From Sphingomonadales bacterium (GTDB taxonomy: Bacteria; Pseudomonadota; Alphaproteobacteria; Sphingomonadales; Sphingomonadaceae): a stretch of DNA of 64,000 bases. This document shows positions 1 to 64,000 of the stretch, piece by piece. The first letter of the stretch is position 1, and each line of letters begins with the position of its first letter. A program made the position numbers and the translations under genes. The stretch covers positions 186,001-250,000 of the forward strand of contig JAIXOE010000019.1 in NCBI GenBank assembly GCA_027486895.1, written 5' to 3'. The notes beneath the pieces are model-generated. The model ran no database searches and was not told where the DNA came from. It worked only from the letters and a program-made list of their open reading frames with translations.

Positions 1-2
1 CT

Positions 3-728
3 CTGATTATTGGCAACTCTGCAAAAGAGCTGAAGGCATTGGGCGGCGGCCTGGGCAAGGTTTTCAAAGGGCCACAACACGGCAAACAAGACTATCTTGA
101 TTGTATTTTCCTCGTCGCCAAGCTGATGAAGATGTTGAAAATCGACGGCCCAGTTGCGGTCGAGCCACATATCGAAGACCCTTCCAGCTCAGCCATTTTT
201 GGCGAATATCCCAAATTGTTGAAAGACCAGACGCTGATCCATTTGATCTGTGACACACTCCGTCTGGTCGTCGTGTCGTCCGGAACTTTAGACCCCCATG
301 CGGTTGAAGAAGTGATGGATAACGCCATCAAGAACCACCACCATCATTCCATCAAGCCCGCCGACGGCTTGCAGGGACTTGCTGACGCGTTGCCAGCCTT
401 GGGCATTGTCGCGGCGGTGCTTGGCGTTGTTAAAACCATGGGATCGATTGACAAGCCGCCTGCCATCCTCGGCGGAATGATTGGCTCGGCGCTTGTCGGC
501 ACGTTTCTTGGCGTTCTTTTGGCTTATGGCCTTGTTGGTCCGTTCGCCAACCGCGCACGGCAAGTCATTGAAGCCGATGCCGCGATTTACCATGTCGTCA
601 AACAAATGATCATCGCTTCGTTGCATGGCCACCCGCAACCACTTGTCATCGAAGCGGCGCGCTCCGGCATCGAACATTCCAACCAGCCAAGCTTTGCTGA
701 AGTCTTTGACGGAATGCGGGGGCGGTAA
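3..728 (+). CDS. motA: Flagellar motor stator protein MotA (5' end outside window)
   Basis: MotA is the inner-membrane stator subunit that, with MotB, couples proton flow to flagellar rotation. The reading frame is open to the window edge: codons from base 3 encode LIIGNSAKELKALGG, which matches the early membrane part of MotA, so the true start lies upstream. Visible are the cytoplasmic segment with the SSAIFGEYPKLL stretch and the conserved DALPALGIVAAVLGVVKTMG followed by GSALVGTFLGVLLAYGLVGP, which are transmembrane helices 3 and 4 of the family. The TAA stop overlaps the motB ATG (TAATG), so the two genes are very probably translationally coupled. The family assignment is firm. An internal TTG at 39 is not a credible start because homology continues before it. 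Confidence 0.95.
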   Translation: MIIGNSAKELKALGGGLGKVFKGPQHGKQDYLDCIFLVAKLMKMLKIDGPVAVEPHIEDPSSSAIFGEYPKLLKDQTLIHLICDTLRLVVVSSGTLDPHAVEEVMDNAIKNHHHHSIKPADGLQGLADALPALGIVAAVLGVVKTMGSIDKPPAILGGMIGSALVGTFLGVLLAYGLVGPFANRARQVIEADAAIYHVVKQMIIASLHGHPQPLVIEAARSGIEHSNQPSFAEVFDGMRGR

Positions 729-1582
729 TGGCGAGGCCAATCGCGCCGGTACGACCGGTCATTGTCAAAAAAATATATGAAGCACCGCATGGCGGGCATC
801 ATGGCGGCGCATGGAAAGTCGCCTATGCCGACTTCGTTACCGCGATGATGGCGTTCTTCCTGTTAATGTGGCTGTTGGGTGCAACCACTGAAAAGCAGCG
901 CAAGGCCCTGGCAGATTATTTTGCCCCCACACTGATCACCAGCAGGCAGGACAGTGCAGGATCGACAGGTTTTTTTGGCGGCAGTTCTATTACCTCTGTT
1001 GATAAATACCCCAATCGTGCCGGACAGACGGGCACCAAAAGCATCACCATTCCGCGCGATGCGAAGGGCGGCCCCAAAGAGGCGGGCGGCATCGGGCAAG
1101 ACCGCGCGAACTTCAAAGAGCTGCGCGACCGACTGATGAAAAAGATCCAGTCCGATAAATCGATGAAGCGGTTTGCCCGCAATCTCAATTTCACCGAGAC
1201 GCGCGAGGGCATGCGGATTGACCTGATCGATGAAGCCAATTTTTCAATGTTTATATCCGGTACAGATATATTGACCCCCGATGCCATCAATCTTTTGCAA
1301 CAAGTTGCCGAGACAGTTCGCGGCCTGCCAAACGGGTTAATTATCCGGGGGCACACCGACGCACAGCAAGTTTCGCCTGCGCTTGGCACCAACAATTGGA
1401 AAATATCGTCCGCCCGTGCCGAAGCAACCAGGGCCCATCTCGTACGGTCCGGAATATCGGATTCCCAGTTCCTCAGGATCGAAGGTGTAGCAGATCGCGA
1501 ACCCCATTTTCCCAAGAATCCATACGACCCAAAGAATCGCCGTATGTCTTTGACCTTAGGATGGCGGACTGTTTCACCTTAA
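728..1582 (+). CDS. motB: Flagellar motor protein MotB
   Basis: MotB anchors the stator to peptidoglycan and carries the proton-binding aspartate. The 284-residue protein has a basic N-terminus, then one membrane helix in WKVAYADFVTAMMAFFLLMW. Its Asp35 corresponds to the essential proton-accepting aspartate of MotB (D32 in E. coli, established knowledge). Residues of about 165-280 form an OmpA-like peptidoglycan-binding domain (TDILTPDAINLL, IIRGHTDAQ, SSARAEATRAHLV, NRRMSLTL). The start is the ATG overlapping the motA stop. Length and domain order are normal for the family. Nothing unusual was seen. Confidence 0.96.
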   Translation: MARPIAPVRPVIVKKIYEAPHGGHHGGAWKVAYADFVTAMMAFFLLMWLLGATTEKQRKALADYFAPTLITSRQDSAGSTGFFGGSSITSVDKYPNRAGQTGTKSITIPRDAKGGPKEAGGIGQDRANFKELRDRLMKKIQSDKSMKRFARNLNFTETREGMRIDLIDEANFSMFISGTDILTPDAINLLQQVAETVRGLPNGLIIRGHTDAQQVSPALGTNNWKISSARAEATRAHLVRSGISDSQFLRIEGVADREPHFPKNPYDPKNRRMSLTLGWRTVSP

Positions 1583-1746
1583 CTTTCGATCGCCAAAACG
1601 GATGCATTCGTTGGGTTAATCACGCGATTAAATGACAACTCGTATCCATATCGGATGAGAAAGCGTTTTGTCAGCGCGCTGTTAGTATTCTGTTTACAGT
1701 CTTAGCCAAAACCGGGCTCAACAGCTTCTCCTAATTGGAAAATGAC

Positions 1747-2796
1747 ATGAGCCTGACCACCATCGCTGACAAAACAACGTCAGCCAAACCCAACGCAATT
1801 AAAGACCATTTAATTGGTGACAGTGCACCAATGGTTATGTTGCGCGACATGGTGCGGCGGGTCGCGAACTCGTCTGCATCTGTTATGATTTGCGGTGCTT
1901 CAGGATCGGGCAAAGAGGTTGTCGCCCGTGCCATTCACGCAGCAAGCATCCGGGCCCCGAAGCCTTATGTCGCACTGAACTGTGGCGCGATTCCAGCCGA
2001 GTTGATTGAATCCGAACTGTTCGGACATGAGCGCGGCGCATTTACCGGAGCGCAATCACGGCGCACGGGCCATTTTGAAAATGCGGACAAGGGCACACTG
2101 TTTCTCGACGAAATCGGCGACATGCGCTTTGATATGCAGGTTAAGTTGCTTCGGGTGCTGGAAGATGGGTTAGTGTCACGGGTTGGCGGCAATAGTGCGT
2201 TGCCTGTTGATGTCCGGATTATATCGGCAACGCATCAGGATATCGAACAAGCGATTGCCGATGGCCGCTTCCGTGAAGATTTGTTTTTCCGTTTGGGCGT
2301 CGTGCTTTTGCACGTTCCAACGCTTGCCGAACGTACAGATGACATCCCGCAGCTTATTGCGCATTTCCAGAACAGCAAAGGTCGTTCCCCCAATTGCCGG
2401 TTCGACCGTTCAGCCATCGAGCGGCTTCAGGCCCACAGCTGGCCAGGTAATGTCCGCGAGTTGCGTAATATCGTCGAACGCGCTGGCGTCCTTTTTCATG
2501 GCGAAATCATTGATGCATTTGGCGTGGACCAATTGCTGGGGCGCGCAGCGCCGCGTATGCCGATCATGCCCAAAATTGTTCCTACACCTGACCCTGTCCC
2601 GCAACGTCCGCAAACATTCGATGCGCCCATCGATTTGAAAGCACAGATCGAGGGCATCGAACTGGAGCGGATTCAGATGGCGCTTGGCCGTGCCGATGGC
2701 GTTATTTCGGAAGCTGCACGGTTGCTCACGCTAAAGCGCACCACGCTCATTGAGAAGATGCGCAAATATGGTGTCGACCGCTTAGCCGTTCAGTAA
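1747..2796 (+). CDS. Sigma-54-dependent flagellar-type transcriptional activator (FleQ/FlbD class)
   Basis: This is an AAA+ activator of sigma-54 RNA polymerase. Visible motifs are Walker A GASGSGKE at about residues 50-57, the sigma-54 contact loop GAFTGA at about 97-102, Walker [11 protein letters not shown], the arginine-finger region FREDLFFRL, and a C-terminal Fis-type helix-turn-helix ([21 protein letters not shown]). There is no N-terminal receiver domain; only about 25 residues precede the ATPase domain. Activity is therefore probably set by partners or expression rather than by phosphorylation. The ATG at 1747 is preferred over the in-frame TTG at 1735 because GGAAAA lies 7-10 bases before it. 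Its position right after motAB suggests control of flagellar genes, which is inference. Confidence 0.88.
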
Positions 2797-3020
2797 AACT
2801 CAACCAGCGGCTTGGCTTCACGCACGCTGATTTGCCTATCCTGTTTTGGCGCGCCTTGCGCAGTAACTATCGGGGCAATGCGTTCGGCTTGAACGATCGT
2901 TACTGTTGCCGTTGCAACGCGCACCGCAGCTCCACGTCGGGCGGGTCCTTCATCAGCACCAGCTGCTGTGGCAAGCATAAGAAATGCGGACAGGAACATA
3001 CCCATAGGTAAACGACCCAT
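2790..3020 (-). CDS. Small exported protein of unknown function
   Basis: The 76-residue product begins with a credible signal peptide (MGRLPMGMFLSAFLMLATAAGA, cleavage near ADEG). A short basic and valine-rich mature part follows, ending KPLVEFY. It converges with the sigma-54 regulator and overlaps its 3' end by seven bases. No Shine-Dalgarno sequence is clear, and the second ATG, at 3005, is an alternative start that would leave a shorter signal peptide. I do not recognise the family. The signal peptide and its placement beside flagellar genes are the reasons to keep it. Confidence 0.55.
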   Translation of the reverse strand: MGRLPMGMFLSAFLMLATAAGADEGPARRGAAVRVATATVTIVQAERIAPIVTAQGAPKQDRQISVREAKPLVEFY

Positions 3021-3208
3021 TTACCAATGCAGGCAAGATTTAATGAAGGTTAATAGCTGTGCCATTGCCCCAAAATACGGCCAATTGTCGGCCAAGTTTA
3101 ATCCTGTGCCGATTTGCGACAACACCGTCGCCATATCTAAACCGATAAAGCCTGTTGCGCCTGCCTACGGGCTTTGCTAGTGGCCCCCTCCTACCTGTCG
3201 AGGCGCGT

Positions 3209-3295
3209 GCGGCCATGGCGGAATTGGTAGACGCGCAACGTTGAGGTCGTTGTGGGCGAAAGCCCGTGGAAGTTCGAGTCTTCTTGGCCGCACCA
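3209..3295 (+). tRNA. tRNA-Leu(GAG)
   Basis: This is an 87-base class II tRNA with encoded CCA. The acceptor arms GCGGCCA (3209-3215) and TGGCCGC (3285-3291) pair fully, with A as discriminator and CCA at 3293-3295. The D arm is GCGGAATTGGTAGACGC. The anticodon stem CAACG/CGTTG encloses loop TTGAGGT, giving anticodon GAG at 3243-3245. A long variable arm (TGGGCGAAAGCCCGT) and a T arm with GTTCGAGTC complete the structure. The long variable arm plus GAG identifies leucine, reading CUC and CUU. Confidence 0.97.
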
Positions 3296-3472
3296 GACAG
3301 CCGTTTTTGGCAGATGTGATCATCGCCCAACGACAACATTCCTGAAGCAAAACTATCTAAAACAGCAGATATTCAATCCGGCACCCCGCGCGGCCCATAC
3401 CAATTGTCATCAAAGTTTGACAATTTCTGCGTAGTGGCATTTACTACTTTGGTATCCTGCGGGGGCTTTGTG

Positions 3473-3637
3473 ATGCTGTACTCTATGTTTCGTCGCGCTT
3501 TTTACTGCAGCTTTGGCAAGCATGCGCGTAGCCGGGGCAAAGCCTATGGCAGCGATTCAGGCTTTCAATCCGAATGTAGATATTGCGGCATTGCCATGCA
3601 CAAGACCGCTAACGGTTCGTGGGTCGCTGATCACTAG
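3473..3637 (+). CDS. Very small cysteine-containing hypothetical protein
   Basis: A 54-residue ORF (MLYSMFRRAFYCSFGKH...) carries a late CRYCG pair and an earlier lone cysteine and two histidines, which could form an imperfect zinc knuckle. An upstream in-frame TTG at 3404 would add a hydrophobic stretch, and an ATG at 3485 would shorten it. It lies alone between tRNA-Leu and the convergent fatty-acid gene. I do not recognise a family. The spaced Cys-x2-Cys is the only positive evidence, so the call is tentative. Confidence 0.4.
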   Translation: MLYSMFRRAFYCSFGKHARSRGKAYGSDSGFQSECRYCGIAMHKTANGSWVADH

Positions 3638-3715
3638 CTGCGCGATAAGGGGCCAACGGCGGTCATCCTCGACCACCGTTCGCACCCTGCATGACTATTG
3701 ATAGGCTCTTAAAGC

Positions 3716-5716
3716 TTACGCCTTGGCCTTCAGACTCTCCGCCACCGCCACGCCATGTCGCTCCAGCGCCTCGACGATCTTTCCTGCACCCTCAAGCTCA
3801 CCCCAGAACATTGGGCCGCCGCGATAAATTGGCCAGCCATAGCCGTAAATCCAGACCACATCGATGTCGGAAGCGCGCTGGGCTTTGCCTTCTTGGAGTA
3901 TCTTATAGCCCTCGTTGACCATCGGGTAGAGCGTACGCTCGACAATCTCCTGATCGCTGATGTCGCGCTTTGGCAAATTAGAAGTCGACCGGAACTCTTC
4001 AATGATGGCGAGCGCTTCGGCGCTGGGCGTGCCTACGCGCTTTTCGTCATAATCGTAAAAGCCCTTGCTGTTCTTTTGACCAAAGCGGCCAGCCGCGCAC
4101 AATGCGTCACGGATGGTTTCAATGCGGCTTGGGTCGCGGTGCCAACCAATGTCGAGGCCCGCAAGGTCGCTCATCTGGAAAGGTCCCATGGGCATGCCGA
4201 AATCGGTGTGCACTTTGTCGATTTGCGCAGGTGTTGCGCCCTCAAGCAACAATTGCATGGCTGGCTGCTGACGCGTTGACAGCATCCGGTTGCCAATAAA
4301 GCCATGGCACACACCGGCGACCACCGCCACTTTGCCAATTTTCTTGCCGACGGCCATGGCCGTCGCGAGCACATCGTCCGCCGTCTTCGCACCGCGCACG
4401 ACCTCCAACAATTTCATCACATTGGCCGGCGAGAAGAAGTGCATTCCCACGACGTCCTGTGGACGCGACGTGCTGGCAGCGATTTCATCAACGTCGAGAT
4501 AGGAGGTGTTTGATGCCAATATGGCACCTGGCTTACAGATGGCATCGAGCTTGCCAAACACCTCTTTCTTGACGTCCATGCTCTCATAAACCGCTTCGAT
4601 CACCAGATCGCAATCCGCGAGATCCTCAAGCGCGAGTGACGGCGTTAATATGCCCATCATGCCTTCGACCTGATCGGTCGTGAAACGGCCTTTGGCAGCG
4701 CTGTTTTCGTAATTCTTGCGGATGACGCCCACGCCGCGATCCAGATTTTCCTTTACCATCTCGACGATGGTCACAGGAATCCCCTTTGACAGGAAATTCA
4801 TGGATATACCGCCGCCCATGGTACCTGCGCCGATGACGCCCACTTTTTTAATGTCGCGCAGGGGCAAATCCTTGGGCAGCCCATCGATTTTTGCAGCTTG
4901 TCGTTCGGCAAAGAACATGTGGCGCTGTGCCGCGGATTGCGATCCGCCCATCAGCTTGAGAAATTCTGCGCGTTCGAACTTCATGCCTTCGTCGAACGGC
5001 AATCGCGTCGCCGCCTCAACGCACGCCAGATTGGCATAGGGCGCATCAAAACCGCGCCACTTTTTCGCGTTGGCAGCTTTCAGTTGTTCGATGACGCCGA
5101 CATCGCCTGCCAGAGGACGTTCGCGGGTCGGTCTTGGGCCAGCCGAAATCAATTCACGGGCATAGGCGATAGCATCTTCCGCAAGGCTGTTTTCACCAGC
5201 AAGCCTATCGACGAGCCCAATCGCTTGCGCTTTGGCAGCGGGCAAATGCTCCCCGAGTGCACACATGGTTGCGGCAGCCTCTACACCCACGACCCGTGGC
5301 AGCCGCTGCGTTCCGCCAGCACCTGGCAACAGGCCAAGCTTTACCTCGGGAACGCCAAGTCGCGCGGATGGAACTGCAATGCGGTAATGGCAGACAAGCG
5401 CGGTTTCCAACCCTCCGCCAAGTGCCGTACCATGAATTGCAGCGACCACCGGCTTGGGTGCAGCTTCAATCATGTTGAGGACGGCGTTGAAATCAGGCCC
5501 TTGCGGCGGCTTTCCAAACTCGGTGATATCCGCACCGGCGATGAAGGTCGAGCCTGCGCAACGCAGCACAATCGCTTTCACGGAGTCATCGCCAAGTGCT
5601 TGTTCAAATCCGTCTTTCAGCCCCTGCCGGACATGCCATGAAAGCGCATTGACGGGCGGGTTGTCGACGAGAACAACAAGGACATCATCGATTTTCTGCG
5701 TGGTGACTGACTGCAC
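3716..5716 (-). CDS. Bifunctional enoyl-CoA hydratase / 3-hydroxyacyl-CoA dehydrogenase (FadB/FadJ type)
   Basis: This enzyme hydrates enoyl-CoA and oxidises the resulting 3-hydroxyacyl-CoA in fatty-acid beta-oxidation. The N-terminal crotonase domain (about residues 1-190) has an oxyanion-hole segment ([13 protein letters not shown]) and both catalytic glutamates ([19 protein letters not shown] and [19 protein letters not shown]). From about residue 290 comes the NAD-binding fold ([19 protein letters not shown]), the catalytic histidine in [17 protein letters not shown], then two C-terminal dehydrogenase domains. The 666-residue length is slightly below the usual 700 or so. I place the start at GTG 5716 rather than ATG 5746 because GAGGAG at 5723-5728 lies six bases upstream of the GTG and inside the longer ORF. 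It is transcribed divergently from the PilZ gene. Confidence 0.92.
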
Positions 5717-5722
5717 GGTAAA

Positions 5723-5728
5723 CTCCTC
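5723..5728 (-). promoter_or_regulatory. Ribosome binding site that fixes the FadB/FadJ-type start
   Basis: On the minus strand GAGGAG is followed by TTTACC and then GTG. This near-perfect Shine-Dalgarno sequence with six-base spacing falls inside the longest ORF, so the annotated start should be the GTG at 5716. The ATG ten codons earlier has no comparable site. Confidence 0.75.
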
Positions 5729-5895
5729 AATATCGACGCAGGCCATGTTTGAACTGCTCGACGGGTAAGATTGAATGTCTCTATTGTTCTAGAATGTTTT
5801 CGGTCGCGGTTGCAATCCCGCTGCACCATTCCTTCCGTTACGTTAACCATGCTTGTCGTGCACTATGTTAGATTATTTTACTTTAGGGCGAACAA

Positions 5896-6537
5896 ATGGA
5901 AGCACATATCGCCCATCCACTGCAATCCTTCTCCGATTCCGGTCCGGCACCGGAGGATGCGGAGCATGTTGATCGCCGCGAACATGCGCGCAATGTGAAA
6001 GTCATGCGCGTCGCCCGTTTGCGCGACATTGAACTTCATGCCGAATGTCTGGGAATGGTCCGCGATGTCTCCCCAGGCGGAATGATGATTGATGCATTAT
6101 TCCCAATGGAGGTCGGACAAACCATTTCGATTGCGTTGCTGGATGATCAGGAACTGACTGGTGAAATTGTTTGGTGCGATGGCCAAACGGTGGGCGTCAA
6201 GTTCGCTGAAGAAATTCCGTTGAACGAGATACTGGCAAAACCTGCCAGAAAATTGGACGGGCAGCGCACAAGGCTTCCGCGTTTCAAGGCACAAAAAATG
6301 TCGCGTGTTACCTGTGAAGGCAAGGTTTACGACGCGGAGCTGGTCAATATCTCGCAGCGCGGAGCAAAGCTGATTAGCGACACTGCGCTTCGCCTGCATA
6401 GCAACATTGTCATTCGCCTCGACACAAAACGGTCAGTCGGCGCGACCATCAAGTGGCGCAGCGGGCAAATGTTTGGCGCAGAATTTCATCGCCTTTTACC
6501 ACTTACCGAGCTTGCCGACTGGATAGCGCTCGACTGA
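5896..6537 (+). CDS. Tandem PilZ-domain protein (probable c-di-GMP receptor)
   Basis: PilZ domains bind cyclic di-GMP through an RxxxR motif and a following (D/N)xSxxG motif (established knowledge). This 213-residue protein shows both elements twice. The first set is DRREHAR near residue 25 and DVSPGG near 58. The second is RLPRFKAQKMSR near 130 and NISQRG near 155. Each is followed by a short beta-rich segment ending in a GVKF or GAEF strand. It therefore appears to be two PilZ modules in one chain with no output domain. AGGGCG lies just upstream of the ATG. The gene is isolated, between oppositely oriented metabolic genes, so its target cannot be read from context; motility or adhesion are inferences. 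Confidence 0.8.
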   Translation: MEAHIAHPLQSFSDSGPAPEDAEHVDRREHARNVKVMRVARLRDIELHAECLGMVRDVSPGGMMIDALFPMEVGQTISIALLDDQELTGEIVWCDGQTVGVKFAEEIPLNEILAKPARKLDGQRTRLPRFKAQKMSRVTCEGKVYDAELVNISQRGAKLISDTALRLHSNIVIRLDTKRSVGATIKWRSGQMFGAEFHRLLPLTELADWIALD

Positions 6538-6546
6538 GCTTTCGCC

Positions 6547-7422
6547 TCAGTTTTTCAGGCTTTGAATAATCGCCGAAAAGTCGAGGCCGCCTTTTCCAGC
6601 CGCATCAAATTGCGCATATAGTTCAGCCGCCCGCGCGCCCATTGGCACATCGGCGTTGACTGACTGCGCAGCCTCCATCGCCAGCTTAAGGTCCTTCAGC
6701 ATGAGTGCTGTCGCAAATCCGCCCTGATATTCATTATCGGCGGGCGAAGTCGGCCCAACGCCTGGAACCGGGCAATAGCTAGTCATCGACCAGTTTTGGC
6801 CAGAGGCTTTGGACGAAATGTCGTAAAAAGTCTGGAGGTCGAGCCCGAGCTTTTCAGCCATGGCAAAGGTTTCGCAGGTCGCGATCATCGATGCACCCAA
6901 CAGCATGTTGTTGCAAATCTTCGCGGCCTGTCCAGCGCCGGATGTGCCGGCATGGATGACTGCTTTGCCCATCGCTGAAAGTATGGGTTCGGCTCGGGCA
7001 AATGCCGTTTCTGTGCCGCCGACCATGAAGGTCAACGTGCCATTATTGGCAGCTGCGATGCCGCCTGAAACCGGCGCATCGACCATGTCATAGCCTCCCG
7101 CGACGGCGTCAACGGTCACCTTGCGGGCGGTGTCGACATCAATCGTCGAACAATCGAGCAATATCGCGCCCTTGGGGGCGTGGCCCAACACATCGGTTTC
7201 AAATACGCTATCGACGATCTTGCCGTTGGGCAACATCGATACGACCGCGTCAACGCCATCGACCGCCGCACGCACTGATGTAAACGTCGCGCAGCCATTG
7301 TCCTGCGCGCGCGCCAAGGCGTCTGCTGACAGGTCGAACGCATTGACCACGTGCCCTGCCTTAACGAGGTTTGCGGCCATGCCGCCGCCCATATTGCCAA
7401 GACCGATAAATGCGATTTGCAT
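6547..7422 (-). CDS. mmsB: 3-hydroxyisobutyrate dehydrogenase
   Basis: The enzyme oxidises 3-hydroxyisobutyrate to methylmalonate semialdehyde in valine breakdown. The N-terminal Rossmann motif IAFIGLGNMGGGMAANLVKAG, the substrate-binding DAPVSGGIAAANNGTLTFMVGG, and the catalytic lysine region GAGQAAKICNNMLL are all present. The 291-residue length is normal. The ATG at 7422 begins directly at MQIAFIGLGNMGG. The longer ORF start has 21 extra residues that read into the upstream gene. Five bases separate it from the mmsA stop, so mmsA and mmsB form an operon. Confidence 0.94.
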   Translation of the reverse strand: MQIAFIGLGNMGGGMAANLVKAGHVVNAFDLSADALARAQDNGCATFTSVRAAVDGVDAVVSMLPNGKIVDSVFETDVLGHAPKGAILLDCSTIDVDTARKVTVDAVAGGYDMVDAPVSGGIAAANNGTLTFMVGGTETAFARAEPILSAMGKAVIHAGTSGAGQAAKICNNMLLGASMIATCETFAMAEKLGLDLQTFYDISSKASGQNWSMTSYCPVPGVGPTSPADNEYQGGFATALMLKDLKLAMEAAQSVNADVPMGARAAELYAQFDAAGKGGLDFSAIIQSLKN

Positions 7423-7427
7423 GTGGC

Positions 7428-8924
7428 TTATCCCATGGTCGGAATGACGAACGCGTTGCCGCCGTCGGGAGAGCCGTCGGGCCAACGTTGCGTGATTGTC
7501 TTGACCTTGGTCCAGAACTTGACGCCTTCCATGCCATGCTGGTTGGTGTCGCCAAAGGCCGACCGCTTCCAGCCGCCAAAGCTGTGATAGGCAACGGGAA
7601 CGGGGATCGGCACGTTGATACCAACCATACCGACATTGACGCGCGCGGCGAACTCGCGCGCTGCGTGGCCATTGCGCGTGAAGATCGCGACGCCATTGCC
7701 ATATTGGTGCTTCGATGGCAGCGCGAGCGCCTCTTCGAAGTTCGCTGCACGGACGATCTGCAGCACTGGACCGAAGATTTCTTCCTTATAGCTTTCCATG
7801 TCGGTGGTGACATGGTCGAACAAAGTTGGGCCAATGAAGAAGCCTTCTTCATGCCCCTGCAGCTTAAACCCGCGTCCGTCGACGATAAGTTCGCCCCCTT
7901 CGTCGACACAGGTCTGGATCCAGCCTTCAACCTTTGCCTTGTGCTGTGCAGTGACGACGGGACCATAATGTGCTTGGGCGTCGGTTGAGACCCCCACGCG
8001 CAATGCTTCGATTGCCGGTATGAGTTTCGCCTTAAGACGCTCTGCTGTTTCCTCGCCTACGGGAACAACCACAGGAAGCGCCATGCAGCGTTCGCCAGCA
8101 GAACCAAAGGCAGCGCCAGCCAAATCATTGACGACTTGGTCAAGGTCCGCATCGGGCATGACGATGCCATGGTTCTTTGCGCCGCCCATGGCCTGAACGC
8201 GCTTGCCGTTGGCAACGCCGCGATTGTAGACATAATGCGCGATGTCGGAGCTTCCGACAAAGCTGACAGCTCCGATCGCTGGATGGTCAAGGATGGCATC
8301 GACCATTTCCTTGTCCCCATGCACAACCTGACAAATGCCTTCAGGCAAGCCAGCCTCGATAAACAGTTCGGCCAATCGCACAGGAACGCTTGGGTCACGC
8401 TCGCTTGGCTTGATGATGAAAGCATTGCCCGTCGCAATGGCGGGGCCGCACATCCACAAGGGGATCATGCCAGGAAAGTTGAACGGTGTAATGCCAGCGC
8501 CGATGCCGATTGGCTGGCGCATCGAATACACATCAATGCCGGGGCCTGCGCCTTGGCTATACTCGCCCTTCATCACATGCGGGATGCCACAGCAAAATTC
8601 GATGACTTCCAAACCGCGCTGAATGTCGCCCTTGCTGTCGGCAATGACCTTGCCATGCTCTGACGAAAGCATGTGCGCCAGATCATCCATATTGGCTTCA
8701 ACCAGCCGCTTGAATTCGAACATCACGCGCGCACGGCGCTGCGGATTGGTCGCGGCCCAAGCTGGTTGTGCGGCCGATGCTGCTTGCACAGCCCGTTCCA
8801 GCACCGCTGCGTCGCCTAATGCCACGCGCGCCTGCACACCGCCATTGTTCGGATCCATGATATCGCCAAAACGGGTTGCACTCGCGCCCGCGCCGCCGCT
8901 GATGAAATGATCGATTTGACGCAT
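7428..8924 (-). CDS. mmsA: CoA-acylating methylmalonate-semialdehyde dehydrogenase
   Basis: This enzyme converts methylmalonate semialdehyde and CoA to propionyl-CoA in valine and pyrimidine catabolism. The 498-residue protein shows aldehyde-dehydrogenase landmarks: TPFNFPGMIPLWM, the NAD-binding GSSDIAHYVYNRG, the catalytic cysteine in FGSAGERCMALPV, and the EEIFGPVLQ motif. FGSAGERCMA and the C-terminal FWTKVKTITQRW are characteristic of the MmsA subfamily. The start at 8924 (MRQIDHFI) is supported by AGGAGAGAG immediately upstream; a longer start at 8954 lacks this. It leads the mmsA-mmsB operon. Confidence 0.95.
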   Translation of the reverse strand: MRQIDHFISGGAGASATRFGDIMDPNNGGVQARVALGDAAVLERAVQAASAAQPAWAATNPQRRARVMFEFKRLVEANMDDLAHMLSSEHGKVIADSKGDIQRGLEVIEFCCGIPHVMKGEYSQGAGPGIDVYSMRQPIGIGAGITPFNFPGMIPLWMCGPAIATGNAFIIKPSERDPSVPVRLAELFIEAGLPEGICQVVHGDKEMVDAILDHPAIGAVSFVGSSDIAHYVYNRGVANGKRVQAMGGAKNHGIVMPDADLDQVVNDLAGAAFGSAGERCMALPVVVPVGEETAERLKAKLIPAIEALRVGVSTDAQAHYGPVVTAQHKAKVEGWIQTCVDEGGELIVDGRGFKLQGHEEGFFIGPTLFDHVTTDMESYKEEIFGPVLQIVRAANFEEALALPSKHQYGNGVAIFTRNGHAAREFAARVNVGMVGINVPIPVPVAYHSFGGWKRSAFGDTNQHGMEGVKFWTKVKTITQRWPDGSPDGGNAFVIPTMG

Positions 8925-9070
8925 ATTCTCTCTCCTGATTCCGTTGGCGTTCATTGCCCCCGTCAGAAGGTGATTGCAACTACGGCTTATTATGTTTCAA
9001 CCGATTGTGATGCCTTGAATAGCACTTATATACCGAACAGCGCGTCGCCTTGCCCATCTCCGGAGATTAT

Positions 9071-11083
9071 ATGATACCCCTTTTAGTCCGCAGTTCGATG
9101 GTGGCGTTGGCATTTTGCACGTCGACGGCATATGCTCAGGAAAGTGTGGACCCAGTCATCGTCGTGACGGGCAAGGGGTTGGACCAGACCAAGGGCGACC
9201 CTGCTTATGGCTCGGTCGAAATCGACCGCGCGCGCTTGACCAGCGAAGCGTCCGGCAGGATTGAAAACATCCTCGCCGATGTCGCTGGCTTTCAACAGTT
9301 CCGCCGCTCCGACAGCCGGTCGGCCAACCCATCCGCCCAAGGGGCCACATTGCGCGCGCTTGGGGGTAATGCGTCGAGCCGAACGCTGGTGCTTCTTGAC
9401 GGCGTGCCGCAAGCTGATCCGTTTTTCGCTTACATCCCCTTTAGCGCCATCACCCCCGACCGGTTATCGTCCATTCGCGTCACACGCGGCGGCGGCAACG
9501 GGGCCTTTGGTGCAGGAGCCGTCGCAGGGACCATCGAGCTAAACAGTGCCGGGCGGGCTGAATTGCCTGACGCGGCATTGTCGGCCTTTTATGGGAGCGG
9601 CAACGCAAGTGAACTTTCGGCGGGCCTCGCGACTGACCTTGGTGCGGGATTTGTGAGCGTATCGGGTCGGTGGGATCGCGGGGACGGGTTTTACACGGCG
9701 CCCCGCGCGACCCGCCAGCCAACTGATGTCCGCGCAGCCTACGAAAGCTGGTCAACCGGGTTGCGCGCCGTTGCGCCATTGGCGGACGGGGTTGAATTGC
9801 AGTTCCGCGGCCTGCTGTTTCAGGACAACCGCACGTTGCGCTTTGCAGGCGCAGACAGCAGCTCAGAAGGCCAAGACGCTAGCATCCGCATCGTGTCTCA
9901 GGGCCGCTGGCAAGTCGATGCGCTGGCCTATGTTCAAGCGCGCAACTTTACCAACATCGTGATCAGCGCGACGTCCTTTCGCAAGACGCTCGATCAAAGA
10001 AACACACCATCCACTGGGGTCGGCGGAAAAATAGAGGTCAGGCCACCTGTCGGCAGCGATCACCAATTGCGCATTGGGGTCGATGCGCGGCTATCCGGGG
10101 GTGAGCTGTTTGAGGATGTTTATAGCGGTGTGACAGGGCTGGTCACGGCGCGGCGCAATGCCGGTGGTAACACCGCAACTTTCGGGCTTTTCGCAGAGAA
10201 TGACTGGACGCTTGGCGATCTCACGCTAACCGGCGGCATTCGTGCAGACCGCTGGACGATCACCAATGGCTTTTTTGCCGAGCGGGCTACGAACGGCACC
10301 GTGGTGCGTGACGATGTTTTTGCCGAGCGCGCAAGCTGGCAGTCTAGCGCACGGGTTGGCGCGTTATTTGCGCCGACCGACGGCGTCGCGCTCCGTGCCG
10401 CAGCCTATACCGGCTTTCGTTTGCCCACGCTGAACGAACTCTACCGCCCGTTCACCGTGTTTCCCGTGGCAACGCGCGCCAATGAGGCGCTGAAAGTAGA
10501 AAAGCTGCGCGGCATTGAGGCGGGGTTTGATGTCAAGCCAACCGGCGGCGTGAATCTGGGCGCGACAATCTTCTATAACAGGCTTGACGATGCGATTGCC
10601 AATGTCACGATTGGCACTAACCTGCGCAGGCGTGACAATGTCGATGCCATCATCGCCAAGGGCGTTGAGCTCACCGGCGAAGCGCAATTTGGTGCGGTTA
10701 GCATTGCGGGGTCTTACGCATTCAGCCACAGCAAAGTGCGCGCGTCAGGCGTCGCCAGCGGCCTTAACGGGCTCACTCCAGCGCAAAGCCCGCGGCATGC
10801 TGCAAATGCCACGGTGCGCTGGACGCCAAGCACAGGCGCGGTTCTGTCGGCAACAGCGCGTTATGTCGGCGCGCAGTTTGAAGATGACCTTGAGGCAAAT
10901 GTTTTACCATCGGCGCTAACCTTCGACAGTTTCGCACAAATCCCTCTCACCCGGCAGATCGCATTGACCAGCCGGGTAGAGAATATGCTTAATGAAGCAG
11001 TTGTAACGCGCAAGGTCGGGACATCCATTGACCTCGGCACACCGCGGATATTCTGGATCGGACTGAAATTTTCAGCTCGATAG
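9071..11083 (+). CDS. TonB-dependent outer-membrane receptor
   Basis: The protein imports a ligand across the outer membrane, energised by TonB. A signal peptide (MIPLLVRSSMVALAFCTSTAYA) precedes a plug domain with DPVIVVTGKGLDQTKGD (TonB box region), LRALGGNASSRTLVLLDGVPQADPFF and the VTRGGGNGAFGAGAVAGTIEL plug signature. A beta barrel follows that includes TGFRLPTLNELYRP and a terminal aromatic-rich strand. At 670 residues it resembles BtuB/heme-type receptors more than the large siderophore types. I place the start at ATG 9071, after CCGGAGA, rather than at the upstream TTG 9050. Its ligand is unknown. It faces the MetE-like operon convergently, with 17 bases between the stops. Confidence 0.9.
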   Translation: MIPLLVRSSMVALAFCTSTAYAQESVDPVIVVTGKGLDQTKGDPAYGSVEIDRARLTSEASGRIENILADVAGFQQFRRSDSRSANPSAQGATLRALGGNASSRTLVLLDGVPQADPFFAYIPFSAITPDRLSSIRVTRGGGNGAFGAGAVAGTIELNSAGRAELPDAALSAFYGSGNASELSAGLATDLGAGFVSVSGRWDRGDGFYTAPRATRQPTDVRAAYESWSTGLRAVAPLADGVELQFRGLLFQDNRTLRFAGADSSSEGQDASIRIVSQGRWQVDALAYVQARNFTNIVISATSFRKTLDQRNTPSTGVGGKIEVRPPVGSDHQLRIGVDARLSGGELFEDVYSGVTGLVTARRNAGGNTATFGLFAENDWTLGDLTLTGGIRADRWTITNGFFAERATNGTVVRDDVFAERASWQSSARVGALFAPTDGVALRAAAYTGFRLPTLNELYRPFTVFPVATRANEALKVEKLRGIEAGFDVKPTGGVNLGATIFYNRLDDAIANVTIGTNLRRRDNVDAIIAKGVELTGEAQFGAVSIAGSYAFSHSKVRASGVASGLNGLTPAQSPRHAANATVRWTPSTGAVLSATARYVGAQFEDDLEANVLPSALTFDSFAQIPLTRQIALTSRVENMLNEAVVTRKVGTSIDLGTPRIFWIGLKFSAR

Positions 11084-11100
11084 CAAAGCCAGACTCCGCT

Positions 11101-12243
11101 TTATTTCCAGAACTGTGCCGACGCGATTTTCGCGCCTTCGGCCAAAGCCGCCATCTTTGCCCAGACGACGCTGCGGTCAACGCTGCCTGAACCGACGTGG
11201 ATGCTGAAGCCGCAATCTGCGCCAGCCATGACATTGTCGCGGCCAACCAGATGGGCATAGCGGGCAATGCGCTGGGCAATCAGTTCAGGATGCTCAATGT
11301 AATTTGACTGGCATTCGATTACGCCGGGGATCAGTACTTTGCCTTCGGGCAGTTTGATCTCTTCAAACATCGCAAACTCATGCGCGTGGCGCGGGTTCGC
11401 TGCTTCAAACTGGATAGCGTGCGGGCGTGCGCTCCAGACGAGGTCAATGATGTCGCGGAAAGGCACGTCACAATGGTGTGGACCCGGATAATTGCCCCAG
11501 CACATATGCATACGCAGTTGGTCGGCCGGAATGTTCGCTGTCGCGCGGTTCAGCGCTTCGATATTCAGCGCCATCTTGTCGCGGAAGCCACTGAGGTCGA
11601 GTTCGCGGAACTGCGTGTGGCGACCCATGGCCAAATCAGGGCAGTCAATCTGAAGTATGATGCCCTGTGCTGCGATGGCCTCATATTCGTGGCGAAGACC
11701 TTCGGCGAGCGCAAAAACATAGTCTTCATCGCTGTCATAATAATCATTGCGGAAGAACAGGGCAGTCACGCCCGGTGACGCGGCACTCATAAACGCCTGC
11801 TTGCCCGCATGCTTTGCCAGCGATGCATTCAATGCCGTGGCGTCGCGGTCAACGGCGGTCATGTCCTTGACGGTGATTGGCGCGTTGCAGGCAGGGGTTT
11901 TGCGATGCTTGCGGCCCGGGTCGGAAAAAACCCGCTCTTTGGTTGAGGGATAATCTTCAATATCCTGAAACGCGAAGCTGTTGCCCGTGCCGCCAAAGCC
12001 GTTCAACCGGTCCTTGATATAGGTCGCATAGCTTGGCTTTGACTGTTCGCCATCATTGATGATGTCCAGCCCGGCTTCCGCCTGACGGTCAACCACGAAC
12101 TGGACGGCTTCTGCGATGCGGGCGTCAACAGCCGCCAGATCCAAAGGCAAGCCATCTTCTTTTGCGAACATGATTTCGATCAGGTCGTCCTCACGCGGCA
12201 AGCTACCGACATGGGTGGTCAAAAAACGTCCGGCACTGGCCAT
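11101..12243 (-). CDS. MetE-like cobalamin-independent methyltransferase family protein
   Basis: The family is related to the catalytic half of MetE, where a zinc-bound thiol accepts a methyl group. All four MetE zinc ligands have equivalents here: His246 and Cys248 in MHMCWGNYPGPHH, Glu280 in IQFEAANPRH, and Cys344 in MAGADCGFS. At 380 residues there is no N-terminal MetE half, and the folate-binding signature is weak. Such short MetE-like proteins are often found in degradation clusters acting on other thiols or methyl donors, so methionine synthesis is not assumed. It is the last gene of the operon that starts at the TonB receptor at 16493, one base after the hydrolase stop. Confidence 0.75.
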   Translation of the reverse strand: MASAGRFLTTHVGSLPREDDLIEIMFAKEDGLPLDLAAVDARIAEAVQFVVDRQAEAGLDIINDGEQSKPSYATYIKDRLNGFGGTGNSFAFQDIEDYPSTKERVFSDPGRKHRKTPACNAPITVKDMTAVDRDATALNASLAKHAGKQAFMSAASPGVTALFFRNDYYDSDEDYVFALAEGLRHEYEAIAAQGIILQIDCPDLAMGRHTQFRELDLSGFRDKMALNIEALNRATANIPADQLRMHMCWGNYPGPHHCDVPFRDIIDLVWSARPHAIQFEAANPRHAHEFAMFEEIKLPEGKVLIPGVIECQSNYIEHPELIAQRIARYAHLVGRDNVMAGADCGFSIHVGSGSVDRSVVWAKMAALAEGAKIASAQFWK

Positions 12244-12244
12244 T

Positions 12245-13075
12245 TCAAAGTTCCTTCAAATGATGTGTGTTCAAAAAATTCTGGAGCAAACCATTGACGC
12301 TGTCCACGGCGTCGACATTCGCAAGATGCCCCGCATGTGGAATGATTTTGCACTGCCCCTGTGGCGCATGGGCGCCAATAAAATCCGCAACCTGCCGTCT
12401 CCAAATACCGTCTTGCGCACCAGATAGTGCAAGAACGGGTATGGCTAGCGCAGCAATGTCTTGGGCGCAAAAATGCAATGGCGTCTGATCCACATGTTGG
12501 TCGCGGCCGTCATAGGCTTTTAGTATATCATCGACCAAGTCTTGCGCGCCTGATGTGACCCGAGTGAGCGGATGGCGCCGCCAAAGCGCCATCATGTCGT
12601 CAAAACGTCCATTCCGCACGAGCTCTGCATATGCTGCCCGGTCAATCTCTGGCGCATCGCTTGGTTCAGGGACAACGGCATGGAGTGGTGCGCCAATGAG
12701 GCACATAGCGCTTAACCGGTCTGATCCACCGCGCGTATAATCAAGTGCGACCGCTGCACCTTGGGACAGGCCAATCAAAGCAAAGTGTTTTGCGCCAAAA
12801 AAATTGGCTATGCGGTCAATATCGTCGCGCTCGGCCGACAACATCGGTGGGGCAGTTGATGTCCCGAAACCGCGGCGGTCTGGCATCACCAGCCGCACGT
12901 CGGAAAGCGCCAACTGAGGCAACCAAATGCGCCAGTCCAGCGTCCAGCCATGCAGCAAAATGACAAGTGGCCCACTACCGGCTGCGCGGACGTGAAGCTG
13001 CCCGTCCGCTACATCTACCCAGTGCGATTCAGCGATTTCGCCGCCTGACCATCCGTGTTGACGACTGGCCAGCAC
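12245..13075 (-). CDS. Alpha/beta-hydrolase
   Basis: This is a soluble serine hydrolase of 276 residues. Visible are the oxyanion turn LLHGWTLDWRIW, the nucleophile elbow GLSQG with Ser104, an acid near GAQDGIW, and the catalytic histidine in PHAGHLANVD. The substrate could be an ester, lactone or ring-cleavage product. Its place between a VOC protein and a MetE-like protein suggests a step in the same catabolic route, which is inference. It starts seven bases after the VOC gene and ends one base before the next start, so it is co-transcribed. Confidence 0.85.
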   Translation of the reverse strand: MLASRQHGWSGGEIAESHWVDVADGQLHVRAAGSGPLVILLHGWTLDWRIWLPQLALSDVRLVMPDRRGFGTSTAPPMLSAERDDIDRIANFFGAKHFALIGLSQGAAVALDYTRGGSDRLSAMCLIGAPLHAVVPEPSDAPEIDRAAYAELVRNGRFDDMMALWRRHPLTRVTSGAQDLVDDILKAYDGRDQHVDQTPLHFCAQDIAALAIPVLALSGAQDGIWRRQVADFIGAHAPQGQCKIIPHAGHLANVDAVDSVNGLLQNFLNTHHLKEL

Positions 13076-13081
13076 AGGAAA

Positions 13082-13627
13082 TTAGGCGTGCATCGCGCGG
13101 AATGGATTGTTGTTTTCATGGTTACCCGCAAGCCAGCGGCTCAATTCCGAACGCGCCTCTGCACGGCGCTGTTCATCCAGTGGCGCAGCTTCCGGCGCAT
13201 CATAGGTGAACTCAAGCGTCATGTTGTTCGGGTCTTTGACATATACCGAACGGCAATAACCGTGCTCAAGCGTGTAGGTCTGTGGTTCGACAATGCCCGC
13301 AGCCGCGATACGCTGCTCAAGCTCTGCCTGACCATCTTTCTCAACTTGCAAAGCGATGTGAATGAACGGCGACTCCGGCATCTCAGGGCCGAATTCGGCT
13401 TGGTCTTCTGGGTCCGCAAATTGGAAAAAGGCAAGTGCGCTGCCATCTGCCATTTCAAAGAAGCAATGGCAATAGGTCCGCTCTTTACCGAAAAGCTCAT
13501 CTTTCTCGCAATATGTCGCCATCAAGGGGAAACCCAGCACGTCTTCGTAAAAAGCGCGCGTCGCCTCCAGATCCTTCGTTACATAGGCTGTGTGATGCAG
13601 TCTTTTTGCAAGAATTTGCGTGCTCAT
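13082..13627 (-). CDS. VOC-family protein (glyoxalase/dioxygenase fold)
   Basis: Residues 1-145 form a vicinal-oxygen-chelate fold. HHTAYVTKDLEATRAFYEDVLGF gives the first metal-ligand histidine region, PFIHIALQVE the second, and DPNNMTLEFTYD a terminal glutamate. The metal set resembles VOC dioxygenases and lyases. At 181 residues it is shorter than type I extradiol dioxygenases (about 290), and a 35-residue charged tail follows. The exact reaction cannot be read from sequence. It is preceded by wrbA (40 bases) and followed by the hydrolase. Confidence 0.82.
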   Translation of the reverse strand: MSTQILAKRLHHTAYVTKDLEATRAFYEDVLGFPLMATYCEKDELFGKERTYCHCFFEMADGSALAFFQFADPEDQAEFGPEMPESPFIHIALQVEKDGQAELEQRIAAAGIVEPQTYTLEHGYCRSVYVKDPNNMTLEFTYDAPEAAPLDEQRRAEARSELSRWLAGNHENNNPFRAMHA

Positions 13628-13667
13628 GCTGTGTATCCTCGTCCGCTTAAAGTGTTGTCACCGTTCG

Positions 13668-14270
13668 TTAGGCAATCAGTTTGCCCGCGATCTGTGCGAC
13701 GTGGTTGCCTTGGAAACGGGCACCCGCCAATTCGTTTTCGCTTGGCATCCGGCTGCCATCATTTCCGGCAAGCGTCGTTGCGCCATAAGGCGTGCCGCCG
13801 CTGATCTCGCCCATCTCGCTGTTGCCCTTGAACGTGTAAGGCAAGCCTACAATCACCATGCCATGATGCAGCAAGGTTGTGTGAAACGATGTAATCGTTG
13901 TTTCCTGTCCGCCATGCTGGCTGGCCGTTGAGCAGAATACGCTTCCGACCTTACCCACCAAAGCATTCGCAAACCACAAACCGCCAGTCTGATCGAGGAA
14001 GTTGCGCATTTGCGCCGCCATATTTCCGAAACGTGTGGGTGTTCCGAAAATGATGGCGTCGTAATTGGCAAGTTCATCAGGCGTTGCGATGGGCGCAGCC
14101 TGATCAACCTTAATGTGCGCAGCAGCTGCGACTTCGTCGGGAACGAGTTCAGGAACCCGCTTAACGTCGACCAATGTACCCTCGACCGACCGAGCACCTT
14201 CGGCAACGGCTTCTGCCATGGCCTCAATGTGGCCGTAGCTGGAATAATATAGGACGAGGACTTTGGTCAT
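13668..14270 (-). CDS. wrbA: NAD(P)H:quinone oxidoreductase, WrbA type
   Basis: The FMN-dependent enzyme reduces quinones by two electrons, avoiding semiquinones. The flavodoxin phosphate loop [19 protein letters not shown], the [24 protein letters not shown] block, and [10 protein letters not shown] with [12 protein letters not shown] are WrbA signatures. The 200-residue length is standard. It starts nine bases after the TonB receptor stop, in one operon. A quinone reductase here fits a pathway that produces an aromatic or quinoid intermediate, which is inference. Confidence 0.93.
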
Positions 14271-14279
14271 AAACGCTCC

Positions 14280-16493
14280 TTAGAATTTGTAGCTGGCTTC
14301 CAACCCGTAAATACGCGGACGTGCCTTGAAAACAAAGCCACCTGGCGAGAATTCAGCGTTATATTTTTCGTTGAACAGGTTGCTGGCAAAAGCAGCCATG
14401 GTCCAGCTATCGCTGCTGACACCAAGGCGCGCATCCACCAAATCGACTGGCGCACGAACCGTGGTGTTGAATGGCTCCCACCATGTCTTGCCCGTGCGGC
14501 GATAATCCACGCGGAACAGGCCATCAAGCGTATCGGTCAACTGTGGTGTATATTGTGCGCCAAGGTTGAACGTGTAACGCGAAATCAACGGCGCTTCGTT
14601 GCCAATGGCTGCAGCGTCCGGGAATTCCTTGATTTCACTAAACGTATAACCCGCCGCCGCATTCAATTGAATGTCCGAGGTTGGGCGGAAATTGGCTTCA
14701 ACCTCAAAGCCCTGAATGCGGGTCTTGGGCACGTTGCCTAGATTCTGTGTCGAGTTGGCGGCGAGGAAGACGAAGAAGTAGCTGTTCTTCGACAGTGTCG
14801 AATACGCCGCTGCATTCAGCGTCAGCTTGCGGTCCAGCAAACGGGTTTTGACGCCAACCTCAAACGTTGTCGCGGTTTCGTCCTTAAAGATATCCGAAAC
14901 GCCGACAATGCCGTTGCTGCGGGCAACGCCACCAACACCGGTTTGGTTGAAGCCGCCTGAACGGAACCCACGGCTGTATCCGCCGTACAACGTCACGTCG
15001 TCGGTTGGCTGATAGGTCAACGTGACCTTCGGCTGCAGATCGTCAAAGGTCACACGGCGCTTTTCGCCCGTCACACCCTGCGGGAAGCCAGGAACATTCG
15101 GCAGAAATCCGCGTGGCGTGAGCGTAGTGTTTACGCGCTTGTCACGGTCATAGCGCAGCGACGCGTCGACGCGGAACTGGTCGGAAAATTCGTAGCCCAA
15201 GTTCCCGAACACAGCCCATGCGAAATTATTCTGGCTGTCGGCAAGGAACGTCTGTTGCGGGCTTGCTGGGTTGGTCGAGGGCGAACGGTAAACCGGGAAC
15301 ACACCTTGACCAAAGTCGACGAGATTTCCGGTCGAAATGAAACGCTGTGTATCGATATAATAGCCACCAAACATCCAGAACAACTTGTCGTTCTTTGGCG
15401 ATTCAATCCGGATTTCCTGACTGACGGCTTTGACATTCAGATATTGGCTTTGCGCAATATCGATACCGAAGCCGAGGCCAAATCCGAAAGGTGAATTGGC
15501 TGGACGGAACAGGAAGGATTCGTTGACAGGCCGGAAGTCAAAGGCATCGCCGGTCAGGATTTCCTTGACCGTGTCGTATGAGGTAATCGAGGTTGCTGTA
15601 AAGCCATCGCCCTCATACGCGAACTTCGCCGCAACGTTCAGAATGTCGCGGTTGTTGATGCCGCGGTTGTTGACGCGGATCGGCAGGCTGACATCATTTA
15701 CGTCATTGACGATGTTGAAGTAGAGCGCCTGCGTTTCAAGCTTTGCATAGGATGCACGCAAATCCGCGGTCCAGCCATTGCCTGGTTCGAACAACAAATT
15801 GCCGCGAACCGAAAGGTCCTTAACCGGGTCTGCATCTTCATTCAGGAATGTGTTGCGCAGATAGCCTTCGGTGTCGCGGTACGAACCCGACACACGATAT
15901 TTTACGGTATCGGAAAGCGGTCCGCTAATGCCCGCACGAACGTTCCAGCCAAAGCCGTTGTCGATACCTGCCTTGATGCTGCCGGAGAACTCATCCGTTG
16001 GCTTCTGGCTGGTGATAATGATCGCGCCGCCGATTGCGTTGCGTCCATAAAGACCACCCTGAGGGCCCTTGAGGACTTCGATTTGCGCGATGTCGACCAG
16101 TTCCTGGTTGAACGCAGCAGGGTTAACCTGCTGAACGCCGTCGATGACGACTGCAACCGATGGCTCACTGTTACGCGCTTGCGTGATGCCGCGAATGATG
16201 ATGAAGGCGTTGCCGGAATTCTGTGTTTCCACCAGATTGACGTTCGACGTCAGGTTGATGAAGTCGAGTGGCTTTTCAATGCCTGCATTCTCAATGGTTT
16301 CTGCGCTGAAGGCAGTGACGGCCGCTGGCACGTCTTGCAAATTCTGATCGCGACGAAGTGCGCTTACCACGATTTCCTGTGGCGCGTCTTCAGCAGTCGC
16401 ATCTTGTGCGTATGCGATGCTTGGTACCGTCGCAGCCGACGCCATTAAAGTTACTAAGGCCGCTGAAACCCATTTTGCAGACTGAAATGCCAT
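14280..16493 (-). CDS. TonB-dependent outer-membrane receptor (first gene of catabolic operon)
   Basis: A signal peptide (cleavage after PSIAYA) leads to a TonB-box region, EIVVSALRRDQNLQDVP. The plug domain includes IIRGITQARNSEPSVAVVIDGV and VLKGPQGGLYGRNAIGGAIII. A 22-strand-type barrel then ends in a terminal tyrosine-phenylalanine motif (ASYKF). The QNLQDVPAAVTAF type of N-terminus is common among sphingomonad receptors for aromatic or other carbon sources. It opens the operon receptor-wrbA-VOC-hydrolase-MetE-like. Its 102-base upstream gap carries a paired TTCG-N5-CGAA operator, so it is probably controlled by the adjacent IclR regulator. Confidence 0.92.
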   Translation of the reverse strand: MAFQSAKWVSAALVTLMASAATVPSIAYAQDATAEDAPQEIVVSALRRDQNLQDVPAAVTAFSAETIENAGIEKPLDFINLTSNVNLVETQNSGNAFIIIRGITQARNSEPSVAVVIDGVQQVNPAAFNQELVDIAQIEVLKGPQGGLYGRNAIGGAIIITSQKPTDEFSGSIKAGIDNGFGWNVRAGISGPLSDTVKYRVSGSYRDTEGYLRNTFLNEDADPVKDLSVRGNLLFEPGNGWTADLRASYAKLETQALYFNIVNDVNDVSLPIRVNNRGINNRDILNVAAKFAYEGDGFTATSITSYDTVKEILTGDAFDFRPVNESFLFRPANSPFGFGLGFGIDIAQSQYLNVKAVSQEIRIESPKNDKLFWMFGGYYIDTQRFISTGNLVDFGQGVFPVYRSPSTNPASPQQTFLADSQNNFAWAVFGNLGYEFSDQFRVDASLRYDRDKRVNTTLTPRGFLPNVPGFPQGVTGEKRRVTFDDLQPKVTLTYQPTDDVTLYGGYSRGFRSGGFNQTGVGGVARSNGIVGVSDIFKDETATTFEVGVKTRLLDRKLTLNAAAYSTLSKNSYFFVFLAANSTQNLGNVPKTRIQGFEVEANFRPTSDIQLNAAAGYTFSEIKEFPDAAAIGNEAPLISRYTFNLGAQYTPQLTDTLDGLFRVDYRRTGKTWWEPFNTTVRAPVDLVDARLGVSSDSWTMAAFASNLFNEKYNAEFSPGGFVFKARPRIYGLEASYKF

Positions 16494-16560
16494 TCTTCAT
16501 CCTCCCCGGATCATGTCGAACGCCTTCTATCACCGAAGCGTATCACATAGTTCTAATTCG

Positions 16561-16592
16561 TTCGAAAATCGAAGTCAAGTTCGATATGCGAA
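16561..16592. promoter_or_regulatory. Paired TTCG-N5-CGAA operator upstream of the TonB receptor operon
   Basis: Two 13-base inverted repeats of the form TTCG-N5-CGAA occur at 16561-16573 and 16580-16592, separated by six bases (GTCAAG). An almost identical arrangement (six-base spacer ATCAAC) sits at 18594-18625. Both lie in the control regions around the IclR gene, so they are the likely binding site of that regulator. The site is 68-99 bases upstream of the receptor start on the minus strand and directly beyond the IclR stop. Confidence 0.7.
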
Positions 16593-16595
16593 TAT

Positions 16596-17408
16596 TTATG
16601 CTGCTGAATCAGCTTGTAAAGCGGTAGCCAGCGACGGAAATCTACGAAGCGATGACTCTATCTCCGCCGCGGCTTCACGGAGCAGCGGTAGTCGCGACTT
16701 TATCAGTTCGTCCTGAGAAATGCGGGTGGTTGATGTCGAACAGTTCACAGCGGCAATCGCGCGGCGCGATGAATCAAACACCGGCACCGCTACCGACACG
16801 ATACCGAAATCAAGCTCGTCGAAAGCAGAATCATATCCGCGCTCTCGGATGAGCTGAAGCCGTTCGCGCATGGCGTCAGCTGTCGTCACAGTATGTTCCG
16901 TAAATTTATCAAATGGCGCCGTTGCAAGAAATGCCGAAATCTCGCTGTCCGACAAGAACGCCAATATGGCCTTACCCATTGACGTCGCATGCGCCGGAAA
17001 GCGCGTGCCGACATTTACCCCAAGTCGGATTCGCCGGTTGGTCGATACATGCGCGAGGTAAAGTATGTCTTTGCCTGCGAGCGACACCATGGAGGCACTG
17101 TCGCCCGTATCATCGCGCAGTGACTGCAACGGCGGCACAACCACCTGTTCAAGGTGCATCGATGAATGAAAGGCAGAACCGAACGCCAGAACTTCAGGCT
17201 TCAGGAGAAATCTGCGATCATGCTGGGCCACATAGCCCAACGCGACGAGCGTATTGAGACAGCGCCGCGCGACGGCCGGGCTAAGGCCAGTTACCGCAGC
17301 GACCTCACTTAAACGCATTTCGGGATGTTGGTCGTCAAAGGCCCGTAAAACGGAAAGACCGCGCTCGAGTGTCGAAAGATACTCGGGGTCTTTCTCGATT
17401 TTAGCCAT
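16596..17408 (-). CDS. IclR-family transcriptional regulator (PcaR/PcaU-like)
   Basis: The N-terminal winged helix (STLERGLSVLRAFDDQHPEMRLSEVAAVTGLSPAVARRCLNTL) and the C-terminal IclR effector domain (GKDILYLAHV, ATSMGKAILAFLS, GYDSAFDELDFGIVSVAVPV) are complete over 270 residues. The wording of both halves is closest, from memory, to regulators of protocatechuate-type catabolism. The ATG at 17408 overlaps the preceding TGA (ATGA), so translation is coupled to the CoA-transferase; the TTG at 17411 is not needed. It probably recognises the paired TTCG-N5-CGAA sites on either side of its operon. Confidence 0.9.
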   Translation of the reverse strand: MAKIEKDPEYLSTLERGLSVLRAFDDQHPEMRLSEVAAVTGLSPAVARRCLNTLVALGYVAQHDRRFLLKPEVLAFGSAFHSSMHLEQVVVPPLQSLRDDTGDSASMVSLAGKDILYLAHVSTNRRIRLGVNVGTRFPAHATSMGKAILAFLSDSEISAFLATAPFDKFTEHTVTTADAMRERLQLIRERGYDSAFDELDFGIVSVAVPVFDSSRRAIAAVNCSTSTTRISQDELIKSRLPLLREAAAEIESSLRRFPSLATALQADSAA

Positions 17409-18559
17409 CAATCTGACCTTTCCAATGTCCTTCGTAGCGGCGCGACCAGCTCTTCATCATGCGCACCAAGCACTGGCGGAGCCGTTACTTCAAGAGCACG
17501 TTCGCCGTCGAAAGTCACGGGTGATCTGATCGTTCGGAACACGCCATGCGGGCCGTTGGGGTCTTCGATGCAAAGCTGAAGCGCTTTTGCTTGTTCAGAT
17601 TCAATCGCTTCTTTCGACGTGTTGACGGGGGCATGCGGCACTTCAAGCTGGCGCAGCGTATCGCACCATGTCTTACGGTCGCGTGTTTTGAAAATGGGTG
17701 CCAGAAAGCCGATCACATTTTCATAGTTCGCGATGCGTGCTTCGCGACTTTCAAACATCGGCAACGACAGCATATCGGGTTGCCCAACAGCCGTCGCAAG
17801 GTTTTCCCAGAATTTGGGCGGCGACGACATGTGCAACGCGATCCATGCGCCGTCCGCGCATTCAAACACATAGGACTGCGACACGTTAGGGCGGCTATAC
17901 GGGCCCATAATCTGGTTATCGGAAAAATAATGGGTGAAGTCATCGAGATTGAAATGCACCATCGATTCAAACATCGACGTTTCAACCAAACGACCTTTGC
18001 CTGTCCGTTCACGTTCGTACAACGCCGCTAACACACCATAAGCGGCATAGAAACCAGTCATCGCGTCAGCGAGCGCTGGACCGACGACACGGCGATGCAC
18101 AGGGTTCACGAGCAAACGCAAAAATCCGCTAACCGCTTGCGCGACGGTGTCGAACGCAGGGCGGTCGCGGTCCGGACCTTCGTTGCCGAAACCCGAAATA
18201 GACGCATATACCAGCCGTGGGTTCAATGCCTGCAAACGCGACGGCGAAACGCCAATCTTATCGGCAACGCCGGGACGAAAATTTTGAATGAAGACATCCG
18301 CGTCCGCCAACAACGCATCAAAAACCGCAAGGTCCTGCGGCAGCCGTGTATCCAACGTGATGCTTTTCTTGTTCCGGTTGTAGGTCTGGAAATGCGGGCT
18401 GTATAATGCACCGCGAAAGGCACGGAATGGGTCGCCGACCTTAGGCTGCTCAATCTTGATGACAGTCGCGCCCAAATCAGCCAGCAACATCCCTGCCGCA
18501 GGCCCAGTGATAAATGTCCCCATTTCGAGAACAGTGATATTGTCGAGCGGCTTCGCCAT
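17408..18559 (-). CDS. Class III CoA-transferase (CaiB/BaiF family)
   Basis: This family moves CoA between carboxylic acids without free intermediates. The N-terminal ITVLEMGTFITGPAAGMLLADLGATVIKIE, the NRNKKSITLD segment, and the catalytic aspartate Asp165 in GPALADAMTGFYAAYG are present. The 383-residue length is standard. It is divergent from the citryl-CoA-lyase-like gene across a 79-base gap holding one operator. A natural reading is that it activates an acid which the lyase then cleaves, which is inference. The IclR gene follows with a four-base overlap. Confidence 0.9.
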   Translation of the reverse strand: MAKPLDNITVLEMGTFITGPAAGMLLADLGATVIKIEQPKVGDPFRAFRGALYSPHFQTYNRNKKSITLDTRLPQDLAVFDALLADADVFIQNFRPGVADKIGVSPSRLQALNPRLVYASISGFGNEGPDRDRPAFDTVAQAVSGFLRLLVNPVHRRVVGPALADAMTGFYAAYGVLAALYERERTGKGRLVETSMFESMVHFNLDDFTHYFSDNQIMGPYSRPNVSQSYVFECADGAWIALHMSSPPKFWENLATAVGQPDMLSLPMFESREARIANYENVIGFLAPIFKTRDRKTWCDTLRQLEVPHAPVNTSKEAIESEQAKALQLCIEDPNGPHGVFRTIRSPVTFDGERALEVTAPPVLGAHDEELVAPLRRTLERSD

Positions 18560-18593
18560 TTTGTGTCTCCAGACTTGACTTCATCGTAGAAAC

Positions 18594-18625
18594 TTCGAAT
18601 AACGAAATCAACTTCGAAATTCGAA
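18594..18625. promoter_or_regulatory. Paired TTCG-N5-CGAA operator in the divergent CoA-transferase/lyase promoter
   Basis: Inverted repeats TTCG-N5-CGAA at 18594-18606 and 18613-18625 are separated by six bases. Spacing and flanks match the copy at 16561-16592, with about 27 of 36 bases identical over the extended block. The site ends just before the GGAG ribosome site of the lyase gene and 35 bases upstream of the CoA-transferase start. It could therefore control both divergent genes. Confidence 0.72.
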
Positions 18626-18638
18626 ATATGGAGCAGCT

Positions 18639-19427
18639 ATGCGTATCGGCAAACAGGACGCACCTTTCACCTCTATCTGCACATCCGATGCGCACAGCAT
18701 AAACGTGCGCGGCATGGATTTGTGCGAGGAAGTCATCGGCAAGATCGATTTCACCAGCTACTTCTGGATGCTGGTGACAGGAACGCTTCCCACGCCGACT
18801 CAGCTGTTCTTTTGTAATGCGGTGCTCGCAGCGATTGCCGAGCATGGCCTGGTGCCAAGCGTCGTCGCATCGCGGATGACCTATGCAGCAGCGCCAGAAG
18901 CGTTCCACGGCGCGGTGGCAGCGGGGCTTTTGGGTTGCGGCAGCGTCGTCTTGGGCAGCGCCGAAGTCGCCGGACGTTTTTACGCAGAATGCGTCGAGGC
19001 AACTGAAACACCCGGCGCAAATGCGTCAGACGTCGCCAAAGAAAAAATCATCGCGCTTCGGGCTGACAAAAAACCAATTCCCGGATTTGGCCATCCACAG
19101 CATTCGGACGGCGACCCACGCGCCAACCTTTTGCTTCGGCTTGCCGAGGAACATGGGATTGTCGGCAAGCATATCGGGATGCTCTATGCCATCCGCGATG
19201 TTTTACCCGAGGCGATTGGCCGTCCACTACCCATCAATGTGAATGGCGCGATCCCCGCGGTCATGCTTGACGTAGGCTTTCCATTAGCTGCGCTGAAAGG
19301 CATTTCCCTGCTCGCGCGCACTGCCAGTATTATCGCACATCTGCAGGAAGAAACCGAGCGGCCCATCGGCTTCATCATGTCCGGCGCGGCTGCAAGCCAG
19401 ATTGAATTTACGCCGGCGGCTGAATAG
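18639..19427 (+). CDS. Citrate-synthase-fold enzyme, citryl-CoA-lyase type
   Basis: This 262-residue protein is the short, large-domain form of the citrate synthase fold. The three citrate-synthase active-site residues have counterparts: His90 in PEAFHGAVAAGLLGCG, His152 in PIPGFGHPQHSDGDPRA, and Asp211 in VMLDVGFPLAALKGI. Short forms of this kind usually act as lyases on citryl-CoA-like or related 3-hydroxy-3-methyl acyl-CoA substrates rather than as synthases (established for citryl-CoA lyase). GGAG lies six bases before the ATG. With the divergent CoA-transferase it may form an activate-then-cleave pair. Its last 20 bases overlap the convergent DUF2891 gene. Confidence 0.82.
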   Translation: MRIGKQDAPFTSICTSDAHSINVRGMDLCEEVIGKIDFTSYFWMLVTGTLPTPTQLFFCNAVLAAIAEHGLVPSVVASRMTYAAAPEAFHGAVAAGLLGCGSVVLGSAEVAGRFYAECVEATETPGANASDVAKEKIIALRADKKPIPGFGHPQHSDGDPRANLLLRLAEEHGIVGKHIGMLYAIRDVLPEAIGRPLPINVNGAIPAVMLDVGFPLAALKGISLLARTASIIAHLQEETERPIGFIMSGAAASQIEFTPAAE

Positions 19428-20406
19428 CCAGCAACGCAAATGTGGCGAGCCAGTGTTCGCCCATATAATCACCGGTAACATGCGGCAGGCTGGCATCAAG
19501 ATGTTGAAGCGCTGTCTGTTCGGCCACGGGCGAAACAGGGTGCTGCGGGCCAAGCCGAGCAGCAATCGCGCGCCAGCACCACGCGCGGCTTAAGTTCAAC
19601 CCGTCGAGATGGGCGATCTTCCCATCGCTGCGGTCCGAAACAATGGCAGGCGTAAAAAGGCTTGTCGGAAGGCTAGCCGCTGCTTCGGGCAGGAATTGGT
19701 CAAACCATGTCTGAAACTCGGCTTTTGGTAAGACGCGGCTCATCAACAGCGCTTCAGTCAAAGCAGATGACAGAAACTCGTCTCCGCCCGGCTCCCATGC
19801 TTGGCAATTTCGGTCGTCTGAAAACCAGCCTTTAGCTTTCGCCGCGATAAGGCCAGACAAGACTGGATCGCGATTTTCAGCCCATTCGCCAGCGAGCACC
19901 AGCGCAAACGAAATGTTGAAATGCGTACCCACGCGTAACGGATAAATAAGCTTCGGCAGAAATACATGGAAACGCTCCGCAAAAGCAATCGCAAGTGGTT
20001 CCAGCGCGCTTGCCCACGGGCCATCATGGCGTTCGAGCTCTGCATGCAATGCCAGCAACCAAGCCCATCCATAAGGACGTTCAAAGCCTGCGGACATGGG
20101 TCGGTCAAGAAAGGCGCGCTCCACCGCAACTTTTTCAGGCACCAGCATTTCGTTGGCGCGCGCGTAAATCGCCGCCGTTTCGGACATATCCGGAAACAAG
20201 TGCGCAAGACGCATAACTTGCCACCAGCCATGCACACAGCTGTGCCAGTCAAAGCTTCCGTGGAAGATGGGATGGAACGCTGATGGCACCCGGGCGTCTT
20301 CAGGCCCGTTCAGCACGAGGTCCATTTTATAGGGATATGGTTTTCCCAAATGGCTGAGCGTGGTGCGCGCAAATTGTGAGGCGATTGCGGGTGTTAAATG
20401 AGTCAT
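19408..20406 (-). CDS. DUF2891 family protein
   Basis: The 332-residue soluble-looking protein is rich in aromatic and histidine clusters (HPIFHGSFDWHSCVHGWWQVMRL, ERPYGWAWLLALHAEL, LNLSRAWCWRAIA, GDYMGEHWLATFALLA). This resembles an alpha/alpha-barrel such as those of glycosidase or epimerase folds; I recognise it as DUF2891. The real start is ATG 20406, whose ATGA overlaps the DUF979 stop; the longer ORF start lies inside DUF979. It is the last gene of the 5-oxoprolinase operon, so a role in pyroglutamate or pyroglutamyl-peptide use is inferred. No catalytic motif can be named. Confidence 0.8.
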   Translation of the reverse strand: MTHLTPAIASQFARTTLSHLGKPYPYKMDLVLNGPEDARVPSAFHPIFHGSFDWHSCVHGWWQVMRLAHLFPDMSETAAIYARANEMLVPEKVAVERAFLDRPMSAGFERPYGWAWLLALHAELERHDGPWASALEPLAIAFAERFHVFLPKLIYPLRVGTHFNISFALVLAGEWAENRDPVLSGLIAAKAKGWFSDDRNCQAWEPGGDEFLSSALTEALLMSRVLPKAEFQTWFDQFLPEAAASLPTSLFTPAIVSDRSDGKIAHLDGLNLSRAWCWRAIAARLGPQHPVSPVAEQTALQHLDASLPHVTGDYMGEHWLATFALLAIQPPA

Positions 20407-21344
20407 CGGAACGCCAGAAAGTAAATGAGTGCAATATTGACGATGAGCAGCGGCACAGCCGTTGCGATTTGCGTTTTGACGACAGCGTTTTCGTCTTTTA
20501 GCTCCAGCAAAGCCGCCGGCACCAAGTTGAAATTTGCGGCCATCGGCGTCATCAGCGTCCCGCAAAAGCCGGCAAGCATTCCGATCGCGCAGATAATCGC
20601 GGGGTCGCCATCATATTGCTTGATCAGCAGCGGCATTCCAATTGCCGCGATCATGACCGGAAATGCGGCAAAGGCATTGCCCATGATCATCGTAAACAAC
20701 GCCATCCCCAAACCGAATGCAATGACCGCACCGGCAAGACTGCCTGCAGGGATGGCTTGCTGGATCACCCCGCCCACAACATCGCCCACCCCCGCCAGCG
20801 CGAACACTGCGCCAAGGCTTGCAAGCATTTGCGGAAGGATCGCCGCCCACCCGACGGAATCCATCAAGCGCCGCCCCTGCGACAGCGGCAATGCAGGCGC
20901 AGCACGTAACCAGACATGGCCAACGGCAAGCGCAAGCAAAACGCCCAATGCCAATGAAATCAGCGTCACTTGCTTTACATCGAACAGTGCCGGAAATTGC
21001 TTGAACAGCAATGTGCCAGCAAGTGCAGTGGCGGGAATAATCAGGGCTATGGCGAAAAGGCCATTGCCATATTTTACCGCACGCTGATGTTTGGTCGCAT
21101 CCGGAACTTCGTCAGCCTTGGTCTTGCCGAGCCCGCCAAAGCCAGCAATCGCGACCAAAGCGAGCACGAGCAGCCCATTGCCGAAATCACCTAGCAAATC
21201 GCCTGCCCACATGCTCACGGCCATCAGGCCCCAAAAGGCGGCATTGCCAAAGCGGCGCGGATTGGCCTTGTCGATGAGGTTGAACACAGCGAACGCCGCA
21301 AATGCAAAGCCCGCAAGCGCATAGACCCAAGCCAGCGTAATCAT
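20403..21344 (-). CDS. DUF979 membrane protein, probable 5-oxoproline transporter subunit
   Basis: The 313-residue protein has about nine hydrophobic helices (for example MITLAWVYALAGFAFAAFAV, GNGLLVLALVAIAGF) and the conserved block MIMGNAFAAFPVMIAAIGMPLLI, followed by GFCGTLMTPMAANFN. DUF969/DUF979 pairs are annotated as 5-oxoproline transporter subunits in current family databases (recalled). The gene overlaps both neighbours by four bases (ATGA), showing tight coupling DUF969-DUF979-DUF2891. The immediate upstream 5-oxoprolinase gene supports the substrate. Confidence 0.85.
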   Translation of the reverse strand: MITLAWVYALAGFAFAAFAVFNLIDKANPRRFGNAAFWGLMAVSMWAGDLLGDFGNGLLVLALVAIAGFGGLGKTKADEVPDATKHQRAVKYGNGLFAIALIIPATALAGTLLFKQFPALFDVKQVTLISLALGVLLALAVGHVWLRAAPALPLSQGRRLMDSVGWAAILPQMLASLGAVFALAGVGDVVGGVIQQAIPAGSLAGAVIAFGLGMALFTMIMGNAFAAFPVMIAAIGMPLLIKQYDGDPAIICAIGMLAGFCGTLMTPMAANFNLVPAALLELKDENAVVKTQIATAVPLLIVNIALIYFLAFR

Positions 21345-22033
21345 GCTGCTTCATCCGTTGCAGTAGCCGACGCTGCTTGACTATTTAGTCGGCGGTCGAG
21401 CAGCCACAGCCGGAACCCGTGAATAAGGAAAGCCGCGATCGCGGTCGGGATCGCCCAGACTGACAGCTCGAACGGTTCCAATATGATGCCATATTGTTCG
21501 AGCAATCCCTTCATGAGCAATATCGAACCGATCGCGAGGAAAATGTCCTCACCGAAAAACAGGCCGATATTATCCGTGGCGGCGGAGAAGGCTTTTACTT
21601 CCTCACGTTGGTTGTCATTTAACGCGCCTGCCTGTTTCTCGGCAGCCGCCTCTGCCATTGGCGCAACCAGCGGGCGCACCGTTTGGGGGTGACCTGCGAC
21701 GGACGTTAATCCCAAAGCCGCAGTTGCTTGACGTATCAAAAGATAGCCTGCCAATAGCCGCCCCGTCGTAGCACCTTTCAGACCGGAGATTAGCCCCCGC
21801 GCGCGTTCCTGAAGACCAAATGCCTCAAGCATTCCGATGACGGGCAACACAATCCAAACGATGGAGACATAACGCGCGTCATTAAACGCTTTGCCAAAGG
21901 CCGAGATGATTGCGTGGACATCTAAGTCGGCCGCTATGCCGGTAACCGCAGCCGAAGCGATAATGACCAGCAACGGGTTGAACCGAAGCATGAAGCCAAT
22001 GACGATGACGGCTATCCCCAGCAAAACCCACAT
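21341..22033 (-). CDS. DUF969 membrane protein, probable 5-oxoproline transporter subunit
   Basis: The 230-residue protein carries several helices (MWVLLGIAVIVIGFMLRFNPL, VSIVWIVLPVIGML) and the family motif LTSVAGHPQTVRPLVAPMAEAAAE, plus NIGLFFGEDIFLAIGSILLM. It is the usual partner of DUF979. The gene starts 20 bases after the 5-oxoprolinase stop and overlaps DUF979 by four bases. Together they probably form the uptake system for pyroglutamate in this operon. Confidence 0.85.
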   Translation of the reverse strand: MWVLLGIAVIVIGFMLRFNPLLVIIASAAVTGIAADLDVHAIISAFGKAFNDARYVSIVWIVLPVIGMLEAFGLQERARGLISGLKGATTGRLLAGYLLIRQATAALGLTSVAGHPQTVRPLVAPMAEAAAEKQAGALNDNQREEVKAFSAATDNIGLFFGEDIFLAIGSILLMKGLLEQYGIILEPFELSVWAIPTAIAAFLIHGFRLWLLDRRLNSQAASATATDEAA

Positions 22034-22053
22034 CAGCTTACGTCCCCTTGTGC

Positions 22054-25000
22054 CTAAGCCTTGCCATATCCGCCGCCACCCGGTGTTTCGATTTCGAAAA
22101 CATCCCCGACGTCCATTTCAACCGTAGCGGTTGCACCGAAAATTTCCACACTGCCATCGGCGCGCCTGACTCGATTGATACCGCGCATCCCATGTTCGCC
22201 GCCGGCCAAGGCAAAGGGCGGGACTTTGCGTCTGTTCGATAATATGCCAGCCGTCATCGGCTCTAGAAAACGCAACCGTCGCACCGCGCCCTGGCCACCA
22301 TTGTGGACGCCTCGGCCACCGGACCCTGAACGCACGGAGAATTCCTCAAGCAGGACCGGGAAACGGGTTTCCAATATTTCGGGATCTGTCAGTCGGCTAT
22401 TGGTCATATGCGTCTGCACGACGGAAGCACCATCAAAGTTCGGTCCAGCACCAGAGCCGCCGGCTATCGTTTCATAATATTGATAAATGTCGTTGCCGAA
22501 GGTGAAGTTGTTCATGGTCCCCTGCGCGCCCGCCATTACGCCGAGGGCACCGAACACTGCGTCGGTGATTACCTGGCTAGTCTCGACATTCCCTGCAACC
22601 ACCGCAGCTGGATAACGCGGATGCACGAGCGTTCCTTCTGGCGCAACTATGGTAATCGGCTTGAGGCAGCCCTCGTTCATCGGGATGTTGTCATCAATTA
22701 ATGTGCGGACCACATACAGCACCGCCGCGCGCACCACCGAAACAGGGGCGTTGAAATTGTCGGGCAATTGCGCTGACGTTCCGGTGAAATCAATTGTCGC
22801 GGTTCGTGCCGCGTGGTCCACGGATACGCGCACTTCAACCACGGCATCATTGTCCATCGCATAGCGGAAATGACCATCGGAAAGGCGCAAGATCAACCGC
22901 CGAACCGCTTCTTCGGCATGGTCCTGCACATGATGCATATAGGCGGTAACGACATTAGCGCCATAATCATTGCTGATGCGCACAAGTTCTGATGCGCCTT
23001 TTGCGCAAGCGGCAATTTGCGCTTTTAAATCGGCGACATTTTGTTCGATGTTACGCGAGGGCCATTTTCCGGATGCCAGCAGGTTGCGGACCTCAAGATC
23101 CCGAAAATGCCCGTTTTCGACAATCAGCATGTTATCGATCAAGACCCCTTCTTCTTCCACCGAGCGGCTTCCGGGCGGCATCGACCCGGGGGTAATCCCG
23201 CCAATATCCGCATGGTGCCCACGTGCGGCAACGAAATAGGCTGGAGCTACATCATCGTTCGCGACAAAGACCGGCATAATGACCGTAATGTCGGGCAAAT
23301 GCGTTCCGCCGTCATAAGGCGCGTTCAATGCATAAACATCACCCGCACAGATACCACGGCCATCGGCTTGATCCGCACGCCGCGACAATATGGCCCGAAC
23401 GCTCTCCCCCATTGATCCCAAGTGCACGGGCATATGCGGCGCATTGGCGACCAGATTTCCACTGGCATCAAAAAGCGCGCACGAGAAATCCAGCCGCTCG
23501 CGGATGTTCACTGACGATGCGCTGTGTTGAAGTGCAGCGCCCATTTCCTCGGCGATAGCCATGAACAGGCCGCCCATGATCTCAAGGCGGACGGGGTCGA
23601 CTTCCGTTCCGGCTTCGCCGCCCGTCGTGCGCGGCGTGGATCGCGACAACATCAAATTGCCGATGCCATCCGCCGCGAACTTCCAGCCCGGCTCGACAAT
23701 CGTAGTCGAAACCGGATCAATGATGATGGCTGGCCCATGCGCTGAAAATCCAGCCACTAGGGCGCTTCGATCATATAATGGTGCCGCATGTTGCGCGCCG
23801 TCCATGAAGCAGGCGACATTTTTGATGGGCCGATTGGAACCGGCGGATGGTGCAAAGTGGATATCGGCATCAAAGACACTCGAATGAATGGCCTCCACCC
23901 GAACCATTTCGACCACCAAAGCCTTGTCGCTGACAAAACCAAATTGGCTGCTGTGCCGTGCCGCGAAAGCCAACTGCATCGTGGTCACATCGCTATAGGG
24001 TATCTCGATACTGCTATCGGTCCCGACATAGCGGATGTGCACTGTTGGCTCGCTGCGGACATCGCCCTCGACGCCTTGGCGGCGCAATTCTGCTGTCGCT
24101 TCGGCACAAAGGTTGTCGACGATAGCGTCCAGCGTTATTTGCTCCAGTGCGCCGCCAAATGTGCGCTCGCGTATCGCCCGCCGATCCGCCAGTCCCATAC
24201 CATAAGCCGACAGCACCCCCGCCATCGGATGGATCATCACGCTGTCCATGCCAAGCGCATCAGCGACCCGACAGGCATGCTGCCCACCTGCGCCACCAAA
24301 GCAGGCCAAAGTATAGCGCGTGACATCATGCCCGCGTTCGATCGAGATTTTCTTGATCGCGTTGGCCATGTTGGCAACCGCAATCGCAACGAAGCCTTCG
24401 GCAATTTCTTCAGCGCACATTTGCTTTCCGGTTGCGGATTTAACTTCCAAAACAAGCGCTTCAAATTTATCCCGCACCACATTAGCATCGAGCGGCGCGT
24501 CGCCATTGGGCCCAAATATGTTCGGGAAATGCTCAGGAACAATCTTGCCCAGCATGACGTTGCAATCTGTCACCGTCAGTGGCCCACCACGGCGGTAACA
24601 TGCAGGACCAGGCACGGCGCCTGCCGAATGCGGTCCAACCTGAAACCGCGCGCCATCAAAAGTGCAGATCGAACCACCACCCGCGGCGACGGTATGGATA
24701 CGCATCATCGGCGCTCTTATCCGAACGCCTGCCACCATTGTCTCGCTTTCGCGTTCATAATGCCCGGCATAATGTGAGACATCTGTGGATGTACCACCCA
24801 TGTCAAAGCCGATGATATCGGTAATGCCCGCCTGTTCTGCCGTTTTGGCCATGCCGACAATGCCGCCTGCAGGACCGGACAATATCGCATCTTTACCACG
24901 GAAGCTATCGCTGCTGGTCAAGCCGCCATTTGATTGCATGAACAATGCGGAGATGTTGCCATCTGCGTCGGCCTTCAGTTGCTCGACATATTGACGCAAC

Positions 25001-25644
25001 ACAGGCGACAGATAGGCATCCACCAATGTCGTATCGCCACGCCCGACCAGCTTGATCAGCGGCGCGACAATATGGCTGACGGAAATTTGGGGAAAGCCGA
25101 TGTCAGCGGCGATGTCCGCCAGTCGCTGTTCATGCTGGTTATAAAGATATCCATGCATCAAAACGATAGCGAGCGCGCGATATCCGGCATCATAAGCGGC
25201 CTGCAGCCCAGTGCGCGCTGCATCTTCGTCCAGGGGGGTCAGCACATCGCCCTTGGCATTCACCCGCTCTTCAATTTCGACAACTGTGCCATGCAGAGGT
25301 TCGGGCAGTTCAATATGTCGCACGAACAATTTGGGCCGCTCTTGATAACCGATGCGCAGCGCGTCGCCAAAACCCCGCGTAATGGCAAGGCAGGTTGGCT
25401 CACCTTTATGCTCAAGCAACGCGTTGGTTGCGACCGTCGTGCCGATCCGCATCTCAACTGGCGGCAGTGGGCCATCGGATATGCCGGTAATCATCCGGAC
25501 TGCAGCGATAGCGGCGTCGCGATACTGCTCTGGGTTTTCCGACAGAAGCTTGACGGTTTCAATTGCACCATCGGGCGAACGGCCAACTACATCGGTAAAC
25601 GTCCCGCCACGATCAACCCAGAATTGCCATTTGCTTGAACCCAT
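22054..25644 (-). CDS. 5-oxoprolinase, fused hydantoinase A/B type (ATP-dependent)
   Basis: The enzyme hydrolyses 5-oxoproline to glutamate using ATP. The 1196-residue chain fuses a HyuA-type half (about 1-680: [76 protein letters not shown]) with a HyuB-type half (about 690-1190: [73 protein letters not shown], ending [10 protein letters not shown]). This is the same layout as eukaryotic OPLAH. It heads the operon with DUF969, DUF979 and DUF2891. The Shine-Dalgarno before the ATG is weak. The fused form and the neighbours favour 5-oxoprolinase over hydantoinase or acetone carboxylase. Confidence 0.9.
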
Positions 25645-25742
25645 GCCCGCCGACTAACGGCTGGCATAGATTCCTGCCATTAAAATCGCTTCACATGACT
25701 GGCGCGCAGTCATACGGTCCGCCGCAAATGGATGGAGAGTTT

Positions 25743-27575
25743 ATGAAAAGCATTTTGAAAATTGGCGTCGCCGCCGTCTGTGCCAACCTGGTTTTACCAG
25801 CCGCCGCGGTATATGCCCAAACCCCAACAACGTCAGTCGGAATGGCCAGCGAAGATGCGCGCCTGACCGCATTTCAGGATTCGGAATTCAGCGAATATCT
25901 CAAGCAACAGCCGCAAGTTGCGACGCGCCTTGGCCTCAAGGACGGCGGTGACCGCTGGAACGATATTAGCGACAAGGCCGCCACCGAGCAGGTCCAATGG
26001 CGCCAGGCAAGTGTCGCCCGCATGAAAGCTGCATTCAACCGCGCTGACCTCTCGCCCGAAGCACAGGTGAATTTCGACATCTGGGCGTTGGAAGCCGACC
26101 GTGCTGTCATAAGCGAAGCCAACCGGATTTACCGCCCGCCCTTTTACTCGCGTCTCTATTCCGCACACAGCCAGCTGGCGGACTTTCTGGTTAACACCCA
26201 TGGAGTCGCCGATGTTACAGACCTGAAAAATTACATCGCCCGGCTGCGCGGCATGCCTGCTGTGCTGGACATGGCCATTGAACGCACGCAAGCGAGCGAA
26301 CGCGCTGGCATTCGCGCGCCTAAATTTCAGGTCGATTCCGTCATTTCAGGTAGCGAAAAACTCACCAGCGGTGCGCCATTCACGACCGGACCAGACTCGG
26401 CGCTTTGGGCAGATGTTCAGGCCAAGACTGAAGCATTGGTGACATCGGACAAAATCTCACGCGTTGATGCGGACGCTATGCTTGCCGAAGCGCGCGCTGC
26501 AATCCTTGACCTGAAGCCTGCTTATGGTCGCGTGATTGCATGGGGCAAGGCTAGCTTGCCACAGGCGCCAAGCGGCCGCGTTGGTGCGATTTCGCTTCCC
26601 GGCGGTGCGGACTATTACGCAAACGAGCTGAAGCTCAATACGACAACGGACTACACTGCAGACCAAATTCACAAAATTGGCCTGCAGGAAGTTGCACGCA
26701 TTGAAGCCGAACAGGACGCTCTCGCACAAAAGGCAGGATTTAAGGACCGCGGCGCTTTTTACGCCGATCGCGCCAAGCTATATCCGCCAAAGCCCTATGA
26801 CGACGCCGCGCGCGCCGAATATCTCGCCACCGCAAATGCCTTTGTCGCCAAGACGCGCACGCTGCTTCCAGCCTATTTCGGTAAGACGCCGGCTTACGGC
26901 ATTGAAGTGGTGCGCGAACCAGCTTTCAGCGAAGTGGCAGGCGGCGCAGCGCATGCTTCTGCACCAAGCCCCGATGGCAAGCGCCCTGCCCGCACTTATG
27001 TGCATCTCGTCGGCATGACCCCCGACCCGGCAGCGCTGTACACGCTGATGTGTCATGAGGCTGTTCCAGGGCATAACACCCAAGGCGATATTCAAGTGCG
27101 ACAGCAAGGCGGACCAAAGTTCCGTTCGGTGACTGGCTATGTTGCGTTCGGTGAAGGCTGGGGGCTGTATGCCGAAGCTTTGTGCAAGGAAATGGATGCG
27201 TTTCCGGACATCGCGGCCGATTTCATGCGGCTGGATGCAGAGCTGTTCCGTGCTGCGCGCCTTGTGACCGACACCGGCATTCATGCGCTGGGTTGGACCG
27301 AGGACGAAGCCGTGACCTATATGAACACTACTGGACGGCAGCCGATTGAACGATCGCGGTCCGAAGTGCGCCGCTACATCACGCTGCCCGGGCAAGCCAC
27401 TGGCTATAAGATCGGCATGCTCAAGATCATGGCGGAACGCAAAAAGGCAGAAGCTGCGCTTGGTACAAAATTCGATATCAAGGGCTTCCACGATCTTCTG
27501 ATTGCGTCGGGTTCACAACCGCTGTCCATCCTTGAACGCCGTGTCGATGAATGGATCGCCGCGCGGGCGAAATAA
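25743..27575 (+). CDS. Exported DUF885 metallopeptidase-like protein
   Basis: The 610-residue product has a signal peptide (MKSILKIGVAAVCANLVLPAAAVYA) and the DUF885 zinc-type motif HEAVPGH (His438-Glu439...His444), followed by the typical GEGWGLYAEALCKEMD. This is a gluzincin-like arrangement in which the downstream glutamate serves as third metal ligand (family knowledge). A role as periplasmic peptidase is likely but the substrate is unknown. ATG 25743 is chosen because GGAGAG precedes it and the signal peptide begins there; the upstream in-frame start would add 36 residues. It is divergent from the 5-oxoprolinase operon, so it might release pyroglutamyl peptides, which is speculation. Confidence 0.88.
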   Translation: MKSILKIGVAAVCANLVLPAAAVYAQTPTTSVGMASEDARLTAFQDSEFSEYLKQQPQVATRLGLKDGGDRWNDISDKAATEQVQWRQASVARMKAAFNRADLSPEAQVNFDIWALEADRAVISEANRIYRPPFYSRLYSAHSQLADFLVNTHGVADVTDLKNYIARLRGMPAVLDMAIERTQASERAGIRAPKFQVDSVISGSEKLTSGAPFTTGPDSALWADVQAKTEALVTSDKISRVDADAMLAEARAAILDLKPAYGRVIAWGKASLPQAPSGRVGAISLPGGADYYANELKLNTTTDYTADQIHKIGLQEVARIEAEQDALAQKAGFKDRGAFYADRAKLYPPKPYDDAARAEYLATANAFVAKTRTLLPAYFGKTPAYGIEVVREPAFSEVAGGAAHASAPSPDGKRPARTYVHLVGMTPDPAALYTLMCHEAVPGHNTQGDIQVRQQGGPKFRSVTGYVAFGEGWGLYAEALCKEMDAFPDIAADFMRLDAELFRAARLVTDTGIHALGWTEDEAVTYMNTTGRQPIERSRSEVRRYITLPGQATGYKIGMLKIMAERKKAEAALGTKFDIKGFHDLLIASGSQPLSILERRVDEWIAARAK

Positions 27576-27607
27576 GCACGCGCTTTAACGACTAGGAACA
27601 GTTGGCC

Positions 27608-27653
27608 CGGTTGACGCCGCCAAGGCACCATGTGTGCAATGGCGCGTCAACCG
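27608..27653. terminator. Long hairpin between convergent genes
   Basis: Perfect ten-base arms CGGTTGACGC (27608-27617) and GCGTCAACCG (27644-27653) flank a 26-base middle that extends the stem with GCCA/TGGC after a one-base bulge. It lies between the stops of the DUF885 gene and the convergent exported-protein gene. No T-run follows on either strand, so it may stop transcription bidirectionally or act as an RNA stability element. Confidence 0.5.
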
Positions 27654-27671
27654 AGTGAGCTATCAATCCGA

Positions 27672-28850
27672 TTATGCAGATTGCTGCTTAATCGTGTCCA
27701 TCAACGTTTTCATTTTGTCGATTGTGTAGAGCATGCTCTGCATTTTGGTTTTGTCGCCCAGAAGGTTGCTGACCCGTGCATCGATCTTGCTTTCAACCTT
27801 GGCAGAGACATTATCCTTGGCCTTGTCCCGCATGGCTTCCAGCTGCCCAAGATAACCAAACGGCGCGGTGAACGAAACTGTTCCCAAGCCAACGGTCTTG
27901 TCATCGCCGCTATAATGGAAAACCGCGCAGGCTTTGAGGTTGATCGTATCGCCGTCGATACTGTCCACACCCAAGTACAAAGTTGCGGTCACATGCCCAC
28001 CGTAAATGATTTTGATGGGGATAATCTTTCCGCAGGATCCAGTATCTGTACCCTTCATTTCTCGCAGTCGCTTGACGACGTTGAGCGGCTGGCGGTCATC
28101 GTCCGACCACTGTAGCCACGAGTTATAAACGAAACGCTCTTCCAGCTTGCTTTTGTCGAGTCCTTTGGAGCCTAGCCCAGAGGCAACGGACTTCATGTTC
28201 GATTTACAATAATCCAGCTCCGTCGTTATCGTCGTTGTCTGGTCACCGTCTGGTGAACCACAAATGTTCGATATGAAGGGATAAAATTGCAGCTGCATGC
28301 CCATTTGAATGGTTCGCTTATACCCATCATAGCTTGGCTCCGCCCGCGCGTAACGCTGGAACAGGGTGATCCCGTTATCCTTAATGGCGTTGAACTTTTC
28401 GATCCGCTGCTGGAGCTTTGCTGCCCTACTGACCAAAAGACAAAACTTGTCGCGAACCCGCTCATATCGAGCTTCCTGGTCAGCAGACAGCGCGACCCCT
28501 TTTGCTTTAAGCGTGTTGTATGCGACTTGCGTGGCGCATAAATTGCTCGCGTAACCGATTTTTTGGGCGGCGCTCGTGTCGGTGTAGGTGATTGTCGACC
28601 ATTTGGAATTCACATTATCTTGGTAGACATTTCCACCATTGTTGAACGACATGTCGTAAACCGTATCATCGCTGCCTGTCGAATTGGTTACCCCGAAATA
28701 GCTTTGATAAGACGCATTCATGCTGTCGATACCGGTCTCATAGTCGGCATACGCACTGGCGTTCGCGTCAATATCCTGCGCAAACGCGGTGACTGGGGTT
28801 CCGATAAGAAACGAAGCGATAAGAGCTTTGTTGATTTTTCTATTTTTCAT
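27672..28850 (-). CDS. Exported protein of unknown function, partner of the secretin lipoprotein
   Basis: The 392-residue product has a clear signal peptide (MKNRKINKALIASFLIGTPVTAFA, then QDIDANASAYADYETG). The mature part has five or more cysteines spread over 300 residues (NLCATQ, KFCLLV, NICGSP, DYCKSN, GSCGKI, KACAVF), suggesting periplasmic or surface disulfides. A charged, probably helical C-terminus follows (AMRDKAKDNVSAKVESKIDAR). I recognise no family. AGGGAAATGTC before the ATG includes a weak ribosome site. It starts 73 bases after the secretin-like gene and is probably in its operon. Confidence 0.75.
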   Translation of the reverse strand: MKNRKINKALIASFLIGTPVTAFAQDIDANASAYADYETGIDSMNASYQSYFGVTNSTGSDDTVYDMSFNNGGNVYQDNVNSKWSTITYTDTSAAQKIGYASNLCATQVAYNTLKAKGVALSADQEARYERVRDKFCLLVSRAAKLQQRIEKFNAIKDNGITLFQRYARAEPSYDGYKRTIQMGMQLQFYPFISNICGSPDGDQTTTITTELDYCKSNMKSVASGLGSKGLDKSKLEERFVYNSWLQWSDDDRQPLNVVKRLREMKGTDTGSCGKIIPIKIIYGGHVTATLYLGVDSIDGDTINLKACAVFHYSGDDKTVGLGTVSFTAPFGYLGQLEAMRDKAKDNVSAKVESKIDARVSNLLGDKTKMQSMLYTIDKMKTLMDTIKQQSA

Positions 28851-28923
28851 GACATTTCCCTGAAAAAACTTTTTTATTAAATCGCAGCGGTTTGCACCGA
28901 ACAGATAATCATACGTCTCGGCA

Positions 28924-30375
28924 TCAATTCAATTTTGAAGGTAATAGCATTTGGAACGACGGCGCTGGCGTTTCCGACGGGCGACGTCCATATTGCTTGG
29001 GCCCAGGCAAAGTCGCTCCGAACAGCATTTGACTCCATTCGGAGGGGCTGCGCGCGGCGTAGCTTTCGCCATTGGGTGCACGCACAGTGAGTACGACCAG
29101 CACCTCGCGGCGATCGACTGACAGGCCACGACGCGAAAGGCCCGGTATCGCAATCGGCGTGATGGAGCGGTTGTTTGTGCTCCGCCGATTCAGGGAGTCG
29201 CCCGATCCGACCACTATCGCCTTGCCATAAGGCAGTTTGACCGACACCTCGACATGGGTCTTGTCCGTCTCAAGGATGCTTGCGCCACGTCCGACATTTA
29301 CGGATGATTGCCCAGTGATATTCGACATTTCCAAAACCACGTCGAGGTCGACGTCCGTCAAGCCGATGCGCTGTGGGGTGACTTCAAGTGTTACCCCGAC
29401 ATTGCGTTCGATTGGTTGACTTCGGTCCGACAGAGGAACGATTAATACAGATCCCCCTTCTGCGAACGAAGACTTTCGGCCTTCGCGCGCGAGGACAACG
29501 GGGCTTGCTTCAAGCGTGACATGCGATTGGCTGCTCGAGGCCAAATTGAGCGAATAATTGATTGCCGGAGCAGTGATGGTGAGGTTGCCGGCCTTTGTGT
29601 CCGCGCTGTCCCCTGCCAAATCGTAACTGTAATTGAGTAAAGTTCCGCCGAACTGAACAGAAAGCCCGTCAAGCAGGTTCAGGCCGCGATTGCCCGATGA
29701 TGTACGTGTTTCGCGGATCAGGTAAGCTTCGATGACAACGCCGGGTCCATCGCTGCCCGCAGCGGTGGCTGCTGCGCTGCCTGTACCGGGTTCAGCTGGC
29801 AAGATGATAGGCACACTAGCCGATGGCAGCGACGTTGACGTAGGGCGCCAACCGGTGCCTGCAAAAGCAGCGTCAAGGAAGCCAACTCCCGCAATATCCA
29901 GGTCGCCGGTTCGGTCTGCGCGCTCCAAAGCCGCACGGGCGAATTCCGGCTCCCCCGCACGATATGCCAGCAACGCCATGGGCACAGCCATTGGCCCCGC
30001 TTCGCCGCGCTGCTCAATCGCTTGGGCCATCTGGTTCATGGCCTCACGGACATTGCCAAGCTGGTATGATGTCAGCGCGGCCCCGGCGAGCGGTTCCCAA
30101 AGGTCCGGCGCCAATCGCGCAGCCGTCTGAAAACCGCTCAACGCCATTTCAAGATCGCCCCGCGTCACGGATGGTCCGTTTAGGAAACCCATGGCGGTGG
30201 CATAATGGGCAGCGGCGGATAGCGGGCTGCGGCGCACTGACGCGAAGCTGTCAGCTTCGGCGGTTCGGCCAATATTCTTCATCGCGCCCTGCATGTGAAC
30301 AGGCGCGCAGCCTGAGGTGGCCAGTGCGACTAAAACCACAACGCTAAAAGGCCGCAATATGTTACGCGATGCCAT
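28924..30375 (-). CDS. TPR-containing secretin-domain lipoprotein
   Basis: Secretins form gated outer-membrane pores in type II, III and IV pilus systems. The C-terminal 230 residues carry the secretin core: GLNLLDGLSVQFGG, ASPVVLAREGRKSSFAEGG, the strand RNVGVTLEVTPQRIGLTDVDL, and KTHVEVSVKLPYGKAIVVGSG. The N-terminal part has a signal with a possible lipobox (LATSGCAP; the -3 residue is unusual) and TPR-like helices (AAHYATAMGFLNG, ALSGFQTAARLAPDLWEPL, GNVREAMNQMAQAIE). N0-N3 ring domains are not evident. The start at 30375 is supported by GAGGAAA just upstream; the longer ORF begins in AT-rich DNA. No ATPase, pilin or other secretion gene lies beside it, only the exported partner downstream. 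Confidence 0.8.
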   Translation of the reverse strand: MASRNILRPFSVVVLVALATSGCAPVHMQGAMKNIGRTAEADSFASVRRSPLSAAAHYATAMGFLNGPSVTRGDLEMALSGFQTAARLAPDLWEPLAGAALTSYQLGNVREAMNQMAQAIEQRGEAGPMAVPMALLAYRAGEPEFARAALERADRTGDLDIAGVGFLDAAFAGTGWRPTSTSLPSASVPIILPAEPGTGSAAATAAGSDGPGVVIEAYLIRETRTSSGNRGLNLLDGLSVQFGGTLLNYSYDLAGDSADTKAGNLTITAPAINYSLNLASSSQSHVTLEASPVVLAREGRKSSFAEGGSVLIVPLSDRSQPIERNVGVTLEVTPQRIGLTDVDLDVVLEMSNITGQSSVNVGRGASILETDKTHVEVSVKLPYGKAIVVGSGDSLNRRSTNNRSITPIAIPGLSRRGLSVDRREVLVVLTVRAPNGESYAARSPSEWSQMLFGATLPGPKQYGRRPSETPAPSFQMLLPSKLN

Positions 30376-31116
30376 ATTTTCCTCGCTGAATTCATTAGTT
30401 TTTTTCAACACGGAGAGGTGGCAATACGATATGTGTACTAGAACCAGATCCCCGACAGACAGAGTTTTGACAGAACAGAATAGAGTAATGCAAACATACA
30501 ATTGTCAATTTTACGTAACATTTGCGTGGCAATTGATATCTATTGATATTTTATATTGCCTGATTATTCAGGCAATCGGACGAGCAAATAGTATTCCGAA
30601 GGAACGCTAGGTCCCTTATTTACCGTAAATCATTCAAATCATTCAATATGTGGCGGCGAATGCGGTCGTCCGCGAACCTCGCTCCGTTTGGGTTTGCCAG
30701 TTAGGCAGAGGATTTCTGGCAATTAGCAGGGCGAATTTGTGGTGGAACAATGAAATAGAATGCCTCACTAATCCGCAATTCAATGGGATAGGGACTACCG
30801 TCAGCAGCTTCATGAAGGCAATTGTTTGCTGACGCACCTAGGGATCAGGCCAACGTCGCCACGATTGACCCTTTGGCCTTCGGCTACATTGTGAGCGGTC
30901 ACGATGCCGCAGGCCTTGCTTTGGACTGACTTTCGATTTCCGGACCGCGAACAGGGGATTCATTTCAGACTGCTAAAGCGGCGCTATCAAAAGCTGAATT
31001 CGGCACGCTGCGTCAACAATCAGCATTCTAAACACCGCCCGGCGCCAAATCAATTTCATTAACCGGCAACCATTTGTCATTAACCAAATGTAGATACCGG
31101 ATAGCTGCAGCTGCCG
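30376..31116. other. AT-rich intergenic region between secretin gene and lapG
   Basis: This 741-base gap between divergent genes holds no supported gene. Up to about 30640 it is AT-rich and contains a perfect inverted repeat: ATTGCCTGA at 30555-30563 and its complement at 30568-30576, with loop TTAT, about 180 bases upstream of the secretin start. The minus strand at 30841-30908 reads GIVTAHNVAEGQRVNRGDV, reminiscent of the lipoyl-like segment of HlyD proteins, but too short to call. Short ORFs near 30650-30830 match nothing I recognise. Confidence 0.6.
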
Positions 31117-32262
31117 GTGCATATGCTGTGGATGGCTATGTTTCATCTTCGCTGGCGCAACGGTTGTCTGAAGAACGCTCGTCGGAAAGCAATCGGTGGG
31201 CTTGTTGCGGCTGCGGCTATAATAGTCATGCCCAACCATTTGATGGCGCAGTCCACTAGTCATCCCTCGATTGACGCCGCATTTCCAAGCTGCGCCGATC
31301 AACAGACTGGTTTACCCGTCCAAGCAGCAATGACTCTGCCGGCCAATATTGAGCCAAGCGCAGGACCGCAGCCTTTAAGCAACGCTGAAGCTATTCTAGG
31401 CGGTCAGATCAGCAAATTGGAGCAAATGCGCCACGCTCAAAACCCCCGGGAGTTTTGGGGGACGACGGCGGCAGCGGAGTTAACGACATTGGTCCAAATC
31501 GGTCGCGACACCTGCGGTCCTCCCGCCAATTTGCCGTTCCAGTTGCATAGCGCAACACCGCTTCCTCCAAATGAAATTCTTGGTTCATTGTCAGTTCCTA
31601 TTGCGCACACGCCCTTTGACCGGAAATGGTCGGTCGTTAATTCAAAGCGTGGCAGCGGAAGGGTAGAGCGGCTATTGGCCGTCACAGGCGCGCAGAATTC
31701 TTCCAACCTCATGGCAAAGGTCGAAGCGATTAACCGCTGGGTCAACCGAAACATTGAATTCGGGGAAGATCGCGATATTTATGGCCGAGCCGATTATTGG
31801 GCGCCTGCGGCCGAAACTTTTCGCCGCGGTGTTGGCGATTGTGAGGATTTCGCTATCGCCAAGATGGAATTGCTGGCGGCGCTCGGGGTGACGCGCGATA
31901 ACATGCGATTGGTCGTTGCACGTGATCTTGTCCGCAATGCCGATCATGCTGTTTTGGTCGTCGCGCTTTCCGACGGTCCTGTGATGCTTGACAACATGAC
32001 CGATCGTTTGCTCGACGCTCGCGTAGCTAATGATTACCGCCCGATTATGTCGTTCAGCCAACACGCCAAATGGGTGCATGGCTATGCGGTGCAGCCACCG
32101 CAACCTGTTCGGATGGCATCTGCAGCGCCATTGCTGCCGCCTGCATCGCTCCGACAATCCGATGTGCTTACCGTGACCGCAGAGCCGGAGATGCCGACTT
32201 TATCATTGGCTTTGCTTAGCATTCCTTTAGTACTTCCGAACGGGCTTTCAGGACAGGTTTAA
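31117..32262 (+). CDS. lapG: LapG-type periplasmic cysteine protease (bacterial transglutaminase-like)
   Basis: LapG cuts LapA-type giant adhesins near their N-terminus, releasing them from the outer membrane; LapD and c-di-GMP normally restrain it (established in Pseudomonas). The catalytic triad is visible: Cys242 in GVGDCEDFAIAKMELL, His277 in NADHAVLVVAL, and Asp292 in VMLDNMTDRLL (numbering from the GTG). Spacing is close to LapG. A hydrophobic export segment lies around residues 24-45 (KAIGGLVAAAAIIVMPNHLMA). The start is uncertain: GTG 31117 or ATGs at 31123, 31132 and 31138, none with a good ribosome site. At 381 residues it is longer than typical LapG because of a 100-residue N-terminal insert and a proline-rich tail. 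The giant adhesin at 39887-49357 is the obvious substrate. Confidence 0.88.
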   Translation: MHMLWMAMFHLRWRNGCLKNARRKAIGGLVAAAAIIVMPNHLMAQSTSHPSIDAAFPSCADQQTGLPVQAAMTLPANIEPSAGPQPLSNAEAILGGQISKLEQMRHAQNPREFWGTTAAAELTTLVQIGRDTCGPPANLPFQLHSATPLPPNEILGSLSVPIAHTPFDRKWSVVNSKRGSGRVERLLAVTGAQNSSNLMAKVEAINRWVNRNIEFGEDRDIYGRADYWAPAAETFRRGVGDCEDFAIAKMELLAALGVTRDNMRLVVARDLVRNADHAVLVVALSDGPVMLDNMTDRLLDARVANDYRPIMSFSQHAKWVHGYAVQPPQPVRMASAAPLLPPASLRQSDVLTVTAEPEMPTLSLALLSIPLVLPNGLSGQV

Positions 32263-32266
32263 GGTG

Positions 32267-32492
32267 CTAGCTGAGTACGCTTTTCGACCAGTCAGTATCT
32301 CCACTTCACAAATCATGCCCGTCATAATCGGCAGACGCTTACCCGATTTGAGCAAATAGGCGCGGTCCGTCTCCACAATAACGGTGAAATGCGTTTGCCG
32401 CTCTACTTCGTCATAAATGCTGTCGGCGGAAACTTGGGCGACCCTCCCCGACAGCCCGCCATAGATCGAGAAATCATAGGCCGAACTTTGAC
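32267..32492 (-). pseudogene. Decayed 3' fragment of an HlyD-type adaptor gene
   Basis: On the minus strand this stretch encodes YDFSIYGGLSGRV, then SADSIYDEVERQ, VETDRAYLLKSGKRLP and MICEVEILTGRK. This matches segment by segment the C-terminus of the intact HlyD protein at 33859-35133 (YDFAVYGGLNGKV, SADSIYDEAAKE, VETDRAFLQSGKRRLP, MICDVEIVTGKK). A one-base loss just before the YDF segment breaks the frame, and nothing upstream resembles the rest of the gene. It begins four bases after the lapG stop. The fragment shows that a second adaptor gene once stood next to lapG. Confidence 0.85.
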
Positions 32493-33068
32493 ATTACCTA
32501 AAAATGACAAAAGCTACCTGCTTCCCTATCCGGTAAGCGAGCGAATGAGTGACGTGTTGAACAAAATTTCTCGGTACGCTTAGATCAGTTTTGCAGATCG
32601 CAGCTGCACTCATTGATCAATTTTGAGGTAGGTGATTCGGCAATTATACTGATTTTGAGCCGCGAAACGTTAACATTTGTAGTTAATAATGTGACCCCGG
32701 CAAGGGTAGGAACAGCACGTTTCCCTCGTCTTTCAATGTAAATTTACATTTATTCGCTATACTAATGGCTAAAAGCCAAAGCATTGTTTTGATACAGTAT
32801 TTTACAAGTTTTGCGACAAACAAATGGTGTGCCACGTAATTGAACTACACCGTTCGGGTTATACTAGCTATTTTGTATAGTAATTACCTTGGACAACGCT
32901 TGCTGTTGATAGTGCGGCCAATTTCATGAAAGATACACAATGTTAAGTGTATAAATTTGTGCACAACACTTAGAGTGTGAGTTTTTTGGGGCATCAACAA
33001 ATATCAAAATGAAGAGCCTGACTTGAATAATGGGTCGCCGATCACTGATTTTATCGGAGGATGGCGAA
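32493..33068. other. AT-rich control region upstream of the NarL-type regulator
   Basis: No gene is supported in this 576-base stretch. It contains a perfect 16-base palindrome AATGTAAATTTACATT at 32735-32750 and a wide inverted repeat TAAGTGT (32944-32950) with ACACTTA (32966-32972). GGAGG at about 33056-33060 is the ribosome site of the next gene. Promoter activity is likely, but no sigma-70 pair stands out clearly. Confidence 0.55.
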
Positions 33069-33809
33069 ATGCAAACGAAGGTACAAATTTCCCTTTTGGG
33101 GAAAAACGAGATTGCCCGAGAAGGGCTTAGACAGATTTTGTCGACCGAGAAATTTTACGTTAAGGAATCGGTTGCCGATGCGACCGATCTGATAGAGTCA
33201 CTTCGTGTCGGCGCTGTCGGCGGGGACGCCCATGTGATAATTGTTGACGATAGTTTTGAGGATGGAGGCCTTGAGACGTGTCGCGCTATCGCGGCGGTAA
33301 AGTCGCACACGCGCCTAGTTTTGCTAACAGACCATTATGTTTTCGAAAATGTCGCGCTAGCGTTCCAGCTTGGCGTGGACGCAGTTATCGTCAAGGAAAT
33401 CTCCTGCGGACCGCTTGTCGAATCGATCTGTTTAGTCGCAATGGGGGAAAAGGTGTTTCCGTCACAATTGGCGAAAAACATAACGAACTGCGCGCCTACT
33501 GAAATGAGCAATGACTGGAAATCGAGTGCGGTCGCCATAGGTCTTTCCGCCCGCGAAATCGAGATACTCGAGAGCATCATGAAAGGCATGGCGAACAAGG
33601 TTATCGCACGGCAATTCGATATTTGTGAAGCGACGGTAAAGGTTCATGTGAAGGCGATATTACGCAAACTCGGGGTCGAGAACCGCACTCAGGCGGCGAC
33701 ATGGGCCGTAAAGCATGGTGTCGGAAGTCCGGTGCAACTTGCCTTGACTGACATGGGGCCAAGCACAACTTTTGTGAAGTTAGCATCAGGAATGGATCAA
33801 GCTGCCTAA
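33069..33809 (+). CDS. NarL/FixJ-type response regulator with LuxR HTH
   Basis: The 246-residue protein has an N-terminal receiver domain with a probable phosphoacceptor in VIIVDDSF, a conserved switch threonine in LVLLTDHYVF and lysine in DAVIVKEIS. The C-terminal LuxR helix-turn-helix is GLSAREIEILESIMKGMANKVIARQFDICEATVKVHVKAIL. The acidic pocket at the N-terminus (LLGKNEIAREGLR) lacks the usual aspartate pair, so phosphorylation may be impaired. ATG 33069 is chosen for its GGAGG site rather than ATG 33030. No kinase gene is adjacent. It stands beside the adhesin secretion operon, which it probably controls, although this is inference. Confidence 0.87.
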   Translation: MQTKVQISLLGKNEIAREGLRQILSTEKFYVKESVADATDLIESLRVGAVGGDAHVIIVDDSFEDGGLETCRAIAAVKSHTRLVLLTDHYVFENVALAFQLGVDAVIVKEISCGPLVESICLVAMGEKVFPSQLAKNITNCAPTEMSNDWKSSAVAIGLSAREIEILESIMKGMANKVIARQFDICEATVKVHVKAILRKLGVENRTQAATWAVKHGVGSPVQLALTDMGPSTTFVKLASGMDQAA

Positions 33810-33858
33810 GCAAGCTCGATCCGTTTCTAGAAAGGGCGATAAAGCCGGCTACTGATCC

Positions 33859-35133
33859 CTATCTTTCGCTTAGCGCTTCCGACCGCGCTCGCACCAGAGG
33901 CTTTAGCAAATAGCTTAATATGCTTTTCTTGCCGGTGACAATTTCTACATCGCAGATCATACCCGGGCTAATCGGCAAGCGGCGCTTGCCGCTTTGCAGG
34001 AAAGCGCGGTCAGTTTCGACGACAACGCTAAAATAGGCTTCCTTCGCCGCTTCATCGTAAATGCTATCTGCAGAAATTTGCACGACCTTGCCGTTTAGCC
34101 CGCCATAGACGGCAAAATCATAAGCCGTCACTTTCACATTTGCCCGGTCGTTTACCTTGATGAACGCGATATCTTTAGGGCTCACCCGCGCTTCGACCAG
34201 AAGCTTGTCACCGACTGGCACAACCTGCATGATTTTCTGCCCGGCCTGAACGAAGCCGCCAACGGTTGTTACCTGGATGTCATTGACGATGCCGTCCACT
34301 GGCGACCGAAGTTCACTGCGCTGCACGCGGCCTGTGGCTCCGCGCAGCGACTCCGAATTCACCGCCATTTTCGCAGCGAGCTGGCTGCGCTCGTTCAGAG
34401 CTTCCTGACGAAACTGCAGACTGGCTTCCGAAGATTGCGCCAATGCCTCGCTAATCGCGGCTTGTGCCCGCGATGAAGCCTGTTGTGCCGCGGCAAGCTT
34501 GCCCCGAATTTCGCTCGCATCGCGCTGGGCATCCATCAGTTCGGTTTGCGGCACGATAGATTTGGCGGCAAGCGGAGCCAATATGTCAACCTGACCCTGT
34601 GCCAGCTTCAGACTGGACTGTAGCGAGGAAATGGTCGCCTGGGCCTCGCCATAATCCCGCCTGCGTTGTTCGACCGCAGCATTCAATGCAGATTTTCGGC
34701 TGCGCAATGTGGCTGCGCGGACTGATTGCAATGCCGCCTCTTGACTGCATTCGGTTTGCGCGTCGCCGCTGGCATTTGTGCATTCCGGACTGCCGCCGCC
34801 TGCTCCTTCACGCAAAAGCCGGTCGGACCGCGCCGCGAGCGAGCGATTTTCCGCCGTAATCTGTCCAAGCTGTGACGAAGACTCGGTATCGTCAAGCCGA
34901 ACGAGCAGCTGCCCTTTGCGCACCGCCTGGCCCGGTCGCACGACAATATTCTCGATTGATGCGGGTTCAGAGGACTGCACAATCTGCGCCTTGCTCGATG
35001 GAATTACCCGCCCTTGACCGCGCGTTACTTCATCGACGCGGGCAAAGCTTGCCCAGCTAAAGAACACAAAAATGCCCATTCCTGACGTCAGGATGATGCG
35101 TCGTGCGCCGGTAAATGCCCTTGACCTGATCAT
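33859..35133 (-). CDS. Type I secretion periplasmic adaptor, HlyD family (LapC-like)
   Basis: The adaptor links the inner-membrane ABC exporter to TolC. The 424-residue protein has one N-terminal helix (IILTSGMGIFVFFSWASFA), the lipoyl half-motif VIPSSKAQIVQSSEPASIENIVVRPGQAVRKGQ, a long helical hairpin (about residues 90-280) and the second half RSPVDGIVNDIQVTTVGGFVQAGQKIM. The HlyD C-terminal VTAYDFAVYGGLNGKV and SPGMICDVEIVTGKK complete it. Its start overlaps the SleB stop by four bases. It ends the operon TolC-ABC-SleB-HlyD that probably exports the giant adhesin. Confidence 0.93.
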   Translation of the reverse strand: MIRSRAFTGARRIILTSGMGIFVFFSWASFARVDEVTRGQGRVIPSSKAQIVQSSEPASIENIVVRPGQAVRKGQLLVRLDDTESSSQLGQITAENRSLAARSDRLLREGAGGGSPECTNASGDAQTECSQEAALQSVRAATLRSRKSALNAAVEQRRRDYGEAQATISSLQSSLKLAQGQVDILAPLAAKSIVPQTELMDAQRDASEIRGKLAAAQQASSRAQAAISEALAQSSEASLQFRQEALNERSQLAAKMAVNSESLRGATGRVQRSELRSPVDGIVNDIQVTTVGGFVQAGQKIMQVVPVGDKLLVEARVSPKDIAFIKVNDRANVKVTAYDFAVYGGLNGKVVQISADSIYDEAAKEAYFSVVVETDRAFLQSGKRRLPISPGMICDVEIVTGKKSILSYLLKPLVRARSEALSER

Positions 35134-36188
35134 GAACCGTTCCCTTTTGCTGCTATGTCATACTCACCGGCCTGCTGCCGCGCGATAATGCTAGAAGATC
35201 TTACTGTGTCCTCAGGCTCCGGAATGCTCGCCGTCCACCCCTTCGAGACATCGAGACGTCCGCCGACATCCCGGTCCGAGCGGTTATCCGGGACCAGATT
35301 GGCGGGAACACGCGCTTCGGCAAATGCCTGCGATTGCGCGTCGAAATCGCCGCCATTTTTGCGAACAAGCGAACGAGGTAGGATCGCCGGTATCGTTTCC
35401 GTTCCCGCGTAGCGATCCGAAAACGAGCGCGGAAGTCCCCATCCACCCGGCCAGCGGTAAAAGATATGTGCGCCGATCTTGGCAATTTTTAAAAGCTTGG
35501 GTGCCCAATATGGCGAGACATAATTAGCGTGGTAATGCGTTGAATAGCCGACACGCTCCTCGACGTAGCCATTCAGCGCATCGCGCGCGACCGTTTCTGC
35601 TTCGGCCCATTTGGCGGGATCGGGTCGACGATTCAGCGAGCCATCGCATGTGAAGCTGAACTGACATACCGGCCTGTTCACGCCCTGATAGACAACGCCG
35701 CAAACCGAATTGGGGAATGCCGGGTGGCGCATGCGGTTGAGCACCACTTGTGCCACCGCGCGGCGACCCTGCAAAGGTTCGTACGCCGCCTCATAATAAA
35801 CCGCCTGCGTGAGACAACGCAAAGCGGTCAGTCCGGTCTCTAGCTTCTGGCTGAACAATTGAAACGGACGTGCACTGGTAATGCGACTTTCCGTAAACGG
35901 AATTTCCTCGTTAAGCTCGGTTGCTTCAATTGGCGTGAGATTGTCTTCATGTGCCGGGTTTTCGATCACTTTGATAAGCGATTGCTTTTCCTGATCGGTA
36001 ACAGGTTGCAATGAATCGTCTTGGGCATATGCATTGTCTTGCGCGCCGAGAGCTTCGAGCCAATTGGCCCACAATGTTTCCGAAGTGAGTAACGAAACCA
36101 ATAGCATGATTCCGGCAAGCCAGCCTATGGTGCGATTATGACCCGCCTTTGATTGCACGCCAGGCCCGAAAGTTGCGGTCGCGCTCAT
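35130..36188 (-). CDS. SleB-type cell wall hydrolase embedded in the type I secretion operon
   Basis: SleB-family enzymes cleave peptidoglycan glycan strands. Residues 125-260 carry the family core CLTQAVYYEAAYEPLQGRRAVAQVVLNRM with candidate catalytic Glu133, then GVVYQG, QFSFTCDG, and the late STHYHANYVSPYWA. An N-terminal membrane anchor (about 21-38) would place it in the periplasm. The 90 residues after the core are proline- and acid-rich and match nothing I know. The start overlaps the ABC stop by four bases and the end overlaps hlyD by four, so it is made together with the exporter. That position suggests local wall remodelling for the secretion channel or adhesin, which is inference. 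Confidence 0.9.
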   Translation of the reverse strand: MSATATFGPGVQSKAGHNRTIGWLAGIMLLVSLLTSETLWANWLEALGAQDNAYAQDDSLQPVTDQEKQSLIKVIENPAHEDNLTPIEATELNEEIPFTESRITSARPFQLFSQKLETGLTALRCLTQAVYYEAAYEPLQGRRAVAQVVLNRMRHPAFPNSVCGVVYQGVNRPVCQFSFTCDGSLNRRPDPAKWAEAETVARDALNGYVEERVGYSTHYHANYVSPYWAPKLLKIAKIGAHIFYRWPGGWGLPRSFSDRYAGTETIPAILPRSLVRKNGGDFDAQSQAFAEARVPANLVPDNRSDRDVGGRLDVSKGWTASIPEPEDTVRSSSIIARQQAGEYDIAAKGNGS

Positions 36189-38371
36189 GCAAAGCCGGCG
36201 ACAGCTAGTATTTCATCGCGCGCTCCATCGGCAACGATACGTCCTCCGTCCATGACAATGAGCCGGTCCACAACGCCCAGAACATTAAGTCGGTGGGTAG
36301 CGACAATGAGAGTTTGCGATGGCAAGATTGCGGTCTTTAGCCGTTCGACAAAGAGTTTCTCAGTATGCGTATCCATTGCGCCGGTCGGCTCGTCTAGGAA
36401 CAGGACTTTCGACGGATTCATCAACGCGCGTGCAAGCACAAGGAAGCTCCGTTGCCCGCCCGACAGACGGTTGCCACGTTCGCCAATGTTGAAATCGAAG
36501 CCAGTTGCATCGCGCCCGAGGAAACTGTCTGCTCCAGACTTCTTCACCGCATCGATAATCTCCGCATCACCCGCTTCGGTTGCCCCAATAAGGAGGTTTT
36601 CGCGGATCGTGCCGCTGAATAGCTCGGCATCCTGACCGACAAAGCGCAGGTTCGACCGGATGTCATGCGGATGGTGCTGGCGGCAGTCGAGTCCGTCGAT
36701 ACTGTAACTTCCGGCTGTCGGGTCATAAAGACCGCAGAGCACGCGACCCAAGGTAGATTTTCCTGAGGCAACACGACCGATCAGGCCGACCCTCTCGCCG
36801 GGCGCGATGGTAAGGTTGATATCGGCCAACGTTTCACGCCCGACTTCGGGATAACTGAAGCCAACATGCTCGAATTGCAGATGCGCATCGCGGATTTGAG
36901 GGGTGATCGACCGGCTGCCCTTGTCGCGCTCATCGGGCTGGTCCATCAGCAACTGGAGACTGTTGAGCGTCACAAACGCCTGCCGGCCGCGCGTCATTAG
37001 AAAAGCCAACTGGCCGACCGGCGCGAGTGAGCGGCCGGCAAGCATGACGATCGCAATGATCGCACCCATCGAAACGGTGCCCGCGCTGAACAGATAAAAG
37101 CCGCCGATTACCAGTGCGATATTGGTAGCTTGCTGGCACAAGGTGGCAAGGTTGACAGCAGTTGCGGTCAGTTTGCGCATTGTTTCCTGAGTATAGGCAT
37201 TAGAGTCTGAATAGCGCCGCCATTTGCCCAGCATGCGGCCCTCGGCGCGGCATGCTTTCACGGTTTCTAGGCTGCCAATCGATTCGAACAATGTCGTTTG
37301 CAGCAGGCTTGCATCTGCTTGCGCGTCTATCACCGCAGCGCTCATCCGTCGCTGTAAAACCCATCCGATACCCAGCATGATGGCCATCGCAATAAAGGGA
37401 ATAACCGCTAGCCAACCTCCGAGTATCGCAATCAATACCACGAATACGAAAAGGAACAGGATGTCGGTGATCAGCACCACGGTTGTCGATGCAAAAAAAT
37501 CGCGCACTTGTTCGTACTCGGTGACGCGTCGCGCCAATGCACCCGTACTGCCACGCTGTGTCGCAAGTGGCAGGTTGAGGACCTTGTCGAGCAGACGCTG
37601 CGAAAGGCGGGCGTCGATACTGCGGGCGACCTCATCGACAAGCCCGGCGCGCGCGAGCCGGAGGCTGTATTCGACGGCGATGGCGAATAGTGCACCGAGC
37701 GCAAGCACCCAAAGACTGGTTGCCGCTTTATTCGGGATAATTCTGTCATACACGTTCATCGTGAACAAAGGCAGCGCAAAGGCCAGCACATTGATAAAGA
37801 GCGATGCCAGCATCACGTAATAATATTGGTCGCGCTCTTTCCAGACTTCGCTCCAGAACCAGTGCGCTTTTCTCGCCCGATCCCAAGGCCGCTCGCGTGC
37901 GGTTTCTTTCGCCGGATCATGCCGGACAATTACGCCCTGGCCCGAATAGAGCGCCGCCAGCGAATCCTTGTCGATTTGGATATCGGCGGACGTTCCCGGA
38001 AGTCGCAGCAAGCACATGCCAGCATCGATTTTCTTTAGAACAGCCGGTCGTCCGCTTTTCAGAAAGAGGATAGCTGGAACATCATGATCGTTCCAGGCTA
38101 CGAGTGGCCCGTTGATCAATGCGCAGCGGAGGCCAACGCGATGGATTGCAGCATCGAGTTGATCCAACGGAAGTTTGCCATCCTCGTCAAGCGCAAGGCT
38201 GCCTTTTATCCTGGCGTCGGTGAATGGTCGTTCAAATATCTCGGCAACAATTGCGACCGAAGCGAGCAACTCATCGCCAGCAGGCGCCTTTGCATTCCAT
38301 GCTTCAAAATTGATTGCTTGGTCCGGCGTTCCCCACCGGCGCACATTCAGTTGCTCGCCGATATTAGTCAT
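36185..38371 (-). CDS. Type I secretion ABC transporter/permease (LapB-like, C39-like domain)
   Basis: The 728-residue exporter has an N-terminal C39-peptidase-like domain (about 1-150) without the catalytic cysteine, as in LapB/HlyB-type exporters that dock but do not cleave substrate. The membrane domain follows (YYVMLASLFINVLAFALPLFTMNVYDRIIP and four further helices). The ATPase has Walker A GRVASGKS at about 530, signature LSGGQ at about 634, Walker B VLFLDEPTG, and switch histidine IVATHRL. Its ATG overlaps the TolC stop (ATGA). This is the energising component of the adhesin exporter. Confidence 0.94.
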   Translation of the reverse strand: MTNIGEQLNVRRWGTPDQAINFEAWNAKAPAGDELLASVAIVAEIFERPFTDARIKGSLALDEDGKLPLDQLDAAIHRVGLRCALINGPLVAWNDHDVPAILFLKSGRPAVLKKIDAGMCLLRLPGTSADIQIDKDSLAALYSGQGVIVRHDPAKETARERPWDRARKAHWFWSEVWKERDQYYYVMLASLFINVLAFALPLFTMNVYDRIIPNKAATSLWVLALGALFAIAVEYSLRLARAGLVDEVARSIDARLSQRLLDKVLNLPLATQRGSTGALARRVTEYEQVRDFFASTTVVLITDILFLFVFVVLIAILGGWLAVIPFIAMAIMLGIGWVLQRRMSAAVIDAQADASLLQTTLFESIGSLETVKACRAEGRMLGKWRRYSDSNAYTQETMRKLTATAVNLATLCQQATNIALVIGGFYLFSAGTVSMGAIIAIVMLAGRSLAPVGQLAFLMTRGRQAFVTLNSLQLLMDQPDERDKGSRSITPQIRDAHLQFEHVGFSYPEVGRETLADINLTIAPGERVGLIGRVASGKSTLGRVLCGLYDPTAGSYSIDGLDCRQHHPHDIRSNLRFVGQDAELFSGTIRENLLIGATEAGDAEIIDAVKKSGADSFLGRDATGFDFNIGERGNRLSGGQRSFLVLARALMNPSKVLFLDEPTGAMDTHTEKLFVERLKTAILPSQTLIVATHRLNVLGVVDRLIVMDGGRIVADGARDEILAVAGFA

Positions 38372-39765
38372 TGCGGATCGCGCAGTGCTTCGGTGTTAAG
38401 CGGTTGCGTTGGTTCAACCTTAAACCGGGCGCGCGCAGTCGCTTCTGCCGCCTTGGGGGGCGCAATCTGCATTGCCTGAAGCAACGCATTTTGCGCCGCG
38501 AGCAATTTGAATTCAGCGAAAAACTGTGCAAAGCGAGCGGTTTCAGCCCTCACCTGGACATTATATCTGGTGTTTTGGGCATCGAGTACGTCCAGCAAGG
38601 AACGTCGGCCAACATTGAACTGTGCACGATAAGAGCGGAGCAAGTCGTCCGATACCTTGCTTTGCGCATCGAGTTCCTTGACGAGCTTTCCTTGGTTGTC
38701 CCAAGCGTTCCAAGCGACGCGAACGTCCTCCTCCGCCTCTCGGGCCATTTGGTCGAGGCGGAATTGTGTTTCCCTTTCGCGGCGGTACATTTCTTGAATT
38801 TTGGCGCGTTTGATACCGCCGTTGAAGATATCCCAGCGCAAAACCAACCCGCCTTGCACGTCATTGGTTTCGCCGCGGAAACCATCAATATCGTCACCTA
38901 TCCGGGCATTTCCTTCAAGCGAGAGCGTCGGAACCGTATCGGCCTTGGCCTTTCGTACCATCGCATGGGCGGCATCAAGGTCGGCCTGCGCTTCACGCAC
39001 TCGCGGATTTTGATTGCGCGCCCGTTCAATTGACTCTTCCAGACTGGCCGGAATGCTCTCGCCCAATGATGGTGGAAGCGTCGCACCGTCAATAAGATCC
39101 AGTCCGGTAAGCGTCCGGAAGGAAGCGGCCGTGTTTACCATGTCCTGATTGGCTTCGGTCAAACGCGCGCGCGCTGCGGATTGGCGTTCTTCGGCTTGCT
39201 GCTGGTCAGCTATACTGATTGAACCTTTGGTAACGCCTTCCCGAAGATCACCCACCAGCCGATCGTGAAAGCCGATATTGTCTTCCGACGCGGCAACGAT
39301 CCGCTGCTGCAGCATATAGTCGAGATATTGCCGTGAGACCTGTAGCGCTACAAACTGCGCACGTTCTTCGACACGGAAAGCCGCCCCGCCGGTGCGCGCA
39401 GCCTGACGCTTGATCTCACTGCTGCGGCTGCCGCCATCAAACAGGACCTGCTCAAGCCGCAAGCCAGCCTCCATGGGATAGAGTTCCTTGTTGGCGATGC
39501 CAAGCGACCTGCGGGTCGCGTTTTCAAGGCGGCGAATGCCCACAGAGCCTTCGACCGAAATACGAGGGAGAAACAGACCCTGCGCTTGTTCGCGCTCAAA
39601 TTCGATCGCCGTCCTGTTTTCGGCTGCCTGATTTATTTCGGGATTGGTCTGCATCGCAGTTTCTACCGCGTTTTTCAATTCGATCCGTTCGGACCGTAGC
39701 CCGCTGGGTATGGCGACGATTGCAGTCGCAACGCATAGGGCTTTCAATATCTGACTTCTCTGCAT
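38368..39765 (-). CDS. TolC-family outer-membrane channel of type I secretion (LapE-like)
   Basis: TolC trimers form the outer-membrane exit duct. The 465-residue protein has a signal sequence (MQRSQILKALCVATAIVAIPSGLRS) and two repeats of the OEP fold. Long heptad helices include AVETAMQTNPEINQAAENRT, the strand FLPRISVEGSVGIR, and in the second repeat SIERARNQNPRVREAQADL, ending AQFNVGRRSLLDVLDAQNTRY, the family signature. ATG 39765 is preferred over 39771 because GGGGA lies seven bases upstream. The gap of 121 bases to the adhesin gene upstream leaves open whether it has its own promoter. Confidence 0.93.
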   Translation of the reverse strand: MQRSQILKALCVATAIVAIPSGLRSERIELKNAVETAMQTNPEINQAAENRTAIEFEREQAQGLFLPRISVEGSVGIRRLENATRRSLGIANKELYPMEAGLRLEQVLFDGGSRSSEIKRQAARTGGAAFRVEERAQFVALQVSRQYLDYMLQQRIVAASEDNIGFHDRLVGDLREGVTKGSISIADQQQAEERQSAARARLTEANQDMVNTAASFRTLTGLDLIDGATLPPSLGESIPASLEESIERARNQNPRVREAQADLDAAHAMVRKAKADTVPTLSLEGNARIGDDIDGFRGETNDVQGGLVLRWDIFNGGIKRAKIQEMYRRERETQFRLDQMAREAEEDVRVAWNAWDNQGKLVKELDAQSKVSDDLLRSYRAQFNVGRRSLLDVLDAQNTRYNVQVRAETARFAQFFAEFKLLAAQNALLQAMQIAPPKAAEATARARFKVEPTQPLNTEALRDPQ

Positions 39766-39886
39766 GGTCATTCCCCTGTTTTTTCCGTCAACCTGAGTCG
39801 AATGGTGAGGATATTTAAGTTATTGTAATATATGAATTATATTGCAGTTCGATTTCTCTCTTGTTGTTGCTGACTTACAATAAGGG

Positions 39887-42800
39887 CTATGCATGCCCCG
39901 TCGCTGCGGCATGATCCATCTGGGCGACCGCTTGCAGTTCGCCGATGTCGGGCATGAATATGTTGCCCGCGGGCATCCCGGCGTCGGCAAGAAATGTCGG
40001 CCCGTCCTGAATCAAATTGGATTGGATGGCTTGCTGCGGCCCGACATAGGCGGCGAGCAACGTGTCCAAGTCAACCGTGCGGCCCTCAATTGCATCGCCG
40101 ACAATGGTCTTGACCTCATTGATGGTCAGAACTCCGCTGTCCGGTTGTGCGACAGATGGCATCTGAATTTGATCGCCGCTGGCCGTGAATGGCCCGCTAT
40201 GCTGTTCGGCAGGCATAGCATCGATCTTTGACTCGTGTGCCGTGGTAACCGCCGCTGGAGCAGGATTATCGAGCCGTTCTATTTCTGGTCCAGCGACAAA
40301 GGCAGGATCGTCGAGGTCGAGATGCGATGGCGGCGCCGGCCGCGAACCAATTGCCGGATGGTCCGCGGATTGATCAAGCGATAATACAGCGTCAGATGTG
40401 GCCTCAACCGTCGTTGGTTCGACCATGGCTCCGATTGGGCTTTCAGTATCGTCGGCAATCAGCAGACTGTCCGTATCTACTCCACCATTTTCCTGCGCCG
40501 TCAATGGTATGGCTGCCACCAGCCCTGCGGCGACCAGAGCGGCAGACAGGCCATTTGCGAGCGCCGAATTGGCGCGGAATGGATCGTGGAGGAAATTTGT
40601 CGCGAACGCGGCATCGGCAAGCTTGCCTGTAGTGCCGTTGGTCCGGATGAATTCGGCCTCGCCATGAACGACGACCTCGCCATTGGCGGCGGTATAGCTT
40701 CGACTGTCCGATACCAGTGAGATACTTACAATTCCGGCGGCCGACAGCGAAAGCAATTCGCCAGGGTCGGTAACGCCGTTGCCGTTCGCGTCCTGCCATA
40801 TCGCGAACTTGGCAAATGCGGCGTCCCCTGCGTCGAGTTTGCCATCGTGGTTGCTGTCATAATTGGCGGCTAGGCCTTGTAAATCGGTCAGGCCGCCTTG
40901 TGCGAACACAAGTTCCGACCCGCTATTGATCTTGCCATCACCATTTTTGTCGAGCACGAGCAATCCGTCATCGCTGCCAACCCACGCTGTTGTTTCCGCT
41001 TTGCCGTCCCCATTATAATCGAAGGCGACCCCAGCAGCGCTCGATACAAATTCGACGCCGTCGCCATCAAGATCAAGCACGACCGGCGGCGCAAGTGCGT
41101 TGATGGTGACCGACAGCGAAGCGGTTGCTGTGTCGCCATCCTTGTCGACGATAGTATAGGAAAACACTTCGGTTGCGGTCACCGTGATCGGTGCGGGTGG
41201 CTGATAATTATACTGTCCCGTCGCAAAATTGAGCTGAAGCGTAGCGCCCATTGGAGTTGCCACCGTTAGCGTAGTTCCCGAAATTGTTCCGCCGCTTGAG
41301 ACCGCGATCGTCGATGCTCCATCCCAAGTGTAAGTGGTCGTCCCTACAGTAATGGCGAACAACCGGCCACCATCCGCCCCATAGCCATCATTGGCATCGA
41401 GATCGCCAGACACTGCTGCCGGGACAACAACCGAAAGCAGCGTTGCTACCAGATCATCGAAATCGTTGATCAGAATGGGTTGATTGTCGGGTGCTGCATT
41501 CAGGTCAACGTCGCGCAGCCGCTGAATATTGAGCGGTTGCAACGGATTATTATCGATTCCGATCGCGGTTACATTGACATTATTGTTATCGACAAAGCTG
41601 TTCCAGGCTGTGGCAGTTGCGTTAGCCAAAGAATTGATAACTGTGGGAATGTTAGGGGGATTCGGCGGGCTAAATTGAACACCCTGATTAGGGTTTCCAT
41701 CGCTCAGGAAAAACACCTGATTGCTTGCCCCTGATACAGCAGAGAAGTTCGCCAACGCCGTCTGGATTGCCGACGTATAATTGGTATTTTGGCCGATCGT
41801 ATCGGGTCGGGTCCCGCCCTCTGATGGATTAAGCGAATCCAGATAAGCGTTCGCGGCCGCGGCGGTCGTAAATGACGGCGAGGCGAAGGACCCCGACGAG
41901 AATACTACAAACTTGATCGATAGCGCGCTCAACGCAGATGAATCAAGCTGGCTAAGCGCTGTTTTCACTGCATCCAGCATCACATCGAGTTCACTGTTGT
42001 CGATGCTATCGCTAAAATCGAGGATAAACAGGGTATTCACGTCCTGCTGAACCTGCGCCGATGAGCCAGCCTCTCCGGTTGCTACCGGAGCATCGTCTTC
42101 GATGATGATACGGATGGCAGATGCGTTAGTGGTAATCACGGAGCCATCGGATACCGACACCGGAACGCTAAATTCTTTCAAATCTTCGAGCGATATGGTC
42201 GGATGATCGACTGCGCGCGACAACGAAACCGTGTAGTTGCCGTTAGAGGCGAGCGTCACACGAATGACTTCACTACTTCCAACCGATCCGATTAGCGTGC
42301 CGGTGCCAACGCCGCTCCAGGTTACGGGCGCTCCGCCAGCGGACAGCACGGCGCCTGGATTTCCCAGAGTTGCGGTCAATGTTTCTCCAGCGTCCGAATC
42401 GCCGATTGCCAAAGTACCGCTAAAGGTCGTTCCGTTGGTTGTATCGAGCGTCGCGTTGGGTGCGGTATCTGCGATACCGCCTAGCAGGCCTTCTTCGGAG
42501 ATACGTGCTGTTGATGTACCAATTGTCGGTGCGTCGTTGCTGCCGAAAACCGTAATCGTTAGCGATGAATTGACAGACAGCAGCCCGTCGCTGATTGTGT
42601 AGGCGAAATTGTCGACCAGCGACTGGCCCGCATCAAGGGCGTTTACCGCTGCATTATCCTCGTTCAGCGTATATGTGTAGGCACCATTGGCGGCAATCAC
42701 CAGTGTGCCATAAAGTCCCGCATAGGTCCCCGGCGAGGTGACCGTAATTAGTTCAAGATCGGGATCGGTGTCAGCCACGTCAGCAAAACTGCCCGATGGC

Positions 42801-45800
42801 GCGCCGGGATGGACGACATCCTGAAGCACATTACCTACGGCGCTGGGGTCGGACCCGCTGACGCCATCGAGAACCCAATTGGTGTCTGCGCGCGCAACGG
42901 GAAAATCGTTCGCTCCGGTAATCGAAATAGTGATCGTGGCCGTCGCGGTGTCGCCATCGGCGTCAATCACGGTGTAAGTGAACGTATCAGTAAGCGTTGC
43001 ATTTGCGCTTAGTGCAATGACTGCAGGATCAAGAATATCGAGATTATATGTATATGTCCCGTTTGCCGATAGTGTCAGCGCGCCATAATCTCCAGCGAGT
43101 GCGGTCCCTAGCGTGCCAGCAGTCGCTGCGAACGCGACCGCTGAAACAAGCAGTTTCCCATCGGCACCAGCGTTGTCAGCCGAACCATCGGTGCTGTTGT
43201 TATCAACGCCACCAAGCGCGGTCAGGACGTTGCCATCGGCAAATATCTGTCCGTCACGCGCAACGCTGTCCGCATCGTTTATTGCGAAGGGTGCATCGTC
43301 TTTGATCGCGAAATGGCCGGTGATATCTGCAGTCGATTGCGCGGTGTCGCCGTCGCCATCGGTGACGATTGCAGTCAGTGTAATAAGATTGGCACCGCTC
43401 AGAAATCTGGTCTGGTCGGGTCCGCTGTCGGGGCTATGAATAATAGCGCGCGATTGATCGAAGGTAACAATGCCATTCCCAGCCACCGAAATGCGGAATA
43501 CTTCATGCGCCGCAGTCCGGCCATAGATGACACCGCTCACGATCGACAAAATGACCGCTTCGCCTGTGAGCGAATCGATCAAGCCGCTCGGGCCTGCCAA
43601 CACGCCCAATTGATATACGACGCTGCCAGCGCCATCAGCACCAAAATCCAGCGTCGATGCGAACAGTCCAGACAGATTGGCCACAGCATCAACCGAAAGA
43701 TAGCTTTCATCCAGGAGAAGCACAGGTGCGTCGCCGCTTGCCGAAACCGTCGGGCCATCATCGGCAAAGCGGATGTTGCCGCCCAGATCGACCGCAACCA
43801 TATCCGTTGCGCTATCGCCATCGCGATCAACGACTGTCGCGGTGCCGCGCAGCTCAATCAAATTTGCGGGCAATTCCAATAGCTGGCTCACATAATTGCT
43901 GGCAGAACCTGGCAACGGATGGTCGACCTCGGAAAACTGTTTAAGTGTAATAACGCCAGTCGCGGGGTTGACTGAGACTGCGAAAACGGGTGACCCGCCA
44001 GCGCTGCCGACGATCTCGCCAGCGACGAGCGCAAGGGTAATTGCCACTCCATTGCTGGTCAGTCCCGTTGAACCCGCACCTGATCCGAGCGCCAGAGCAT
44101 AGGCCCAGCTCGCGGCAGCACCATTCGATCCATCTGCTCCATAATTGGCGCTTGCGATGGAAAATTCCGATGAAAGATTGGCTGTTGCAGTGTCGAAAGC
44201 AGCGCCTCTTGTATCCCCATCCTGCGTCGTGAGGACGATACTGTTGGTATCTGCCGCTACCACATCAAGCGATGGTCCGTCGTCCTTGAAAACAAGCGCA
44301 CTTCCGATGTTGACCGACGCGGTTGCCCGATCGCCATCGGAATCGGTCACAGTCGCGACCAATTGAATAAGCTGCGAGGGGATGGTTGCCGGGTCGTCGG
44401 GATTGGATGAGTCTGAATGACGGATCGCGCGAACCTGATCCAGCGTCGCCAAGCCATCGGGTGCAACCGTTAACCGGAACGCTACAATCCCAGACGCGCC
44501 GGAGACCCGACCTTCCAACACATTACCCAGAACATGCAAGCTGATCGGCGAACCCGTCGCGACATCGACCAGACCCGAGCCGTTGTTGACCTGAAAAGTA
44601 TAGGAGACAATGCCCGGCTGATCAGCCCCCATAACGACGTTAAACAATGCTGCGAAGTTCGCTGTCGCGTTCGCCGCAAGATTGCTTTCATCGACTGTCA
44701 GCAGACCAGTTGCGGGTGCAATCGCGACAATCGACGGAGCGTCGTCGGATACTGAAACATCCACTGTCCCCGCAACCTGATCGCCATCGCTGTCGGTTGC
44801 GACGACATTTACCGCGCCAAGCGCGGCAATATCATCGGCATCGGTATTGGGGTGAAACGCATAGTTGGATTCAAGTGTTGCAACCACCGTTGCAGTCGTG
44901 CCTACGATTGTCAGGTCGAGAATGACGACCGGCTTATCAACATCCCAGCCAATGATTTGCGTATCCGATTCCCGCGTCCAGTTTAGCCCGCCGCCCAATC
45001 CCGAAGTGTCGCCAAAGATTATTGACGCAATCGGATCTGAACCCGGCGTAAATACAATCTGGGCCTGCACCGTCACAGGTTGATCCATTGACGGAGTCGA
45101 CCCGGTCTCGAGATATTGGTCGTCCAGAATCAGCGTGGCAGGCGCACTAGCCTTTGGATTGGCGCCATCGACAATACGGATTTGTTGTTGTGCGGTTGAC
45201 GTATCGCCGTCCCCGTCGGTGATCGTATAGGCAAAGTCTGCGATCAGTGGAGCAACGCTCGACGCCGATACAGGGTCGAACGTCCACGCACCGCCCGCCT
45301 GGAATGTATATGTCCCATGCACATTGCTATAGGTCGTCATGCCGGTCTGCAGCACTGCAACAGTCACGCCGCCGATGCTGACTGACGTTACCGCAGCGCC
45401 GTCCGCGCCTTGAGTGTCGTTGCCAAGCAGGTTGCCGGAAATAGCAGGCGCATCTTCGGCAACCGAAATTGCCGGTGCCGCGCGCGCAACGGGCACATCG
45501 TCGGTGACATCGATTGTGATAGTGTTCTGCGAGGTGTTTCCGAACGCGTCGGTCACTAGGTAGGTGAAGGTTTCGACCAACGGTACCGTGTTGGTGCCGT
45601 TATTGGCGGTGTTGCCCTTCACCGGGCTGGTGAGGGTGTAGGTGTAAGAGCCGTCGGCGTTGAGCTCGAACGTGCCGTGGGCACCAACCCCGGTACCTAC
45701 CAGCGTAAAGGCTAGCGAACCGGTGCCGCCTGCGACATTGTCGTTCAGGTCGCCCGAGACGCTTTCGTCTTCACTGTCAGCGTTGCTACCGGTCACAAGC

Positions 45801-48800
45801 GCTGCTTCATCAACCTGCAAACCAAGCGATGCTGTCGTGAGGCCTGAGTCGGACAGCGTGATCGTCAATGTCGTGGTTGATAGGTCGCCGTCGCCGTCGC
45901 GTAGCGTATATACGAACACGTCTTGCGCACCTGCCGGCGGCACTATGTTCGGGTTGGAGACATAAACATAGCTGCCGTCGGCCGCCACGGTCAGCTTGCC
46001 GTATAACCCGGCGACGGCCAACCCAATACCGCCGCTGGCCGTGCTGGCCGGATCACCGCCCTGTGCCCTGACACCAAGGATCGTTACCTCGTCGGCACCC
46101 GCGATATCGTTGGCAAGCAAGCCAGCCGATGCATCGGCGATCAGCGTCTCGCCTTCGCCGGCATCACCTTCATCGGCAACCGCAAGCGGACTATCGTCGA
46201 TAATCACGACGTCAAGACTCGACGCAGCGATCGTACCGTCGCTGTCGGTAATGACAACAGCAAAGCTCTCAGTGAGAGAACCGTCACTAGCGCCGCTGTG
46301 CAACAGAAGATTGTCAGTCAGCTCATAGCTGTAACTGATATTGCCGCCGATAATGTCGCCGTTCGCGTCATAGAGCGGTACAAAGTCGGTAACCGTCAAT
46401 ATGCCGTGGTCGGTCGCAATCGTCAGGCCTGCCACGGTATCGCCGTCGAACAGTGCCTGGCCGCCGATCGTCAGGCTGACCACCCCGTCGGCCGCAATGA
46501 AGTCGAAGCTTCCGTTGCGGACCAGCGCGTCGCTGTCGGGCGCCGAACCACCGGTCAGATTAGCTTCCGATACGCTCGCCTCGGCACCATCGGGGTTGAG
46601 CCCGGTAATGACCACTGCGTCGTCCTTACCGCGGATCGTGACGGTCAGCGTCGCAACCGCCTCGTCTCCGTCGGCATCGGTAATCGTATATTCGAAGACC
46701 TCAGTCAGGCTTTCGGATACATCAAGGCCGGCAACGTCGGGATGTTCATTGTCGACCGCATAGCTGTAGCTGCCGTCGCCGTTCAGGATCAGCGTACCGA
46801 ACGCACCCGCCGTCTCGCCATCGACAAAGCCGCTGGTGCCATCGAACGATGCGGAAGTCACCGCAGCGCCGTCGGCGCCTTGCGTGTCCGGGTTGCCGTC
46901 GCTCACATTGGCATCCGAGCCGCCAACACCGGTAAGGACATTTCCGTCAGCATCCTGATCAGTGCCAGCCTGCACCGCATCAGCATCGTCAACCGCAACG
47001 GGCACATCGTCGGTTATCGCAATCGCCAGATTGCCCGCCGCCTCATCGCCATCCTTGTCGACAACCTTGATGCTGAAATCGTCTTTTGTGTCGTCACCGA
47101 TTCCGGCCGTCGTTAGCGTATAGCTGTAGGTAATCGTCGTTGCGCTGATGCTGGTTATCGTCAGCGTTCCGTAGCTGCCGATGAATGTCTGGCCGACCGC
47201 CACAAGCTCGACGCCGTCGATAAATATCTTACCCGGACCGTCTGCTACCGAAACTGCAAAGCTGCCGCTGGTTGCTGCCGCTCCACTTTCGGGGTCTGAG
47301 CCAGCTGGGAGGCCAGCCTCAGAAACGGCTTGACCGTCATCATCGCCGCTCGGCACAATAATGCTGACGCCGCCATCCGTAATCAATATAGTGAGCGTCG
47401 CAGCAGACGTATCTCCGTCTCCGTCCGTCAGCGCATATGTGAATATGTCAGTGACGCCACCGGGGGTGCTGGCATTGCGAACATAGCTGTAGCTGCCGTC
47501 GGCATTGAGCGTAAGGACCCCATAGAGGCCAGCAACGGCGGTGCCTGGAAATACTGGTCCGTTTGCCCCGGTTACCGCAGAAACCATTGCGCCATCGGCA
47601 CCTAAGATGTCCTTGCCGCCGTCGCCTTCCGTATCCGTGATGACGTTTCCTGTGGCCGGACCAAAATTGCCAGCGGGTAAACGATCAGTATCCGCGATAG
47701 CTCTAGGTGCATCATCCAGAATGTCGATCACAAAGCTGGCCGATGCACTGTCGCCATCCTGGTCGATGACAACAACATCTATCGGTTGGGTTGACGCTCC
47801 CCCGACCACATTGTCGTTCAGAACGAAGGCATATTCGATGGAATTGTTATTGATTGCGATGATCACAAAGATGCCAGTTGGCAGCTCGATTTCCTGGTCT
47901 ACGCCAGTGACAGTGATACCATTGATTTTAATCGTGGCAGGGCCGTCGAGCGCATTGAACGAAATCACGCCAAAGGTTAGGGTTGATCCATCGCCGTCTC
48001 GTGATCCTGCCGGTTCGCCTTCGCGCTCGGACAGCCCAGCTTCATCGACCACCGTGCCTTCGTCATCTGCCGACGGGACAATCAGACCAACTCCACTGTC
48101 GCCGATGTTAACCGTGAGTGTCGCTGTCGAAACATCGCCGTCGCCATCGGTTAGTTGATAGGTAAATATATCCGCGACGCCGCCGGGTGTGCCGGCCGCG
48201 CGGACATAACTGTAGTTGCCATTGGGCAACATTAGCAAGGTGCCGTACAATCCTTGAATGACCTTGCCTGAGGGGGAAAAATCGGAAGCCGAAGATACAT
48301 GGATGCCCGTAACTGTCGCGCCATCCGCACCAAGCGTATCGGCACCGACTGCCCCGCTCGCCGTCCCAATGCCAGTTATGACATTGCCGGCCTGCGCCGT
48401 GTAAAGGTTCGGCGCGATGTTTTCGGCATCGGCACGCGCTGTCGGCATGTCATCGCTTACCGCAATTGTAAGCGTGGCAGTTGCCACATCACCGTCGCCA
48501 TCGGTCACCGTAATCGTAACAATTTCGGTCGCATCAGGAACGGTGCTGTTATCGACAAGCGTGTAGCTGTAGCCGATTGCATCGGGCGCGATGCTGGTAA
48601 TCGTCATCAGGCCAAGCGGTGTGACGATCGCTTGACCTACAGCGGTGATCGCAGTGCCGTTGACGGCCACGATGCTAGGTTGATCGGGCGAATTGATCTG
48701 AATCGTGCCCGACACGGTTTCGGCTGTGGACGAAGGATCGGACCCGGCAGGCTCGCTGCCGCGTGCGGCAAGCGCCGCTTCGGATACCGTTACCGTGGCC

Positions 48801-49357
48801 GAGGTGCTGCCCGCTGGCTGATCAGGCGTTATGATTGATATCTTGGGATCATTGTCTATCGCTGCGGGGATAAAATCTTCGTCGGCGGGCACCGCGAACA
48901 CGAAATCTGTTGGTGGAAGCAGATCGCCAAGCCCGAACGGATCGCCGATATCGCCAGGCGTTTCGGTAAAATTGCCCCCGGAGCTTTGCGGAGCGCCGGC
49001 GGCAGGCTGGGGTTCCTGGCCTGCAATCAACGCGGCGTAACTTGCTGCCGATATAGTTATCGGGCCCAGAGCAATCTGCTGTGGACGAAGCGCACCGTCG
49101 ACGATCACCAAAACCTGGCCATCGGGCAGCGTTATGATCAGATTTGGCCCTGATACGCTGATCGCGTCAAGCCGGGTTCCGGCAGGGAGCCTGACAACGC
49201 CGTCCACTGGGGTCAATATTGTCGCCCCGGCAGGGATCCCGTCAGGCGGACCATCTAATCCGGAACTGGCTGGTCGCTTCGCTGCGGCGTTTGAATTGCC
49301 CGCATTGTCTGCGACTTCATCTTGGACGTCCTGCGCCTGATTGAACCTAAGCTCCAT
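39887..49357 (-). CDS. Giant LapA/Bap-like repeat adhesin, 3156 residues, with LapG-type cleavage site
   Basis: This is a very large cell-surface adhesin exported by type I secretion. Residues 1-130 form a retention-like module (GVVRLPAGTRL, NLIITLPDGQVLVIVDGA) with PAAG at 118-121, the same tetrapeptide type and position at which LapG cuts LapA (between the two alanines). About 190-2400 are tandem Ig/VCBS-like beta repeats marked by TDGDGD and NADGSYSYV phrases. A von Willebrand A domain (about 2435-2650) has the MIDAS start FILDFSDS. Calcium-loop motifs (LDLDGDGVEF, DYNGDGK, DKNGDGKINSG, DSNHDGKLDAGD, DANGNG) span about 2755-2870. The last 230 residues are acidic and repeat-free, without RTX nonapeptides. 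No classical signal peptide is present, as expected for type I export. Confidence 0.9.
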   Translation of the reverse strand: MELRFNQAQDVQDEVADNAGNSNAAAKRPASSGLDGPPDGIPAGATILTPVDGVVRLPAGTRLDAISVSGPNLIITLPDGQVLVIVDGALRPQQIALGPITISAASYAALIAGQEPQPAAGAPQSSGGNFTETPGDIGDPFGLGDLLPPTDFVFAVPADEDFIPAAIDNDPKISIITPDQPAGSTSATVTVSEAALAARGSEPAGSDPSSTAETVSGTIQINSPDQPSIVAVNGTAITAVGQAIVTPLGLMTITSIAPDAIGYSYTLVDNSTVPDATEIVTITVTDGDGDVATATLTIAVSDDMPTARADAENIAPNLYTAQAGNVITGIGTASGAVGADTLGADGATVTGIHVSSASDFSPSGKVIQGLYGTLLMLPNGNYSYVRAAGTPGGVADIFTYQLTDGDGDVSTATLTVNIGDSGVGLIVPSADDEGTVVDEAGLSEREGEPAGSRDGDGSTLTFGVISFNALDGPATIKINGITVTGVDQEIELPTGIFVIIAINNNSIEYAFVLNDNVVGGASTQPIDVVVIDQDGDSASASFVIDILDDAPRAIADTDRLPAGNFGPATGNVITDTEGDGGKDILGADGAMVSAVTGANGPVFPGTAVAGLYGVLTLNADGSYSYVRNASTPGGVTDIFTYALTDGDGDTSAATLTILITDGGVSIIVPSGDDDGQAVSEAGLPAGSDPESGAAATSGSFAVSVADGPGKIFIDGVELVAVGQTFIGSYGTLTITSISATTITYSYTLTTAGIGDDTKDDFSIKVVDKDGDEAAGNLAIAITDDVPVAVDDADAVQAGTDQDADGNVLTGVGGSDANVSDGNPDTQGADGAAVTSASFDGTSGFVDGETAGAFGTLILNGDGSYSYAVDNEHPDVAGLDVSESLTEVFEYTITDADGDEAVATLTVTIRGKDDAVVITGLNPDGAEASVSEANLTGGSAPDSDALVRNGSFDFIAADGVVSLTIGGQALFDGDTVAGLTIATDHGILTVTDFVPLYDANGDIIGGNISYSYELTDNLLLHSGASDGSLTESFAVVITDSDGTIAASSLDVVIIDDSPLAVADEGDAGEGETLIADASAGLLANDIAGADEVTILGVRAQGGDPASTASGGIGLAVAGLYGKLTVAADGSYVYVSNPNIVPPAGAQDVFVYTLRDGDGDLSTTTLTITLSDSGLTTASLGLQVDEAALVTGSNADSEDESVSGDLNDNVAGGTGSLAFTLVGTGVGAHGTFELNADGSYTYTLTSPVKGNTANNGTNTVPLVETFTYLVTDAFGNTSQNTITIDVTDDVPVARAAPAISVAEDAPAISGNLLGNDTQGADGAAVTSVSIGGVTVAVLQTGMTTYSNVHGTYTFQAGGAWTFDPVSASSVAPLIADFAYTITDGDGDTSTAQQQIRIVDGANPKASAPATLILDDQYLETGSTPSMDQPVTVQAQIVFTPGSDPIASIIFGDTSGLGGGLNWTRESDTQIIGWDVDKPVVILDLTIVGTTATVVATLESNYAFHPNTDADDIAALGAVNVVATDSDGDQVAGTVDVSVSDDAPSIVAIAPATGLLTVDESNLAANATANFAALFNVVMGADQPGIVSYTFQVNNGSGLVDVATGSPISLHVLGNVLEGRVSGASGIVAFRLTVAPDGLATLDQVRAIRHSDSSNPDDPATIPSQLIQLVATVTDSDGDRATASVNIGSALVFKDDGPSLDVVAADTNSIVLTTQDGDTRGAAFDTATANLSSEFSIASANYGADGSNGAAASWAYALALGSGAGSTGLTSNGVAITLALVAGEIVGSAGGSPVFAVSVNPATGVITLKQFSEVDHPLPGSASNYVSQLLELPANLIELRGTATVVDRDGDSATDMVAVDLGGNIRFADDGPTVSASGDAPVLLLDESYLSVDAVANLSGLFASTLDFGADGAGSVVYQLGVLAGPSGLIDSLTGEAVILSIVSGVIYGRTAAHEVFRISVAGNGIVTFDQSRAIIHSPDSGPDQTRFLSGANLITLTAIVTDGDGDTAQSTADITGHFAIKDDAPFAINDADSVARDGQIFADGNVLTALGGVDNNSTDGSADNAGADGKLLVSAVAFAATAGTLGTALAGDYGALTLSANGTYTYNLDILDPAVIALSANATLTDTFTYTVIDADGDTATATITISITGANDFPVARADTNWVLDGVSGSDPSAVGNVLQDVVHPGAPSGSFADVADTDPDLELITVTSPGTYAGLYGTLVIAANGAYTYTLNEDNAAVNALDAGQSLVDNFAYTISDGLLSVNSSLTITVFGSNDAPTIGTSTARISEEGLLGGIADTAPNATLDTTNGTTFSGTLAIGDSDAGETLTATLGNPGAVLSAGGAPVTWSGVGTGTLIGSVGSSEVIRVTLASNGNYTVSLSRAVDHPTISLEDLKEFSVPVSVSDGSVITTNASAIRIIIEDDAPVATGEAGSSAQVQQDVNTLFILDFSDSIDNSELDVMLDAVKTALSQLDSSALSALSIKFVVFSSGSFASPSFTTAAAANAYLDSLNPSEGGTRPDTIGQNTNYTSAIQTALANFSAVSGASNQVFFLSDGNPNQGVQFSPPNPPNIPTVINSLANATATAWNSFVDNNNVNVTAIGIDNNPLQPLNIQRLRDVDLNAAPDNQPILINDFDDLVATLLSVVVPAAVSGDLDANDGYGADGGRLFAITVGTTTYTWDGASTIAVSSGGTISGTTLTVATPMGATLQLNFATGQYNYQPPAPITVTATEVFSYTIVDKDGDTATASLSVTINALAPPVVLDLDGDGVEFVSSAAGVAFDYNGDGKAETTAWVGSDDGLLVLDKNGDGKINSGSELVFAQGGLTDLQGLAANYDSNHDGKLDAGDAAFAKFAIWQDANGNGVTDPGELLSLSAAGIVSISLVSDSRSYTAANGEVVVHGEAEFIRTNGTTGKLADAAFATNFLHDPFRANSALANGLSAALVAAGLVAAIPLTAQENGGVDTDSLLIADDTESPIGAMVEPTTVEATSDAVLSLDQSADHPAIGSRPAPPSHLDLDDPAFVAGPEIERLDNPAPAAVTTAHESKIDAMPAEQHSGPFTASGDQIQMPSVAQPDSGVLTINEVKTIVGDAIEGRTVDLDTLLAAYVGPQQAIQSNLIQDGPTFLADAGMPAGNIFMPDIGELQAVAQMDHAAATGHA

Positions 49358-49782
49358 CGCCTACATACCCCTGCAATAACTGCTCGCGCCAGGTTCAGGG
49401 CATTGGCTGCAACGGGAGCCCCCCTGCGCTGTGCGCGAACAATTGACCGGTTCCGTATCCGCGATAGCGCCCGGAACCTGCATTATAGATCGTGTGATTT
49501 GTGCTTGGTGCTCATTGGCGATTATTGCCCGAGCTTGATCACCCTTGGGCGCAATTCAACCGCTATCTAGCCGATTCGGCAACGGAAATTTAAGATAGAT
49601 GCGGCTATACTTTAGTATATAAAAAGTAACTAATGAGTTAAATTTATATATATAATTTTAAAATACAAAGGTATTTTATATATAAATAGATATAATATTT
49701 TAGTTTTATATAATACGTCAAATTCAAAGATTATATTTATAATTTTTAAGAAATTTGATTTAGAAATAAAAATTCAATAAAT
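49358..49782. other. Extremely AT-rich region upstream of the giant adhesin
   Basis: No gene is supported in these 425 bases. From about 49590 to 49782 the sequence is almost purely A and T (runs such as TATATATA and AAATTTATA), very unlike the GC-balanced surroundings. It lies between the M23 gene stop and the adhesin, both on the minus strand, so it acts as the adhesin upstream region. Such tracts usually hold curved promoters and sites for nucleoid silencers. AGGGG about ten bases before the adhesin ATG is a possible ribosome site. Confidence 0.75.
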
Positions 49783-50835
49783 CTAATTAACCGTATCTAT
49801 TCTGCCCCTTTTGGCAATGACGACCCCGTCCCGACGAATAACATATAGGCCTGAGTATTTTCCTTTCGGCCAGCCCGATGTCGGCGGTCGTTTTCCGCTG
49901 AAAGCAAACCAACTTAAACCACCGTCATTTACGTCCAGCTGCTGGCTGTGGGTTACCTGTCCGTCTGGTCCGCGAATAGTAAACGTCTGAATATCGCCTG
50001 GCTTCGCGCCCATTACATCGGCCCATAGAAACATTGGCTCGGTCGAGTTGGGCGGCTGAGACTCATTGCTTTGTGTCATGGCTAATCTGGACGGCAAACT
50101 AGATGATAGCCCGACGGAGATGATTGCAGTTGGTGCATATTGAAGCGCTGTGCTGGCCATCGGGTCCCAAAGGCCTTTTCCCTTGGCCGTGGGATCGCAA
50201 GCAGTGCCCTGATGCCCGCCCGTAAATGGATCAATTGTGACGCCATTATGCCGGATGGAAAAATGCAAATGGGGAAACTCGGAGTTGCCCGACATGCCGA
50301 TCAATCCAAGCGGCGTTCCTGCGGTGATTTTTTGACCGGGCTGAACGGTTACACTCCCCTGCAGCATGTGGCTATATTGGGTCTGCCAGCCATTGCCATG
50401 ATCAATGACAACGCCATTTCCCGCCTCTTTCCCCGCGATAACATCACGCACGCGTGTGCTGATGTCGGGTTCTCCATCGCGTGTCCGCAATACTGTTCCC
50501 GACGCGGCGGCAACAACCCGATAGCCCGCCCGCATATCGTCCAAAGTCCTCAACCGGATATCTACGCCATCATGCCCATCAGTGGTCAGTTTTCCGCAGC
50601 GATAGTCGCGGCGTTCAGAACCAGAGTCATGGTCGACAAGCTTTTGCACCAGACATGACTGACCCACTTCACATATTACAGGGAGCATAAGTTTTGGAAG
50701 TGGGCTCGATTGTGCTGAAGAGGTGCTATTTGCTAACGCGAGCCATGAAACCGACAGCGAAATGGTAATGAATGCGAGGCCATGTAAAAACCCAAAGACT
50801 TTGGGTTTCGCGATGCTGACCATGACATCCGGCAT
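49783..50835 (-). CDS. M23-family metalloendopeptidase (LytM domain), exported
   Basis: The LytM domain cleaves peptidoglycan cross-links or lysostaphin-type bonds. Zinc ligands are visible: the HDGVDIR motif (His88, Asp92) and HLHFSIR (His189, His191), with GNGVVIDHGNGWQTQYSHML between them. An N-terminal hydrophobic segment (FGFLHGLAFITISLSVSWLALA) exports or anchors it. The last 110 residues form a beta-rich domain (EPMFLWADVMGAKPGDIQTFTI, KYSGLYVIRRDG). ATG 50835 is preferred; a GTG at 50841 would form TAGTG with the upstream stop. It is coupled to the acidic-protein gene. Confidence 0.88.
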   Translation of the reverse strand: MPDVMVSIAKPKVFGFLHGLAFITISLSVSWLALANSTSSAQSSPLPKLMLPVICEVGQSCLVQKLVDHDSGSERRDYRCGKLTTDGHDGVDIRLRTLDDMRAGYRVVAAASGTVLRTRDGEPDISTRVRDVIAGKEAGNGVVIDHGNGWQTQYSHMLQGSVTVQPGQKITAGTPLGLIGMSGNSEFPHLHFSIRHNGVTIDPFTGGHQGTACDPTAKGKGLWDPMASTALQYAPTAIISVGLSSSLPSRLAMTQSNESQPPNSTEPMFLWADVMGAKPGDIQTFTIRGPDGQVTHSQQLDVNDGGLSWFAFSGKRPPTSGWPKGKYSGLYVIRRDGVVIAKRGRIDTVN

Positions 50836-50840
50836 CGTCA

Positions 50841-51590
50841 CTACAATACAGGTATTGCGTCCGTAGCCGATAGCTGGTGCACCGGTGCGACAAAATCATC
50901 GTTCATCAATTGCGGTTCTGGCGAAATTCCGCCGGCGCAATCGATTATCGCAAAGTCACCCCAGTCAACAATGCCGGAGAATGCTAAAGCTATCGCAACC
51001 TCGGTGTTCGCTTGGGCTAAAGTTGTTGCATCTAGTGTCGCTTCTCCAACTTCGATCACGGTGGAAAAGTCGAGGATATGATCATCCCCGAAAGTTTCAA
51101 TCCCGTCGAACACGGCACCTATTGCGATCGCGGCAATGTCGGCATCTGCGGGGTCACCGCTCATTGCATCCGGGGCATATGATGGAGCGTCATCAGGCAA
51201 AATGGCTTCGCCCCGCGGACCAATAGACGGATCGGGCAAGTTTCCATCAAGGGGTGCCTTGTCGAAGGTTGACGGATCGATTGTCGATACAGGAGCATTC
51301 GCATCGACAACCGGTCGGTCAACCCCCGCTTCTAATGATATATGACTGCGGACGGGATCTGCCGATAAACCCAAAGCAGGCATTACCTTCACAGATTGGA
51401 AGGAGGGAACGACGTCGGAGAGAGGCTGCGACATATCATCCCCAAAGCCGGCGGCCGCTGACATGGGGACTGGGTCTGCGGCGCGCGCGGCAGCGTCAGT
51501 TTGCACCGACGCAATTTTGGGTTTGGCTGAGAGGCCAACAAGCTGGACAATAGTCACGGGACCGATGTTGTATTTGTCCTGCATTCCCAT
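50841..51590 (-). CDS. Acidic protein of unknown function, possible type I secretion substrate
   Basis: The 249-residue product (starting MGMQDKYNIGPVTIVQLVG) is rich in Asp, Ala and Pro, has one cysteine and no signal peptide. The last 80 residues alternate short hydrophobic and acidic patches (ADIAAIAIGAVFDGIETFGDDHILDF, VAIALAFSGIVDWGDFAIID). The composition resembles the non-repetitive C-terminal tail of the giant adhesin, suggesting a secreted or surface role. ATG 51584 is an alternative start; the ORF start at 51665 is unlikely. AGAGAAAG before 51590 is a modest ribosome site. It sits in an operon with the M23 peptidase, 85 bases downstream of an element shared with the RTX gene. No family is recognised. 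Confidence 0.65.
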   Translation of the reverse strand: MGMQDKYNIGPVTIVQLVGLSAKPKIASVQTDAAARAADPVPMSAAAGFGDDMSQPLSDVVPSFQSVKVMPALGLSADPVRSHISLEAGVDRPVVDANAPVSTIDPSTFDKAPLDGNLPDPSIGPRGEAILPDDAPSYAPDAMSGDPADADIAAIAIGAVFDGIETFGDDHILDFSTVIEVGEATLDATTLAQANTEVAIALAFSGIVDWGDFAIIDCAGGISPEPQLMNDDFVAPVHQLSATDAIPVL

Positions 51591-51674
51591 TCTTTCTCTG
51601 CATATTGTCCGGGCTGGACATATGGCTGGTCGTTTTATCGCCAACCTGAAATATAGATGCCGCACCGTCCCTCG

Positions 51675-51710
51675 GGACTATATTCCCCTATGGGGACATG
51701 GAACTTTTTT
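51675..51710 (-). promoter_or_regulatory. Shared upstream element 1 (ATGTCCCCAT core)
   Basis: Read on the minus strand, a poly-A run is followed by CCATGTCCCCAT, then AGGGGAATATAG and a GTCCC/GGGAC inverted repeat. The same order occurs at 54130-54172 before the RTX gene. It lies about 85 bases upstream of the acidic-protein start. It is a probable regulator binding site or promoter shared by the two transcription units. Confidence 0.6.
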
Positions 51711-51744
51711 AATGTTTCGCAGCTACGTAACAATGCACAGATAT

Positions 51745-51775
51745 AAAAAGGGGAGCAGGCCGCGGCCTGCTCCCC
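51745..51775 (-). terminator. Strong intrinsic terminator of the RTX gene
   Basis: A perfect 13-base-pair GC-rich inverted repeat (GGGGAGCAGGCCG with its complement, 51750-51775) is followed on the minus strand by TTTTT. It sits 53 bases after the RTX stop. It should isolate the RTX transcript from the downstream acidic-protein operon. Confidence 0.88.
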
Positions 51776-51827
51776 AAGTTGCAGAGGTCCGTTGAGGAAA
51801 TGAGCTTCCCCGTACGAAGCCAAGTCC

Positions 51828-54014
51828 TCAGACGAACGTGATCATCTGGTAACCCGCGTTACCAACGCTGTAGGCGTTGATTGCGGCAACCGAGTCGTAG
51901 GCACCAGCCGCTGCAAGCGCCTGGATTGGAGCCGAGGCACCCTCCCAGAAATCTTCCACCAGAACCGAGCCAGCTGCGGTGATGACAAGCACATCAAGTG
52001 CGTCACCGTCGCCGTCCCAATCAGCCGTCAGGACCAAGATATCGTTGTCGAAATCAAAGGTCGAAGGATCAGTGATATCGAAAACTAGGGTATCCTGGTT
52101 AGCCAGATTGAAGTCGCGGCCTCCCAAAGGCGATTCGATTGTGTCGTCACCATAGCCAAGCGATGTATCTGTTGCATCGAACCGGAACAGATCTTTGCCC
52201 GTTCCGCCCGACATCCGGTCATCACCTTCACCACCGGTCAGTGAGTCGTTACCCGATTCACCTTCCATATAGTCGTTGCCGGTTCCGCCAAGCAGGGTGT
52301 CGTTGCCACGATCGCCGAACATGGTATCGCCATCCGCGCCGCCGTCGAGCAAGTCATTGCCCCCGCCGCCTTGCATAAAGTCGTTACCATTTCCGCCGAA
52401 GAGCTGGTCAGCACCGCCTGTAATGGCATCATCGAAATTGTCGCCATCAAGGAAATCGTTGCCGTCATTACCAAACAGCACGTCATTGCCCAAACCGCCA
52501 GTCACAGTATCGTTTCCGTTACCACCGGATGCATTGTCGTTGCCGACGCCGCCCGAGACAAAATCGTTACCATCGTTGCCGAACAAAACGTCGTTGCCGG
52601 CATCTCCAGACACGCTGTCATCGCCAGCATCACCGGATGCAACATCGTTGCCTGCACCACCGGAAATGACGTCAATGCCAGTGCCACCTGAAATGGTGTC
52701 ATCGCCAGCATCACCGAACAGCGTGTCATCGCCAGCATCGCCGGTGATAACGTCGTTGCCTTCATTACCATTGACCGTATCGTTGCCATTGCCACCTGAA
52801 ATGGTGTCGGCGTCGAAGAAGTCAGGGTCGGCCGGGTCATATGGTCCTTGCTCGCCATTACCCTGGATAACGTCGTTGCCGTCGCCACCATTCAGGGTGT
52901 CGTTGCCGAGCTGGCCAGCAATGACGTCGTCACCGGCATCGCCGTTGACCAAGTCGTCGCCGTCATTACCGTTCAGGGTATCGTTGTCGGCACCACCGCC
53001 AATGTCGTCATTGTCGGCACCGCCCGAGATATAGTCGAGACCGGCTCCGCCACGTAGAACGTCGTTACCGGCGTCGCCTTGGATTTCATCGTCGCCTTGT
53101 TCGCCGTCGACAAAGTCATTGCCTTCGCCGCCGTCCATGACGTCGTCACCAAGCCAGCCGAGGATGGTGTCATTCCCGTCATCGCCCTTGAGGATGTCAT
53201 TGCCTTCCCAGCCGTCGATGAAGTCATTCCCGCCTTGGCCGAAGACTTGGTCGTCGCCGGTGCCTGCCTGGATGTTATCGGCTTGGCCAAGGCTCGGATC
53301 ATAACCGCTGTAATCATAGGCATAGTCGGTATCGGCATTACGGCCGGGACCGCCATCTCCGAAGATAACGTCGTTACCTGCTCCACCATCGATCACATCG
53401 GTTCCAACGGTGTTCGTTCCGCCGTCGATATAGTCGTCGCCATTGCCGCCGTTTATAACGTCCGCATCCGCGTTGCCGAACAGATTATCATTTCCGTCGC
53501 CGCCATTTACGGTGTCGGTTCCTGTGCCGCCTTCGATGCGGTCATCGCCCGATTGGCCGTTCAGAACGTCATTGCCGGAATCGCCGCGGATGAAGTCGTT
53601 TCCGCCGCCACCCCAAGCTGTGTCGTTACCCGTACCGCCAAGCAGTGTGTCGTTGCCGTCGAGCACGCCATTATCGATGCCGGTGTAAACAACTGTAATG
53701 GGCGGGCCAGGATTGACAACAAAGCTGGCTTGGTCACCAATAAGGGTGTCGTCGCCAGTCCCGCCGTCGATGCGGTCATTGCCCGAACGGCCGATAACGG
53801 CATCATTGCCCGCATCGCCATACAGATCGTTATCGAAATTGTTGCCGTAGACCGTATCATTACCGCCATTACCGCGGGCATTATAAGGAATATTGGCGGT
53901 GGAAGTCACCGCATTGAGATCGATGAAATCGACCGCGTTCGTTCCCAATGACTGGCCACGGGCGGTGGCTACCTTTGCTGCATTGGGTGCGCTTGAGGGA
54001 TTTACTGTAGGCAT
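51828..54014 (-). CDS. RTX calcium-binding repeat protein, 728 residues, type I secretion substrate
   Basis: About residues 48-600 are nonapeptide calcium repeats of the GGxGxDxxx kind (GGNGNDTV, GDAGDDTL, GGAGNDVA and dozens more), interrupted by a 20-residue non-repeat insert near residue 230 (PGRNADTDYAYDYSGYD). A C-terminal 110-residue module (GTGKDLFRFDATD, DTLVFDITDPSTFDFDND, ending YQMITFV) should contain the uncleaved export signal. The N-terminus lacks a catalytic domain or signal peptide, so the protein is essentially repeat plus secretion signal, as in S-layer or extracellular matrix proteins. GAGGATAGAAAG precedes the ATG. It is followed by its own terminator, and is probably exported by one of the two nearby type I systems. 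Confidence 0.93.
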   Translation of the reverse strand: MPTVNPSSAPNAAKVATARGQSLGTNAVDFIDLNAVTSTANIPYNARGNGGNDTVYGNNFDNDLYGDAGNDAVIGRSGNDRIDGGTGDDTLIGDQASFVVNPGPPITVVYTGIDNGVLDGNDTLLGGTGNDTAWGGGGNDFIRGDSGNDVLNGQSGDDRIEGGTGTDTVNGGDGNDNLFGNADADVINGGNGDDYIDGGTNTVGTDVIDGGAGNDVIFGDGGPGRNADTDYAYDYSGYDPSLGQADNIQAGTGDDQVFGQGGNDFIDGWEGNDILKGDDGNDTILGWLGDDVMDGGEGNDFVDGEQGDDEIQGDAGNDVLRGGAGLDYISGGADNDDIGGGADNDTLNGNDGDDLVNGDAGDDVIAGQLGNDTLNGGDGNDVIQGNGEQGPYDPADPDFFDADTISGGNGNDTVNGNEGNDVITGDAGDDTLFGDAGDDTISGGTGIDVISGGAGNDVASGDAGDDSVSGDAGNDVLFGNDGNDFVSGGVGNDNASGGNGNDTVTGGLGNDVLFGNDGNDFLDGDNFDDAITGGADQLFGGNGNDFMQGGGGNDLLDGGADGDTMFGDRGNDTLLGGTGNDYMEGESGNDSLTGGEGDDRMSGGTGKDLFRFDATDTSLGYGDDTIESPLGGRDFNLANQDTLVFDITDPSTFDFDNDILVLTADWDGDGDALDVLVITAAGSVLVEDFWEGASAPIQALAAAGAYDSVAAINAYSVGNAGYQMITFV

Positions 54015-54129
54015 CTTTCTATCCTCTTCATTGTTGGATCGAATGGATGCGATTTCGCCAACGGGCCAAAACGCATCCCCAATGATCTCGCCAAAACGAA
54101 ATCATGGATGATGGGTATGGCGAAGAGGT

Positions 54130-54172
54130 AGGGTCCAATATCCCTGCATGGGGACATGGTTAATTTTTTTGC
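54130..54172 (-). promoter_or_regulatory. Shared upstream element 2 (ATGTCCCCAT core)
   Basis: On the minus strand a poly-A run, then CCATGTCCCCAT, GCAGGGATATTG and GACCC repeat the arrangement found at 51675-51710. The block lies about 117 bases upstream of the RTX start and downstream of the second TolC gene. Identity with element 1 is concentrated in the ATGTCCCCAT core and the GGGA-TAT segment. Confidence 0.6.
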
Positions 54173-54254
54173 TATTGTCCTGATTTGAGATAGCTCAGAA
54201 ACGCAGGCGGCTTTTCCGCCATCGATGCCGCAATGAAATCATCACTGCAGCGCT

Positions 54255-55826
54255 TTATTTCGTGGCAATGATTTTGCTGCCTAATCTTGAAACTTCAGGG
54301 CGGTTTGGCGGATTGTCTTGTCCCGGTAACGCCGCCGTCGACGCAGTTGCCCCAAGCGAAGCCATATAAGGACGCGCTGTCGTAGTTGGCTGAACACTTA
54401 CCGCGTCGGGACGCGCGACCACAGCGCCCAGCGCAGACAGTGCGGGTCGATCTGGTGTATCGGTCTTGTACCGCGCGCTGCTGGCCAATACAGTGTCCAC
54501 TGACAAATTGCCGGTGGCAGCCAGCACGCCGGCCCGAGAAACAAATTCATTACGAATGGCGCGCTCCAATGTAATGCGCGCGGCCAGTAGTTCATTTTGC
54601 GCATCGAGCACTTCAGCCAGCGTCCGGTTGCCGCCCACCGATTCCTTTTTAATCCCCTCGGCTGCCTCTGCGATCGCATCAACGGCCGCTTGCGCTGCTT
54701 CGATTGTGCTTTTTGCCGATTGCCAGCGTGTCCAGCTCGTCGCTACTTCTTCGCTTGCTGTGCGCTCGGCGAGCTGCGTCTGTGCGAGCCGTTGGTCGCG
54801 GACCGCGTGCGCGCGCCGGATTTCAGCAAAGTCGCGCGGCTGGAAAATGGGCACACGCAGTTCAATCCCGCTAAACAGGGCCGAGCGGTCGTCGGGAAGC
54901 TTCCCGGTGAATAGATTTGCCACCCCGCCAGTCAGAAATTCATAGCCACCGACAGCATCCAGTTGCGGGAACAATGCTCCCTTGGCGAAGCGGATCCCCT
55001 TCTTGCTGGCATCGGCATTGAGTCGCGCGACCCGAATGCGCGGGCTGGCATCGAACGCCACCGTTTGTGCCTGCGTCAAAGACCCTGGAAGCGCTGCCAA
55101 AGCGGGTAGCGGCGGGACCACGGTTGCGGATTGCCCGCTGACCGCCCGGAAACGGTTGCCGCTGACATTCAACTCTTCGGTTGCCGCTAATATACCCGCC
55201 CGCGAAGTTGCCAGCCTAGCCTCGGCAAGATTTTCATCGGTACGCGTCGATTCGCCGAATTCCATCCTGCGCGATGTTGCGCGAAGTTGTTCTGCGATGG
55301 CGTCGCTTTGCGCTTCCGAAAATTGCTTGATCTGCCTGTAGGTATGGACGTCCGCCGCTGCGGTTAACAATTCGAGCAGAACGTCGGACGTGACTGCCTG
55401 CAGTGCAGCCTCGGCCGACTCCAGTTCGGCTTTGGCAACCTGCACCGCATTGTACGTGCGATCACCGTCATATACCCGCACGCGCGCCTCGACGGACGCT
55501 TGCCCAGCCACGAACCGCGCGTCTCCGGATTCACCATTTTTGACGTCGATTTGGCGTTTCTGGACAAGGCCGTTGGCTTCGATGCTCGGTAAATAGCCAG
55601 CCTCAGCCGCCTGCATTCGTGCTTTGGCGATTCGAACCTGCTGGCGTTGGGCGGCAATTTCCGGGTTGGTTTCGATGACGACTCGCGCCAACGCATCCAT
55701 CGTGCTCGATGACACATTACTCCGGATAACCGACTGCGCCGATGCCGGAATTGCCGGGATCGCGACGGTGCCGATGATGGCAATAACGAAGATTAGTCTC
55801 TCGTTTACGCGTAATGTTCTCTGCAC
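54255..55826 (-). CDS. TolC-family outer-membrane channel of the second type I system
   Basis: The 523-residue protein has a signal sequence (RLIFVIAIIGTVAIPAIPASA) and the TolC double-repeat fold: VIETNPEIAAQRQQVRIAKARMQAAEAGYLPSIE, AEARLATSRAGILAATEELN, and KESVGGNRTLAEVLDAQNEL, the signature near the end. It carries a 60-residue proline-alanine tail. GTG 55826 is the start: AGGAGAG at 55833-55839 precedes it, whereas the longer ORF start at 56003 has no site. It is divergent from the regulator, ABC and HlyD genes that complete this system. Confidence 0.9.
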   Translation of the reverse strand: MQRTLRVNERLIFVIAIIGTVAIPAIPASAQSVIRSNVSSSTMDALARVVIETNPEIAAQRQQVRIAKARMQAAEAGYLPSIEANGLVQKRQIDVKNGESGDARFVAGQASVEARVRVYDGDRTYNAVQVAKAELESAEAALQAVTSDVLLELLTAAADVHTYRQIKQFSEAQSDAIAEQLRATSRRMEFGESTRTDENLAEARLATSRAGILAATEELNVSGNRFRAVSGQSATVVPPLPALAALPGSLTQAQTVAFDASPRIRVARLNADASKKGIRFAKGALFPQLDAVGGYEFLTGGVANLFTGKLPDDRSALFSGIELRVPIFQPRDFAEIRRAHAVRDQRLAQTQLAERTASEEVATSWTRWQSAKSTIEAAQAAVDAIAEAAEGIKKESVGGNRTLAEVLDAQNELLAARITLERAIRNEFVSRAGVLAATGNLSVDTVLASSARYKTDTPDRPALSALGAVVARPDAVSVQPTTTARPYMASLGATASTAALPGQDNPPNRPEVSRLGSKIIATK

Positions 55827-56190
55827 AATCGACTCTCCTGAAGGCTGACATGGCCTCGGGTAGCGGATCCCTTTTTTTGGTTTGATTATCCTTCGGTGCA
55901 AGCGTTGGAAACTACCCAGATGGATATGTCCAACGGGATAATAGACTCTCCGCATGGATTCGAAATAGAGTCCAATCACTGCCTGATCCGATAGATTAGG
56001 CATGCAGTGACGATGAAGGATTTCCGTAATCTTTCTTCAAATCAAAGCCTGGCGAAAGATAAAAAAAGATCGTCAGCTGGCCCGTATTCTGAACCGTATC
56101 GCCAGATTTCGGGCCGACGCAACATGGTCGCAAGTACCTTACCGCAGTGGTGCTCCTTTCCGCATGCGAAAGGATTTATTGGGGGCCGTG
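55827..56190. other. Divergent control region of the second type I system
   Basis: These 364 bases separate the TolC gene from the LuxR-type regulator and hold no supported gene. At 55924-55948 the plus strand has ATGTCC, then GGGATAATAGAC, which resembles the shared element found before the RTX and acidic-protein genes but with a shorter spacer. A T7 run at about 55871-55877 follows GGATCCC. This is the likely promoter area for both directions. Confidence 0.5.
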
Positions 56191-57384
56191 ATGACAATGA
56201 AATTGGACTATCCGTCACAACTCGTAACAGCGAATGACGAGATTTATTATGCCGATGGGAATGTCCGTGGCTCCGTCTGTCCCGAGATTACGTCTTATGG
56301 CGAACGCTCCACCGATATGTCGGCTACGCGTAAGGTCTGGTATGATTATCTTGCCCAGCATGGTGTGAGAGCAGCAATCTTGTCCGTCTTGTTGCCATCG
56401 GCGGGTTCGCAACGTCACGCCTTTCTCGTCGGGCTTGAAAGTGCCCGGCACGACCTTCATGCGACGCAACAACTGCTGACAATCGCCGAGCAGTTATGGG
56501 CGCGAATGGACCGTGATCCATCCCTCCAATTTGACGTTTCCACCATTTGGGCGGGACACCCGGAAACAGGCCTTGTTGGCGACTTGCTGACCCACTTCGA
56601 TCATGGTGTCTTGGTACAAACTCAACACCAAGGCGCCACCGTTCGCGCGGTATATTTTCGAGAGAAGGGACTTGATCGTTTCACACGGCAGGAAGTTGCA
56701 TCGGTTCAGTTAATCCTTCCACTGTTTGCAGAGTCCGCCGCTGGCGGGGCTCAACTTGCCCGTCAATCGCAGCGCTCCGCTATGCTCGAAGCAATGTTCG
56801 ATCGTGTGTCATTATCAATGACAATGCTATCTGCCGATGCCCAGCCGCTGTTCATGAACAGCGCGGCGAAGGCGATGCTGGACGAGCGAAAGTGGCTTAT
56901 TCGTTCAGCCGATGGATCCATTTCCAGCATGAGTTCCAGACAGTCCAAACAACTCCGCGAAAGCATCCGGCTTGCGGCAACGGCTGACCCCTGTGCCATG
57001 ACCGAAAACGTATTTCGGTTGGACTGCAGTAATGGCGAATGGCGCCTCGCATACATAGTGTCGGCGTTTTCGCGGTCGGGCGAAACTACGAACAGGTGCG
57101 CACTGCTTATCGTGCTTGCGCCAGGCAAGATTGATGCCCCTACGCAGATGCTTGAAGCATTGGGTTTGCTCCCGTCGGAGCAGAGGTTTTTGGGCCATTT
57201 CCTGAAATCGAGCAGCCTAGGCAGTGCCGCTGTCGATTGCGGCCTGTCCGAAGAAACCGCGCGGACATATCTCAAGCGTGTGCGGGCAAAATTGGGGGTT
57301 CATCGTCAGATGGAGCTTGCAGGACTGATTTCGGGCCTGGTTTTGCCGATCCATGCTGGAAACACGCAATCGGTTGGAGAGTAA
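56191..57384 (+). CDS. LuxR-type HTH transcriptional regulator of the second type I system
   Basis: The approximately 397-residue protein has a C-terminal LuxR-type helix-turn-helix (GLLPSEQRFLGHFLKSSSLGSAAVDCGLSEETARTYLKRVRAKLG). A central PAS-like segment lies around residues 200-300 (FDRVSLSMTMLSADAQPLFMNSAAKAML). There is no receiver domain, so it probably senses a ligand or redox state directly. The start is uncertain: ATG 56191 follows GGGGGCC closely, while ATG 56164 lacks a site. Its stop is five bases before the ABC transporter start, so it is co-transcribed with that system and likely regulates it or the neighbouring RTX gene. Confidence 0.8.
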   Translation: MTMKLDYPSQLVTANDEIYYADGNVRGSVCPEITSYGERSTDMSATRKVWYDYLAQHGVRAAILSVLLPSAGSQRHAFLVGLESARHDLHATQQLLTIAEQLWARMDRDPSLQFDVSTIWAGHPETGLVGDLLTHFDHGVLVQTQHQGATVRAVYFREKGLDRFTRQEVASVQLILPLFAESAAGGAQLARQSQRSAMLEAMFDRVSLSMTMLSADAQPLFMNSAAKAMLDERKWLIRSADGSISSMSSRQSKQLRESIRLAATADPCAMTENVFRLDCSNGEWRLAYIVSAFSRSGETTNRCALLIVLAPGKIDAPTQMLEALGLLPSEQRFLGHFLKSSSLGSAAVDCGLSEETARTYLKRVRAKLGVHRQMELAGLISGLVLPIHAGNTQSVGE

Positions 57385-57388
57385 GATC

Positions 57389-59146
57389 ATGAGTGGCCAG
57401 CCTGAAAATTTATTGAAAGACAGTCTGCGTCCGCATCGTAAGGTGATCTGGCAGCTGGTCTTTTTCTCGATGATTTCGAACCTCGCCGCGTTGGCGATGT
57501 CGCTCTACATGATGCAAATCTATGACCGTGTGCTCACCAGCCAAAGCCGCGATACGCTATTTTATCTAACGATAGCGATTTTGCTGACGATGGGGCTGGG
57601 TGGAATATTGGAGAGCGTCCGGCAAAAAATTGCCAATCGTGTTGGGACATGGATGGCTCAAAAACTTGCGCCGTCGCTGTTGATCCGCTCGCTTGAACAA
57701 AGGCTAATGACCTCTAATACTCGACTGGAGGCGCTGCGCGAATTGTCGCAGATAAAGAATTTCATTTCCACACCTACGGTTTTCAGTGTGATCGATATGC
57801 TTTGGGTGCCGTTATATCTGGTCGTGATATTTTTGCTCCATCCAGTTTTCGGCGTTATTTCCTCAGTCGGGGCCTTCTTGTTGTTGGGCCTGACACTTTT
57901 CAACGAACGCGGAACGCGCGGCGCAATCAAGGAAACACAGGCACAGACCGTCAGAAACATGCAATATGCCGAATGCCTTGTTCGCAATAGTGAAGTTATC
58001 GATGCGATGGGTATGTCGAAAAACACGGTGTCCCATTGGGCCGAACGCTATTTCGAAGAGACCGAAGCGGTCGACAAAACCCAGATTTTTTCGAGCAATG
58101 TTGTCGCCATTACCAAATTCGTTCGCAATGTCGTCCAAGTCGCGCTTCTGGGCTTTGGGGCAATACTGGTTCTAGACCAGCAATTGACTGGCGGCGCGAT
58201 GATCGCTGGTTCGATAATCGCCGCACGCCTGCTCGCGCCAATCGAAGCGTCGATGAGTTATTGGAAGCAGTTTGTACTCGCGCGGCAGAGCTATCAGAGG
58301 CTGTTGCAATTTCTCGATATGCCGCGAGCGCGACCATCTGGCATGGCGTTACCGGTGCCGACAGGCCGGCTTACGGTTGAGGGTATGACCTACGCCGTCC
58401 CTGGCATGAAAACCCCAATCCTAAAAAACATCAGTTTCGGGATAGAGCCGGGCACGTCGCTGGCAATTGTCGGGCCGTCGGCTTCAGGGAAAACGACATT
58501 GTCGAGACTGCTGGTTGGCGTGCTTAAGCCTAATATGGGTCATGTTCGCCTTGACGGAGCCGACACCTTCGAATGGATGCGTGAGGATTTCGGACCAAAT
58601 GTCGGCTATCTGCCACAAGATATCGAGTTATTACCGGGAACGATCCGGCAGAATATTGCGCGATTCACTCCTGATGCGTCCGATGCTGACGTCATTGCAG
58701 CCGCAAAGCTTGCGGACTGCCACGATATGATCCTTCAACTCGCAGATGGCTATGACTGTATCTTGACCGAAGGTGGGCACCAGCTGTCAGGTGGCCAGAG
58801 ACAGCGCGTCGGCCTTGCGCGCGCTTTGTTCGGAATGCCCAAACTGATCGTGCTGGATGAACCTAATTCCAGCCTCGATTCGCGCGGCGATGTGGCTCTT
58901 GCGGCGACAATCCAGAAACTTAAAACGCTCGGCATTACGAACATCACGGTATCACACCGCGCAAATCTGTTGCGGCTTGCCGACAAGATTTTGATGATGG
59001 TGGACGGCAGGGTTGCCAATTTTGGCGATGCCGAGACCATCATTGCCAAACTTTCAGGCAGTAAGCTGACAAGTCCTCCCAATGGCGCATCGACACCGGC
59101 ACGGCCAAAACCGGCGATGTTCAATCAGGAGGGCATGAGCGCATGA
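57389..59146 (+). CDS. Type I secretion ABC transporter/permease (PrsD-like, no C39 domain)
   Basis: At 585 residues this exporter begins directly with the membrane domain (VIWQLVFFSMISNLAALAMSLYMMQIYDRVLTSQS), as in PrsD/AprD exporters for RTX proteins, and lacks the C39-like domain of the other system. The ATPase shows Walker A GPSASGKT at about 361, LSGGQRQRVGLARAL at about 464, Walker B LIVLDEP, and switch histidine in VSHRANLL. ATG 57389 follows GGAGAG. Its last four bases overlap the hlyD gene. It pairs by family with 500-700-residue RTX substrates, fitting the protein at 51828-54014. Confidence 0.94.
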   Translation: MSGQPENLLKDSLRPHRKVIWQLVFFSMISNLAALAMSLYMMQIYDRVLTSQSRDTLFYLTIAILLTMGLGGILESVRQKIANRVGTWMAQKLAPSLLIRSLEQRLMTSNTRLEALRELSQIKNFISTPTVFSVIDMLWVPLYLVVIFLLHPVFGVISSVGAFLLLGLTLFNERGTRGAIKETQAQTVRNMQYAECLVRNSEVIDAMGMSKNTVSHWAERYFEETEAVDKTQIFSSNVVAITKFVRNVVQVALLGFGAILVLDQQLTGGAMIAGSIIAARLLAPIEASMSYWKQFVLARQSYQRLLQFLDMPRARPSGMALPVPTGRLTVEGMTYAVPGMKTPILKNISFGIEPGTSLAIVGPSASGKTTLSRLLVGVLKPNMGHVRLDGADTFEWMREDFGPNVGYLPQDIELLPGTIRQNIARFTPDASDADVIAAAKLADCHDMILQLADGYDCILTEGGHQLSGGQRQRVGLARALFGMPKLIVLDEPNSSLDSRGDVALAATIQKLKTLGITNITVSHRANLLRLADKILMMVDGRVANFGDAETIIAKLSGSKLTSPPNGASTPARPKPAMFNQEGMSA

Positions 59147-60507
59147 ATGTGCAATCGCGATTTCCTTCGAGGGAGATTACATTTCCCTACGATCCGACGA
59201 TAGGTCAACCCGATTTCCATGCGCCGCGGGTTAAGGGCTCATTGCGTTTGGCATTTATCTCGATCGCTGCGTTCCTAGCGATATTTTCATTCTGGAGTTG
59301 GGCGGCTCCCTTGAACAGTGCGGCCATAGCGCCGGGCATTTTAGAAGCTGCAGGTGGCGGTCGTCGCACCGTTCAACATCTGGAAGGTGGCATCGTCAGC
59401 GAGTTTTTGGTCGTGGAAGGCCAGAAGGTGCAAGCCGGAGATATTTTGGTCAAGCTCGACACCACACAAAATGACGCGCGGGACGGCGCGGTGCGCTCGT
59501 CATTATATGGGTTGCTTGCCCAAGACGCACGGTTGACCGCAGAACGCCAAGGCCTTCGTTCGGTAAACTATCCAACGGAGTTGCTGGCCGTGGCCGAAAG
59601 GCCTGAAATTCAGGACATCATTGCGGCATCCAATGCCCTGTTTGTCGCCCGGCGGCGAGGTCTGGCCGAACAGACTACCGTCTTGCGCGAAAGGCTCGGC
59701 CAATCCCAAGCCGAAATACGCAGTGCCAATGCGCAACTCACAGCGATCGGCGCTCAGGCCAAACTACTCGACGATGAAGAAATGGGCGTAGGCATGCTCG
59801 TTGAAGAGGGACTTGAGCGCAAATCACGACTGTTATCGCTCCAGCGGCAGAAATCGGCGGCAGAGGGTCAGCAAGGTCAGCTCACCAATAATCTCGACCG
59901 GATCCGTAAGACCATGGACGAGATGAACGCGCAAATGACCTTTCTTCGTGGACAAACAGTCACCGATGCAGCGACGCAGCAGCGCGATGTGCAGATGCAG
60001 ATCGCGGAAGTGCGTGAAAAGCTAAAACTCAGCGATGATATTCGCAAGCGTCAGCAGATCATTGCGCCGGTAGACGGCAGGGTCGCGAATTTGCGGCTGA
60101 TTACGCCTGGTGGCGTTATCGGTGCCGGGCAGCCTGTACTCGATATCGTGCCATCGAATGAAAAAATTGTCGTTGCGGCACGTTTGAATGCGAATGACAT
60201 TGATAAGGTTCACCCCGGACTGATGGCCGAAGTTAAGCTGACGCCATACAAGGCTCGTGTTTTGCCTGGCCTGAAGGGCATCGTGCGTGAGGTCAGCCCC
60301 GATGCGACTTTCGATGAGGAGGCGAGGCAGCTTTATTTCAAGGTTAAAATCGAAATCGCGCCGGACGAATTGAAGCATTTCCCAGAGGTCAAAATGACCT
60401 CGGGCATGCCAGCCGAAGTGTTTATTGATCTCGGTTCGACCTCGCTGATGCAATATTTGCTTCAACCGATGATCGACAGTTTCCATCGCGCGTTCAGAGA
60501 ATCGTAA
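59143..60507 (+). CDS. Type I secretion periplasmic adaptor, HlyD family (PrsE-like)
   Basis: The 454-residue adaptor has one membrane helix (FISIAAFLAIFSFWSWAAPL), the lipoyl half ILEAAGGGRRTVQHLEGGIVSEFLVVEGQKVQAGDILVKLD, a long coiled hairpin (about 110-290), and the second half IAPVDGRVANLRLITPGGVIGAGQPVLDIVP. The C-terminus LTPYKARVLPGLKGIV and TSGMPAEVFIDLG is typical of HlyD/PrsE. Its start overlaps the ABC stop (ATGA). It completes the second exporter with the divergent TolC. Confidence 0.93.
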   Translation: MNVQSRFPSREITFPYDPTIGQPDFHAPRVKGSLRLAFISIAAFLAIFSFWSWAAPLNSAAIAPGILEAAGGGRRTVQHLEGGIVSEFLVVEGQKVQAGDILVKLDTTQNDARDGAVRSSLYGLLAQDARLTAERQGLRSVNYPTELLAVAERPEIQDIIAASNALFVARRRGLAEQTTVLRERLGQSQAEIRSANAQLTAIGAQAKLLDDEEMGVGMLVEEGLERKSRLLSLQRQKSAAEGQQGQLTNNLDRIRKTMDEMNAQMTFLRGQTVTDAATQQRDVQMQIAEVREKLKLSDDIRKRQQIIAPVDGRVANLRLITPGGVIGAGQPVLDIVPSNEKIVVAARLNANDIDKVHPGLMAEVKLTPYKARVLPGLKGIVREVSPDATFDEEARQLYFKVKIEIAPDELKHFPEVKMTSGMPAEVFIDLGSTSLMQYLLQPMIDSFHRAFRES

Positions 60508-60569
60508 GCCGAAGTGCAAGCGACGAACGTCATGCGCGTTCTGCCAAAGGGACCAAAGAGGGCTGGTAA

Positions 60570-62183
60570 GTGCTAGGCTGCACTATCGTTTTCGGCGAAA
60601 TTGGTCAGCTTGCGCAAAACGCAGCGTTTGGCATTGCTGCGATTTGCGGAAACAATATTGCGCTTTCTCCTGTTCCTCCGGAAGTCGGGCTGATTTCCGA
60701 AACCGGACGCGCGAATCGCTCGGCGGCATCCGACGATGTGCTGCCATTTGCAGCACCACCGCCCCATAACCTTGCTGCGCCGGAACGACTAGAAGATAGC
60801 GCTTTGCTGGACAGCTTTCTGGCGATGAAGAACGCAATGCGCTCGGAAAAAGGCCCTTGGTACATTGGCGGTTATGCATTTTTTGGCGCAGATTGTGATG
60901 GCAGAGCGCAATCCGGTTCGGACATGATTGCCGGCGACAGCAGCGTGGATATGTTTTCGCGGGCACAGCATTCCCAAGCCGACATGAATTCAGCGCTGGA
61001 GCCACGCGTGAGTGGTCATGGCCAAGTAATCTCCGATTTAAACGATGAAGGTCAAATCCGCGATACTGCAGCTGGAAATGATATCGTCGAAAACGCTTAT
61101 GCCCCCGGCGGCGGTTTGGGGCTGAACGCGGGATATTCTTCAGTCGAGGGCATTAGTGTCGGGGGTAAAATTACGCGCACCAACATCTTCGGTCCCGATA
61201 CCGAACTGGGCGCATCGGCCCGCTTTTCGAAGGTCAGAACTTCATTCGAACTCGGTTTTACGGACGGCGATTTCCTCGGCAGCAAATATGCCTTTGCGCC
61301 CACATTGTTTGCCGATCGGGTCTCGTCAAAAAATTTCGGTAAAGGGCTTCGTCTGGCACCCTTTCGGCAATCATCCCGAGGCATCAATGTCCTTTTGAAC
61401 CGCAAACTCGACAACGGTTTTTCTGCCGCCTTCAATTATCGCTGGTCCAATGATTCGTTTCAAATGATCGACAAAAATGCCGACTGCGACAGCGCGGTTT
61501 TTGGCAGCGCACTCTGCGGGACGATAGGTAAAACCACCAGCTCCATTCTGAGTTTTGCTTTGACGTTCAACAGGAAAAGCCAAGTGACCGAAGCGCCGCG
61601 GGGGATCAGACTGCGCGTGGCGCAGGATTTGTCCGTCGGCGGTTCGGCATCATTTGCACGATCTCGGATAGGCGGCGAGGCGCTTGTCGGGCTGGGCGGT
61701 AGCTGGAACGTGTCACTCGACATTGAGGGCGGATATATCAAGCGGATTGGCAATGACAAAATCCCTCTGTTTGAACGGTTCTACATCGGAGATTCAACCA
61801 TGCGTGGTTTCGATTTGCGCGGGCTGGGACCCAAAATTCGCCCATCTGGCGTGCAACCTGCAGAAACTGTCGGTATTGGCGGACGCGCTTATTATGTTGT
61901 GCGGACGGAATTGTCGGTGGCGGTTGGCGGGATGTGGGGTGCAAATGGTGTACGGCCCGGCATTTTCATAGACGCGGGATCAGTATTTGCAGCGGACAGA
62001 TCAGGAACTCTCGCTGGAGAAACACTGCTCGGAAATTCTGCAAAACCGCGTATTTCCGTCGGAATTGGCATCGCCATGAATACACCCGTAGGCAGGCTGA
62101 GAATTGACTTTGCTAAGCCGATATTGAAACAGTTGGGTGACAGGGGAAAACTGCTGTCGGTTTCATTCGGTACCGCAATGTAG
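60570..62183 (+). CDS. Omp85-type outer-membrane barrel without recognisable POTRA domains
   Basis: Residues of about 165-537 form a BamA/TamA-like surface-antigen barrel: GGGLGLNAGYSSVEGISVGGKI, the conserved IGDSTMRGFDLRGLGPKI, GGRAYYVVRTELSVAVGG, FIDAGSVF and NTPVGRLRIDFAKPIL. The first 160 residues are low-complexity and acidic (SAASDDVLPFAAPPPHN, DLNDEGQIRDTA) and show no POTRA repeats, unlike BamA, TamA or FhaC. The N-terminus has only a weak signal-like segment. GTG 60570 has GAGGG upstream. It lies 62 bases after hlyD on the same strand, so it may be part of the second secretion operon. A role in assembling or anchoring the secreted protein is inference. Confidence 0.82.
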   Translation: MLGCTIVFGEIGQLAQNAAFGIAAICGNNIALSPVPPEVGLISETGRANRSAASDDVLPFAAPPPHNLAAPERLEDSALLDSFLAMKNAMRSEKGPWYIGGYAFFGADCDGRAQSGSDMIAGDSSVDMFSRAQHSQADMNSALEPRVSGHGQVISDLNDEGQIRDTAAGNDIVENAYAPGGGLGLNAGYSSVEGISVGGKITRTNIFGPDTELGASARFSKVRTSFELGFTDGDFLGSKYAFAPTLFADRVSSKNFGKGLRLAPFRQSSRGINVLLNRKLDNGFSAAFNYRWSNDSFQMIDKNADCDSAVFGSALCGTIGKTTSSILSFALTFNRKSQVTEAPRGIRLRVAQDLSVGGSASFARSRIGGEALVGLGGSWNVSLDIEGGYIKRIGNDKIPLFERFYIGDSTMRGFDLRGLGPKIRPSGVQPAETVGIGGRAYYVVRTELSVAVGGMWGANGVRPGIFIDAGSVFAADRSGTLAGETLLGNSAKPRISVGIGIAMNTPVGRLRIDFAKPILKQLGDRGKLLSVSFGTAM

Positions 62184-62292
62184 CAACAAACTTGACTGAT
62201 ACTTCTGCATCGATTTCGCTCAGCCGGCTAAGGCGCAGAGCTGCAGGATTTTGGGGTTCTTTCTCCGGAACTTCTGAAAACTCCAGACTGTG

Positions 62293-62382
62293 TGGCGGAG
62301 ACGGTGGGATTCGAACCCACGATAGAGTCACCCCTATACACACTTTCCAGGCGTGCGCCTTCGACCACTCGGCCACGTCTCC
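62293..62382 (-). tRNA. tRNA-Ser(GGA)
   Basis: This is a 90-base class II tRNA on the minus strand. Acceptor arms GGAGACG and CGTCTCC pair fully, with G discriminator and encoded CCA (62293-62295). The anticodon stem CACGC/GTGTG encloses loop CTGGAAA, giving anticodon GGA at 62346-62348. A long variable arm and a T arm GTGGGTTCGAATCCCAC are present. It reads UCC and UCU serine codons. Confidence 0.97.
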
Positions 62383-62461
62383 GCATTCCCCTAAGGGACG
62401 CACGCCCCTAGCCGCTCCTTTGCGCTTTCGCAAGGCACAGTGATTTGCCATAACCCTATTG

Positions 62462-63484
62462 ATGAAAAGATATCTGCCCCTGTTCGCCAGCGCCGCGATA
62501 TGCGCCGCCCTGCCCGTTTCCGCGCAGGATGCCAAAACCTATCCCGCGCCATCGGAAATTGTGGCGGCAGCCAAGGCGGACGAGTGGGTCGCCATTGCGC
62601 CATCGGACTTATTAGTGATGGACCTCGCCCCCGATTCGAAAGGCAAGCCACGCCGCGTGGTCATTCAGTTAATCCCTGCGCCTTTCAGTCAGGGCTGGGT
62701 CAGCAATATCCGCAAACTTGCGGCGGCGCATTGGTGGGACGGCACAAGCATCAATCGCGTGCAGGACAATTATGTTGTGCAATGGGGCGATGCGACCGAG
62801 AAGAAATCGTTGCCTGCGGGTTTGGCGGTGGTGCCGGAGAGCGAATATGTTACGCAAATTGGCAAAGGATTTGATTTAAAAAATTTCCTGCCAAATTTTC
62901 TAGCGGCATTCCCGGACTATGCAAAAAAGTTTCCCGAGGTTGCCGAAATAGATTCCAAAGAATTTGAAATACAATTGAAAAGGCGCATGGAGTCTACCGC
63001 TGACCCTTACGCAAAGGGCAACCGTAACCTCGGCGGCTGGCCTACCGGCGGAAATTACGAAAACGGGACCTTCTGGCCAACCCATTGCTACGCCATGGTC
63101 GGCGTAGGCCGGAACCTGTCACCCGACACCGGCACTGGCGCGGAGCTTTACGCCGTCATCGGTCATGCGCCGCGGCACTTGGACCGCAACATCGCGCTGG
63201 TCGGACGGGTGATCGAGGGCATTGAACATATGTCCAGCCTGCCACGCGGCACGGGCGCGCTTGGGTTTTACGAGAAGGAAGAGGAGCGCGTGCCGATCCT
63301 GTCGGTGCGGCTTGGTAACGAAGCAAAGGACGTGCCTGCTTTCGAATATCTGTCGACCGATAGCGACAGCTTTGCGGCCTATGCCGACGCGCGCGCAAAC
63401 CGGCGGGATCCCTTTTTCAACATACCCGCAGGCGGTGCCGACATTTGCAACATTCCAGTGCCGATCCGGCGGAAGGCCAATTAG
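62462..63484 (+). CDS. Periplasmic cyclophilin-type peptidylprolyl isomerase
   Basis: The 340-residue protein starts with a signal peptide (MKRYLPLFASAAICAALPVSA). Residues from about 60 carry a diverged cyclophilin domain (VVIQLIPAPFSQGWVSNIRKLAAAHWWDGTSINRVQDNYVVQWGD), with a 100-residue insert, then YAMVGVGRNLSPDTGTGAELYAVIGHAPRHLDRNIALVGRVIEGIEHMSSL. It probably assists folding of exported proteins. ATG 62462 is used rather than TTG 62459. It converges with fliA, overlapping it by four bases. Confidence 0.85.
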   Translation: MKRYLPLFASAAICAALPVSAQDAKTYPAPSEIVAAAKADEWVAIAPSDLLVMDLAPDSKGKPRRVVIQLIPAPFSQGWVSNIRKLAAAHWWDGTSINRVQDNYVVQWGDATEKKSLPAGLAVVPESEYVTQIGKGFDLKNFLPNFLAAFPDYAKKFPEVAEIDSKEFEIQLKRRMESTADPYAKGNRNLGGWPTGGNYENGTFWPTHCYAMVGVGRNLSPDTGTGAELYAVIGHAPRHLDRNIALVGRVIEGIEHMSSLPRGTGALGFYEKEEERVPILSVRLGNEAKDVPAFEYLSTDSDSFAAYADARANRRDPFFNIPAGGADICNIPVPIRRKAN

Positions 63485-64000
63485 GCCGCTTCCTCCACCA
63501 TCATCATTTTCATCTTGTCGAGCGCAGCCTTTTTAATCTGGCAAATCCGCGCAGCACCGACCCCTAAAGTCTCGCCGATTTCGTCAAGGTTCAATTCTTC
63601 GACAAAATAAAGCTGAAGAATGAGTGCTTCGCGCTCGGACAGTTTCGAAAGATTATCGACCAACGCCTCACGCAATTGCGCCTTTTCCAGCATCGTGTCG
63701 GCACCGTCGGCGATATCGGCGAACCACATGTCATGATCCGAATAGCTGTCCTCAATGGACTCCTGACCAACAGGAACAGTCGACGCAGCCATCGCGTGAT
63801 AAGCGGATGCATCAAGGCCAGTTGCCCCTGCCATTTCGGCATCGCTTGGGCTGCGCATATATTCCTGTTCAAGCCGTGCGCGAATGCCAGCAAGATAGCG
63901 CCGGTTTGCCATGCCTGCGCGACCCATGCGCGCATCGCGGCGTAGCGCGTCCACCATCGCGCCTCTGATCCGCGTCGAGGCATAAGGCGAAAAGGCGATG
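63481..64000 (-). CDS. fliA: Flagellar sigma factor FliA, sigma-28 (5' end outside window)
   Basis: The frame is open to the window edge: codons before the ATG at 63957 encode IAFSPYASTRIRGA, joining directly to MVDALRRDARMGR, the conserved region 2 to 3 text of sigma-28. Region 4 follows near the end (LSEREALILQLYFVEELNLDEIGETLGVGAARICQIKKAAL), a standard sigma-70-family helix-turn-helix. The ATG at 63957 is therefore internal. FliA transcribes late flagellar genes. With motAB and the sigma-54 activator at the other end it brackets the window with motility functions. Confidence 0.95.
   Translation of the reverse strand, partial: IAFSPYASTRIRGAMVDALRRDARMGRAGMANRRYLAGIRARLEQEYMRSPSDAEMAGATGLDASAYHAMAASTVPVGQESIEDSYSDHDMWFADIADGADTMLEKAQLREALVDNLSKLSEREALILQLYFVEELNLDEIGETLGVGAARICQIKKAALDKMKMMMVEEAA

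Follow-up and report, generated by a model that had tools for sequence, protein, structure and literature searches.

Tandem palindromes as predicted operators of an IclR-type regulator at an uncharacterised sphingomonad gene cluster

Introduction

The window analysed here, 64,000 nucleotides from a Sphingomonadales bacterium, contains two similar pairs of palindromes flanking a short unit that encodes a CoA-transferase and an IclR-type regulator. This raises the question of whether the palindromes are operators of that regulator and, if so, which genes it would control and in which direction. The motif, its co-occurrence with the regulator gene, its conservation and its position relative to −35- and −10-like elements were computed and are described below. 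The reading we favour, with a probability of about 0.78, is that both pairs are predicted operators of the neighbouring IclR-type protein and define a local regulon; the figure covers operators, regulator and regulon together, whatever the sign of regulation. Through its putative binding, an IclR-type switch would then very probably govern an uncharacterised breakdown pathway in sphingomonads, and eight uncharacterised neighbouring genes can be treated as a single predicted regulatory unit whose operator is exact and searchable.

Results

Two exact tandem motifs in the window

The pattern TTCG-N5-CGAA-N6-TTCG-N5-CGAA has exactly two matches in the window, O1 (16561..16592, minus strand) and O2 (18594..18625, minus strand), at precisely the coordinates where the original prediction had seen four TTCG-N5-CGAA repeats arranged as two pairs with a six-base spacer. 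In O1 the centres of the two palindromes lie 19 bp apart. O1 stands 68 bp ahead of the open reading frame of a TonB-dependent receptor (14280..16493, minus strand), the first gene behind it; O2 is common to two divergent units, lying 35 bp from the gene for a class III CoA-transferase (CaiB/BaiF; 17408..18559, minus strand), the first gene of the CaiB-IclR unit, and 14 bp from the gene for a citryl-CoA-lyase-like protein of the citrate synthase C-terminal domain family (CCL; 18639..19427, plus strand). These gene positions agree with the predicted placement of one pair upstream of a TonB-wrbA-VOC-hydrolase-MetE-like operon and the other between the divergent CoA-transferase-IclR and lyase genes, and the predicted sharing of about 27 of 36 bases could be reproduced (26/32 bases identical between O1 and O2, 27/36 with the flank included).

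Each TTCG-N5-CGAA box is a perfect short palindrome, and single boxes are not above chance in the window: five are found in the 64 kb (the four boxes of O1 and O2 and an unrelated one at 45455) against a shuffle mean of 2.57, with at least five in 14 of 100 window shuffles. Both facts would suit a chance or structural origin, as RNA hairpins or a repeat family. The operator claim therefore rests on the exact pair, for which a first-order Markov estimate from the window composition gives 8e-5 expected occurrences per 64 kb, or 0.004 over 2.87 Mb. Only the exact form of the double motif carries weight, as with up to three mismatches at least two matches appeared in 18 of 100 window shuffles. The same holds for the whole assembly to which the window belongs (G000, 2.87 Mb, 64 contigs), where O1 and O2 are the only exact double motifs. 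The next-best sites are one with two mismatches and sixteen with three, and since a reversed-pattern control yields more matches at up to three mismatches (37 versus 19), we regard those sites as noise. A sequence-only profile built from 47 distinct operators, O1 and O2 among them, matched G000 at E≤1 only at O1 and O2 when both strands were scanned (150 of 2035 first-look candidates were scored). No Rfam family scored above threshold, the best match being snoZ159 (E 0.22, 23.9 bits versus a gathering score of 39). Finally, the motif is found with the regulator gene in 16 genera while its inner bases vary; this conservation pattern already disfavours a chance or structural reading, which we consider hardly credible.

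The motif co-occurs with the IclR gene

The scan of the genome and of related sphingomonads that the original prediction had called for showed that the motif is not frequent genome-wide: both exact sites of G000 lie at the cluster, and 37 of 397 family genomes carry the exact double motif. The same 397 genomes were searched for the protein, and an IclR orthologue (E≤1e-60) was present in 35, from 16 of the 96 genera of the family. The exact motif was found in 35/35 genomes with the orthologue versus 2/362 without it (Fisher p = 3.6e-48, a value that ignores the shared ancestry of the genomes). The six-base gap is clearly preferred: it accounts for 70 of the 96 sites obtained when the gap may range from 0 to 20, which leaves 26 for the 20 remaining spacings, and the reversed pattern occurred at spacing 6 in one of the 397 genomes and at 13 sites over all 21 spacings. 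G126 and G295 share one motif site with zero cluster genes within 3 kb; this exact double motif (L105, L106) carries AGGAGG in its spacer and is possibly a chance match.

A class-level survey detected the motif in 3 of 289 genomes (G000, G569 and G403) and the reversed pattern in one; in G403, cluster genes are absent from the 2.7-kb locus of the match. Outside the family the cluster arrangement recurs in G569 and on plasmid NZ_CP025613.1 of Niveispirillum cyanobacteriorum (Azospirillaceae), with identical site sequences in the two. The plasmid carries the genes for CCL, CaiB, IclR, TonB receptor, WrbA, VOC protein and hydrolase with their order kept, and no MetE match was found within its 24.8-kb stretch. 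The Niveispirillum receptor promoter (L111 12877-12927) has three tandem palindromes, each 19 bp apart, of which the first, ahead of O1, has one mismatch. Because only 2 of 11 genomes drawn from its own genus have the cluster, it is accessory, and this figure, the 16 of 96 family genera and the Niveispirillum plasmid suggest that it has probably been transferred.

Co-occurrence alone cannot separate the IclR gene from equally conserved neighbours. The motif is as closely tied to the remaining cluster genes as to the IclR gene, which would also be expected if the palindromes bound the product of another regulator gene, located elsewhere, and the IclR gene only travelled with the cluster. However, the motif has the shape of the IclR group 1 consensus, the ten window proteins scanned between 9050 and 20565 include no second regulator, and the IclR gene is at the cluster in 38/38 genomes while so few genomes lacking it carry the motif (the 2/362 above). 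A regulator encoded elsewhere is thus improbable in our view, and we continue with the IclR-type protein as the predicted binder.

Operators are retained ahead of the same genes

We then asked how consistently operators accompany the individual cluster genes, using 39 loci in 38 genomes, of which 35 belong to the family, two are named MAGs and one is a plasmid. A gene was counted when its own strand carried an upstream operator (at most two mismatches) and no cluster gene of opposite orientation intervened, a generous test in which only cluster genes act as blockers and the distance limit is 9 kb. Homologues below 50% identity (hydrolase below 33%) had been dropped, which removed second MetE-like paralogues and distant TonB receptors, and L035-L037 were left out of these and of the promoter-layout counts, L037 being apparently the same as G192 and L035 and L036 near copies. 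An operator was found upstream in 38/38 cases each for CCL, CaiB, IclR and VOC, in 34/34 for the TonB receptor, 36/36 for the hydrolase, 31/32 for WrbA and 28/35 for MetE. In G195 it lies more than 2 kb from CaiB, within the 9-kb limit. Where the arrangement has changed, operators are found with the moved genes: in G083 and G067 the VOC-hydrolase unit adjoins the lyase gene and MetE stands alone, and each moved unit has its own operator, exact at VOC and with one and two mismatches at MetE. The seven MetE genes of 35 without an operator are genuine misses. A search for a hidden operator ahead of these and of WrbA in G242 returned single boxes only (at most two mismatches). Apart from G113 and G242, their number was close to or under the background of 1.9 per 400 bp.

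Taken with the co-occurrence, this retention of operators at the same target genes supports the predicted IclR regulon, with putative binding. Of the seven enzymes and a receptor originally placed under one regulator, the receptor stands and, beside the regulator itself, the enzymes number six: CaiB, the lyase, WrbA, the VOC protein, the alpha/beta hydrolase and the MetE-like protein. A local regulon of one receptor, six enzymes and the regulator is thus a well-supported prediction.

The regulator and its nearest relatives

Translation of the regulator gene (16596..17411, minus strand) probably begins at the ATG at 17408, which overlaps the stop codon of CaiB. Its product scores above the Pfam cut-offs for HTH_IclR and IclR_C (PF09339, 58.9 bits, cut-off 22; PF01614, 137.3 bits, cut-off 24), which by sequence assigns it to the IclR family. 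The best curated model, TIGR02431 (PcaR/PcaU/PobR), gives 251 bits, below its cut-off of 284.75; the regulator may work like PcaR, PcaU or PobR, yet with the subfamily threshold missed it is not filed as a TIGR02431 member. One of the orthologues (G260:C1:1334280-1335065) has one in-frame TAG.

Solved relatives of the protein include Pseudomonas putida PcaR (8eju), whose structure contains succinate contacted by Y151, T177, S240, N257 and S259 (PMC12455658). Read from the alignment, these residues correspond to Y118, T143, S206, N223 and S225 of the window protein; the five counterparts are invariant in 38/38 orthologues, as is RRCL of the recognition helix, and are present in two Cupriavidus homologues. 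The conserved contacts hint at a small carboxylate as the ligand without proving it. At the Cupriavidus IclR homologues (48-50% identity, CaiB- and lyase-like neighbours) an operator was sought as well; there was no double motif with at most two mismatches, and every single box in these stretches (at most one mismatch) is over 1 kb distant from the regulator gene.

Motif and spacing both resemble described IclR sites. TTCG-N5-CGAA matches the inner part of the IclR group 1 motif GTNCG-N5-6-CGNAC, the outer G/C being unconserved here, and the 19 bp between centres fall within the 18-22 bp of tandem IclR palindromes that have been read as tetramer sites (PMC8222616). Across groups 1 and 2, that study counts 94 orthologous groups with tandem-palindrome regulons. 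Its main text does not use citrate, CoA-transferase, COG1804 or TonB, so the present regulon is undescribed there under those words, and none of the titles or abstract starts listed for open-licence papers names the cluster. The regulon therefore appears, as a well-supported prediction from sequence, to join a known kind of control system, with motif and spacing nearest to the PcaR/PcaU/PobR branch.

PcaR of P. putida and PcaU and PobR of Acinetobacter are likewise IclR-type regulators. Their half-sites are close to TTCG/CGNA, as in the PcaR box GTTCGATAATCGCAC (PMC12455658, PMC8222616), and PcaR shares a similar recognition helix and the five succinate-contact residues with the window protein. 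The sites of PcaU and PobR, in contrast, combine a palindrome with one external direct half-site (PMC8222616), where we see two full tandem palindromes with a −35 element between them; the curated-model score, below its cut-off, also sets the window regulator apart from this branch, and no pca or pob genes were found beside it. The PobR of PMC12285266, annotated there as AraC-type, was set aside as a comparison. PheR of Sphingobium sp. SHPJ-2 is, like the protein proposed here, a sphingomonad IclR-type repressor of a catabolic operon; its footprint overlaps the transcription start and its deletion also raises TonB receptor genes, but its operator core is GCAACG, its genes are different, and the available text reports no tandem TTCG-N5-CGAA (PMC13273656). 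TtgV (PDB 2XRO), an IclR-family protein solved on DNA, offers a mechanical model (PMC8222616), although it is distant in sequence (match E 1e-14) and regulates efflux transporters.

Predicted promoters lie across the operators

The spacer of each operator contains most of a −35-like hexamer pointing at the target gene. For the receptor operon the predicted −35 is TTGACT (16573..16578, minus strand), read from the O1 spacer CTTGAC plus the next T, with a predicted −10, TAGAAC (16550..16555, minus strand), 17 bp away. For CaiB-IclR the predicted −35 is TTGATT (18606..18611, minus strand), inside O2 with its spacer GTTGAT, and the predicted −10, again at 17 bp, is TACGAT (18583..18588, minus strand). 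The window thus holds the promoter-like elements TTGACT-N17-TAGAAC and TTGATT-N17-TACGAT.

The layout is conserved. Read toward the target, operator positions 15-20 comprise five spacer bases and the first T of the second palindrome; in receptor-facing exact operators they read TTGACT in 33/34 and TTGAGT in 1/34, and exactly 17 bp further on TA is found in 21/34 (A alone in 31/34). CaiB-facing exact operators (n = 36) have TTGATT in 21, TTGTTT in 7, TTGCCT in 6 and TTGAAT and ATATTT in one each, that is TTG in 35/36, followed at 17 bp by TA in 33/36. The spacer is asymmetric and oriented according to the target gene, which speaks for a −35 element and against protein contact alone. The spacer lacks a TTG-type −35 in the operators of G195 and G242 and in those ahead of VOC in G067, G083 and G270, and the −10 elements, that of the receptor operon included, are poor consensus matches beyond TA. 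A lyase promoter with its −10 inside O2 is tentative: a possible −35, TTGACT (18575..18580, plus strand), would pair as TTGAC-N17-AATAAC with a −10 in the first O2 palindrome, and TTGAC stands at this exact offset in only 9/36 loci.

We infer binding, a tetramer, repression and the ligand class as follows. Two dimers of the IclR-type protein (a tetramer) would sit on the adjacent palindromes of each operator; as the centres are 19 bp apart, about two helical turns, both dimers would lie on one face of the DNA. With the −35 hexamer in the six-base spacer and the second palindrome filling the −35/−10 interval, bound protein would cover the promoters of the receptor operon and of CaiB-IclR, and it would also cover the start region of the lyase gene. 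All three units, the regulator's own gene included, would be repressed until a pathway intermediate, probably a small carboxylate, binds. Guo and Houghton are said to have found in 1999 that PcaR binds over both −35 and −10, which we liken to the promoter overlap here. The placement of the −35, flanked by the two palindromes and directed at the target gene, makes for a sharp, testable prediction of transcription control.

Given the regulon, the sign could be the opposite, with the IclR-type protein acting mainly as an activator that recruits RNA polymerase when ligand-bound. Its nearest curated model and solved relative point to a branch in which PobR, PcaU and, in some settings, PcaR are activators, the weak −10 elements would also fit an activator-dependent promoter, and the VOC operators of G083 and G067 stand directly upstream of a better −35 candidate, a position suiting activation. 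PcaR itself activates or represses according to operator position, and represses when its box overlaps the −10 or lies downstream (PMC12455658). O1 and O2, however, cover the −35 and the −35/−10 interval, and at the lyase gene the operator occupies the region from 14 to 45 bp upstream of the start codon, which has to contain a promoter or leader. Repression relieved by ligand is therefore the most likely sign, about twice as likely as activation; by analogy with PcaR, promoter-dependent activation is possible.

Cluster genes and a possible pathway

The linkage of a TonB receptor to specific enzymes should aid the search for the substrate. Behind the receptor, the O1 operon continues on the minus strand with a WrbA-type NAD(P)H:quinone oxidoreductase (13668..14270; TIGR01755, 334.2 bits, cut-off 132.5), a VOC-family protein (13082..13627), an alpha/beta hydrolase (12245..13075) and, as its last gene, a MetE-like protein with the catalytic domain only (11101..12243). 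The structural model of the VOC protein (pLDDT 81.7) best matches 9u42, an Acinetobacter entry with the title homogentisate 1,2-dioxygenase (28% identity; query-based TM 0.68). Glyoxalases and fosfomycin-resistance proteins, which share this fold, account for many of the remaining matches. Candidate metal-binding residues including H11, H12, H90 and E139 are invariant in 12/12. The modelled fold points towards ring cleavage, and control of aromatic-acid or beta-ketoadipate genes, the role of the PcaR/PcaU/PobR subfamily, is possible for the window regulator. In the MetE-like protein, HxC is followed by an E and then by DCG, which we take to resemble the zinc ligands of MetE.

No pathway was identified from the enzyme set of the cluster. 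The predicted activities of the VOC protein, the MetE-like protein and WrbA suggest hydroquinone-type ring cleavage ending in the split of a CoA ester. A fuller, doubtful version would have a dedicated IclR switch, with its −35 caged between two dimers, on an undescribed route: WrbA would keep a TonB-imported (hydro)quinone-type compound reduced, a VOC-type dioxygenase would cleave its ring, the hydrolase would open it, CaiB would load it with CoA and the citryl-CoA-lyase-like protein would split it, the MetE-like protein serving a methyl or thiol step.

Several further observations concern the same genes. The hydrolase (12245-13075) has 81-82% identity to its counterparts in L035, L036 and L037, where the other seven genes have 95-100%; judged by sequence identity it diverges far faster than its operon mates, and L093, which appears to be the L037 genome again, shows the same hydrolase divergence. 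A second, distant MetE-like gene (24-27% identity) lies in or beside the cluster in L071, L073, L074, L075, L076, L082, L084, L088, L092, L094, L099 and L103, and L088 has an additional one at 37% identity. Finally, the window holds, at 19408-25644, genes for DUF2891, DUF979 and DUF969 proteins beside that for a fused 1196-aa hydantoinase A-B/oxoprolinase protein, possibly a unit for pyroglutamate uptake and use.
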